Assembly: GCF_964199755.1 (NCBI RefSeq)
Contig: NC_133910.1
Span: 10,300,711-10,364,710, forward strand
Source of the DNA: Larus michahellis
Taxonomy: Eukaryota; Chordata; Aves; Charadriiformes; Laridae
Direction of reading: 5' to 3'
DNA length: 64,000 bases
The translations under genes were made by a program, and so were the position numbers. This document shows, in pieces, positions 1-64,000 of this stretch. The notes below the pieces were generated by a model that saw only the letters and a list, made by a program, of their open reading frames with translations, was not told where the DNA came from and ran no database searches. The first letter of the stretch is position 1. Every line of letters begins with the position of its first letter.

Positions 1-629
1 TGCTGCGCAGTAGCTGGTAAGGATGTTAGAAGAGCCCTGAGACAGTGCGTTAGCTCTAGAAACTGCTGGAATGATTATTCATGGCAAGGTGGAAGAGCAT
101 TGCAACATAAATTTTCAACTGCTGTGAATCAAGTTTTATAGGAGTGTCCTGAAGCTGAGATTCCAAGTGCCGAGCCTAGATCAGGACCGAGTGGATAATT
201 CCCCCAGTGCGCATGAGCAGGATGTGGAATAAGCATAGATAGGTGTTAATCAGACACATGTAATCACTGTAATGAAGCACAGTATTTTCCAGAGAAATTC
301 CTGTAGCATAAAACCTCCCTGAGAATGCTGTTCCAGTGGCTTCTACTTTTGGTATTTTCAAACTCTTGATCTTTTTCCCTATTTCCTCCCCCCAAACAAG
401 TGAAAGAATCTGCCTTATTGGTTTATAAAAGTCTGGTTACTCAGATGGATGTTGGTGACAGAAAGATATTCCTGGGTTAGGATACAATGGGGTAAACTTT
501 CTTTGCTGTCAGTTAGCTGTATGTACAGAAGACTGATTTACAAAGAAAAAAAGGCTCTTTACATCTGAGTCGGTTTTGACTAAAGGCTTGGTTTGTTTAT
601 TGAACTGTCTTCCTGTGCATCCTGTGCAG
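1..629 (+). other. RBM18 intron, 5' end of window
   Basis: AT-rich intronic sequence before the first visible RBM18 exon. Nothing else is recognised. Confidence 0.75.
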
Positions 630-716
630 GAAGCAGAAAAGGCGATCCAGTGTCTCAATGGGAAACTGGCCCTTTCCAAGAAATTGGTGGTGCGGTGGGC
701 ACATGCGCAAGTCAAG
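630..716 (+). CDS. RBM18: RBM18 coding exon, end of the RRM
   Basis: The acceptor is ...cctgtgcag/g and the donor is aag/gtaagc. The exon has 29 codons, starting and ending in phase 0, and encodes the last strand of the RNA recognition motif, including [10 protein letters not shown]. Confidence 0.93.
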
Positions 717-3700
717 GTAAGCTGCTTGCTGTAATTTGCAAAATCCAAAAAATTTAATACTAAGGAACAATTCTTATCAAAGCTGTCTTAGCCTGGCGAG
801 ATAATTTCAGTCTGTTCTAGGAAATAACTCTCATAAAAATGGTATTAATCTGCTACTTCTCCTGTCTACCTAAACTGTGCTGGATTAGCTGTGAATAGGA
901 ATAGGCCATTTAACCTGATGTTCTGTGGAAGGGAGTTTCTGATCAGAGCGATATGAACAGATTACTTCTATAAATGTCCACATTTTAACTTTTCCCAAAC
1001 TTAACGAGCAATTGGCTGAAAGTTTGTATACTTGTCTCTGTGGTTTTGCTCTCTTTTTGCGTAGAAGATGCATGGAAATTCTCAATTACTGAGTACTGTG
1101 TTGCTTTGTTCCACTTCTGAAAGCACTTATATGGCAGCAGCTCTAATTACTTCTGACTTTAAAGCAACATATTTAACATCTAAGCTAAATATCCTTTTAT
1201 TGCTTGCTGTGTTACGCAGAACATCAAGTTTTTACTATTAACTTAAGCAGTACCTTCTGGAACATATTATTTTTAAAAAAATATTTTTTTTTTAATTCTT
1301 GTCTTGTTTCTCCTGTAGTTATTTACTATCTGGTATTTGATAAAACAATTTGTTTTCAGTTACTTTCTTTGCAGATAAATGGATTCTTGTTGCTATTTTC
1401 CATTGGGTAGCTTGCTTTTAGCGTGTGTTGATTATCCTACAAGCAGCTTTCTGCTCTTTCTCTTATCAAGTATTCTAGTGCTTTGGATGCTAAAAAGGGG
1501 AAGAAAAAAAAAAACAACCCACAAAAACCCAACAGGTATCTTCATTAGAGGAAACCACGTTGTTTTAATTATTGGCTTCAAGGGCTCCGGGCTTTTGTCA
1601 GCACATCCGAGCTTGTGCAAATGCTATCTCCATTTTCTTTAGCTCTGTAGCTACTTGAGCTCCATGTGCGTCTGGATGCCTGGGGAATGATCGGGCTGCA
1701 GCAGGGGTTTTGGGCAGAGCAGTGAGTGTGTGCTCAGGCGGGAGTTCGTCAGGGCAGCTCGGGGCTTGGCTGGCTGGGCCATGGTGAAGAACAGGCATAA
1801 ATAATCCCTTCAGTTTGCGTGGCATTTTCTAATCTGTGAATAGAAAGATTTAACAACACAAAACTGGCTTATTGTAGCAAGTGTTTATTTTAGACAATAC
1901 CAGCACCATGCTAAGTAGTTCTAAGATGAGCAGCCAAGGCTTACCAGACACTGTCGGTTTGAGCAGCTTTGCTGAAAAACAAGCCTGACTTTGTGCCAAG
2001 CGAAATAAGGAAGCAGAACACTGCAAATAGTTCAGGAGGCCCGTTGCCCACAGAGATGACAGACTCACAAGCTGCTTTCTTCAGAAAGGAGGAGGTCGTT
2101 CCTAACTGGTCTTTTTTTTTAATTTTTTTTTTTTTTTTTTTCTCCCAGCACTGCATGATTCTGTGCAGTTGTGGGCTTGGGTTACCTTCTGACTCTGCAC
2201 AATGTCTGTATAAAGAGCATTGCAATACAGTACAGAAGTTACCTTAAAATTTACCGTCTTTGCTTCATGCCTTCTATAGAGGGGAACAAGAAAGTGGTAA
2301 GACAGGATAAGGCTTAAGGATCCATAGTACCATGCACATAAGTGTTCGGCATTAGAGTCCACATTCCGTGTCGGTACTAAACAAATATGGTTGGGATTTG
2401 TTTCAGTGTTTGGCCACCAAAATCATTCCTAGCAAAAGTTTTACAAAATCTGAGGTGGTAGTAATACAACTTTAAAGTGTATCTGTGGGCAAACATTCCT
2501 TTGTTCGTAATTCCAGCTGACTACAATCCTTGGTCTCTTGTTCGCAGAGATATGATCACAATAAGAATGAGAAGATCCTTCCAATCAGTCTGGAGCCATC
2601 TTCCAGCACGGAGCCGCCCCAGTCTAACCTGAGGTAGGAGACGGGTTGGGTGAGAGGTGACCAAACTCTGGGAGCAGCAGGGAACTAACTTCTTCAATTA
2701 GAGCTGGAGTTGTTGGTGTTATCTTTTTGCTAAAAATATAACATGGCAGAAAACCTGCAAAGTGACTTATTTGATGTGGGACCCTTCAGGCTTGAAGTTT
2801 ATTTTTTAATGTGTGAAGCTACTGGGGCAGTAGGAAGGAAAGAGGTAAGGCAGGGAATGGGAACATGTCGCATCCCAGCTCATTTGGACAGAATGTGCTT
2901 TGCACTTTTTCGTATGAGTTTCAGTGAGAGGTTTTGTACTGTACTAATTTGATTAAGCAAAATGCTTATGAGCAAGAATTTGTATTATAGTGGTAAAAGG
3001 TTAGAACAAAATCAGAGGTCAGAAGTAGTACTTTCTCCCCCGCCTCAGCGTTAGGGCTAGCAAGTCTTCTCTGTGGGATGTGGTTAAATCCTCCAGCCCC
3101 TCTACCTAAAGCACGTAGTGCTGCTTTGCTAATTCACAGTCTGGTTGAAAGGATACGTGGTTTTCTTCTGCGTTCTGTCAGTGGGACACTGTAAGGACTG
3201 GGGATAATGAATTTGCCAACAGATAAAATGAGCTTGGAATTCAGAAGTAACACGCTAGGAAGTAATGAGCAGAGAGACTCCAGTCATGCGGGTTGTTAGC
3301 TACGTCAGTGGCACAAAGGAGTTGTTTTAGTGAGAATGGATGCTGCAAGACGTCACGGCAGAGAAGGGAACGTTCCTCGGTCCATACCCACTGGAGGATA
3401 GCGAATAACAAAAGCGCTAGGAATTTGGGGTGTAACCTTGGGATAGCTTCTCCCTTTGGGATAAACCCTGCTAATGTTGAAATAATGTTTCTTCCTGACC
3501 TAATTAGAGTTTGGGGTTTTCCCATCCCGAGCGGTCTTGTAGCTGGGAGGAAGTCTGGCTTTCATTTCTCTGCTGTTTCCAGCAGCCTCGTCTGAGCTGC
3601 GCTCTGCTGCACATGCTCAGACCTCGTTAAATGACATCATTTCACATGAAGTAGGAAGCCTTGTTGTATACTCGGCTTGCTCAGTGTCCTCGGGAAAGTG

Positions 3701-4130
3701 CTGAGTCGGTGCAAGGACCGTTATTTTGTGGTGCTGTGATGTATCTTGGAGGACTTTTCCTAAGCAAATCCATGCTGAGGATTGAAGGGAAACGTGTGGG
3801 CTTTAAGCAGTAGATTCCTGCCTCCCACCTTCATGCTGCTTGTGGTGGGGGCTGCCTCGCCCCTCCTTGTGTGGCTAAGTATTCACACGTCAGCAAAATC
3901 TCAGGATTGCTGTAGTCTGATTCCATGCTAAGCTCAAGCTCAATTTCTCTTCTGTTTTTCCTCTTTCCAGTGTCAGTGCAAAAATAAAGGCCATTGAAGC
4001 CAAGCTGAAAATGATGGCAGAAAACCCAGACGCGGAATACCCAGCAGCGCCTGTTTATTCTTACTTCAAACCACCGGATAAGAAAAGGACTACTCCTTAT
4101 TCCAGAACTGCCTGGAAATCTAGGAGATGA
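630..4130 (+). CDS. RBM18: RBM18, RNA-binding motif protein 18 (3' part)
   Basis: The last three coding exons of RBM18 are visible: 630-716, 2548-2633 and 3971-4130. Together they encode the C-terminal 110 residues. The family protein is about 190 residues with one RRM, so the N-terminal half lies left of the window. The first exon gives the end of the RRM ([20 protein letters not shown], then VRWAHAQVK). The rest is the lysine-rich tail ending [11 protein letters not shown], nearly identical to the mammalian protein as I remember it. Phases are continuous (0, then 2). RRM proteins bind RNA; a specific role for RBM18 is poorly known and is not implied here. LHX6 follows on the same strand, as in the human order. 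Confidence 0.95.
717..3970 (+). other. RBM18 introns (717-2547 and 2634-3970)
   Basis: Two introns with ordinary AT-rich content. The first contains a long T-tract at 2110-2142. I see no other gene. Short open frames here have no recognisable product. Confidence 0.85.
2548..2633 (+). CDS. RBM18: RBM18 penultimate coding exon
   Basis: The acceptor is gttcgcag/a and the donor is ctgag/gtagga. It encodes [20 protein letters not shown] and onward, the linker after the RRM. It ends after two bases of a serine codon that the next exon completes. Confidence 0.93.
3971..4130 (+). CDS. RBM18: RBM18 terminal coding exon
   Basis: The acceptor is ctctttccag/t. It encodes [20 protein letters not shown] and onward to the C-terminus ...TAWKSRR, with stop TGA at 4128-4130. 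The lysine/alanine helix and basic C-terminus match RBM18. Confidence 0.95.
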
Positions 4131-4576
4131 TGCTTATGAATCGATAATGGTAGCAAGAAACACTGCTTTGTATACCTGGAGTCCTCCGATGCTTTTGTAC
4201 TTTGTAGAGTGGGAAGGATGCTGCCGCCCGAGCACGCCACTGTACACGGCAGCGTGTTTTGTAACACATTAGGTGGTTGCTGAATAATTCCTTACTGCCA
4301 GTGCAGATCCCCAGCTGAACGCTGTTCAGAGAAGTAGGTTCCCTTCAAAGCCTCTGATGAACACGCAGACAACCTCTCGTTAGTGTGCATTCATTAGCAA
4401 GATTAGAAACAGTAACCAGTCTGTGGAGTAAAGCACATCCCAAAATACTCCATTTAACTGATTACTTTTTAAAGTATTTTTGAACAAAAAGTATTCCGAT
4501 TTGTGTTTTTTAATGGAGGGGAAGCACTTGGTTTTGATTAACATGCTGTAGTTACCATGGAAAACTTTTTCATCTC

Positions 4577-4582
4577 AATAAA
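4577..4582 (+). terminator. RBM18 proximal poly(A) signal
   Basis: A canonical AATAAA lies about 450 bases after the RBM18 stop, in AT-rich sequence. It gives a compact 3' UTR from 4131 to about 4600. Confidence 0.75.
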
Positions 4583-5934
4583 ACTCATTTTAAATAGATT
4601 TTGCAACACTCTTAGTAACTGTGCATGCAGTATTTTATATGCACCAAAGCAAATTTATTTTGCAGACTTTCAGGTATTAGTTTATGCTATGGTAACCTTA
4701 AGATAAGTCATGACACAGCCCGGGTATTTTCAGTGTCACTGAGACACGAGGTATGTGCCTCCATGTAGGAATGAGCGTATTCACACCCCGGTGAGGTCTG
4801 CGCTGTGCTGTAACCTTCGGAGCGCAGCGGTGGCGTGTCTGATGTTTGCGTTCAGTAATCCCCTTCGGTGGTAGCTCTTCATAAACCAGATGTGACAGCG
4901 TGAGAATAACGCTGCCGCCTCGGAGACATCTGTCAAGCACATGACCTCAGCCCCTGCCACCATCCAGTCCCGCTTCTGCTTTTTGCTGGCCGGTGGAGGT
5001 GGTTGGTTGCCTCTCGGTGTAAAGTGGCACAAGCCTTTGTGGCAAAGCGGCTCTGCTGTGTGCTGAGGTCACCCGCACCACGTGCTGAATATGCAGGTCT
5101 GATGGATGGGATCGCACTTAAACCATTAGATCTGCAGCATATTCTTCTCCCCAGACATTCTCTGCAGAATATAAATCTGAGGAACAAACGTTGTCTGGCA
5201 GCGTTTTCTCCTTAGTGCACACGGCGCTGTGACTGCGTGTGCGAGGGGGATGTTGGAGAACGTGTGCGCTCGAGTCCAGGAGACTCTGGTCAGACTTTGT
5301 CAATGTCCACTCTCCCAAAGCCTTTCAGTGGTGAATCTTCACATCTCTGGACACTCTTGAGTTGCTTCCCCAAGCTGGTTAACAGTGGGCTCAAACATAG
5401 GGGAGGAAAATAATTTTTAAACAGCCCCTGGTTTCCGTGCACAGGTGTTGCTCACTGGCATAGCAAAGTAAGGTTTGTATTCCTGCAGCAGCGCACCTCC
5501 CTCCGAGCAGAGCACGTATCCCGCTTCCGAACCGAGCAGCCGGAACGGAGCTGTGTGTTTGTGGGATGGGTGGATTGTTAAAGACTGAATTGTTCAAAAA
5601 GTAGGTCTTGTGCTGTTAAATATTTGCTTTCTAGTTTTTTGGGTACCTGAGTAAAGCGCAAAGTAGTGTCACTGGGAGTTTGTACCCCTATGAATGTCAA
5701 TAACGCCTGTTTACATTCCTCTGCGAACAGCCTGTGTTTTGTTCTTGCGTGATCTAGCGTTTGTAGTTCTCCGCATCTGTATCTGCATTCTTTAGAACAG
5801 CAATTGATTCTATTTCTATTAGGAATTTAGAAAATACCTTGATTCAAATCGGGCACGCGGTTGTGTTCCCGTCAGAAACATACTTTGATATTTATTTGTA
5901 TTTAAATACAGTTTGTTGAAATTCTTACGGCTCT

Positions 5935-5940
5935 AAATAA
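5935..5940 (+). terminator. Possible distal RBM18 poly(A) signal
   Basis: A second AATAAA (in ctaaataaac) sits at the end of an AT-rich stretch (5790-5960) that resembles a 3' UTR end. If used, the RBM18 3' UTR would be about 1.8 kb. Which signal is used cannot be told from the sequence. Confidence 0.4.
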
Positions 5941-6060
5941 ACATTTAAAATGCATGTTTTCCTCCAGGAAAGCGAGGGTGGCAAGCAGGAAGTGAGGGTG
6001 GTAAATGCTTGGCATCAGCCGAAGTCCACTGATACAAGTCTGGGTACAATAGCAGTAGTC

Positions 6061-6105
6061 TCTTTTTTTTTTTTTTTTATTATTATTTTTTAAATTTTTT
6101 TTTTG
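6061..6105. repeat. T-rich low-complexity tract
   Basis: A run of T, then tattatta, then T runs. It is simple sequence with no signs of a SINE body around it. Confidence 0.8.
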
Positions 6106-8110
6106 CACTACCCCAGTGACTAACAGAAGTGCCTTGTCTGTCGCTTGGCCAGACTCAGACCTGGGGGAGCTTTATTGCAGGTCGGTGTTCGCGTCGGTCA
6201 TTCCCGCTGGTGCTGCTGGCGCTTCCCAGGAATGCTGCAGCTTCCCCAAGGCCCCGTGCCTCCGCGGCAGCCGAGAGCACAGCAAAACCAGCCAGTGCCT
6301 AACCCTGGAGCCAGGAGGAGGTAAATGCTCAGTAACGTTTTCATGAGCAGCAGCTCTGGGGCTTTGAACATCAACTGTCATGAAATAGGTTTGGGAAGCT
6401 GGAGGCAGCAAGAAACGCTGTGGTGGAGGATGCAGCTGCTTTGGAGCCGTAAGTATGGAAGTTGGCAGGCTGGTGCTGGAAAGGGGAGCTGGGCTTGGCG
6501 TCTGCCTCCCCTGAAGAGGGGTCTGGGGCTGTTTCTTACCTCTGGCATATGGTCCTGTCCTGTCCCCTTAGGGGCTTCTTTGCTTCCGCTGTATCTCCAG
6601 CACATCCCTGGGGCCAAGGTGGGGTACAAAGGACGATGTTCACCAAGTCCATAATGTGGGTTTTCCCTCAACAGCCTTCCTTCCTATGGTGAGACTCCCT
6701 CACTTGGGACAGGTACGACATCATGCCTTCACCTGTGGGAGTGTATCACATGCCTAACCCCAAATCTTGGGCTCCGGCTGGATTCATTGACACCCAGCTG
6801 CCTTGTTGCCTTGTACAAGCTCTGGTGCTGGTGGGAGGGAGCCTGTTGGGGGTAAGAAAGGGGAGGAAGTTGGTGCTAAAACCCAGCAGCTCCACCCCAG
6901 GCGCATGGGCCATGTTCCCGGGGCAGCCAGCTGTGTGACTTGTGTTTCGGAGATCTACCTGCTCTCAGCAGGCAGCGAGGGCAGGAGACCAGCTGCCCAC
7001 AGGAGCAAGGCTTGATCCCAAGGCCGGGGAAAGGCAGAGGCTGGGCTGAAGACAGCCTGTTCCTGAGCCTCTTCTGACTTTGCGGGGCCTAGAGCGCCTG
7101 GTCTGTAATTATCAGAGCAGAGAAAGCCGTCAGCATTACCGTGCTGCGGTGTGCTGTGGCGTTACAGCCCTGCATCGCGCTCAGATGCAAACAAAACCCG
7201 CATTGCCCTGCTCCCACCGGCGCTGTGTAGGGGGGCAGACAGCTTTCATGGCTGCGTCCCTGGAAACTCCTACGTGTTTCTTCTGGAGCAGTGGGAGCCA
7301 ATTCAGACCCCGCCAGCCTGGACGAGTGGTTTGAATTGTCCTTTCTCAGCACCGCTCCTCTGCACTTGTCCCTGTCCCCCTGTCACTCTGCCGAGCAGAG
7401 GACGGAGGGGAGGATGAGCAGCAGGCCTCGGGCTGAGTTTCTTAGGGGTTTGTTGGGCTTTTTTGCAACCTCAATGTTTAAACCTAATGTCTTGTATTTA
7501 TTCTAAAATGGCTTTCATCTGATTTCCCTCTCGGTTAACAATTTAGCTGTCAAAATCAATAACGGCGAGGATCCATCCCCGTCCGCCATCAGCTCACGTT
7601 ACCGTCCTGCAATTACTCCGTGGTGGAACCGCTGCCGGGGCTTTGCCGGGGAATTATCAGGTTACTAATGAAGCCCGGGCAGCGGCGGGCGGCCAGACGC
7701 CGCGGCGGTGGGTGCGATCCCCGCTGCCCGTCCCCATCCCGCCCCGCGGGGGGCTCGGGGGCCGCGGCCGGTCCCGGCGGTGCGGGGCGGCTCGGCCCCG
7801 GGGCCGGCCCGGCCCGTGCGCCCCGTCGGGGCGGGCAACGACGGTGCGGCGGGGGAGGACCGTACCGGAGCGGGTGTCGTGTGTCCCCCCTCCCCGCCGG
7901 TGCCGCCGCCGCCGCAGGTAGCGGGGCCCGGCGGGGCGGGCGGCCCCCGAGGCGCGGCGGGGGGGCTCTGCTTCCTGCCCGGCCCGCGGCCGCCCCCGGC
8001 GGGGGAGCGGGGCCGGCGCGGCTCCCCGCCCTTCCTGCCGCGGCCGCGGGACGCGCCGCCCGCGGGCACGGAGCGCGGCGGCGGCGGGCGGAGCGGGGCG
8101 CGCCCGCCCC

Positions 8111-8185
8111 ATGCACCGGAGCCATGAGGGCGGGCAGCCCCGGGGCCCGGGCCGCCGCGCCCCGGCCGGCGCCCAGGCGGGCAAG
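8111..8185 (+). CDS. LHX6: Candidate alternative first exon of LHX6
   Basis: An ATG at 8111 opens 25 codons (MHRSHEGGQPRGPG...) that end exactly at a good donor, gcaag/gtgagc, in phase 0. LHX6 exon 2 also begins in phase 0, so the two could join in frame. The position inside the CpG island fits an alternative promoter. A second ATG at 8124, in another frame, stops at about 8189. I do not recognise the peptide, so this could equally be a non-coding first exon. Confidence 0.3.
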
Positions 8186-8248
8186 GTGAGCGCCGCCGCC
8201 GCTGCCGTCGGGGCCGGGAGCGGGGCCGGGCACCCCCGGGGAGGGCGC

Positions 8249-8290
8249 GGGCCGGGGCCGGGGCCGGAGCCGGGGCCGGGGCCGGGGCCG
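8249..8290 (+). repeat. GGGGCC-type hexanucleotide repeat
   Basis: Seven tandem GGGCCG units, one of them GAGCCG, lie just downstream of the candidate alternative first-exon donor in the CpG island. It is G-quadruplex-prone simple sequence. Confidence 0.85.
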
Positions 8291-8709
8291 CTCGCTGCCT
8301 CCCGCGCCCGAGGGGAGGATTTTCCATCCCGGCGTTTTCTGGGGCGTTTTGTGCTCGGCGGCGGGAGAGGGGGAAGAATTTCGATTTTTAATTACTACCA
8401 TTAAAAAAATCAAATTTGCAATTCTTTGGGTGGCCTGATGGATTCCCTGATTGACAGCCGGAATTGACACTCTGGGTACCTCTTATCTCGGGCATTTACG
8501 GCAATTTCTAATTGCAGGTAGTTTGTGGGGTTTTTTCAGCGCTTTGGCTCGCATGGGAACCGAGCGATTACTTCAAGAGGCCCGGGTTAAGTGCAGGCAG
8601 GGAGAGAATTCAATCCACATTCAAATTGCTTCATTAAAGAGACGCAGCTTTTGTTGCAAAGGATTTAAATGGCCACTAGAAAGTTCTTATTTATTGTTTT
8701 GAGGCGGTT

Positions 8710-8715
8710 TATATA
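8710..8715 (+). promoter_or_regulatory. TATA box upstream of LHX6 exon 1
   Basis: TATATA stands alone in AT-poor sequence just upstream of the first LHX6 coding exon. With usual spacing, transcription would start near 8740. That puts the ATG at 8740 at or before the cap and makes the ATG at 8782 the likelier start. Confidence 0.55.
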
Positions 8716-8739
8716 GGGTGCCCCGCGCTCGCCCGGCGC

Positions 8740-8844
8740 ATGGAGCAGCAGCCTCCCTCTCCCGCTCTCTCCCGCAAGGTGATGCCGCCGGAGCCGCTGC
8801 CCAAGGGGAGCTCCCGCTGCCTCGACCCGCACGCCCGCGCCATG
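8740..8844 (+). CDS. LHX6: LHX6 exon 1 (N-terminus)
   Basis: Open from ATG 8740, with a second in-frame ATG at 8782 ([20 protein letters not shown]). The donor is catg/gtaagc, phase 0. The peptide from 8782 resembles the mammalian N-terminus: a TRCL/SRCL motif and a methionine just before the splice. Confidence 0.8.
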
Positions 8845-11800
8845 GTAAGCGGGGCCGGGGGCTGCGGGGACCCGCCGGGGCTCGTCGGGCCGGGGGATGC
8901 GGGGACCGGCCGGGACGCACCGGCGGCTGCGGGGACCCGCCGGGCCGGGGACGCCGGGGGCTTGCGGGGACCGGCTGGGACCCGCCGGGCCGGGGATGCC
9001 GAGGGCTTGCGGAGACCCGTCGGGACGCACCGGGGGGCCGCGGGGGACGGCGGGGCCCCGGCTGACGGAGCCGCGGCGGCTCTGCCCGCAGTCGCAGCCC
9101 GACGGGGAGCCGCTGCCAGGCGCCCTGGAGAAGGAGGACGCCCGCTCGGCGCCCAGCACACCCTCCACGCCGTCCGTCTGCTCCCCGCCGTCCTCCTCCT
9201 CCTCCACGCCGTCGGCCGGCAAGAACGTCTGCTCCAGCTGCGGGCTGGAGATCCTCGACCGGTACCTGCTCAAGGTGAGCGGCGGCGGCGGCGACGGGGG
9301 TCGGCGGGGGGCGTCGGGCGGTCCCGGGTCTCAGCCCCCTTCTCTGCCGCAGGTGAACAACCTCATCTGGCACGTCCGCTGCCTGGAGTGCTCCGTGTGC
9401 CGCACCTCGCTGCGGCAGCAGCACAGCTGCTACATCAAGAACAAGGAGATCTTCTGCAAGATGGACTACTTCAGGTAGGGCAGGCGGGCCGGGGGGGTGG
9501 GGGCAGCTCCGCGCCGAAGCCCCGGCTCCGGGGGGCCTCAGCGTCCTCGCCGGCTGCCGAGGGGCCGGGACCGCTCCGGCGCTGACGGGACGGAGGTTTG
9601 AAAAAGCCGGCGGGCTCCGCGGAGCAGCCCGGCGGAGAGGCGTCCCCTCTGGGCACGGGGAGGATGGGGACTTGGGGTGCACCCGCACCCCCTCCCGGAG
9701 GGCTTCCGCCCCTCCCCGGGCTCCCCGAGCCCTGGCACGGCGGCCGGAGCCCCTCGGCTCCGCGGGGGTTGAGCGGCGGGGAATTGTCCCCTCGCCGGGG
9801 GAAACGCCGGCTGAGCGGCGTCGCCCCGGCTCCTGCCGGGAGGGTGGATGTGTGCCCAGCGGTGTGCGGCGCCGAACGGCCTTTGGAAGCCTCTGTCCGT
9901 GGGGCAGCATCGCAAACGCCGGAGCGTCCTTGGCCGGTGCGTGTTAGAGAACGGAGACAAACGCGCGGCAGCGCAGGTCCCCGCGGCCCGGCCAGGGCTC
10001 GCCGTGCGCCGTCGGTCCCGACCTTCATCCCCCGGGGGAGCGCGTCCTGCAGGGAGGCTGCTTCTGGCTCCGACAGCCTTTTGGTTTAAAACCTTAAACC
10101 ACGGTTTTTCCCCAAAAAGAGAGGCAGGGAGGGGATGGAGGATCCTGAGCTTCTCACTGGGCTTTAACTAAATATCAGAGCCCGCCGCTCTGACTTTCCC
10201 TATCCCGCCAGGATGAGGAAATGCTGTTCTCCCCGGGAGGAAGGGAGACGGCGGGCAGGCGATGAGAGTGACCCCGGCGAGGGCGCGGGGGGCTCGGCAG
10301 CGTCCTCCCGCCGCCGCGGAGCGCTCGGGGCCGCCTCCGGCGACAACGGTGCCGCGGGCAGGGCGTGCTCGGCAGGGAAAAAAACCCAACCTTTGAGATT
10401 TCTTTAGGGTTTGTTATCGGGAGGGTCTCCTAATACTCGCCACACCGCCGCTCGGCCCCCGTCCTGCCGGGCTCGGTGCCGCCGCGGGGTGCGCGGCTCC
10501 TCGGGCTCCGGCGCGGCGCTTCCCATCCGGCCCGGCTGTTACTGTTGGTGTCATTATTATTACTATTATTATTAAACCACTATTTTTTAGCGAATTCACC
10601 GAAATTTCCTTCACTTTCAAGTGAAAGGTTTAGGGAATTCCGCGGTGCCGTTGTGCTGCTTCAGGGCATTTCCAGCGTTTTTCATGAATTAACAACCGTT
10701 CCGATGCCGTTAATATTTTTAAAGTACGGACATTTCCGAAGGCGGTTTTAAAGTAGCGACTGGATCTCTAAATTGCCTTCGAGCAAATCCAGCGAATAAC
10801 ATCTGTTAAAAATAAACCCGTTGAGCTGGGAAGCCCCGCGCAGCAGCCCCCTCCCTCCGGGCCGGCGCGGGGTCTCTGCCCGCCGGGCACCGGCGATGCC
10901 GAAGGAAAACTAAAACGAAAATCGCTGCAGGCGCCGCAGGAGCCCCGCGACTCCCGAGCGCCTGGTTCGGGGGTCGGGGGGGCTCCCGGACCGCGCTTCG
11001 CACTTGCCTTTTTTGCTGAAAAATAGGGGTTGGATTTATTTTTTTTGGAGGGGTGAGTTGCCGTGCGGCGGGAGCGGCAGCGCTGGGAGCCGGGAGCGGG
11101 CGCGGGGAGACCCCGCTCCCCCCCGGCCCCCGGGTCCGCGGGGCTCGTTGCGACCCCCTACCCAGCCCCGGGCCGGACCCGCTGCGGGGGCGGCGGGCGG
11201 GGGTCGCTCCCGCAGCCTCCGGGGGCAGCCGCGGCGGATCCCGCCGGGTTGAGCCGCGCCGCCGCTGCCGTCGGTGACGGTCTGCGGCCGGAGCCGCTCG
11301 CCAGGGCCGGGGCGGGTCGGGGCAGACGCTCCCCGGTAGCCCCCCTGCAAACCCGGCTCGGGGACCGCTCGCCCGGCCCCGGCCCCCGGGAGCATCCTGG
11401 CCCGCAGCCTGGCGAGCCCGGGACAGCCGGGACCCAAAGGACAAGTCTGACTCTTGAGTTTTGTTTGGTTTTTTGGTTTTGGTTTTGTTTGTGGTTTTGT
11501 TTTTTTTAAATTTTATTTATTATTTGCTGCAGATGAAATGTGTGGGGTTTTTTTAAAGCAAAGCAGAAATCCCATCCTAACACGTGTGGGTCTTTGGAGC
11601 CAAGGCAGATGCGAAGGGGCGGTGGGATGCGCTCTGCGTGCAGCGCACGGCGGCTTTTATCGCACCAGCGCTGATTCCCGGGCAGCCGGGGCTGTTGGTG
11701 GGCAGCCGGGGCTGGGGGGCCGCCAGGCGTGGGGCCGTCCACGGACACAGCCCTGCTGCTGGGTGGGCGCTGCTGCCCGACGGTGGGTGCGTTTTGGCCT

Positions 11801-14800
11801 TGTCTGTCTGACCTTCTCTTCCCCGTGCACGTGAGGGGCTGCATAAGTGCTGGCGCTGCCGCGGCACCGCGGCCTCGTGTGCGTTTTTAAGCAAACGCTG
11901 CTGTTTCCTGTGTCTTGTCAAATAATTGCATTTGGCATCCAGGGCTCCAGTGCTTCGAGGAGAACCAAATTAAAATTGGAGCTCATTGAGCAGAACATTG
12001 TGTTCCCGGGCGATACGAGGGCTGCTCGCGGCCAAGCTCCCGCGGCTGCGGTCGCAGGGAGGCCCGGTGTGATCCCGGTGTGATTCCCGCAGCACCCCGC
12101 TGTAACGCCCATGGCTCTCTGCCTCACTGGGCAGCCCTTGGGCACACAAGCGTGGGGTTGCTGGCCCTGCTCTGTGTCCCTGGGGGCTGGGACAGCAAAA
12201 AAGCTGTGCTGTGGGTGGGCCAGCGCCCACAGCCCGGCTACAGCCCAGGTGGCTTCTGTTACCTCTTGCTGTCATGCCCTGCTGGGATGGTGCTCCTACT
12301 CGGGCGGTGCTGTGGCTCAGCATGGAGATGGACTCGCTGCGGCAACGCACCGCTGGTCTGCTGTGCGATTTGGGGTGATGTCTGGAAGCTGCAGCTGCAG
12401 CGTCAGGGGCTTCCCACAGAGCGGGCTCAGGAGGGGATGGGGACATGTGGGAGCTGTGGCCCTGGGAGCTGGGTGTCCCTTGCCCCATCCCTGCAGGCGG
12501 GGATGGACAGCAGGGCTCAGGGAGCTGTGGTGCCTGGATACAAGCGGTGTGTGAGACCCAGGACACACCAGGGCATCCTCCCACCTCTGCTCTTCTCCTG
12601 CGCCCCAGATGTTGCGGCCGCCCCTGGGGGAGGCGGGATGAATTTCTCTGGGATGAGTCTCTCTGGGATGACTCTTTCCTGGTAATGCTGTTGGCAGTTT
12701 CCATCTCCTGGTGCTAACGGTTGTGGAGAGCTGGCAGCATCTGCTCCCCTGACCACAAACCATGCGCACGGAGCCTGAGCCGATGGCTCTGCAGATGTTG
12801 GTGATGCCCTGGAGTGTGCTGCAGTGCTGGGTCCAGGGAAAGCCCCAGTTCTGCATCTCCTGCTGCAGTGCGACCCCATCCCCATCCCTGCCAGGCGGGT
12901 GGCAGGAGCCACAGGGAGCTCCTCGCTGCAGCCCCACGTGGTCAGGGCTCTTTGGGCTATTGCTGCCCCGTGAGCTCGGTGAACTAAAGTCTGTTTTATT
13001 TTTGAGCCGTTGTTTGCAGTGGCGACAGGTCAGGTCAGCCTGCTCGCAGGCGTTTCTCTCCCCGTTCCTGCATCCCTGGCGGTGGCAGTCCCTGCGGTGG
13101 CGGTCCCTGCAGGGGTGGTGTCTGTTGGGTGGCAGCAGGTGCCCGTGCCCAGCCCTGGCTCAGCCTGGTTTCTGTAAAACCTGATGGCCGCGGTTGGTGC
13201 TGGCGGCAGGTGTTGGCCAAGAGATGCAGGCGCAGCATCGGCGATTGCTGGTGCCGCAGCATCCGCAGCGACCGCAGCCTCCACGCCTGTGTCTGGCTGC
13301 CGAGCATCGTCCTCTTGCCGGGTGCTGCTCGTGCGGTGGCTCTGTGGGGGACAGTGGTGTCACCCCCCACCTGTGCTGGCTGCTGCATCCCCACGAGCCC
13401 CCGTGCCCTCGGCAGCCCCTGCCCCGTTCCCTGGGCACCAGCGCCAGCCTGGGCTGGGGGGACACCGTGCTGGGGGGACACCATGCTGGGTGCCCCCCCA
13501 GATCCCAGCTGGTGTGTGATGAGGATGGGAGGTGTGACCTTTCCTGCGCGGTGCCCTGGGCCTCAGTTTCCCTCAGTTCTGGAGGCACAGGGACGTGCCC
13601 GTCCCCGGGACGTGCCCCCCCTCCCCGCATCAGGCTGTGATTCGAGTGGGGAGCGGCGATTACCACGTGCTATTAGCTCGGTAAGCCTGCCCCTCGTTTG
13701 GTACCGTTCAGCAAGTACGACTGTTTACATAGCACATTGTTCAAAGTAATTCAATTTACAGGAATGATCTTTACTTCTAAATAAAAAATTAATACAGTTC
13801 TTTTGTTTGTGCGTTTATATAAACGAGCTGGCACACAGTCAGTTTACAATGTTCCCATCTGAAGTAAATTAGTGAAGTCTCTTAGCTAAGTCTCTGTATA
13901 ATTTCAGCACAGAAATATCCTCTCTAAGGCAGCCCTTTTAGGTTTGCTTTTTTTTTATTTTTTCCCTTCTTTCTGGTCAGCTATGGTCAGGCTGAAAAAT
14001 TTAAACCTTTCTTTTCCTCCCAAATAGTTTTGCAATTAGTAATTCCAGCACAGGACGGTCTTTCTGCATCTCGCCGAGCCCATGGCGGGCGGCAGCTCTG
14101 CGGTGGGGGGCCGGGCGCGGGCAGCGTGCCCCAGCTGCGGTGGGCTGCCCTGGGCTGCTCTGGCCACCCCAACGCGAGGGGCTCGCGGTGCCGGGGGTCT
14201 CCTGCCGCTTGGTGCGGTCGCCTCTTCTCGATATTTTGTGCCGGCGCTGAGCGATGCCGGGGCTGCTCGGGCAGGGTGGCAGAGGGTGGCAGTGGCTCCG
14301 CACCCTGCCCTGTGTAGGGTCAGGACTGCGGGGCCCAGCTGCGGTGGGGGCTGAGTGGGAGCCCCCGGGGAGCCAGAGGCCACGGTGATGGGTGCGTGGG
14401 GAAGCGCAGCGGCTGCGACGAGGGCTGTGCGGGAGCCAGCACCAGCGCTGCGGTGATGCAGGAGGTGCTTGCTTCTCCCCTGCTGCTCTTGCTGCTGCTC
14501 CTTGCATATATTTTTTCAAGCAGTGGTAATGCTAAAACAGAAGCCAAACCAAGGCTGTGCCTGACCCTGCCTGCACTGCGGGCAGCACTCCTGGCCAGCG
14601 CTGGCCCAGAGATGCAGGGCCACGGGGGCCACGTCTGCTGCTTCCCGTGTCCTGGCAGAAATGGGATTTTTCATAAGTGCATGTATTTGCCCAGTGCCCG
14701 GCACGGGGCTCCTGGCCGCCTTGTTGCCTCTTCATTGCACTGAGCTACTTTCCAGCATAACTCACTCGGGCGCGATCATCACCCTCTCACAGTGAGGAGA

Positions 14801-17800
14801 CTCCTCGTAGGAGGAAAAAGCAGATGCGTGCGGCTCTATGTGTGAGGAGAAAACACATGTTTTGATTTATGGCAACGGGAGAGAACCGGCTCTGACACAG
14901 TTTTCATCCCAGTCTCACACTGGCTGTTATCAAAATAAAAAGCCCACGGGCCTGGAAGCTGATTCATGGCGCTGCGTCACCTCAGCCCCTCGGTCGCTGG
15001 CGCCGCTGGGCTGCGGCGCGTCACGTCCCACTCCTACCCACGCCGCTGCCTGCACCGCTGCCCATGTCGCTGCCTGCACCGCTGCCCGTGCCGCCCTGCC
15101 GTGGGGGAACGGCACCGCTGGGGCGGCTTTGCTGCAGCTCTTTCCCTGCATGGGTGTTGTGGGATTTGGGTGGGATGGGGCGAGCAATGGGGCTGGCACC
15201 CTCCTGCCCTCACCCTCCTGCCCTCACCCTGCCTCTTCTCCTCCCGCAGCCGGTTTGGTACAAAGTGTGCCCGCTGCGGCAGGCAGATCTACGCCAGCGA
15301 CTGGGTGCGGCGAGCGCGGGGCAACGCCTACCACCTCGCCTGCTTCGCCTGCTTCTCCTGCAAGCGGCAGCTCTCCACCGGCGAGGAGTTCGGCTTGGTG
15401 GAGGAGAAGGTGCTGTGCCGGATTCACTACGACACCATGATAGAGAACCTCAAGCGAGCGGCGGAAAACGGTACGCAGCCCCAGCGCCGTGGTCGCGGCC
15501 TTGCCCCTGGCTGTCCCTGTCCCCCACGCTGACCCCATCACAGGGTGCCGGGGCCGGTCCTGTCATCGCCAAAAGGGGGTGATGGGTGGCCCCAGGGGAA
15601 GCCGAGCATGAGACCCTGGGCTGGCAGAAGGCTCCTGGGGGTGACCAATGTGCCAGCAGTGCCTGCGGCTCGTGGGAGCCGTGCCTGAGCCTGTGAGCCA
15701 TGGGCAATGCTGAGGACAAGCCGCCGGTCCCATGCAGCCCGGTGCGCCATGTGCAGCGGGTGAGGAAGCCACTGGGATTTTGAAGCTGTGAGTCATAAAT
15801 CTAGAAGGTGGGAAAGCTGGCGATCCGACAAAACCTTCCCATGATTTTCCACCCGCCCTGCCCGTCCGGGGACACGCCGCTCCCAGCTGGACCGCACCAC
15901 ACGCTGCCGTCCCCACCACGGCACGCCACGAGCCGCCGGCCAGCCTCCGCTTTCCCAATCAAGTCCCACTCCCGCCGGGGCTGGGCTGGTGACCCCGAGG
16001 TCATGCAGCGCAGCATCCCCCTTCCCGTGGCCACGGCCCAGCCCCATCCTCTGGTGTGGCAGCGGCCAGAGAGATGCTCGGAGGAACAAATTGGTGGGGT
16101 TAATCCAACATGGTGCATGGGCCAGGCAGTGCCAGGGCTGTCCTGCGTTGGAAAGCACCTGAGATATAGTGATATGGCAGTGATCGCAGCTCGGGGGAGC
16201 CAGCGGCCTCCTGGGCTCCAGCCCTCTGTGCCCCTCGCTAGCGCTTGGTGGGCACAGGGAGGCAAACGCCGTGTCCCGGCCTGTGCAGCATGTGGAAACC
16301 ATTAACAACCTGACATGAAAATAATCAGCGTTTCTGTTTACAGCCTTTGAGTAAGAGGATGCGAACAGAGTGCCCAGTTGGGCTGGGAGGGTCTCGGCTT
16401 GGGCCGCGGCTCATGGCATCTTGGTCCATATGGTCGGCTGCTGCTGCGGCGTGAGCGAGGCAGAGGGGAGTGGGGACGGAGGGGGAGAAGCCGCGTGGCC
16501 GGGAAGAGCAGGCTGGTGCGAGGACGGAAGGGTCTGGCGCCGAGGGGTCCCACAGAGCTGTTGCACCAGCCCAGGGCTGGCGTGGTGGGTTTGCTGCGGC
16601 TCGTAGGGTCCTGCTGGTGTGGGCTGAGCCCCACCGTGTCAGGGCAGCGCTGGAGCACATGGTGAGTGTCCTGTGTGGGTACCTGTGCCCAAGTGTCCCC
16701 TGGTTTTGAGAATGGGATGGGATCGCTCTGGAGAGCTGCAGTTGCTGAGGAGTTGGAGAGCCATGCTCCCCCCCCCTCCAGTAATTACCCAGCAATTTCT
16801 TCTGCACATGAGGTTTTACATAGAAGAAAAATAAACAGATGTTGCTGAAGTCAGAGTCCCATTCATCATCCTAAAAGAACAAGTCAAACTATATGAGAAA
16901 GTCCTTCAACTCAAGCCAAGACAATCACAGCCCAGTCCAGCTTGCAGAGCGAGCGCCGGGTTGTGCAGGCGCATCCTGGGAGCAGGGCAAGCGCCAGCCC
17001 CGCTCCGGCATCCTCCCTCATCCATCACTCACCACTGCTTCACCCGCACTGCCGGGAGCAGCCGGGCCGGGCACGATGCGGGCTGCACTGGGCACCCTGG
17101 CGAGGACAGAGGGACCCTGGCTCTGGCCACCCCCCTGCAGGCTCCGTAGCTGTGCGAGCACAGCTGGGCTCACCCCGATGCTGTGCTTGGCAAGTGGGTG
17201 GACAGCCTCCCCCCTCGGTGTGTCCCCCATAGTGTGGTTGCTGCTCAGAGCATGGGCACCCCAAGGCCATGGGGATGGCACTGCTCCTGCTGTTGCTCCA
17301 GGAGCCAGGAGGAGGAGGTCAGGGTGCCGGGAGGATTTGGGGCCAGGGGAAGGAGCAAAGAGCCCATTGAAATGCTCTGAGCAAATGAAACGACTGATGG
17401 AGGCAGCGCCCGCAGGGGAAGATGGGGTCATGGGGAGCAGCACAGGGCAGGAGTGATGGATGTCGGTGAGCCTGGCGGAGGCAGGGTCCCCTTCTGAGCC
17501 ACTCGCTGGTGGACACGGCCAAGTGGTGACCGCGAGTCAGGGCCAGCAGAACATCACCTCGAAATCCATCTTCCTGCTGCCGTTTCCCTGTTCCTCATTC
17601 CCCGCATCTTCCACCAACTTGCTGCATTTTTCTTAATTCAACAGTAAAGTCCTCGGGGCGGGCAGTGTCCTGAAGGGGCTCAGCAGCGGTGGTGGCTCCA
17701 CTCTCCCTGCTACTGCTGGCAGCAAGGGATGCTGCGCTGCCCCACGCCACCACGTCAGGCGTGTTGTCCCCTGGTTGAGCGTCCGTTGCATGCTGGGGTG

Positions 17801-20800
17801 GGCAGGGGGGTTTCCGACCTGCGGTGCACGGGGCTTCTCTCTCGTAGGCAACGGGATCACGCTGGAGGGGGCTGTGCCCTCGGAGCAGGACAGCCAGCCG
17901 AAGCCGGCCAAGAGGGCCCGCACCTCCTTCACCGCCGAGCAGCTGCAGGTAGCGGGGCTGGGCTGGGGGGCCGGGGGGGGCTGCGGCTCCCCGGCCTCAT
18001 CCTGACCCCCTCTCCCTTCTCTCCCCCCCAGGTCATGCAGGCACAGTTTGCTCAGGACAACAACCCCGACGCACAAACGCTTCAGAAGCTGGCGGACATG
18101 ACGGGGCTGAGTCGGAGAGTCATTCAGGTGAGGGGTGGGCAGGGTGCGGGCACCATCAGCTGAGCAGGGCCAGGGAAGGGGGCAGAGGATGTGCAACAAA
18201 AGGCTGGTGCTAGCCAGGGCTCACGTCCCTGTAGCCCCTCGCTCCCGCACATCAACCCCGGGACTTGTCGCATCCAGCAGCTTCATGCTCCCTCACCAGC
18301 TTTGCCGGGTCCCATAGCGATGCCAGCACCATCCTTTTTCTGTCTCGCTCATGGGTTTTCTATTTGTTTTTCCCTCTCATGATGCAATGAAAATTCCATC
18401 CCATACAGCCCCAGCCTGCCCCAGTACATTTCCGGGTGGGAAAGCTGCTGTTAGCCTGCTGCCCCAGAGCCCCGTGCTCTGCCCGGACAGCCGGCATGGC
18501 AGCATGGGCTCTTCCCGGCAGCCATCCTGCCGGAGCAGGCAAAGCCAGCTGCTTCGGGAAGCACTGGGATTGAGAAGTTTAAAGAAAAAGGGGTTTTGCA
18601 GCCCCAGGGGAAGCGGTGGCAGGAAAGTCCCCGCGCTCGCTGTCGGGGAGGGGAGGGAGAGCAGCGCTGTGGGGACCCGGAGAAATGTCCTCTCTGCAGC
18701 TCCCTGCTCGCCCTCCCCGTAGACAGCCCAGCTTTGCTCCCTGGTGACATTTATACTCTTCACTTTAATGTTCTGCTGACATACTTTCCACATACAATAA
18801 AAACATAAGCGATTAAAATAAATTTGGAGCTTTCATCCAGGATTGTTTTGCCAACGACACGTTTAAATTTCGTGTGTGAAAAACTGGCTCGAGCCTCAGT
18901 TATTGAGATTCTTCATTTAGCTAAAGATCAAGCAGTCTGCACGCTGGGCTATTTTTTATGTGGATATTTTTTAAAGGCACTTTGAACAGGAAACAATTTG
19001 TCAAATGCTTACGACTGTTTCCTTCTCTGTGGTCCAGCATGCGTGGCCTCAGAGAGCTGATCTTCTCTCAGTCTTGGAGAAGATTTTTACTCCCAGCTAT
19101 CTTTCAAAAATTAAAGCATAAGAAAGAAATCACCACATTAGCATAGACCCCCCTCCATGCATGTATTAATTCTAGGATGTAATCCCCTAACTATTCCTTT
19201 AATTAGAAGCAGCGAGATATGGTCAGGGAGCTCATACCTGCTGCTCAGATGGAGTAGGACTATATCCCACAGTACCCTCCTTTCTCAGCTTTAATGTTCT
19301 GCTGATGTGGTTTTTGAATACAGTAAACCACAAGTGATTAAACCAATATTGTTTTCATTGTTCCTGAAGTCACATCTTCTTCTAGTCTAAGCTTTTGCGT
19401 CCCCTTGCCTTGCCAATGCTCGCACATTTCCCAGCCGATCTCCGCCGTGCTTTTAGGCCAGGCTAGCTGGGGTTGAACCTTAAGATCTAAATAAGACCCT
19501 GAAGGGTGTTCCCATCATTTGCCGTGGAAGCCATGCAGGGCCGAGGCTTTCTGCCTGCAGGGATGGATGAACCCAGCCAAGGCTCGGGTACGGGGGGTGT
19601 TTCTGCCCGGCCGCTCCCCCAGCCAGTGCCATGCCGTTCCCAAGAGCTTCCACAGCCCTTGGAGCTCAGGGAGCAGCTTGCTGTTAAAATTATTTCAGTG
19701 TGGAAAGGAATAGTGTGACCATTAATGTGAGTTTCTGCATCCCCTAGTCCGAGTGTTTCATTCAGTGACTCCTGCGACAACCTTGGAAGTTTTAATTACC
19801 CTAATAAAAAATGGTGTTGGTTTTGACCAAGAGAAATTAATAGTAGAGATGCCACTTTGGGCACCCTAATGTCTGTACTATCTTGAGACAGAACTCTTGC
19901 TCTAGTGAGTGTACAACAAAGCTTCGGAAGCCAGTGGAGTGCTGGTGAGGTATTTCAGCGTGTGGATTTCTAAATTTGAGTCCTTTTTTAAAAATATTTA
20001 GAAGAGACACCCATCATAGGGCCTTGGTGAAGGACCACACTTCAATCCAATTGTCTCTCCGTTGACACAGGGTTTGCTGCTTGTGTTTCAGGTTTGGTTT
20101 CAAAACTGCAGAGCCCGCCATAAAAAACACACCCCCCAGCACACGGTGCCGCCCTCGGGAGCTCCCCCGTCCCGCATCCCTTCTTCGCTCTCCGATGACA
20201 TTCACTACTCGCCCTTCAGCAGCCCGGAGCGGGCCCGGATGGTGACGCTGCACGGATACATAGAGAGTGAGTGGGTGCCGGCGGGTGCGGCAGCGGGGTG
20301 CTCGGGATGGCGGGGCAGGGGGGTGCTCCCGGGAGCAGTGGTAAAAACGCCCTTGTACTCTCCTGCACGTCTGGTGCACACACTCCTCCTCCTCCTCCTC
20401 CCCCTCATGGTCTGAGGATTTTCTGAAGGGCTGTTTACGGGGAAGCCCCAGATGAGAGAAGGAGGGGAGAGGGGACTGCAGCCTCTTTCCCTCCGTACCT
20501 CAGCCCCAGAAAAATCACTGCCAGGGTTTTCCCCGACTGGTCCTTGGCCCTCCTTGTGTTTTCTTTGTCATGGAGAAGAGGCGTGAATGTGCCTGGCTGA
20601 GCTCGATGGTCAAGTGGTCTCCTTCCTGCTCACAAGATCAGAGTTGCTTTCTCTAACAGCTGCCAAGTGCCGGTGAGGTGAATCATTTGCGAGTGGCAGG
20701 CGGCTTTGGTCATGCCTGGATGGAGGTTTTGGCTCCGTGACTCTTGTGAAGCTTCTCCCTTCCCTTGCCCACGCAGGCCGTGGTAAAATGTGGCTCCTGC

Positions 20801-22882
20801 TATGCCTCTGCCTCGTCCACCGGGCACCTCTTCTTCCACGCGCGTCCCAAGCTGCTCCCCGGTGGAAGCCTGACCGTGCTGGTTGCAGGGCGTGTGTTGT
20901 TTGTAGTAACAGAGGCTGAAGCCTCTTCTCATCCACAGGTCAGGTACAGTGTGGACAAGTGCACTGTAGACTTCCCTACACTGCTCCACCAGTGCACCTC
21001 AAAGCAGACATGGAAGGACCACTATCTAATAGGGGTGAGAAGGTAATTGTAGACCCTATTTTAGGCTTCGAGGCCAAACCACAACTGTAGAAAAGATTTT
21101 TGTGTAACATCATTGCCACTGCTGTCTCTTGTCAGCATCACTGCTTCTCCATGATCTCTGGCAGCTGCCTCCTGCTCATGTGTCTTTTCTTAATTTTGGT
21201 GGCCCCGGGTCGATGTACCAACTGTTGGTCAAAATGGCATCACTTTGTTCTTCACTAAATACCCCTCGTTGTTGTGATGTGCCGGGATGCTGTGCCTGCA
21301 TTCCCTGAAGGCTTTTGACATCCTCCTGCCTGAACTCCTCTCTCTGGTGTTTCCCCTTCCCATGTGCGATGAGCTCTGTCCTCCTGCTCCGTTCCTCAGC
21401 TGCCTGCACGCATTGTCCGTGCAAACAGTGACTGGCTGTTAGCAACGGAGCAGGGGGGACCTTCAGCATGTGCTAACTTTCCAGTTTTCCATGAGTTATT
21501 AAGAAAGATTCATTTCTTGGGGATTCCAGTATTGCTTAAAAAAATACTGACTGGCTGTTAAAATATCTGAAGTATGACTGTTATTTCACAATGTCTGGCC
21601 AGGAAATAATATTGCATATTGATATTTTTCTGTTCAGCACTTAAAATACCGGTCTGTTCGAATGCACAGCTTATGTGGGGGCAAGACTTGTGCAACATGC
21701 TTAGGCTCATAAGACTTTATTCAGGAGCTCAGTTTAAATGGTTTTGTTTTGAGGAAACACTGAGACTTTGGCAACTCTTATTGGTTTTAGCTTTTGTCTT
21801 TACTGTTAGAAGTTCTCAGCATCTCTCTTTTCAAATCTCTCTCAATTCTGTGCAGCAGCAGTAGCTTGTTGAGCTCTGTTTCAATAAGCACAGGGAGAGG
21901 CACAGCAAAGTTACTTTTTCAGTCTAAAAGCCATCATTTTGTCATGGTATCGCACAGCAAGCTGGAGGGTTTTCAGAAAATATTAGACAGTCCTGGTGCT
22001 GTCATTCAGAGAAACTTCACTGCAGCAAGTAGTTCCTGTGATTTAAATGTAATTTCTTGCTCGCAGCTGTTGCAGAACTGGGTTTTCAGGACATGGAGCT
22101 GCCCCCCAACCAGCTCCTTTTCCGAACTATCACTTGCATGTTGAATTCCTGAAACCTGAATCAGCCTCTTTCCACATCCAAAGTTTTTTAAAAGCAGTGA
22201 TAGCTGAGATCCTGGGAAAACACGTGTAAAGGCTGAGTCTCTGTTTCCCTCCGCACATGGGCCACACAGCCCCACTCCTCCCAGGGTACCCAGCACAGCA
22301 GCCGGGGGAGAACCGAGCTGGGACCAGCTCAGCGGCTGTTTCCCTGGCTGATGGCAAGGACAGACGCTGCATTTGCAGAGCGGTTTGAGGGAAGCCTCAC
22401 TGGTTAGCAAGTGAGGTGGACAGAGTAAGGGCTGTTGGCGATGGTCTTTGTTTTCTTGGCAGCTGCTCTATCGCAGAGCAAATCAATACTGGTTCCAGTG
22501 TGTTGCCCAGTGTGATGTAGTTGCACAGCTAAAGGTGTGCCCAGAGGTGCATCCCCCTCTCAGGCTGTGTGCTGCCACAGCCCCGTTACCTCCGCCTGTG
22601 CCTTCCCCGGCCGGCTCTGTTCCGTGGGCAGGGTTGGCGGCTCCCGGGCAGACAGAGGTCCCAGAGAGGGTTCCTCCATGGGAATCGTCTGCCTGGGCGC
22701 CCGCACGTGTCTGTTCTGCTGGCCCTGAACGCACGTTTCAATGCGAGGGCTGCCTGTCTCTGAAAGCAGCTAATGCTTGGTTCCCGTTTTTCCCACTAGG
22801 TCATCCTCTTTCAGTACTGACTGCGCGAACTCTTCCTCATCTGCCCATGGCGCTACCAGCACCACTGCCCCTCAGCCGCTGA
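8782..22882 (+). CDS. LHX6: LHX6, LIM-homeobox transcription factor
   Basis: Coding exons are 8782-8844, 9092-9274, 9353-9474, 15250-15470, 17848-17948, 18032-18127, 20092-20266, cassette 20939-21042 and terminal 22800-22882. All phases agree. The protein has a Ser/Pro-rich N-terminus, LIM1 from about residue 68 ([15 protein letters not shown]), LIM2 from about 129 ([19 protein letters not shown]) and a homeodomain at about 217-276 with [11 protein letters not shown] at 264-274. With the cassette it is 361 residues ending VILFQY; without it, 347 ending PLPLSR. Both tails match mammalian LHX6 isoforms as I remember them. LHX6 is a nuclear factor known for specifying MGE-derived cortical interneurons and for roles in craniofacial and tooth development. 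An in-frame ATG at 8740 would add 14 residues; 8782 is preferred because of the TATA spacing and the alignment with the mammalian start. Confidence 0.96.
8845..9091 (+). repeat. G-rich minisatellite in LHX6 intron 1
   Basis: The 45-bp unit cgggccggggatgccgaggg... is present at 8941-8985 and 8986-9030, and a diverged copy begins at 8886. The repeats fill much of the 247-bp intron and carry several GGGG runs. Confidence 0.7.
9092..9274 (+). CDS. LHX6: LHX6 exon 2 (Ser/Pro linker, start of LIM1)
   Basis: The acceptor is ctgcccgcag/t and the donor is caag/gtgagc; 61 codons in phase 0. It encodes the [14 protein letters not shown] linker and the first zinc-binding cysteines of LIM1 ([15 protein letters not shown]). 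Confidence 0.95.
9353..9474 (+). CDS. LHX6: LHX6 exon 3 (rest of LIM1)
   Basis: The acceptor is tgccgcag/g and the donor is ttcag/gtaggg. It encodes [20 protein letters not shown] and onward to KMDYF, completing LIM1. It ends two bases into a serine codon. The intron before it is only 78 bases. Confidence 0.96.
10540..10830. promoter_or_regulatory. AT-rich island in LHX6 intron 3 (candidate element 1)
   Basis: An abrupt AT-rich block between CpG-rich flanks, with attattatt runs, cttcactttcaagtgaaag (a partial inverted repeat) and gttaatatttttaaag. The contrast with its flanks suggests selection. Function is inferred only. Confidence 0.35.
13690..14060. promoter_or_regulatory. AT-rich island in LHX6 intron 3 (candidate element 2)
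   Basis: About 370 bases of non-repetitive AT-rich sequence in a GC-rich intron, with attcaatttacag, aaaaattaatacag, taaattagtgaag and other TAAT-type homeodomain core sites. It looks like a conserved non-coding element. Confidence 0.4.
15250..15470 (+). CDS. LHX6: LHX6 exon 4 (LIM2)
   Basis: The acceptor is ctcccgcag/c and the donor is aacg/gtacgc. It carries the whole of LIM2: [20 protein letters not shown], then the second zinc finger and [17 protein letters not shown]. The residues are almost unchanged from mammals. Confidence 0.97.
15471..17847 (+). other. LHX6 intron 4
   Basis: A 2.4-kb GC-rich intron with no recognised exon, RNA or mobile element. Open frames on both strands here lack any family resemblance. 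Confidence 0.7.
17848..17948 (+). CDS. LHX6: LHX6 exon 5 (start of homeodomain)
   Basis: The acceptor is ctcgtag/g and the donor is ctgcag/gtagcg. It encodes [20 protein letters not shown], then FTAEQLQ: the basic N-terminal arm and helix 1 start of the homeodomain. Confidence 0.97.
18032..18127 (+). CDS. LHX6: LHX6 exon 6 (homeodomain helices 1-2)
   Basis: The acceptor is cccccag/g and the donor is attcag/gtgagg; 32 codons in phase 0. It encodes [20 protein letters not shown], then [12 protein letters not shown]. The intron before it is only 83 bases. Confidence 0.97.
18761..18825 (+). repeat. Duplicated AT-rich element, copy A
   Basis: It shares ctttaatgttctgctga exactly with copy B, then atacaataaa...agcgattaaa in the same order and spacing. 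It lies 526 bases upstream of copy B in LHX6 intron 6. Confidence 0.7.
19287..19350 (+). repeat. Duplicated AT-rich element, copy B
   Basis: Contains ctttaatgttctgctga at 19289-19305 and atacagtaaa...agtgattaaa. It is collinear with copy A over about 60 bases with a few differences. Confidence 0.7.
20092..20266 (+). CDS. LHX6: LHX6 exon 7 (homeodomain helix 3 and C-terminal linker)
   Basis: The acceptor is gtgtttcag/g. It encodes the recognition helix [15 protein letters not shown] and the Pro/Ser-rich tail ending TLHGYIE. The donor is agaga/gtgagt, in phase 1. The choice of next exon sets the reading frame of the C-terminus. Confidence 0.96.
20267..22799 (+). other. LHX6 introns 7 and 8 (around the cassette exon)
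   Basis: Intron 7 is 20267-20938 and intron 8 is 21043-22799. No canonical AATAAA was seen after the cassette exon, consistent with it being spliced rather than terminal. No other exon is recognised. Confidence 0.65.
20939..21042 (+). CDS. LHX6: LHX6 cassette exon 8 (long C-terminus)
   Basis: The acceptor is atccacag/g and the donor is gagaag/gtaatt. It completes the serine codon and adds 34 residues ([20 protein letters not shown] and onward to NRGEK). Its 104-nt length is not a multiple of three, so including or skipping it changes the frame of the terminal exon. If not spliced, the frame would run on to a stop at 21088-21090. Splicing to 22800 is preferred because it gives the tail VILFQY known from mammals. 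Confidence 0.88.
22800..22882 (+). CDS. LHX6: LHX6 terminal coding exon, read in two frames
   Basis: The acceptor is tcccactag/g. After the cassette exon it is read VILFQY with stop TGA at 22818-22820. If the cassette is skipped it is read [20 protein letters not shown], then PLPLSR, with stop TGA at 22880-22882. Both peptides match known mammalian LHX6 C-termini as I remember them. Confidence 0.9.
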
Positions 22883-23511
22883 AACACGGCGTCCGGCCCA
22901 AGGCAACTGTTATCAGTCATGCAGGAGAAACTCAGATCCAGCACTCTCAGTTATTTCCATTGACCAGCACGTAACATCCACTATTATTTCTCCAGCGACA
23001 CTCTGTGTATGTGTGTGTTGAGTGCAGAGTTGCATTTTTCACTTGTTTCTTGTGGACTTGTAGAACGACCGTGAGTCTCTCCAAGGCAATGCCAGCCACA
23101 GTCAAAATTAGTGACTCTACTGTGCTTGCAAATCTTGCTCCCAAACCCACGGGAATATGAACAAACCAGAACATGCTGAGTCTCAGGGGTGTCAATGATC
23201 ACCTCTGAATATAAAGGAAGGAGGAATTTACGTGGTTTGGCCTGATTCTCTTTTTGCACCAGTGAAGCACTGTCGGTTCCTGGACATCCCTCCTTGTCTC
23301 CACTTGCATGTATGAAATCTGAAATGGGCTTTTTTGGCTCAGCAACTCGATGTATACACAGACCTTCCTGGGCCAAACTCACGGGTAGCTGAGACTCCAC
23401 TAAGTGGAAAACACGATGCCAGCTGGAAATAGGCAGTTTTTCTTCCTCAAAGTGCTTTAGAATCACATGTCCTTTGATTTACTCTAAGGTAAGTAAATCT
23501 TAGTGTTTTTC

Positions 23512-23645
23512 CCCCCATTTTATAGGAGGGGAAACTGAGATGTCCTAAACTGAGAGGAACCGTGGGGGTTGGTGGCAGAGCCAGGTTTAGCACCCTGAAG
23601 TTTTTGATTGCTGACTTGTTCTTAGAGCACTGAGTATCTCTCTCC
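23512..23645 (-). mobile_element. MIR-like SINE fragment (antisense)
   Basis: Read on the + strand, cattttatag gaggggaaactgag followed by ggtggcagagccaggttt matches the reverse complement of the MIR core (fragments of CCCATTTTACAGATGAGGAAACTGAG and GTGGCAGAGCC). It is degenerate, as old amniote MIRs are. Confidence 0.6.
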
Positions 23646-24728
23646 TCTCACAGCCATCTACCAAATCTTTTTTTTTTTTTAATTTTTTATTCTTGTTCTT
23701 TATTAACACGCTACTTTGTTTCCTTGGAGTCATATTGGATCACAAATGAGTGATTTCAGAATGTATCTACACAAAAGTCTTAGACACTCCATACTCTGGG
23801 ACTGGGAAATGCTCAATGGAAACCGATCATAAAGGTGTAGAAATGTTCTGCCCTGCTGCGGACCCAAGTTCAGTTAGTGGAAACAGTCGGGTAGAAATCA
23901 GAGGCCAGTTAAAAAGAGGAGAACCGCAGTTAAGACGAGCAGGAACAGTCGCTAGCTGAGCGGACAGCAGCGTGATGGCGTGTTCCTTTATCTGGCAGCG
24001 TCTCTCTGGTTCCCTCTGCCCTCCTGTTGTTCTCCCTCGCTGGAGTACGGCCGAAGGCACAGCCCGGGAGGACTGATGCTGGCGGGGCCGGCACCGCGGG
24101 GCTCATTGCAACAGCAAAGGAAGTGCTCAGCAGTCTGGCCCCAGATCAGGAAAAAAACTCCGAAATGATTCTTCATTGACGGTAATAACAAAAAGTAAAC
24201 AAGTAACCTTTGCCAGCCCTTCTCAGTTTCCACCGAGCCAAGAGCAGGTCTGTAACAAAACCTCTCTCCGCGCGAGCACACGGGCCTGTCTTGCTGCTAA
24301 GTGTCTGTGAGGCCGCGTTTCCAAGAATGTGAAAGCCTACTATGAGCCACAGTTAGTGTGTAATGTGACCGAACTGTGCCCGGGGAGCAGAAGACAGGAA
24401 TCCATGCGTTACATAACTTGTTTTTAATTCGGGCTGTAGATCCATGTGTTTTTCTTTCTGGGAGATCCTGGATCAATCTCCAGCGTCGGCTGGGTGGGCA
24501 GCCATCCCGCTGGTTTGGCCAGCCCGTATTGTACACGCGGTGAGCCTTCTCCTGACTGTGCCCCCGAGTGCTGTGTGTCACCAACGGCTGGACACGCGGC
24601 TCCAGCCAACCGGTAGGCATGGCATGAGGAATGGCGCAAGGAGGCGCGGATGGCTGCTGAGGTGGCCACCAAGGTCTCTTGGGTTGAGAAGTAACTGAGT
24701 ACAAGCATGCATTGGTATTTGTTAGAAC

Positions 24729-24822
24729 AAGCATATATATATATATACACACATATATATGTATATACACACATACATATATATGCACACACGCACAACT
24801 GTGTGTGTATATATATTTTAAA
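24729..24822. repeat. AT/CA microsatellite
   Basis: Alternating tatata and cacaca runs with some interruptions, ending in tgtgtgtgtatatata. Alternating purine-pyrimidine sequence of this kind can form Z-DNA or cruciforms and is often length-polymorphic. Confidence 0.9.
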
Positions 24823-26592
24823 AAGTACAGAGAGAGAAAGAGGGTGATGGTAATATCTCGGACAGTTAGGCCAGTATTCTGTCTAATTGCAGCCAGCAGC
24901 TAGCAGCTCCATCCCCAATTTAAAATAACATTTGAAAGGAGAGAGGAAATTAAGTCCGCAAAGTACTGTCACCTTCAACATGCGAATAACCGTTTCCAGT
25001 GTGTAACCAGTCACAAGGCACTCATGCACGCCTGACCTGACTGGAACCACCGCTGCAGAAGTGTCCCCTCGGGGAGGGGACGGTCACAGGTTGCACCCAT
25101 TGCAGTTGCTTTTCTCCTTGTCTGTAGCAATGAGCACAGGACGGGCATTCCCTTTGTTGGCTGTCGGTGGAGCGTTTGTAATCACAAGGTTGAGGTGGAT
25201 TGTTGTGTCCACACGCAATAACCTTGAGATGCTGGTGGCGGTCGGCAGGGTCACCGGGGCACAACTTTCTTCTCCGTTTTTTGCTCGTGCGTCCTGATGA
25301 CCCTTTAGTTGTGGAATTAGTGCCATAAACGAGTGGGTAGCTATTTCATTTAAGACTGAAGGAGAGACTTTGGGCTGTAACTTGACCTGACATCCCCCAG
25401 TACTTGAGATTTCCACAGCTGTTTTGTTGAGGGAGAAAATGGTTTGGTGCATTTCTCTTCTGTCTCAGCGGTGCAATGAAAGGGGGAAAATATAAAATAT
25501 GTATCTGCTAAGTATCACCTTAGTTACTGATCACAAAAAGACCCCACTTGTGAAATGTACTGTATATCAATGTTTTTGTAACTGATACCACTGACGGGAC
25601 AGGAGTGCAAAGCAGGGGGCGAGGAGCGTAGGTGCTTCTCTCCAGAGGGAGTGGACTCGCCACGACCCGTGGGGCGAAGGGCCCCGCACAGGCTGTGCTC
25701 CAGGGCACCGTCCCCCATAAGTAGCCAGGAGCAGCTTTGCTAATTCAGAAATCAGGCTCTGTTTATATTAAGCCCAAATTGTTTGCAAAAACTGGAAGCA
25801 ATTCAGCTTGTGCAGTTTTAGAGCTAATTATGTGTATGGAAAATATTCAACTGTACCAAGAATGTAAGAAATCCTCTAATTTATTCAATACATTGTTTCA
25901 CAACATATTTCACACTGACTGTTGCCACTGAACCAAACCTTATCTCAGGTCATTTGCATTCATCTCCTGTCTGTAGATTAAAAAAAAAATAAAATTAAAA
26001 TAATTCTCATTTTCTTAGTTTATTCAGTAATTGCCAAATGGGTTCTGGTGCAGCAATGCAGCCTCCACGTACTAAACTTTTCCAGTTGCTATTTACAAAA
26101 CCTTTTGCAGACAAAAATCCAATGAAGATGATAGCCAGTGAAAGGCTTTTCACTCACGTTTAATAAGATAACTAAATACGGCTAGGGTCTGAAAGTGGAA
26201 TGGTTTACAGATTTATTACCAATTCTTGGTTTTTTTTTTGGGCTCACGCTGGTTAACCCCAGTGCCCGAGCTAAAGGTGCTTACACAACTTACTCGTTGG
26301 GACGGGGGAGTGGGAACCAGTCCTGCACTACCAGTGATATATCTGTAGGGTGCCAACTAGAGACACATCAGTTTTATTTCATCCACCAATCATTTTGTTG
26401 TAGCATGTTGCAATTCTGCATGTCTTGGCTACAATGGTTAAAAAAAAAAAAAATTCTCTGAATGAGTGGACGGTCAAGACTAATATTTATTTTAAAAAAA
26501 GTAAAACTAAATTGTAAGCACTTTTTTGTAAAACCAATGTCTGTTTTGTTACATACTTTTAATGTTGTGCTTTGTAAATGTCTTATTTGTGT

Positions 26593-26602
26593 AATAAATA
26601 AA
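26593..26602 (+). terminator. LHX6 poly(A) signal
   Basis: Overlapping aataaataaa lies after a T-rich, AT-rich tail, followed by gttaatgcaag. It is about 600 bases from the MORN5 end on the opposite strand. Confidence 0.75.
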
Positions 26603-26619
26603 GTTAATGCAAGTAGAAG

Positions 26620-27190
26620 TGCTGGCACTTACATCCAGAAAATGATGTAATTCCATTTTATTTTATTTTTAAATACTTTCTGGCTTACTAATCAAGCAGC
26701 AACCCACCCAGTTTTCCTCTTTTATTATTTTGTTAAACTCTGGCTTCAGGAGAGTTCAACAAACGTTCGTAGTAAATGGATATAATTTCCTAGTTAGCAA
26801 ACCAGTCATTAAAGAATACCTCTGGTGTACATTATTACAATGATCAATCAATATCAAAGTACTGAGCAAAAAGAGAGGAAAGGAATTCACCAGGACAGCT
26901 AACTAAAATCTGGGAAAATAATGTTGATTAAGATGGATTTGAATGACTTCAACACTGAATCTGAGGCACTCTTTTTAACAAATTGTTTTCAGGCTTAATA
27001 ACGTGTATATACACTACACTACACACCTCTCAGGAATATTATTGTGAGTACAGTCTGCTTTTTTTCCATGGCTTTTTCTCAGCATGACTGATTAAATGAT
27101 TATTTCCATTTTTGTTTGTGCTGACAAAGATGACGACAAGATTATATTCCTGTAGAGGGGAAGGGCGAGAGAAATCCACAAGGACAAATT
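26620..27190. other. Spacer between convergent LHX6 and MORN5
   Basis: About 570 bases of AT-rich, non-repetitive sequence between the two poly(A) sites. Stretches such as tacattattacaatgatcaatcaatatc contain TAAT/ATCAAT-type cores. No gene is seen. Confidence 0.6.
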
Positions 27191-27193
27191 AGA

Positions 27194-27199
27194 TTTATT
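27194..27199 (-). terminator. MORN5 poly(A) signal
   Basis: AATAAA on the minus strand, about 50 bases past the stop, gives a very short 3' UTR. Confidence 0.7.
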
Positions 27200-27249
27200 G
27201 TGAAACAGATTACCTGCTTTGGAATATTAACGTCTAACAAAAGCTGCTT

Positions 27250-40884
<13,635 letters not shown>

Positions 40885-41059
40885 GGCGGCCGGGCCCGGC
40901 GCGGCCGCGTCTCCATGGCAACGCTACGGCGGGGGGCCGGCAGAAGGCCCCGCCTCCCGCGGCCGCCGCGCAGACGCGCTCCCCGCCCCTCGCCGGCGGC
41001 GCATGCGCGGTGGCGGCGGGCGCTGAGGGGAGCTCAAGGAGAGCGGCGGCGCCGCCGCC
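40885..41059. promoter_or_regulatory. Bidirectional MORN5/NDUFA8 CpG promoter
   Basis: Only 175 bases separate the two start codons, which face away from each other. The interval is CpG-rich and has no TATA box. The CpG-rich zone runs from about 40.6 to 41.4 kb and covers the first exons of both genes. Confidence 0.85.
40909..40922 (-). promoter_or_regulatory. Near-consensus RFX X-box
   Basis: On the minus strand it reads gttgccatggagac, which fits the imperfect inverted repeat GTTGCC-AT-GGYAAC except in the right half-site. It starts 25 bases upstream of the MORN5 ATG. RFX factors drive ciliary genes through such sites, which suits MORN5. Confidence 0.55.
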
Positions 41060-41110
41060 ATGCCCGGCTCCCTGCAGGTGCCCTCCCTGGAGGAGCTCGA
41101 CGTGCAGGAG
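41060..41110 (+). CDS. NDUFA8: NDUFA8 exon 1
   Basis: Encodes [17 protein letters not shown]; the donor is caggag/gtgagt, phase 0. The start codon context is good (gccgccATGC). Confidence 0.95.
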
Positions 41111-43115
41111 GTGAGTGAGCGACCGCCGCCGCCGGGCCCTTCCCCCGCCGGGGCAGCGCGGCGGGCCGGCGCCGAGGCGGGCCGCCCCCATCGCCGCTCT
41201 GCCCCGCTGTAGGTGACGGTCAGCTCGGCCGTGCTGAAGGCCGCGGCCCACCACTACGGCGCGCAGTGCGACCGGCCCAACAAGGAGTTCATGCTGTGCC
41301 GTTGGGAGGAGAAGGACCCGCGCAAGTGCCTGCGGGAGGGCCGCCAGGTCAACCAGTGCGCCCTCGACTTCTTCAGGTGAGCGGGACGCCCCCAGCCAGG
41401 CTCCCCCCGCGGCTGCCCGCCCGAGGCCTCCTCTGCCATGAAGGTGAAGGTGTTTCGGGGGGTCTCCTGCTGTAGCGCGTCCTTCCGAGCTTTGCTATTC
41501 CAGCGGTGTCAGCCAATGGGCTTAATTTAAAATTCTGCTACCATACGGCCTTCGGAGTCTTTATTGTTGCTTCTTAAACTTTAGCTCTTGAGAATAGAGG
41601 CTGTGTCCTTTGTTGTTTTCTTTTATCTATTTATACTTTAATTTACCCTTTCATATGAAGCACCATGGCCTCTGCTTCAGAGCAGGTGGCTCAGGTTTTT
41701 GTTGGGTTAGCAACAGAATGCGGGGGTGTGGTGGACGGCTTGCTGCTTCTGCATCTTGCATCTGTGTTATGAAATACAGGAGACGGACCTCTGCTTTGCA
41801 TTGTCTCTCCTCTCTGTTTTGTGCTCAAGTAGACACACAATTTAGCTCTTGTGACCAAAAAATGTAGATCAAGGCATGTGCCAGTGTCATGTTCTGAAGT
41901 TGCTAGGAAAAGGCCTAGTTTAATTATCTCAAAGCATGTCCGCTTCGAGTACAGCAGCTAGTAATGGGGAACCTCTGTCCTAAGCATGTCTTCATGAGTT
42001 TGAGACACCAAACTAATTTGGAAGCATTGTATAAAGTACACTAAGTTACTTGGCAAAGCAGGGATCCCATATAGAGGAGCTGTGTACATCTACGGAACAA
42101 GAATACCTTCCATGTATTAGTTAAGTTACTGCTATCCATACTTGTAGATACAGCGGTACAAATTTTACTGGTATTGGTATGAAGTTCTGTATAATGATGC
42201 TTCAAATATTGACTTCTCTGAAGACTTTAAATGTTCCTGAGAACTTAAAACTACAGAAACACTTTATCACAAGTTGAGGTTTGGATGACTGAGAGAGAAA
42301 AACATTAAATTTACAACACTTGCTAACAGTTTTCTTCCTGTCATCTCTTTCTTACAGGAAAATTAAGACGCACTGTGCGGAGCCATTTACTGAGTACTGG
42401 ACATGCATTGACTATACCAACTTGCAGGAGCTCCGTCGATGCCGAAAGCAGCAGGCAGTATTTGATAACTGTGTGCTGGAGAAATTGGGTTGGGTGAGAC
42501 CTGATCTGGGACAGCTCTCTAAGGTAACTTCATACCTTCGTGATCAGATCTCCCTTCTTATGGACATTTAAGTCCAGACCAGTCTCAGACTTTTCTCCCA
42601 AACAGAATGCGATTTGTGAACTCAGCACTGGAAGCTTGTGGACTTTACTAGAAGTCAGGATTCTGTCAGTGTTCTCCAGAGCTGCTTTCCAAGAAGATTT
42701 GCACTTAAACAGCGCCACTTACTCTTATGTTTTTGCTCTTTCTAGTGCAGAGACCTTTCCTTTAGGGATGAAGCTCACACACATGTAGAACCATTCTGTA
42801 GTTATGAGTGAAATGCACCTCTCCTCCCTTTTTTTAGAAGTACTGTGGAGATAGGAGCTCTCATCAGATCAACAGTGTGTCGTTTGGTACTTCATGGTAG
42901 CTCTTCGAGTTCTGACTCAATCTAGCTTTTCTATTAAATGCTGTGAGAAGTCATATCACTTCTTTTTTTCTCTCCAGGTCACAAAAGTGAAGACAGACCG
43001 TCCAATGCCTGAGAATGCCTATCACTCTAGACCTAGACCAGAGCCAAATCCACCCATTGAAGGAGAGCTGAAGCCTTCTCCGTTTGGCAGTAGGCTCTTT
43101 TTCTGGTCCTGGTAA
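41060..43115 (+). CDS. NDUFA8: NDUFA8, mitochondrial complex I accessory subunit
   Basis: Four exons, 41060-41110, 41213-41376, 42358-42523 and 42978-43115, encode 172 residues, the same length as I remember for the human protein. Cysteines form twin CX9C motifs: C36/C46 with C56/C66, and C78/C88 with C100/C110. Each pair makes a CHCH hairpin, oxidised after import by the MIA40 pathway. The protein (also called PGIV/19 kDa subunit) sits on the intermembrane-space face of NADH:ubiquinone oxidoreductase and is needed for its assembly. The C-terminus is proline-rich and ends [10 protein letters not shown]. No cleavable presequence is evident, as expected for CX9C proteins. It shares its promoter with MORN5. 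Confidence 0.97.
41213..41376 (+). CDS. NDUFA8: NDUFA8 exon 2 (first CHCH)
   Basis: The acceptor is gctgtag/g and the donor is cttcag/gtgagc. It carries cysteines 36, 46, 56 and 66, including [11 protein letters not shown]. It ends two bases into an arginine codon. Confidence 0.96.
41377..42977 (+). other. NDUFA8 introns 2 and 3 (41377-42357 and 42524-42977)
   Basis: Ordinary AT-rich introns. No other gene or mobile element is recognised. Confidence 0.8.
42358..42523 (+). CDS. NDUFA8: NDUFA8 exon 3 (second CHCH)
   Basis: The acceptor is tcttacag/g and the donor is ctaag/gtaact. It carries cysteines 78, 88, 100 and 110 ([25 protein letters not shown]). Ends in phase 0. Confidence 0.96.
42978..43115 (+). 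CDS. NDUFA8: NDUFA8 terminal coding exon
   Basis: The acceptor is tctccag/g. It encodes [20 protein letters not shown] and onward to RLFFWSW, with stop TAA at 43113-43115. Confidence 0.96.
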
Positions 43116-43203
43116 AGTGGGCAGACTGTGTTGTAACTAAAGTGCAAAGATGTATTGCTTGCAAATGTAAATTGTCCAGTATGCATTGGGTATAACTTTA
43201 ATG

Positions 43204-43209
43204 ATTAAA
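43204..43209 (+). terminator. NDUFA8 poly(A) signal
   Basis: ATTAAA, the common variant signal, lies about 90 bases after the stop and gives a short 3' UTR. Confidence 0.6.
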
Positions 43210-46200
43210 GAACCCCAAACGATTACATGGCTTAGTAGACTTCTTTAAACATACTCGCACATCACAGCAACTGAAAAAATGTATTTCCCTGTTTTACTCT
43301 GCAGTCGTATAGCCCTTAGGACCATATTAACACTAGTAATGTCAGTTGCTTGACAGTGGCTACCAGGCTTGACTGAGATGTGTGTAAATGTAGCTGGAGT
43401 CTTTGACTACTGCTTCAAACAAACAAAAACTGGCGTGCGACTTTACTTATTGAGAGCACTGTCACTTGCGTCAAGGAAACTTTAGGAACAAACAAGTTGT
43501 TAATGTCTTCCCTTAGTCTTGCAACTGATAATTGTGCGTTTTTTTCCAAGGGACTCCTCTGTATAGGTTTAACCTAAAATCTGTCTCGAAGCAAGGATTT
43601 TAGTCTGAATGTGTTGCATTTGCTAGGTATGAGGTCAGTACTGTTTCTGACATAAACGTCTGTGTTCTACTCTACCAGCTATTCATTCCTCATGCAGCTA
43701 TGTCAGTGGCTTCTTTTTTCTTAATTTTTTTATTTTTACTGAGGAAACACAAGCTACTTCATCAGAAAACTTACACTAACTTTGCAACACCTTTAAGGAA
43801 AAATTATCTCCTAAAGGATCTTCCTGTCCCACAGAGCAATGCGGGAAGGTGGCTTGCCTTCTGTCTCTGACTGGAGGGGTTTGGGGCAGATCCTTCCCAT
43901 TGTATCACTGTGATTAGTCTTTTTGATAGGTGAGTAAATAAGCTTTAACTTATCTTTTCTACGATATCTAAAAGTCACATATTTCATAGGAAGCAGATCT
44001 AATATTTCCTCCACTTCTACCCAATAGCAAAAACCTTATTACAAAGGTCAGACAAAACGAAATGAACTTGTTTTCATGAAGCCATGTGCAGTTGAGCTTG
44101 CTCCGGGCCAGATGGTGTAGGCTGAAGCATAGCAAGGACTTGAATAGTACTTTACTCCTTGAGCAGCCTGGCCGTTATTAGGATCTGAAGGTTTACCATC
44201 TTCTTGTTTGGGGTAGGATTAAACTGTAGTGGGTCTGTAGCTGTAGCATATGTTTCTGATCCATGGAGCTAGAGGGAAAATTGTATAACGTTTAGCTAAA
44301 AATAGCTCATGCACTGTGGCTTATGGGTTCTTGCTACTTTCTGCTTGGGTGTGTTGGCTGGAACTCAAAGCAGGTGCTATGGCATACATGTTTGCATTTT
44401 AGTGTATGTATCACACTGTCTTAGCAGCTCCTTGTCTAAATCTGTGAAGTGGTGTGCACCTCTGCAGTTTCTCCTTCCAGATCACTGCCAGCATTTCAGA
44501 GCAGCCACATATTATTGAGGAAAGATAACCCCCTTTCTGCAGAGACTGAAATTAGGACAAGCTTGAGATCTAATTACATTCAGCTGAGTGAGTGAAATGA
44601 GGTTTGGCCAAGTAGAGGATAAATTGTTCTGGGATGTTAACACGTGTCACATCTGATCTTTTGTTGCTGACCCACTCCAATAGTTAGGCAACCTCGCAGA
44701 AGGACTTTTTAGATGTTACTTACTATGTTTTGCTAATAATTTACTATTGTCAGCATAATGTATGAAACATTGCACTGCTGAACATCTGCTTTTGAATAAA
44801 CAGGCATGGGCATTCCAGTAGTCAGCCCCTAATCATAATTAAAGAGTATTTTTCCCATTAAATTGCTTCTGAAAAGAATGACATGCATAAATAGGGGGAC
44901 AATTTTTTTTAAACAGCCTTTTACGATCCCCACCCTTAAGTTAGCTGGTACTGTAAGCAAAAAAAAAAAAAAAGTGGTTTATACTACAGCCTCAAAGGTT
45001 TAAGATTGTTCATCTGTTTCGTGACAGCCGAGTCTACTACCTCTTGGGTCAGACGTAGTTGATCCAGTAATGATGCATTGACCACGTTTTAAAGTGAGAA
45101 TTAACTGTCTGCTCGCATGGATTCCCACTTCAGTTTCAAGGAGGAGTGGGCAGGTGAATGTACAAAAGAGAACAGAAGAGGAGGACAATGAAGTGATAAA
45201 GTCAAGTAGAATTCAGATGTATTGTGAGCACTTCTTTCATTAACCTCTCTGAGATAATTGCTTCTTGTTTTTATCTCTTGGCTGAATCTCTGTGAAAAAG
45301 TGTTGCCACAGGTCTGTTTCTTGGTGCTTTGGACGGTGCCCGTATGTAGCTATTTCTGTTCAAAATCGTTGTGTGGTTTTACTCAAACATAGATGCCCCC
45401 TTTGGAGCGGTAATGTTTTCTCGGAAACTTTAGAACAAGTGAATGTCAAGATCGAGTAAAGACCATAAAAGTATTTTTGAGGAATGTATCTTGACATTTT
45501 TTTGGCAGATGGAGAGCAGACGCGTACAGATTCAACACAGATATTTTGCTGGCGATGTGAGAAGTGTTCTTTGTTATGTTGTAGGCTCTTAGCTCTGCCA
45601 GAGCTTCTAATCACATGTGTTAAATTAACAAAATTTTAAGCCAGGGTCATGGTAGCTTGCCACAGCATGGGCTAGATCAGGCAGAACCTGCTCTGTTCTC
45701 TCAGATTATAGATGGGAAGAGTAAAATCCTAGTGTAATCTCTGATCTCAGTAAGGTAGGAGTGTGCGCTTCTGGTGCAGCAGAGTTGTGTGGTGTGAGCA
45801 CAACAGCATCCTTCTGCAGACACAGTCCCCCTCCAAGGCACCTGGCAGTTTGACCTGGGTACATCAAATGGTTCTGCTTAACTCCAAGGCAAAGGGCTGG
45901 AGGAGGTGCACTGTTAACCGAAAAGGCCAGGAGTCCAACAGCAACTCCCGCTGCTTTTAATCTCCCAATCTGAGCAAGTCGTGGCAAGTAATTAGCTTTA
46001 TTTGGCTCTCTTGCCAGTTTCAAAGTTCTGTTGCCTGTCACATTATCCATATTACCATCCCTGATAAAAAAAAAAAGAGACTCCCAAGAGTCAGTTTAGG
46101 TGGAACTAGCCTTTCACGCATTTGTAAGGTGAGACTCACTGGGGCAAAAACCATTCTGGTACTCCTCTTCCTCTGCCTTCAATTGCAATATGGTTCTAGA

Positions 46201-48894
46201 ATGGATAAATAAGGTAAATTGGGTTTGTTCCACGCACACACCCCCACACCCTGCCGCAGGAAAAGATCTTTATACCAAGGATTCATAATGTTAAAGAGTC
46301 TTTACCTTCAAAACAAGGATACCCCTATAAAGCCAGAGAAGAAGTTTGGGGCTCAGGACAACTTTATAAAATCCTTCTGGAAGCTTGCTGTGTACTCTTG
46401 TACTGGAAACGTTTTGAAACTAGAATCCGTCTGGATGCTAATAGGAGATTTCAGACTCCCTCTTGTGGCTGCATTAAGCTGATCTTGAGCATCCACGTGA
46501 AGATTTTGCCATGATGAAAGTCCTAAGGCTGCTTCAGTATTGCTTATAGAAACTTGATAATCTCTTTTGTCTCTGCTACAAAATTCACTTGAACGTTGTC
46601 TCAACTTGGTTTTTCCTACATATGAAAATTCTTGAATTCTGTATGAAGTGGGTAGTGGAAGAAAAATGGTTTGAAAACGTTCTGATCACCTCAGTCACAT
46701 TTGGTGTGACCTGGGGAAGTTAAGGCAGAGCCAAAGCGGATGGAGGAGGTTGGGAAATCCCGATGTTGATTATATTTGCTTCTCTGAATCCAGAAAGGGG
46801 GTCCCTGGAGCTGCAGAGAAGAGGATGATTCTGGAACTGCGGGCCAGCGCTAGCAGTGTGACAGGCAAACACGGGAAGCAGGTTAATTGCAATATTTAAC
46901 ATCAGGTAAAAGCACTTTATTTCTTTTTATTAGGAATACACATGACCTTACTGAATGGTCTTAATAGTGCAACCTGTTAATAGTTTTATGGTTTTTCATG
47001 TGAGCCCTTCTGGATGGGGACTTGATCCGAGTCTGTTCTAAGACCAGCTGCGGGGTTGAGTGTGGTACAAGTAGTAGTTTGGAAAAGGGAGAAGATCTGG
47101 GAAAATACAGAACAGCAAACTAGAAGCAAAAATCCTGTAGTGTTATTTTGGATATTAAGGCAGTAAATCAGCCCTGCAAGCAGAAGCTGAAAGGGGGGTG
47201 GCCCCCTGACCCCAAAGGCAGGTCAGCAGCACAGCTCACTCGGCAGTGCAGGGGTAATTCCTGGTTTTGGTTTCTGCTTCAACAACAAGTTTCTCTGCTC
47301 CCTTACACGTCTTGAAGGGGCTTTGGCAAACCTAACGCATGCATCGATGCAGTTTCCTCCTGTGTGCGATGTCTGTGCCTGAGCAGTGCAGCGAGAGCAG
47401 GCGATGAGGAGGGCGGGTTGCCTGCGCGCTCCCAACCTGCCTGGCTGCTTGAGAGCTGCTCCAGGGACAGGGCTGGGACAGAAGCAGGAGTTGCTGGGAC
47501 AGAAGCAGGAGCTCCTGGGACATGAAGAGCTTTGCTGGACCTGACTGGATCCAGGACTAAGGGCTCAAGGGAAAGAGATGAGAGCATTCAATAAGGTAAA
47601 ACCTCTTCTATCTTGCCTGCATCCCAAGCATCTCCCCATCGCTGGTGCCCTCGCTGTCTGCGAAATAGCCGAGATCACATTTGTCTGCGTTGGTCTGTTG
47701 CAGATGCCTGAACAAAAGGATTCTAACCCGCCCGTTCCTGTGCTCTTGCCTGGGCTGGCAGACGCAGATGGTTCAAGTGAGTGTTTCGTTCCCACTGTGT
47801 TCTGCAGCACAAAATGGCGAACGGCTTTTGCTGTTTTGATAGGGTTTAAATTAATTTCTCCCTTCTCACCAGGGGAAATGAGGCCTGGGAAGAACGGCCA
47901 TGCCTGTTGCTTTGTTAAGCCCGGCTTTGGCTCCAATTCTGGCACCAAGAATGGAAATAAAATTCAGGGAAGGGGAGCTTTATAAAAGAGCTATGGGTCT
48001 GCTCCCGAGTTGATAGGTTAAACCGTACAAAACACTGACTCTGAGGCATTGCTCTAATATTTGTAAAATCAGCATGGCAGCTCTGTTAAGGGCCATGAGT
48101 CACCCTGAGGGTGGTTCAGCTCTTTATAAGTAGTAGCACAGCCTTCTGCTTCCATGCTAACGGGAGTGACAATTTTAATGGAGTTGGAATTAGCCCTTTG
48201 GTTAGAGCACCGTCTGACCTCTGCTTTGTTCTTGCTGCCTCCCGTTTACAGCTGTGCCGAGTGGAACCTGACCCATCTTTGTCTGGGAGAAAAGGACTGG
48301 ATGGAGCCCTTAAACATGAATCAACTAATTCCAACAGTGTCCCCCCCGCCGGCCACCCCTCCTGTCCCTGGCCAGCAGCTCTCTCTGGACTCCTGCGTCC
48401 GAGCTCTGCCCGGCTGCTCCTGCGGGACATGGTCAGGTGTGGCCCGACTTGGCTTTCGTTGTCAGGAAGGTGCTGACAGCCGGCCTGACCCCAGCCATGT
48501 GCACGCAGCGGGAGGCTCTGCCTGTCCCCAGGCACGGCCCCGGGTGCTCGTGGCAAGCCTGCGCTCCAGGCTAAACAGAGGAAGGTGAGGGTCAGCGGCA
48601 GAGAGCTCTGCCCAAGACTCAGGAAGCACATTTTGGCAGAGGAAAGAAATACAATACAAGCAGGGAGGGAAACTCAGCTTCCATCCATCCCCCTCCAAGA
48701 AGCTTTTGGCTGCCTACAGCTGCCGGAGTCTCTACTATCAGTTATTGGGCTCTTTATTGTTACAGGCTTTCATGTGTTTGTTTTCTGTCGTCTTTTACAC
48801 CACCGTGCTGCCGAGGGGACAGAATGGAGCGACACTGGAGCCGTATGGACGGGAGGGTAGAGCCCTGCACTGGGGAACAGGCAACCCGGCTTCC

Positions 48895-49056
48895 CTTTCC
48901 TGCTTGTCACTATCTCATTGTGTGGCCTTGGGGCATGTCACTTCCCTCTCTGCCCTGGCTCCTCTGTGCGATGGGGTGGTTCCACCCAACAGAGCTCTCT
49001 CCGCTTGTTTACTCGCCTTTGTCCTTGTGAAGTGCCTTAGAGGAGTCTTGGGGGAA
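48895..49056 (+). mobile_element. MIR-like SINE
   Basis: Reads ...tgtggccttggggcatgtca then cttccctctctgccctggctcctctgtgcgatgggg and later ttgtgaagtgcctta. These follow the MIR order (tgtgaccttgggcaagt, cctcatctgtaaaatggg, tgtgaagcgctt) with many changes. Confidence 0.65.
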
Positions 49057-49689
49057 GCTCTGCATGGCCACGGCAGGCGCAGACCCGTCACCGAGTGCCG
49101 TTCTCCTTCCCCGGGGCAAGCCGCAGGAGCAAGGCACAGCCAGGGCGTGCGGCGGGGAGAGGAGTGACGAGCCTATCACCCTGCCCTCGTCACTCAGCTG
49201 CCCGCCGTTCGAAACGCTTCGCTCTACAGACTCTGCCCGTTCTGCCCTCCGTGAGCACGCCAGCGAGCAGAGAGCTCTGTGATGGGGAAGGCAGTTGGAG
49301 ATCTTGCTGTCAGAGGGGTGGAAGATGAAAAGTGTCTCTCTGAGCAGGCTTGGAAGGGTGTTTCCCAATTCTCAACGCGCTGGGTCTCTCCAGCCTTTCA
49401 GAGATCAAAGGGAACACCCAGCTTCCAGCTCTGAGCCGTTCTTTGCCGTGGTGGCACTGCCATGTGGGGAAATGGCTGGGTACAGGGAGCAGGGACGGGC
49501 TTACAGGAGCGAAAGTCCCCAAAACACATGTAGGACCGGCGCAGAGCGCTTGTCCTCGCAAACCCCGCTCTGCTCCCCATCTCACTTGCTCAGAGCCTTT
49601 GTTTCTTCTAACCATGAGTGAAACCAGTTGTGGGATGGTGCGTTCAGGGCATGACATAATCTGAGTCTGGGACTCTGCTGGAGGAATCC

Positions 49690-50340
49690 TTTTGAAGATT
49701 TACTAGTCTGGCTAATTACAATAAAACTATGAAGGTGCTGCACTCTAAATGATTAACAGTTAATAAGTGGAGGTTTCTGCTTTCTTGTCCTTTTTGCTAG
49801 GAAACAAACCAGAGCAATTCTGGCTACGTCAGTGGCATTTTCGTTTAGGAAGGGGGTCTGTTGAAGGCATGCTAACACATTTTCACAAAGCCACTGTCCA
49901 TCTCTGTGTTGCTGGTAGCAGGTAATTTGATTAAAAATATGTCACTTCCTTGCTCCTTTCTCTGTGTGTTGCCTTTCTGCGTTTCTTTAAGCTTGAGCAG
50001 TGACAATAGCCTGCAGGATTTATTTGCTGTTTGTTGACATTTTCACTTTCTGATGCGCATCCTGGCGTTTCCCTGGAGTTCAGCTTGTGTCAACCGCCGA
50101 GCGATGGTTTGAGGAAAGGCAGCGTTAGCTGGAAATGCCTCTTCCACCCTCGTTCCCTCCCAAAATGCCCACATTAACAATACACTTAAACGTTATGAAT
50201 TTGAATATCCGTATGTTGTCCTGCTTAGCTGCTATTGTCCTTAAAAGATTTATTTGCTACCCGTTTGCTATCCATCTTTATCGTATTTTTGAGAGGACGT
50301 GTCATTACGTGTCATCTGTAACAAAGCCGTAGTGTCTCAT
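49690..50340. promoter_or_regulatory. AT-rich island in the spacer (candidate element)
   Basis: A non-repetitive AT-rich stretch in a GC-rich zone, with ggctaattacaataaaac, aaatgattaacagttaataag, gtaatttgattaaaaatatg and, further right, cattaacaatacacttaaac. It contains no open frame with family resemblance. Confidence 0.3.
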
Positions 50341-51377
50341 TCTCTGTGCGTACAGGTCTGCTGCATCTCGCGCAGGTTGGTGTCACACCGATGGCTGTCA
50401 CATCCGTGTGATGGATGCTAAGTGTGAAATTCTGTGTGTGAACCAGAAGCTGCGAATGTATAGACACAGGAAAATGATGAGAGAGGGCTCTGGGCTAAGC
50501 TGGTGGGTGGAGGCAGCAGCATGATGCCCCCAAGACTCTGAAGCTGTGGAGAACATCGGTAACTTCAAGCCCCTTTTTGGGGTTCCTTTCAGCCGTTGCA
50601 GGCCAGCTGCCCCATGGATCTATGCAGGAGAAAGGCCAAGCCCCACTAGTGCTGCTGGAGCTCTGTGTCCACCTGTCTCCAACATTTCCAGGGTACTGGC
50701 AGCTCCTGAGGAGCAACTAGAGCTACTGGGTCCTGGCCCTGGGCCGAGCGCGGTGGTGGGACGTGGGTGGCTGGGCCCCGGCGCGGCAGGCAAAGTGCTG
50801 TCGGAACAAAACTGAATTGAAGTGATTCTTTTTCCTCTCCCCTTGGCCTGCGAGGAAATCTTTTTCCATTTACTATAAAACATGGTCCTTAATAGTGCTG
50901 AAGTGTTCTACGTATTTTAAATAAACATGAGTGGATTTGAGCCCAGGAGGACATGAAAGAATGCAGCATTTGCGGGGTACCGGCCCGGCACACATGTCAG
51001 CAATTTGGCTGCCTTGTGTACTTTGGCTTTTAAAAAAGCATTTAAAAGTAAACAAATGAAGGAAAATCTGGCAGCTGGATTTCAAAGTAAATTGCTTTCA
51101 GCTGATATACCCCATTTCCAGCTTGCTTGGGTAGTATCAAGCCATACACATCCAGCGAGAAAAGCGAGCGGCCAAGGAGAAGAGCGGGGGTGGGAAGGGA
51201 GAACAAAAGCAGGGAAGTTCTGTGGATTTAATTCTTCCATTTCCTTCCTTTGCACCAAACACTCCCTGCCTGTCACTGCCCTCCTGTCAGACGGGCAGGT
51301 CAGTGCTTCAGACGGTGAACTGGGCTCCATCTTCTCTCGGCCCCTCTTCTGCCGGGCTCTGCCTGCCTTCCACCAGG

Positions 51378-51419
51378 GATGGAGCAGGGATGGGATGGAT
51401 GGGATGGGATGGGATGGGG
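51378..51419. repeat. GGATG simple repeat
   Basis: About eight imperfect ggatg/ggatgg units lie immediately before the CR1 fragment. Confidence 0.85.
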
Positions 51420-51443
51420 TAGCAGCATCGGCCACCACATCTT

Positions 51444-51641
51444 TACTGTAAGGGTGGTGAGCCCCTGGCCCAGGTTGCCCAGGGAGGCTGTGGCTGCCCC
51501 ATCCCTGGAGGGGTTCAAGGCCAGTTGGACGGGGCTTGGAGCAACCTGGGCTGGTGGGAGGTGTCCCTGCCCAGGGCAGGGCGGTTGGAACTAGATGATC
51601 TTTAAGGTCCCTTCCAACCCAAACCATTCTATGATTCTGCG
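51444..51641 (+). mobile_element. CR1 LINE, 3' end fragment
   Basis: The segment gggtggtgagcccctggccc, then caggttgcccagggaggctg, ggttggaactagatgatctt and taaggtcccttccaacccaa is the 3' UTR of an avian CR1 retrotransposon. It ends with the characteristic 8-bp terminal repeats (attctatg, attctgcg). Only about 200 bases remain, a typical 5' truncation. No part of the reverse transcriptase frame is present. This is the clearest sign that the genome is avian. Confidence 0.92.
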
Positions 51642-54101
51642 ATCAGAGTAGCATCCATAGGATGGCGTTAGCTTGAGCTGCTCCATCAACCCTCATCCCG
51701 GCTGCTGCCCCACCGAGCATGGGGAGAGCTCCATCCCGCAGCCCCACAGAGGACATGGCCCCAAACCCCATGGACCGTCGGGATGAATCTGTCTCTCCGG
51801 GGTCTGCGCAGGCGTGGGCCAGGGCACCGCTCCCCCAGGACTGCCAGCCTGGGGAGGGCATCACCCCTCCACCGGCAGAGGGAAGCGGAGCTGGAAACAG
51901 CAGAGATAACAGAGTCATTAGAGGAGCGCGGGCTGTGGCGAGGCCCCGCACCTCCGGAAGGGCCTGGTGCGTCCCCCGAAGGAGGAGACTCAGCAAATGC
52001 TGACAGATAATAACGAGGTCCCGGGCTGGACAAAGAGGGGAGGTTGCTGAGGTCACGCTTTGGCTCGGCTTTGGGCTCCTTCTGCTTTGACTCGCGTTTC
52101 CTCAAGTTTATAAAACTTTCTGCGGGTTGGTTCGGTGGAAAGGGCAGAGGAAACTGGTGGGTCTTAAATCCTGGCGGCGTGGGGCCGGGGCAGGGCTGCT
52201 CCCAGCCCTCTGGCAGACCCTGCACGCACGGAAAATGTGCCCGGGGCTGCGAGTGGTGTGTGTTGCGCACTCACGGTGAGGCAGCAGCCACCAAGTGTCC
52301 CTTAGGGGCTTCCAGCGGTGACACGAGCTCCTGCTGCTGCCCCAGAGCGCCCGGGGGTGCGACGCTGCAGGCAGCACCCCTGCGGAGCCTGACAGACCTG
52401 AGTGGAGCACAGAAAGCCCTGGGGTGGCTGTGGCATGTGCATGGTGGCTCATGGCGGGACTGTGCATATAGCCAGTGGGACCCGCTGAGCCGGCCTGGCT
52501 GGGGAGCCGCGGCATTCGTCCATTTCTCTGGGAACCAAGGCCGTGCTGCAGGTGATGCCACGCTGGCAGCCTGTCACGGTGCCACCCTGGTGCTGCGGTG
52601 TCCCTCGAGCACCTGATCCGACGGCATCCCTGCACGGCACTCAGCTCCCTGCACCTTCCTGCGAGAGCCGGCTCTGCTCCGTAGCCGCGCTTGTGGCTGC
52701 GGACGCGGCTCTGTGCGATGCTCCGTGCAAGGCAGCAATTAGAACGATCCCCTCTAACAACTTTTCTCCTCCCTGTAACTCAGCAAATGAGCTGCCTTTC
52801 CTGGCTCGGGATTAAACCTCTCGGCTGCTGGCAGAGCGGAGGTGCTGCCAGCTGTAACCTGCAAGGCGAAACCCCCTGGATGAGCCAGGCAGGAGGCAGC
52901 CGGGGCTCAGCCAGCGTCCTCGGCACGCGCTGCCGTGGTGGGAGCCAGCAGAGCTGGCTGTGCCCGCACTCCGGCACAGCGCTCATTATCCCTTGGCGCG
53001 GGAGGCCCCTGGCATCGGTCTCGGGAGCTGGCAGCACTCACACGCACCTGCCGGCACCAACGAGCTCACCGGCAATTTCTTGACACTCATTAATGTCATG
53101 GAAAGTCATATTTCGGGCCTTTCTGCCACCCACGTGGGCTCCAGCACTGTGCCCTTGCCGGTAGCAGACAGGGCTGCTGAGCTTTGCTCCAGCTTGGGAG
53201 GCATGTCTGCCCCCCCTGGGTCCCGCCAGCTTTTGATCGCTCCCTGGATGTTATTTTTGAGAGTGAAGCAGCCTCCCACGAGCCATGGGGCACGGGGTCT
53301 CCTGCATGCTGGGAACGGCCACCCTGTGGCTGCACCGGCTCTGGGAAACTCAATGCCCCTGTGGCACTTGCTCCCTGGGGACCGCTTTGATTTACCTCCT
53401 TCGCACGGGGTTTGTGCTCTCCCTCTCCCTGCCTGGCGTTTGCTGCTTGCTCCGGCTGAAGCAAAACATGGAGGTAACCACCGTCACATCACACCGGGGT
53501 CCCTCGGGCAGGCAGGGGGCTGGGGACACTGTCCCCATGCCAGGGGCTCTGGGGAAGGGGTGACACAGGGGACTCGCTCTGCGTGGGAGAGCGGCCGTGG
53601 ACATGAGGTGGGGAATGCTGCAGCCCTCCTTCGGCAGGATGGAAAGAACCCCCCGGTGAAGACAGTTGCTCTGGATGTCCCTGTGATTAACGGGAAGAAT
53701 ATGTAAATGTATATGACCGTTGCCATAGCTACGGCAGGAATCCCGGCTGGTCCCGGGAAGGCAGAGCCCCCGGCACAGCCCGGGTCAGGATTTGCATTCC
53801 GGGCGCAGCAGCACCCGTGCACCCCGCGGCGCTGGAGCAGCCGGGCTGTGCTGACCCCCGTGCCACCACCACATCCCCAGTGCGGGCAGGGGGACAGTCC
53901 CCCAGCCCACCGTCCCACTCACCATCCTGCGGCCACCAGCTGCTGCACGGCACCATCAACCCAGGGGGCAGCAGCCGAGACAGGTACACCCCCAGCCTGG
54001 TCGCTGGGTCCCCAGGGGAAAACACCCTCACAGGAGGGGTGTCCCTCAGGTCCAACGGTCAGGTCGTGTCACAAAGCAGCAGAAAACTTGAGGAAACAGG
54101 A

Positions 54102-54242
54102 GATGGGTGGGGATGGGGATAGGGATGGGGATGGGGATGGGGATGAGGATGAGGATGAGGATGGGGATGAGGATGGGGATGAGGATGAGGATGAGGATGA
54201 GGATGAGGATGAGGATGAGGATGAGGATGAGGATGAGGATGC
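54102..54242 (+). repeat. GGGGAT/GAGGAT hexanucleotide repeat
   Basis: About 23 tandem hexamers. The left end is mostly ggggat and the right end a pure run of gaggat. It creates open frames of Asp/Glu, Met-Arg and His-Pro repeats in different frames that are not genes. Confidence 0.95.
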
Positions 54243-56719
54243 CCAATGTGCCCATCACCCTCCTGCTCCAGGTGCACCAAGCCCCCAGGACCACCCAGCC
54301 CACCTCACACCAGGGCAAGCAGAAGCCCTTCCCAGGAGCTCGTTTCTGGCTGATCCCATAAAGCTGGGAGGGAAAAGAGGCTTCTCCTGCCTGGAGAACC
54401 CCCCTGCCTGCCTGGGGCTCTGGTGAGTGCTGCGGGTTCAGGGCTGCAGGGGGAGGGTTGTGCTGCGCATCGCGCTGTGTCGCTCACCAGCATGGCTGTC
54501 ACAAGCCCTGGCAGGAGCCCTTGTCTGTTGGTGGCCATGGTGCATGCTGTTGGCAAGTGCTGGTGCCCACGCACAAGCCCTGTCCCCTGGGAGGAGCCGG
54601 GTGGCTACAGCCAGAGGCTGAGGCTGAAACCTCAGTGTTCGAGCACTCAAAACCAGAATCCTCCTGGTTACTTGTTGTTTGCACGTCTCCTTCATCCTGT
54701 GGGACTGTTGTGGTTTGGGGGTGAGCAAAGGGGGTTCAAAATGCTGTAAAAGAGACCAGTTACTCCTATAAACTGAGGAACTTGGGAGGATGAGAACTGA
54801 GCCTGCGCCCCGTGTCACTCGTGCTGCGGATGGCATTGCCAGACCGTGGCCCTTCTGGTGGTTAGGGCTGCTCGGGGGTGGGTTTCATGCTGAAAGTGTT
54901 CGTTTTCATATTTATTCTCAAACTATTTTGCAAACCTGACTTGAAGCAAGACCGCGGATTGCTGCTCCAGAGCTGAAGCCCCTCCAGGTGTGGTGGGTGG
55001 GAGCAGGCAGGGACCCCCCGGTGCCAGCTCAGCCCAGGGCTGTCCCCGCATGGGCTGGAGGGACACGGGGACGCCCAGGGGCGTGGGGACCCCCAGTCCT
55101 GCAGCCCCCTCCCTGGCTGGCCCCGGGGTTCTCTGCTGTCCAAGGGCTCGGCCGTTACCGACGGCAGCGTGCGTGGCCGGGCTATTTCCTTATAATTTAA
55201 GAACCTTCCTCACATTAATCTTTTTATTTTTATTTTGACAAATGTATGTTTCCAGGAAGTTGCTGAGGTCAAAGCAGCATCTGTTGCTCGTTATTTTGGG
55301 GGATGCAGAGGGTCTTTGTGAGGGTTTCCAAAGCAACAAGGAATTAAGTGGTTTGTAAAGCGGAGAGCAGGAATGAGGAGCGGGCTGGGGCTTCCTGAAA
55401 GGCGGCTGAAGATGCTGATGAAAATCAGATCAGCTCGCCTCTATTTTCTTGGAAACACGATCTATTTTTCTTGTACGACTGTCAGCCCGACTCCCGTATT
55501 TCAAGTGCTTGGCCACGGCCAGCTCCGTGTTTCGGTGCTGGGATTAGCGTGTCCCTGGTCAGATTTGCTTTCCCTGGGCTGTGCCATGCCAGCAGGGAGG
55601 ACTCTGGATCTGCGGAATGGGAGTGGAGAGAAGCTTTTAGGAACAGAATTGTGGGTCCCCTGGTGTGGCTCTGTCTGGAGCTCCCTGGGACAGACACCAG
55701 CCCCCCCCTTCCCTGCCCTGGGGACATCCCTCGTCCCCCAGAATCCCACCACGAGTGGCCCGGCGCAGCCCATGGGGGGCCAGCGGCAAAAGCTGCTTTT
55801 TCTTTCAAAACAACCCGAGGAGGGTCCGGTGCCAAGGCAAAGGCTGCGAGGAGCCCAGGAGATTTATCGCTGAGGAAATACTTTCTCCAGCGAGGGCCGA
55901 CGGCCGCAGCAGGAACAATGGGAGATTCGCAACGTGAACAAAGCTGATTTCGTTCTTCTTTTTATCAATGCGTTTTCCTTGCGGATCCTCCCTTCCTGGA
56001 AGTGGGAGATGCAGCTTCCCCCGCGCGCCAGCCGTGTAATCAGCAGGAATGGCCATATCCTGGCTGGGAAGAGAGCTGTGAAACGCTGTCGCCCGCTGTG
56101 ATTTATGAGCCCGTGGCAGCGGCCAGCGGCAGGGCTGGCCCGGGGACAAGGTGCCAGGGCGCGTGCAATATCCACGTATTCTTTCTCCTCCTCGCCGGGT
56201 CCCCGGGGAGCCACCAGAGGAAGTTAATGGATTAGACACACACGTTCCACTTGATTTTTATTTTTTTATTGCCGCGTCTTTCCAAACGCCTTTAGCAGAC
56301 GCGCGAGCACAATGGGGCTGGGCGGCGAGCATCCCGGCCGGCTGGGCAGCGGGGCAGCACCCTGCCTGGAAAGGTCAATACGGAGAGCGTTTGCTCGGGG
56401 ACACGGGGACAGCCTGTCCTGAGGAGGTATCATCCTTCCCTGCCGGGGAGGGCTCGCAGGGGCCGTGCTCAGCCACGGCCCGTCGCCGCCGAAGGGCAGA
56501 GTTAAGGTGATCCAGCTCCTCCGTGACCAGTGCTGACCAACAGCCTCGGGGCATCGCAGCCCCTTGCCCGTGGCTCCTTGCCCATCGCTGGTGCCGAGCA
56601 GCTCTCTTGCCGTACCCGGAGCTGTAACGTCCTTCCTGGGGTGGGGGGGGGCTCACGCCTGTGAAAGCGGCCGGTTTCGCTCCCGGCTCCGCGCTCCTGC
56701 CATTATGCAATCCTCACCC

Positions 56720-57060
56720 GATACCGGGAATATGAAATAATTATTCCAAGTGATCAGATTTTAATTATGCAACACAGAGGATGATTATTGTACGCCAAAT
56801 TGGTGCCGAGTGCTTAGTTATGTATATGCCAAATTTAGTCTATACTATTATACCCAGTGGGTGGCCGTAGACAATCAGGAAGTAATTAGTTTTGCTGGAG
56901 GTTGTTCGCCTGCCTGGTTCGCTGTGCTGTCTGGGGAGCGTCTTGCTGCGCTCTGTGAATACCGCGGGCTTTGAGTTCAATACCGTCTTTTTGTGACAAG
57001 CTAATAAGCTGTCTGCATGGCGGCCTGTAATTAGCGCTGTCGATATTCATTTGGAAGCGG
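56720..57060. promoter_or_regulatory. AT-rich island (candidate conserved element)
   Basis: A sharp AT-rich block between GC-rich flanks, with gaaataattattccaag, gattttaattatgcaac, agtaattagttttgc and tgtaattagcgctg. It is non-repetitive with several TAATTA/TAATTR cores. It resembles deeply conserved enhancers near developmental genes. Confidence 0.4.
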
Positions 57061-57719
57061 AGACTGCGCTGAGCGGCTCTGCCGACGGCGCTTCCCTTTG
57101 TCGAGGCTCTCGGCTGGTCCCTCGGAGGAGCGGCGATGGGGATGCGGCCAGACGTGCTCGCGTGTGTGCAGCGCCCTGGGGTCCCCGCTGAGGAAAGCAC
57201 ATGGCCATGAGGGGGCTGAGCCCCTGAGACCAAAACCCGCCCCCACCCACCCCTCTGCCAGCCTGACCCCATCCTCCATGGGGGGAGCTGCCGTCGGCCC
57301 TGGGCAAGGGGTGTCCTGGTGTCCTGTCCTGTGGCACCGGCCGGGAATGCTGATCTCATGTGGGTTGAATGGTGCAGGGGAGATGGCGGCATGTGGGGGA
57401 GATGGCGGCATGCAGGGGGCTTTGGCGGGGGTGGCCGTCCCCTCCCCAGAGCCGGAGCTGCTCTCGGGAGCCCGGGCATCACTGGGGGGTGCCAAGGGGC
57501 TGCGTGGTCGCACCTTTCCAGGTGGCCTGATCCTCTGGGATCTGGGCTTATCTATTGGGGTTTCGCACGCAGAATTACTGGAGGGCCTGGGGCTACGCTG
57601 GCTGGGAGGTCAGCGGGGTATCGCCCCCCCAGGATGCCGTTTGCAGCCAGTCAGTGTTGCGGGGCACTGGGAAACGGCCGCCTCCGCGAGAACGGCCCGG
57701 ATCTGCTGGGTGGGAATTG

Positions 57720-58110
57720 TCTGAAGTATGGAGCAACTTTTACCTCTGTTACACAAAGGAAACTTTCCTCCTCTTTTTGTCAGAGATGTTCACTCCATTG
57801 AGATGATTGGCATACTGGAGAGCTGAGAAACTAAATTGTTTATACACTAATGAATAGAAGCTTGATTGCAAGATCCTGTTTGGAAAATTATAGTGCTGAA
57901 TTGAAGCCGTACAATTACATCCAAAATGCTGCATATTCATTTCATCTGCTTTGCATAGAGATTAACAAGCGAGCCCTAAAGCAGACTCTGAAATTAAAGC
58001 TAACACCAGATTTAGTCACAGGTTACAAACTAAATGGCATTGTTTGATGGATATGAATCTTTACCACCTGCCTGCCTGATGATTGCTAGCAGCTTACCAG
58101 ACAGCAAAGG
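57720..58110. promoter_or_regulatory. AT-rich island with POU and homeodomain cores (candidate enhancer)
   Basis: About 390 bases of complex, non-repetitive AT-rich sequence between very GC-rich flanks. It includes cactaatgaatag, gcatattcatttc, ctttgcatagagattaac (octamer-like) and tggcattgtttgatgg. No frame shows a known family. Confidence 0.45.
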
Positions 58111-59088
58111 AAAAAAGTTTCTTTGCATGAAGGAAGCATAATACGAGGCTGGGCTGGAAGTGCCCCCTCCCCGCGCGGGTGGCCCCCCCCCAGGCAGATG
58201 TCTGTGGTGGGCCTGGGGAAAGGGCTCCTGGCCACGTCCTGCTGGAGGCTGCGCCCGCTCCAGGGAGGGATGCGGAGTGGCTCTGAGATCTCCGTGGAGG
58301 TCTTGGGTCCATCCAACCCCTCCAGGGCTGAGATGGGTCCCCCTCCCTGCATGGGGGGACAGTCTCGCAGGGTCCCCATCCGTCCTGGAGCCTCTGTGAT
58401 GAATTGTCCATGGGTTCCTTCCCCACCTCGGAGGGGCTGGGGCCAGGGTGCTACAGAGGGCAGGGGTCTTTTTCCCCTTCTGGCCACGGGCAGCCCCCAT
58501 GGGCACCCCTGGCACGTGGCCGGTCCCATCCCATCCCACCCCACAGGCTTTGCCACCCGCCTGTGACTCTCCTCCTCCCCCGGCGGCACTCCCATCCCGC
58601 CTGCTGGTGCCGGGGTTTATTTCAGGAGCAGAAATGGGAGCAAGGAAGGGCAAAGGGGGTGCGTGGGGAGTGGGGCTGTGCCCGGGGGCTGCGGCAGGCA
58701 GCAGCGTTCGGTGCCATGAAGCACCGCGTGGGGGCTGCTGGGCTCGGGGTGTGGGGGGGTGTTGCATTGGAAATGGGCCCCATCCCTGACCGAGGAAGCC
58801 GTCCCCTGCGTGGGGACATGTCTGGGGACATGGGACCTGCTGTCGCTGGCACTGCGAGGGGGAGCAGAGGGGGCTGCTGGGACGCGTGTTTGAAGTGGGG
58901 AGGGTGCAGGGGAGCAGGCTGGCGGCTCAGGGCAGTCTTCATTCCCAGAAGGGATCTTTCTTCTTTGGGAATACCCAGGGGGTCCCCAATCTGCACCTGG
59001 GGATGGTGGCTCGGGGCTCCCGGCACACAGGCCCCCACGGGGCAGAGACCACAGCGCCTACTCTGCAAATCAGACACCTTTATTTTTT

Positions 59089-59128
59089 TTCTTTAAAAGT
59101 CAGTTACCAAACTGCAGTGTACTTTATT
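59089..59128 (-). terminator. Poly(A) signals of the NOS1AP-like gene
   Basis: Two minus-strand AATAAA signals, at 59128-59123 and 59094-59089, lie about 1.35 kb past the stop codon. They would define a 3' UTR from 60476 to about 59070. Confidence 0.6.
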
Positions 59129-60476
59129 CCTACAGAGGGGCTGGTCCGTCTCTACCGCACTACGGGACAGCCCAGCCAGAGCTTTACAAGCCCCCAGGCC
59201 CGGTCACCAGTAGAGGTGCCACCAGCCCCCACGCGGCTCCTCCCGGACAGCCCCGGCATGGCCACAGCTGGTCCTGGGTACATGTCCTGTCACCCCCGTC
59301 TGTCCCCATGGGAGCAGTGCCGTGCCAGGAACAGGTGGCGTGGCTGATCCGAGTCTCCATTTCTGCTCGACACTTCCCCAACTCGACCCTCCAACACTTT
59401 CCCAACGCCCTCTTGCAAACAACCGAGGTGGACAAGCATCTCCTCGGGTCCCTCCCTAAAACCCTCCTGGGCTGAAGGGGACACGTGCCACCCCGGCCCT
59501 TCACCCAGGGCTGGGCTTCTGCCTTAAACCTTCACTCATCCCAGCACACTCACACTTCTGAGACCAAACCCAACCCACACCATTACACCCTAAAATCAGC
59601 ACAATGGAGCAGCCTCCAGCCACCAGCTGCTCGAGGCACGGCAGGGCTCTCCCACCCTGACCCCAAGATGTGGGGTGCACCCTCCCTCGGGGGGGGGGCA
59701 CCCACCACAGCAGCGGTCTCCCCAGGCCAGTCCTGCACCCGATCAGTGGCCTCCAGGGGTGTCCCCAGCCTGCGCGGGCAGTGGGCGCTGGGGCGTGGGA
59801 AAAGGCACCTGTGGGGGAGGCAGTGGTGGCTTTGCTGTGTGGGGACGCATCGGTGGGGCTGCTGGCCCCGGCAGCAGGGCTGGCACAGCGTGGTGCTCCC
59901 CAGGGAGACCCAGCCCGTGTCAGCCTGGCACCCGCCGCGGGGAGGGGAGCAGCGCTGCGGCTGTGTCACACAGCCCCGCTTGCACCGCTACCGCGGGTGG
60001 CAACCAACGGACCGGGGTAGTGACAGCAGCCTCGTGTCAGGGTGTTTGCAGCCCTGTGCCGTGCCATGCCCCTGCCCTGGGGGTTCCATTGCCTGCGGCT
60101 GCCTGGCCAGCAGAAGGGACGTAGTGACGAATTGTGCCTCTGCCAGGCAACAGCAGAGAGAGCTGCCCAGCGGCAGGGACCCCACACAGCACCCCTGGCT
60201 GCATGAGCAGGGACGGGACGGGCAGCAGACGGGGGGACGGGGCAGCAGGATGGCAGTGTGAGCTGGTGCGGGTTGAGGGCAGGGGCTGGCCGGGTCACAT
60301 CTTGCCTGGCAGCCCTGTATGCGGCGGGGGGAGCTGCTGCGTGGGATGGGGACAGCAAAGGGACCTGCCTCCCAGCCTGGGCACAGGAGCCCCCAACCCC
60401 AGCGTGGGCCGGTGGAGTGGCGTGGATGGAGCTGCTGGGACTGCCTGCCAGCCAGCTGCCACCTACTGCTGTCCCA

Positions 60477-60966
60477 CTAAGGGGGAACCCTGCTGGGGGC
60501 CCCGGCAGCATCCAGCTCTGGTTCAAGCAGCTCATCTTCTGAGAAGCTGATGTGCAAGCAGGTGTCATCCGCAGGGGAGAAGGGCAGCGTGAGGTCCGTG
60601 GGGCTGGCCAGGGCGGCCAAGTCCTTGGCCAGGGCCTCGCTGGCTGCAAGGTCGCGGAAGCCAGCCAGGGGGGACATCTGCCCACTCTCTCCAGTCCTGT
60701 CCTTGCCCAGAGCACGCTGGCAGGTCCCAGCAGGGACAGGCTCCGTGCCGGAGGCAGCGCTCCGTGCGGGAGTCCTTGCCTCAGGGTCCAAGAGGGTGAG
60801 CGAGCTGGCAGCGATGTTGGTGAGGCTGGAGATGCTGGGGCTGGGCAGGCTCATGTGGGCAGCACTCTCGGGCTTCACCTCCGCTTCCAGGCTCGGGGAG
60901 GTCTTGCTTGACCTTTTGCGTAGGATGGGTGGTGGTGGGTTGAGCTTGGGAATGGGCTGCTGCCGC
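60477..60966 (-). CDS. NOS1AP-like terminal coding exon D
   Basis: The acceptor is ctctccag/g. It encodes [20 protein letters not shown] and onward to an acidic end ([20 protein letters not shown]), with stop TAG at 60479-60477. The [20 protein letters not shown] stretch suggests a disordered, phosphorylatable tail. Confidence 0.8.
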
Positions 60967-63260
60967 CTGGAGAGCAAAGGCAGAGAGATGAGGTGACAGG
61001 CAAGGTACTTACCTGTGTGGAGGGCTCAGGCTGGCTGCTCCAGGCTCTCCAAGAGACCTTTGCTGGGTCCCATCGGTGCAACCCATCACCTACAGACGAT
61101 GGAGTGGGGGTGAAGTGATGCAGCATCTTGGTGAATGACCATCTGGCGGCAGGGGGACAGAAGCAGGGCAGGCAGTGACCCCACTGGGAAACACGGCGGG
61201 TTCCTTGCCCTGCCTTATTGCACCTGAGCCAGCGCACAGCCCCTGGGCTGCCTGTCCCTGCCCCTGAGCGCCCAGAGCACAGCTCTTCCTCCCCAGACCC
61301 TGCTGCTGGCTCTGCTGCCGTGAGCACTCTGAAATGTGGCCGGGGCAGCAGCGACGAGCAGGAGGGTCTGCTCAGGATGTTCCTGTTCCGGCCAGTGGGA
61401 GACAGAGGTGGCACATCCTACCTGTCCTCGTCCCCTTTGTCTGTATCATCTGCCTTCTGCCGGCTGCTCCCATTGAGCAGAGTGAAGTCGCTGACCTCGG
61501 AGCCCTCCACGCGCCGGCTGAGCCCGTCCTGACCCTCCAGCACAGCCAGGCACTCGTCCCCCTCCTTGCTGCTGTAGCGGTGGCCGCCCCTCTCCAGGCT
61601 GACGAGGTTGAGGTAGGAATCCCCGGGGCCCAGGGCTGGCAGGGATCCGGGGGCCACGGGGCTGCCCAGGATGCTGGCGGGAGTGGAGGTGGACGGCAGA
61701 TGGACGTCCAAGCTGTAGTGGTTCTTCAGGTTCAGGGAGAGGGACTGAGCCAGGGACAGGTTTTGCAAGGAGCGGTCAACTGGCAAGAGAGGGACAAGGG
61801 TTGTGTGAAGAGCTGGGGACCTCCAGCCCAGCTGCTCCCCATGACCGCGAGAGGTGCTCTGCACCTCCTCCAGAGCCTGCTGGGATGGTGTTGGGAGCAT
61901 CCCAGCTGCTCCCTGGGACTGCAAGGGATGTAGAAATTCTCCAAAGCCCCCCCCGAGCTTGCCAGGATGGTGCTGGGAGTGCCCAGCTGCTGCCCAGTAC
62001 CGCGAGGGGTGCACGGATGCTCTGAAGGCCCTATGGAGCCTGCTGGGATGGTACTGGGAGCACGCCAGTTGCACCACGAGGGGTGCAAAGATGCTCTGAT
62101 GCCCCCCAGAGCCTGCTGGGCTCATACTGGGAACACCCCAACTGCTCCCTGGGACCATGAAGGGTGCAGAGATACTCTGAAGGGATGGTGCTGGGCGCAT
62201 CCCAGCACCAAAACAACCCCCGTGCGGGGGCCGCTGCGCTCACCCGGCTGCCGGTGTTGCTCCCGGGCTTCCAGCACCGTCAGCTGCCGCACCAGCAAGG
62301 AGACGTGCTGCAGCAGGTCCCGGTTGGTCAGGAGCAGCTGCCGTACCCGGGCCTGCGCTTCGATCCGCGCCGCCGTTTCGGCCGCCAGTTGGTCCTTCAG
62401 CAGCTGCACCTGCGGGACGGGACGGGACGGGGCGGTGCGGGGACGGGACCGAGCATCCCCGGGATCCCCGGCATCCGCGGCGCGGCGGCCCTCGAGCGCC
62501 CTCTGCCGGCCCCGCCGCGGCACACCCCCCCCCACCGGCACCCACCCGCCGGTATCCCCCCCCCTACCCCGGCACCCCCCGAGCCGGTCCAGCTGCGGGC
62601 GGGGGGATGCCGCTCCATCCCGGGCCGCGGGAGGTAGGGGCGGGGGGGTCCGCTGCCTCCTCGGTAACATGAAACGAGCTGGGGAGGTGCTCAGGCGGGG
62701 GGGCATCGGCCTCCCCACTGTGATACCGGTTTGGGGGAAGAGGCGCAGGGCGGGGTGGCTTCCAAAAATGTTATGAATGGGGAGCTGGTGGCTCTGTGGA
62801 GCTTCCTCACGACCCCGCTAGAGCAGCCGGGGCTTATGTGTGCAGCCAGCTTCATGTCTGGGGGTGCTGAGCCATGCCGCGAGCCATGCTGCCAGCTGTG
62901 CCACAAGCGATGCTGTGAACAGTGCCGCTAGTGATGCTGCGAGCTACGGCGCAAGCAATGCTGCGAGCTCCCCATACCGCTCCCACCCCAGCACAGGGCG
63001 CTTGCCCCCCGCTGCCAGCCCAGCCTGGCTGGAGGCTGGGGCAGGGAAAGCAGAAGGGCTGGTGGCGCCCGAGGGGAGGGCAGGACGCGTACCTGGGCCA
63101 CGGCCACCTGCGTCTGCTGCTGCTGCTGGAGGAGCTGCTGCTGGAGCAGCTGGAGGCAGTGCTGGGAGGCCAGCGGGGTGATGGAGGCCGAGGAGCAGGG
63201 GCTGCTTGGGCTGAGCAGCTGCTGGGAGCCAGCCGGGTGGAGGGAGCAGTTCTCGGTGTC
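60477..63260 (-). CDS. NOS1AP-family protein (3' part), paralogue of the nNOS adaptor
   Basis: Four minus-strand exons, 63260-63093, 62409-62244, 61779-61422 and 60966-60477, encode the C-terminal 393 residues with continuous phase (0, 1, 2). The first two exons carry the coiled coil [14 protein letters not shown] then [20 protein letters not shown] and [11 protein letters not shown], which nearly duplicates the NOS1AP segment. The last exon has [17 protein letters not shown], like the PPPPI-x-RKR motif I remember from the C1orf226 part of NOS1AP read-through forms. NOS1AP is a cytoplasmic adaptor with an N-terminal PTB domain and a C-terminal PDZ ligand for neuronal NO synthase. Here the C-terminus is ...GAPSRVPP, so that ligand is absent, at least in this splice form. 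The PTB exons would lie past 64000. I take it for a separate paralogue, because the NOS1AP tail differs and NOS1AP itself has different neighbours in human (1q23). Confidence 0.82.
61422..61779 (-). CDS. NOS1AP-like exon C
   Basis: The acceptor is tcttgccag/t and the donor is gacag/gtagga. It encodes [20 protein letters not shown] and onward to DDTDKGDED, a Ser/Leu-rich, probably disordered segment. I recognise no domain. Ends two bases into an arginine codon. Confidence 0.75.
61808..62205. repeat. Irregular minisatellite filling a NOS1AP-like intron
   Basis: Five diverged copies of a G/C-rich unit with core gagcctgctgggatggt...ctggga start near 61881, 61964, 62044, 62116 and 62182, spaced 66-83 bases. 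They occupy most of the 464-bp intron between exons B and C. Confidence 0.8.
62244..62409 (-). CDS. NOS1AP-like exon B (coiled coil)
   Basis: The acceptor is cccgcag/g and the donor is agccgg/gtgagc. It encodes [20 protein letters not shown], then [20 protein letters not shown] and [15 protein letters not shown]. Heptad leucines and near identity to NOS1AP make this the diagnostic exon. Ends in phase 1. Confidence 0.9.
62867..62970. repeat. 12-bp tandem repeat with 24-bp superperiod
   Basis: Units such as gcgagccatgct, gccagctgtgcc, acaagcgatgct, gtgaacagtgcc, gctagtgatgct and gcaagcaatgct follow each other without gaps. Ends alternate between atgct and tgcc. The repeat lies in the intron between exons A and B. 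Confidence 0.8.
63093..63260 (-). CDS. NOS1AP-like exon A (Ser-rich segment, polyQ, coiled-coil start)
   Basis: The acceptor is atgcccag/g and the donor is gcccag/gtacgc; 56 codons, phase 0 at both ends. It encodes [20 protein letters not shown] and then a Gln-rich run ending [15 protein letters not shown]1AP has the same exon end. Confidence 0.85.
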
Positions 63261-64000
63261 CTGGGCATAAAGAAATGGGCAGGGTGAGCAGACCAACTAG
63301 CTCAGGCTGGGATTTGGCTCGTGTTTCCCCATGGCATTGACACTGGTGTCGCAGAGCGACCCTGGGACTGTCGAGGGGGGCAGCCCTGGGCTCGGTATCA
63401 GGCTCTGCGCGTCTGTGTCATCCCCAGGAGAGCATGTTTCGGAGTGACTCCTGATCTCCGAGAGCTGGCACGGCTGCATTGTTGGCATCTGGCTGCAGCT
63501 CCAATCAGGGAGGGCAGATCCCTGGGCAGGAGGCACTGGGGAGCGACCTAAATATCCCACCACCTTCCCCATGGTGCGGCTGCCGCAGGCTGGGTGGTTT
63601 CTTATTGCCTGAAGCATTTCCCAGTGGCAGCAGCGCCCCGTGTCAGGGCCACCAGCATATTGAAAGACTGCAGGGGTCCCGGCCCTCGGAGATGCCCAGC
63701 GTGAGAAGGGCAGTGCACGCGCCGACCGACTTCAGCAGCCCCTGACCCAGCCGCGAGCCCCCGCACCCCGGCACGGCGCTGGGCCTGGACTCTGCCGGGG
63801 CAGCCCAGGGCGAGTGAGCTCGCAGCCACCTCCCGTGCCCCGGGGACTGCGTGGTGGCCCCGTGCGTGGCTCTCCTGGCCCTCGGTAGCACGGTGGGGTC
63901 TCAACATGCAGTGCAGAGCTGGGCAGTGCATCCCCCTGGCAGGCAGCCTCCCACCTCACAGCGGGGGTGTTTTGGGACCGTTCCCCCAGCCGCTGCCTTT
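63261..64000 (-). other. Probable intron of the NOS1AP-like gene
   Basis: GC-rich sequence upstream of exon A. I see no PTB-domain exon or other recognisable coding segment before the window ends. Confidence 0.55.

Follow-up and report, generated by a model that had tools for sequence, protein, structure and literature searches.

A second NOS1AP gene beside NDUFA8 in Larus michahellis, predicted to encode a long NOS1AP form and probably an ohnologue of NOS1AP

Results

Genes and exons at the locus

The window, i.e., the whole 64,000-nt stretch of DNA that was analysed (C19:10300711-10364710, C19 being contig NC_133910.1), holds the 3′ part of a second NOS1AP gene on the minus strand. It contains the following features, numbered from the first letter of the window.

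9230..20130, plus strand: LHX6 (LIM and homeodomain stretches as tblastn queries, lowest E 6e-48)
27286..40767, minus strand: MORN5 (human protein as tblastn query, four matches with E from 6e-21 to 6e-6)
41060..43109, plus strand: NDUFA8 (human protein as tblastn query, matches with E 2.6e-31, 2.4e-29 and 1.9e-18)
59079..59128, minus strand: possible 3′ UTR end, with two AATAAA signals (starts 59128 and 59084) and a third at 58621
60966-60477, minus strand: exon D, last coding exon, 490 nt, equivalent in position and phase (2) to the second C1orf226 exon
61779-61422, minus strand: exon C, 358 nt, phase 1-2, with the place and phases of C1orf226 exon 1
62409-62244, minus strand: exon B, 166 nt, phase 0-1, corresponding to NOS1AP exon 9 and encoding the main coiled coil
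63260-63093, minus strand: exon A, 168 nt, phase 0-0, corresponding to NOS1AP exon 8, splice sites CCCAG/GTACGCG, encoding the start of the coiled coil, which is Gln-rich there

Exons A-D have proper AG/GT splice sites and compatible phases, and a single open frame runs across their three joins to a TAG stop at 60479-60477, where the predicted protein ends in PSRVPP. GC content peaks at third codon positions in each of the four exons (GC3/GC2 0.96/0.45 in A, 0.89/0.35 in B, 0.86/0.46 in C and 0.76/0.58 in D), the contrast being smallest in D. Exons A and B together are identical to the human NOS1AP sequence at 63 of 97 residues (E 2e-15), a score reached by none of 1000 shuffles, and the NOS1AP-family gene that the initial annotation placed beside NDUFA8 is confirmed. 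The coiled-coil match is likewise clear, but 'almost residue for residue', as it was described, is generous because 57 of 78 residues agree with human NOS1AP and 58 of 78 with the canonical NOS1AP found on a second contig, C12. For exon B, a genome search retrieved the C19 place and the C12 NOS1AP, with 73% identity between the two. The helical periodicity of exon B was not above that of shuffled sequences (1177 of 5000 equal or better), and searches of the exons in Pfam and of A and B in the PDB gave chance-level matches, save a sub-threshold lead to DUF4628.

Elsewhere in the window, a pair of open reading frames at 54.1-54.4 kb with a strong GC3 contrast proved to be a hexanucleotide repeat. 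Scans of the window with Rfam (gathering threshold) and for tRNA, and searches for CR1 tails and a strict MORN pattern, returned nothing.

A gene of 11 exons with a PTB domain

The gene extends past the end of the window into PTB exons, and A-D are the last four of its 11 exons. Spliced by hand, these run from C19:10396541 down to 10361187 and make up 640 codons with zero internal stops and with AG/GT at all ten introns; the first Met stands in the context GCCGCCATGC. For the seventh exon (e7), the placement relied on splice sites, phase and length, the exon and its acceptor having been picked to fit the phase. Inside the window, no PTB exon was detected (ten open reading frames checked; no PTB match below E 2). 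The initial annotation had proposed to look for a PTB domain past position 64,000, and PTB exons are found there, up to C19:10396541, so the possibility that none lay upstream was not borne out.

In the predicted protein, the PTB domain is followed by a variable linker, then by the coiled coil and finally by a long tail that the two last exons encode. Its PID domain (PF00640) is complete and scores 112.3 bits, as compared with 112.5 bits for the PTB domain of the human NOS1AP query. Among solved structures, the PTB domains of GULP1 and an LDL receptor adaptor come closest to it in sequence. Judged by its predicted product, the gene is a further member of the known NOS1AP family.

Comparison with the canonical NOS1AP

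Genome-wide searches covered 1.405 Gb in 616 contigs of the source genome alone. With NOS1AP as the query and an E limit of 10, there were 20 matches. Of these, 18 have E < 0.001 and fall at one C12 place (10 matches, plus strand) and one C19 place (8 matches, minus strand); the remaining two have E 0.2 and 4. The C12 place carries the canonical NOS1AP (CAPON), which has 493 residues and ends in DEIAV, the exon encoding the EIAV end being found with E 7e-56. Because this canonical, EIAV-ending NOS1AP sits on C12, the C19 gene is a paralogue and not a moved orthologue, in agreement with the proposal of a second NOS1AP copy.

The two genes are alike in the PTB domain, the linker, the coiled coil, and the number and phase of exons e1-e9. 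Exons e1-e6 have the same lengths on C19 and C12 (105, 72, 93, 59, 109 and 142 nt), as do e8 and e9, i.e., exons A and B (168 and 166 nt); e7 has 161 nt on C19 and 164 nt on C12, so eight of the nine lengths are identical. The tail exons measure 358 and 490 nt on C19 and 268 and 493 nt on C12, and the phases are identical at every join, tail included. The sequence of e7 showed no likeness above chance between the two genes (302 of 2000 shuffles). In e1-e6, 155 of 193 residues are identical, and pN (0.109) is far below pS (0.667), indicating purifying selection. As predicted from the genomic sequence, the C19 gene is an intact second copy of NOS1AP. What sets the canonical gene apart is its final exon, which encodes the EIAV ligand for the PDZ domain of nNOS and was not found at the C19 locus.

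Tail exons C and D and C1orf226

On C12, the two exons of C1orf226 lie 5.7 kb beyond NOS1AP (DUF4628, PF15429, 89.3 and 77.8 bits) and are the only two DUF4628 matches in the genome up to E 10; human C1orf226 is also located after NOS1AP, according to PMC9576154. When C12 exon 9 is spliced to these two exons, the frame stays open over 612 residues and DUF4628 scores 173.6 bits. On C19, the junction of exon 9 with C is in phase 1 and that of C with D in phase 2, and D ends in a stop, just as for C1orf226 on C12. We regard C and D as the counterparts of the C1orf226 exons because of this position and phase, which carry the case. Human NOS1APc, as described in PMC11607453, consists of the PTB domain, exons 7-9 and the two C1orf226 exons, and the C19 gene has the same PTB domain, exons 7-9 and two further exons. 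The earlier statement that C and D differ is thus correct with regard to the canonical last exon, and can now be amended in that they have the place and phases of C1orf226, as in NOS1APc. Two differences from NOS1APc are apparent: it is an isoform of NOS1AP, whereas at C19 the long form appears to be the sole form, and the C19 tail is mostly unlike C1orf226 and stays below the DUF4628 cut-off.

In sequence, the likeness of the tail to C1orf226 is modest, being weak and mostly confined to one motif in D. The common features are the place after the coiled-coil exons, the phases 1-2 and 2-stop, and, early in the second exon, the motif P[KR]L[DN]PPPP; in exon D it reads P-K-L-N-P-P-P-P-I from the sixth full codon, and in its C12 counterpart P-R-L-D-P-P-P-P-V from the eighth. 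Exon C begins V-D-R-S and the C12 exon M-D-Q-S; the position of the first Met of C1orf226 is occupied by Leu in exon C, and the stretch SQHLRNLGKAVGAK of the first C12 exon has no counterpart there.

Against human C1orf226, C and D together gave a BLASTP E of 8e-6, with a score that was reached by 0 of 1000 shuffles, and by 0 of 2000 when the proline block was kept. With the proline block masked, 99 of 2000 shuffles reached the tail score, and for D alone with the block kept the figure was 25 of 2000. Exon C against human C1orf226 was equalled by 11 of 1000 shuffles and exon D against the second C12 exon by 13 of 2000, while exon C against the first C12 exon was not above chance (516 of 2000). 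The DUF4628 profile gave 13.5 bits for C and D (E 0.058), below the Pfam cut-off of 26 bits, a match that vanishes once the proline run is masked, and 7.3 bits for A-D (E 4.4); the whole 640-residue protein did not match it at E ≤ 1. A genome search with C and D retrieved these exons themselves, and C12 C1orf226 was absent among the seven matches up to E 10. Our literature search found no papers on DUF4628.

Neighbouring genes and the age of the duplicate

Three further domain matches define the surroundings of the gene and their relatives.

C19:10422515, plus strand: TTL-domain match, one of 32 TTL matches in the genome
C19:10485636: DAB2P_C match, with a relative at C12:23356324 and a third on C258
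C19 8.98 Mb and C12 25.09 Mb: PBC-domain matches, with a third on C29

Going by family and human gene order, we take the TTL match to be TTLL11, the C19 DAB2P_C match DAB2IP and its C12 relative RASAL2, and the PBC genes PBX3 on C19 and PBX1 on C12. The order on C19 is LHX6, MORN5, NDUFA8, the second NOS1AP gene, the TTL gene and the DAB2IP-type gene. To our knowledge, human has no NOS1AP-type gene between NDUFA8 and TTLL11, and none on 9q.

Both duplicate pairs tested, PBC and DAB2P_C, have one copy on C12 and one on C19, as has the NOS1AP pair; this is the pattern of the known 1q/9q33-34 paralogon and supports the duplicated-block context suggested by the initial annotation. On the human map, according to PMC2211742, PBX1 and LMX1A are on 1q and PBX3 and LMX1B on 9q33, PRRX1 (1q) and PRRX2 (9q34) belong to one paralogon, and LHX6 has a partner on 1p31. 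PMC1309616 counts 9q33-q34 and 1q21-q25/1p11-p32 among four paralogous regions. We propose that the C19 gene would be the sister of NOS1AP on the 9q33-type block, left by the early vertebrate genome duplications. It is probably a 2R ohnologue of NOS1AP, and this is the best reading mainly because of synteny.

The alternative is a younger NOS1AP duplicate, which arose in the sauropsid or bird line by segmental duplication and came to lie in the sister block by chance. Three orders were compared on a tree of PTB domains that included the human sequence and had GULP1 and LDLRAP1 as its root. The best joined human and C19, with p-AU 0.811 and a bootstrap of 52; p-AU was 0.327 for the order that an ohnologue should show and 0.123 for C19 with C12, the order of a younger duplicate, and none of the three was rejected. 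Human and C12 differ at 20 sites of e1-e6; there C19 has the human state at 7, the C12 state at 3 and neither at 10, and at informative coiled-coil sites it goes with human at 0 and with C12 at 1. As evidence of age, these counts (7 vs 3 and 0 vs 1) are only suggestive, and the one coiled-coil site and three e1-e6 sites with the C12 state are what a recent duplicate would predict. Against such a recent origin, synonymous sites are near saturation, with pS in the source genome at 0.667 for the NOS1AP pair, similar to 0.673 for the RASAL2/DAB2IP-type exon pair (0.908 for the PBX pair). Moreover, the coiled coils of C12 and human agree at 76 of 78 residues, compared with 57-58 of 78 between C19 and either of them, and the C19 contig also carries partners of other genes on the contig of NOS1AP, in line with the human map (PMC2211742, PMC1309616). 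We therefore consider a younger duplication unlikely.

In the literature searched, a NOS1AP pair, paralogue or ohnologue was not found; in gene databases, such a gene has probably been annotated automatically. Among the papers listed on chicken or Drosophila NOS1AP orthologues, none concerned a paralogue by its title or the start of its abstract, and 'nos1apa', in one of the two papers that use the word, is the name of an isoform.

Missing nNOS ligand

The predicted C19 end, PSRVPP, is no PDZ ligand of the EIAV kind. According to PMC3276551, EIAV is identical in the vertebrate NOS1AP orthologues examined, chicken being unnamed there, and absent from invertebrate ones. A last exon of this kind had no match below E 0.3 to the known exon in the window, and [ED][IL][AS]V before a stop did not occur in the six frames of the window. 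Nor did a search of 113 kb of C19 find the exon at E ≤ 1, and a genome search places it on C12 only. The initial description of the gene as nitric-oxide-adaptor-like, and with it a nitric-oxide role, is unsupported because the EIAV exon was not found at the C19 locus. The C19 gene might still make an adaptor of nitric oxide synthase through a last exon that was missed, having diverged or lying elsewhere. A diverged exon could evade tblastn, and the two exons past the coiled coil already show fast divergence; the searches of the window, of 113 kb of C19 and of the genome speak against it, and such an exon appears improbable to us.

Since no piece of an nNOS-binding tail was found, the C19 product would most likely be an adaptor or scaffold of cell junctions and polarity rather than an nNOS adaptor. 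According to PMC11607453, human NOS1APc localises to cell-cell junctions, and SCRIB, VANGL1 and KANK1 co-precipitate with it. By analogy, the C19 gene would be limited to the long, NOS1APc-like form. Polarity proteins of the Scribble kind would be the partners of its PTB domain, the coiled coil would pair with itself or with another helix, and the tail would bring in further partners, resulting in a complex assembled at cell-cell junctions. As the searches found no exon for the EIAV PDZ ligand, the product would not be a tether for neuronal nitric oxide synthase.

Integrity of the gene

We also considered that the C19 gene might be a decaying pseudogene of an ohnologue. In favour of this, exon C and e7 are without likeness to their counterparts beyond chance. 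The 640 codons that are open over 11 exons, the AG/GT at ten introns, the pN/pS far below 1 in e1-e6 and the AATAAA signals downstream argue to the contrary and make decay very unlikely. That the C19 gene is a translocated NOS1AP and the only one of the species, which the initial annotation had kept in view, has only its family membership in its favour and is refuted by the complete canonical NOS1AP with EIAV on C12.

Discussion

Taken as a whole, the best explanation, to which we would give a probability of roughly 0.7, is that the C19 gene is an intact second NOS1AP gene, an ohnologue on a 9q33-type block that encodes the long form only and serves as a junction adaptor without the nNOS link. 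The structure of the paralogue suggests that C1orf226, which is treated as a separate gene in human, originated as the 3′ end of NOS1AP, because the paralogue has two exons at the same place and with the same phases within one gene. More tentatively, and at slightly less than even odds, the ancestral vertebrate NOS1AP may have had two alternative ends, one nNOS-binding and one C1orf226; the 1q copy would have retained the two of them, and the 9q33-type copy only the C1orf226-type end, turning into an adaptor dedicated to polarity or junctions. Mammals would then have lost that copy and rely on splicing, while birds keep two genes. If mammals are without the C19-type gene, it would add one more to the 2R duplicates that disappeared in the mammalian line.

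The long isoform of NOS1AP has been studied for Scribble/Hippo signalling. NOS1AP has also been studied for the QT interval, schizophrenia and nephrotic syndrome, as noted in PMC11607453. A second gene that is apparently fixed in the long form would part two jobs of NOS1AP naturally, and species with both genes would allow one to test which functions need the link to nitric oxide synthase.

Splice sites and gene arrangement at the two NOS1AP loci

Two features of the canonical NOS1AP gene, located on contig C12 of the same genome, bear on its possible products:
C12:30231254-30231269, two AG acceptors of NOS1AP exon 4
C12:30244720-30245580, C1orf226, a two-exon tail gene 5.7 kb behind NOS1AP

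The acceptor of the first C1orf226 exon matches the phase of NOS1AP exon 9; therefore, the NOS1AP-C1orf226 long form known from human is open at C12 of this genome too. The exon 4 acceptors are spaced by 15 nt and would add LLSLQ, which resembles the LLLLQ insert of human NOS1AP. In exon 4 of the C19 paralogue, the spacing to the upstream AG is 22 nt, and splicing at that AG would consequently shift the frame.

The intron between paralogue exons B and C contains imperfect tandem repeats of 73-81 nt (window 61873-62140). Elsewhere in the window (54111-54241), long open frames are due to 21.8 copies of (GGATGA)n.

The paralogue (C19:10396541) and the presumed TTLL11 (C19:10422515) are divergent, arranged head to head, and could have upstream regulation in common.
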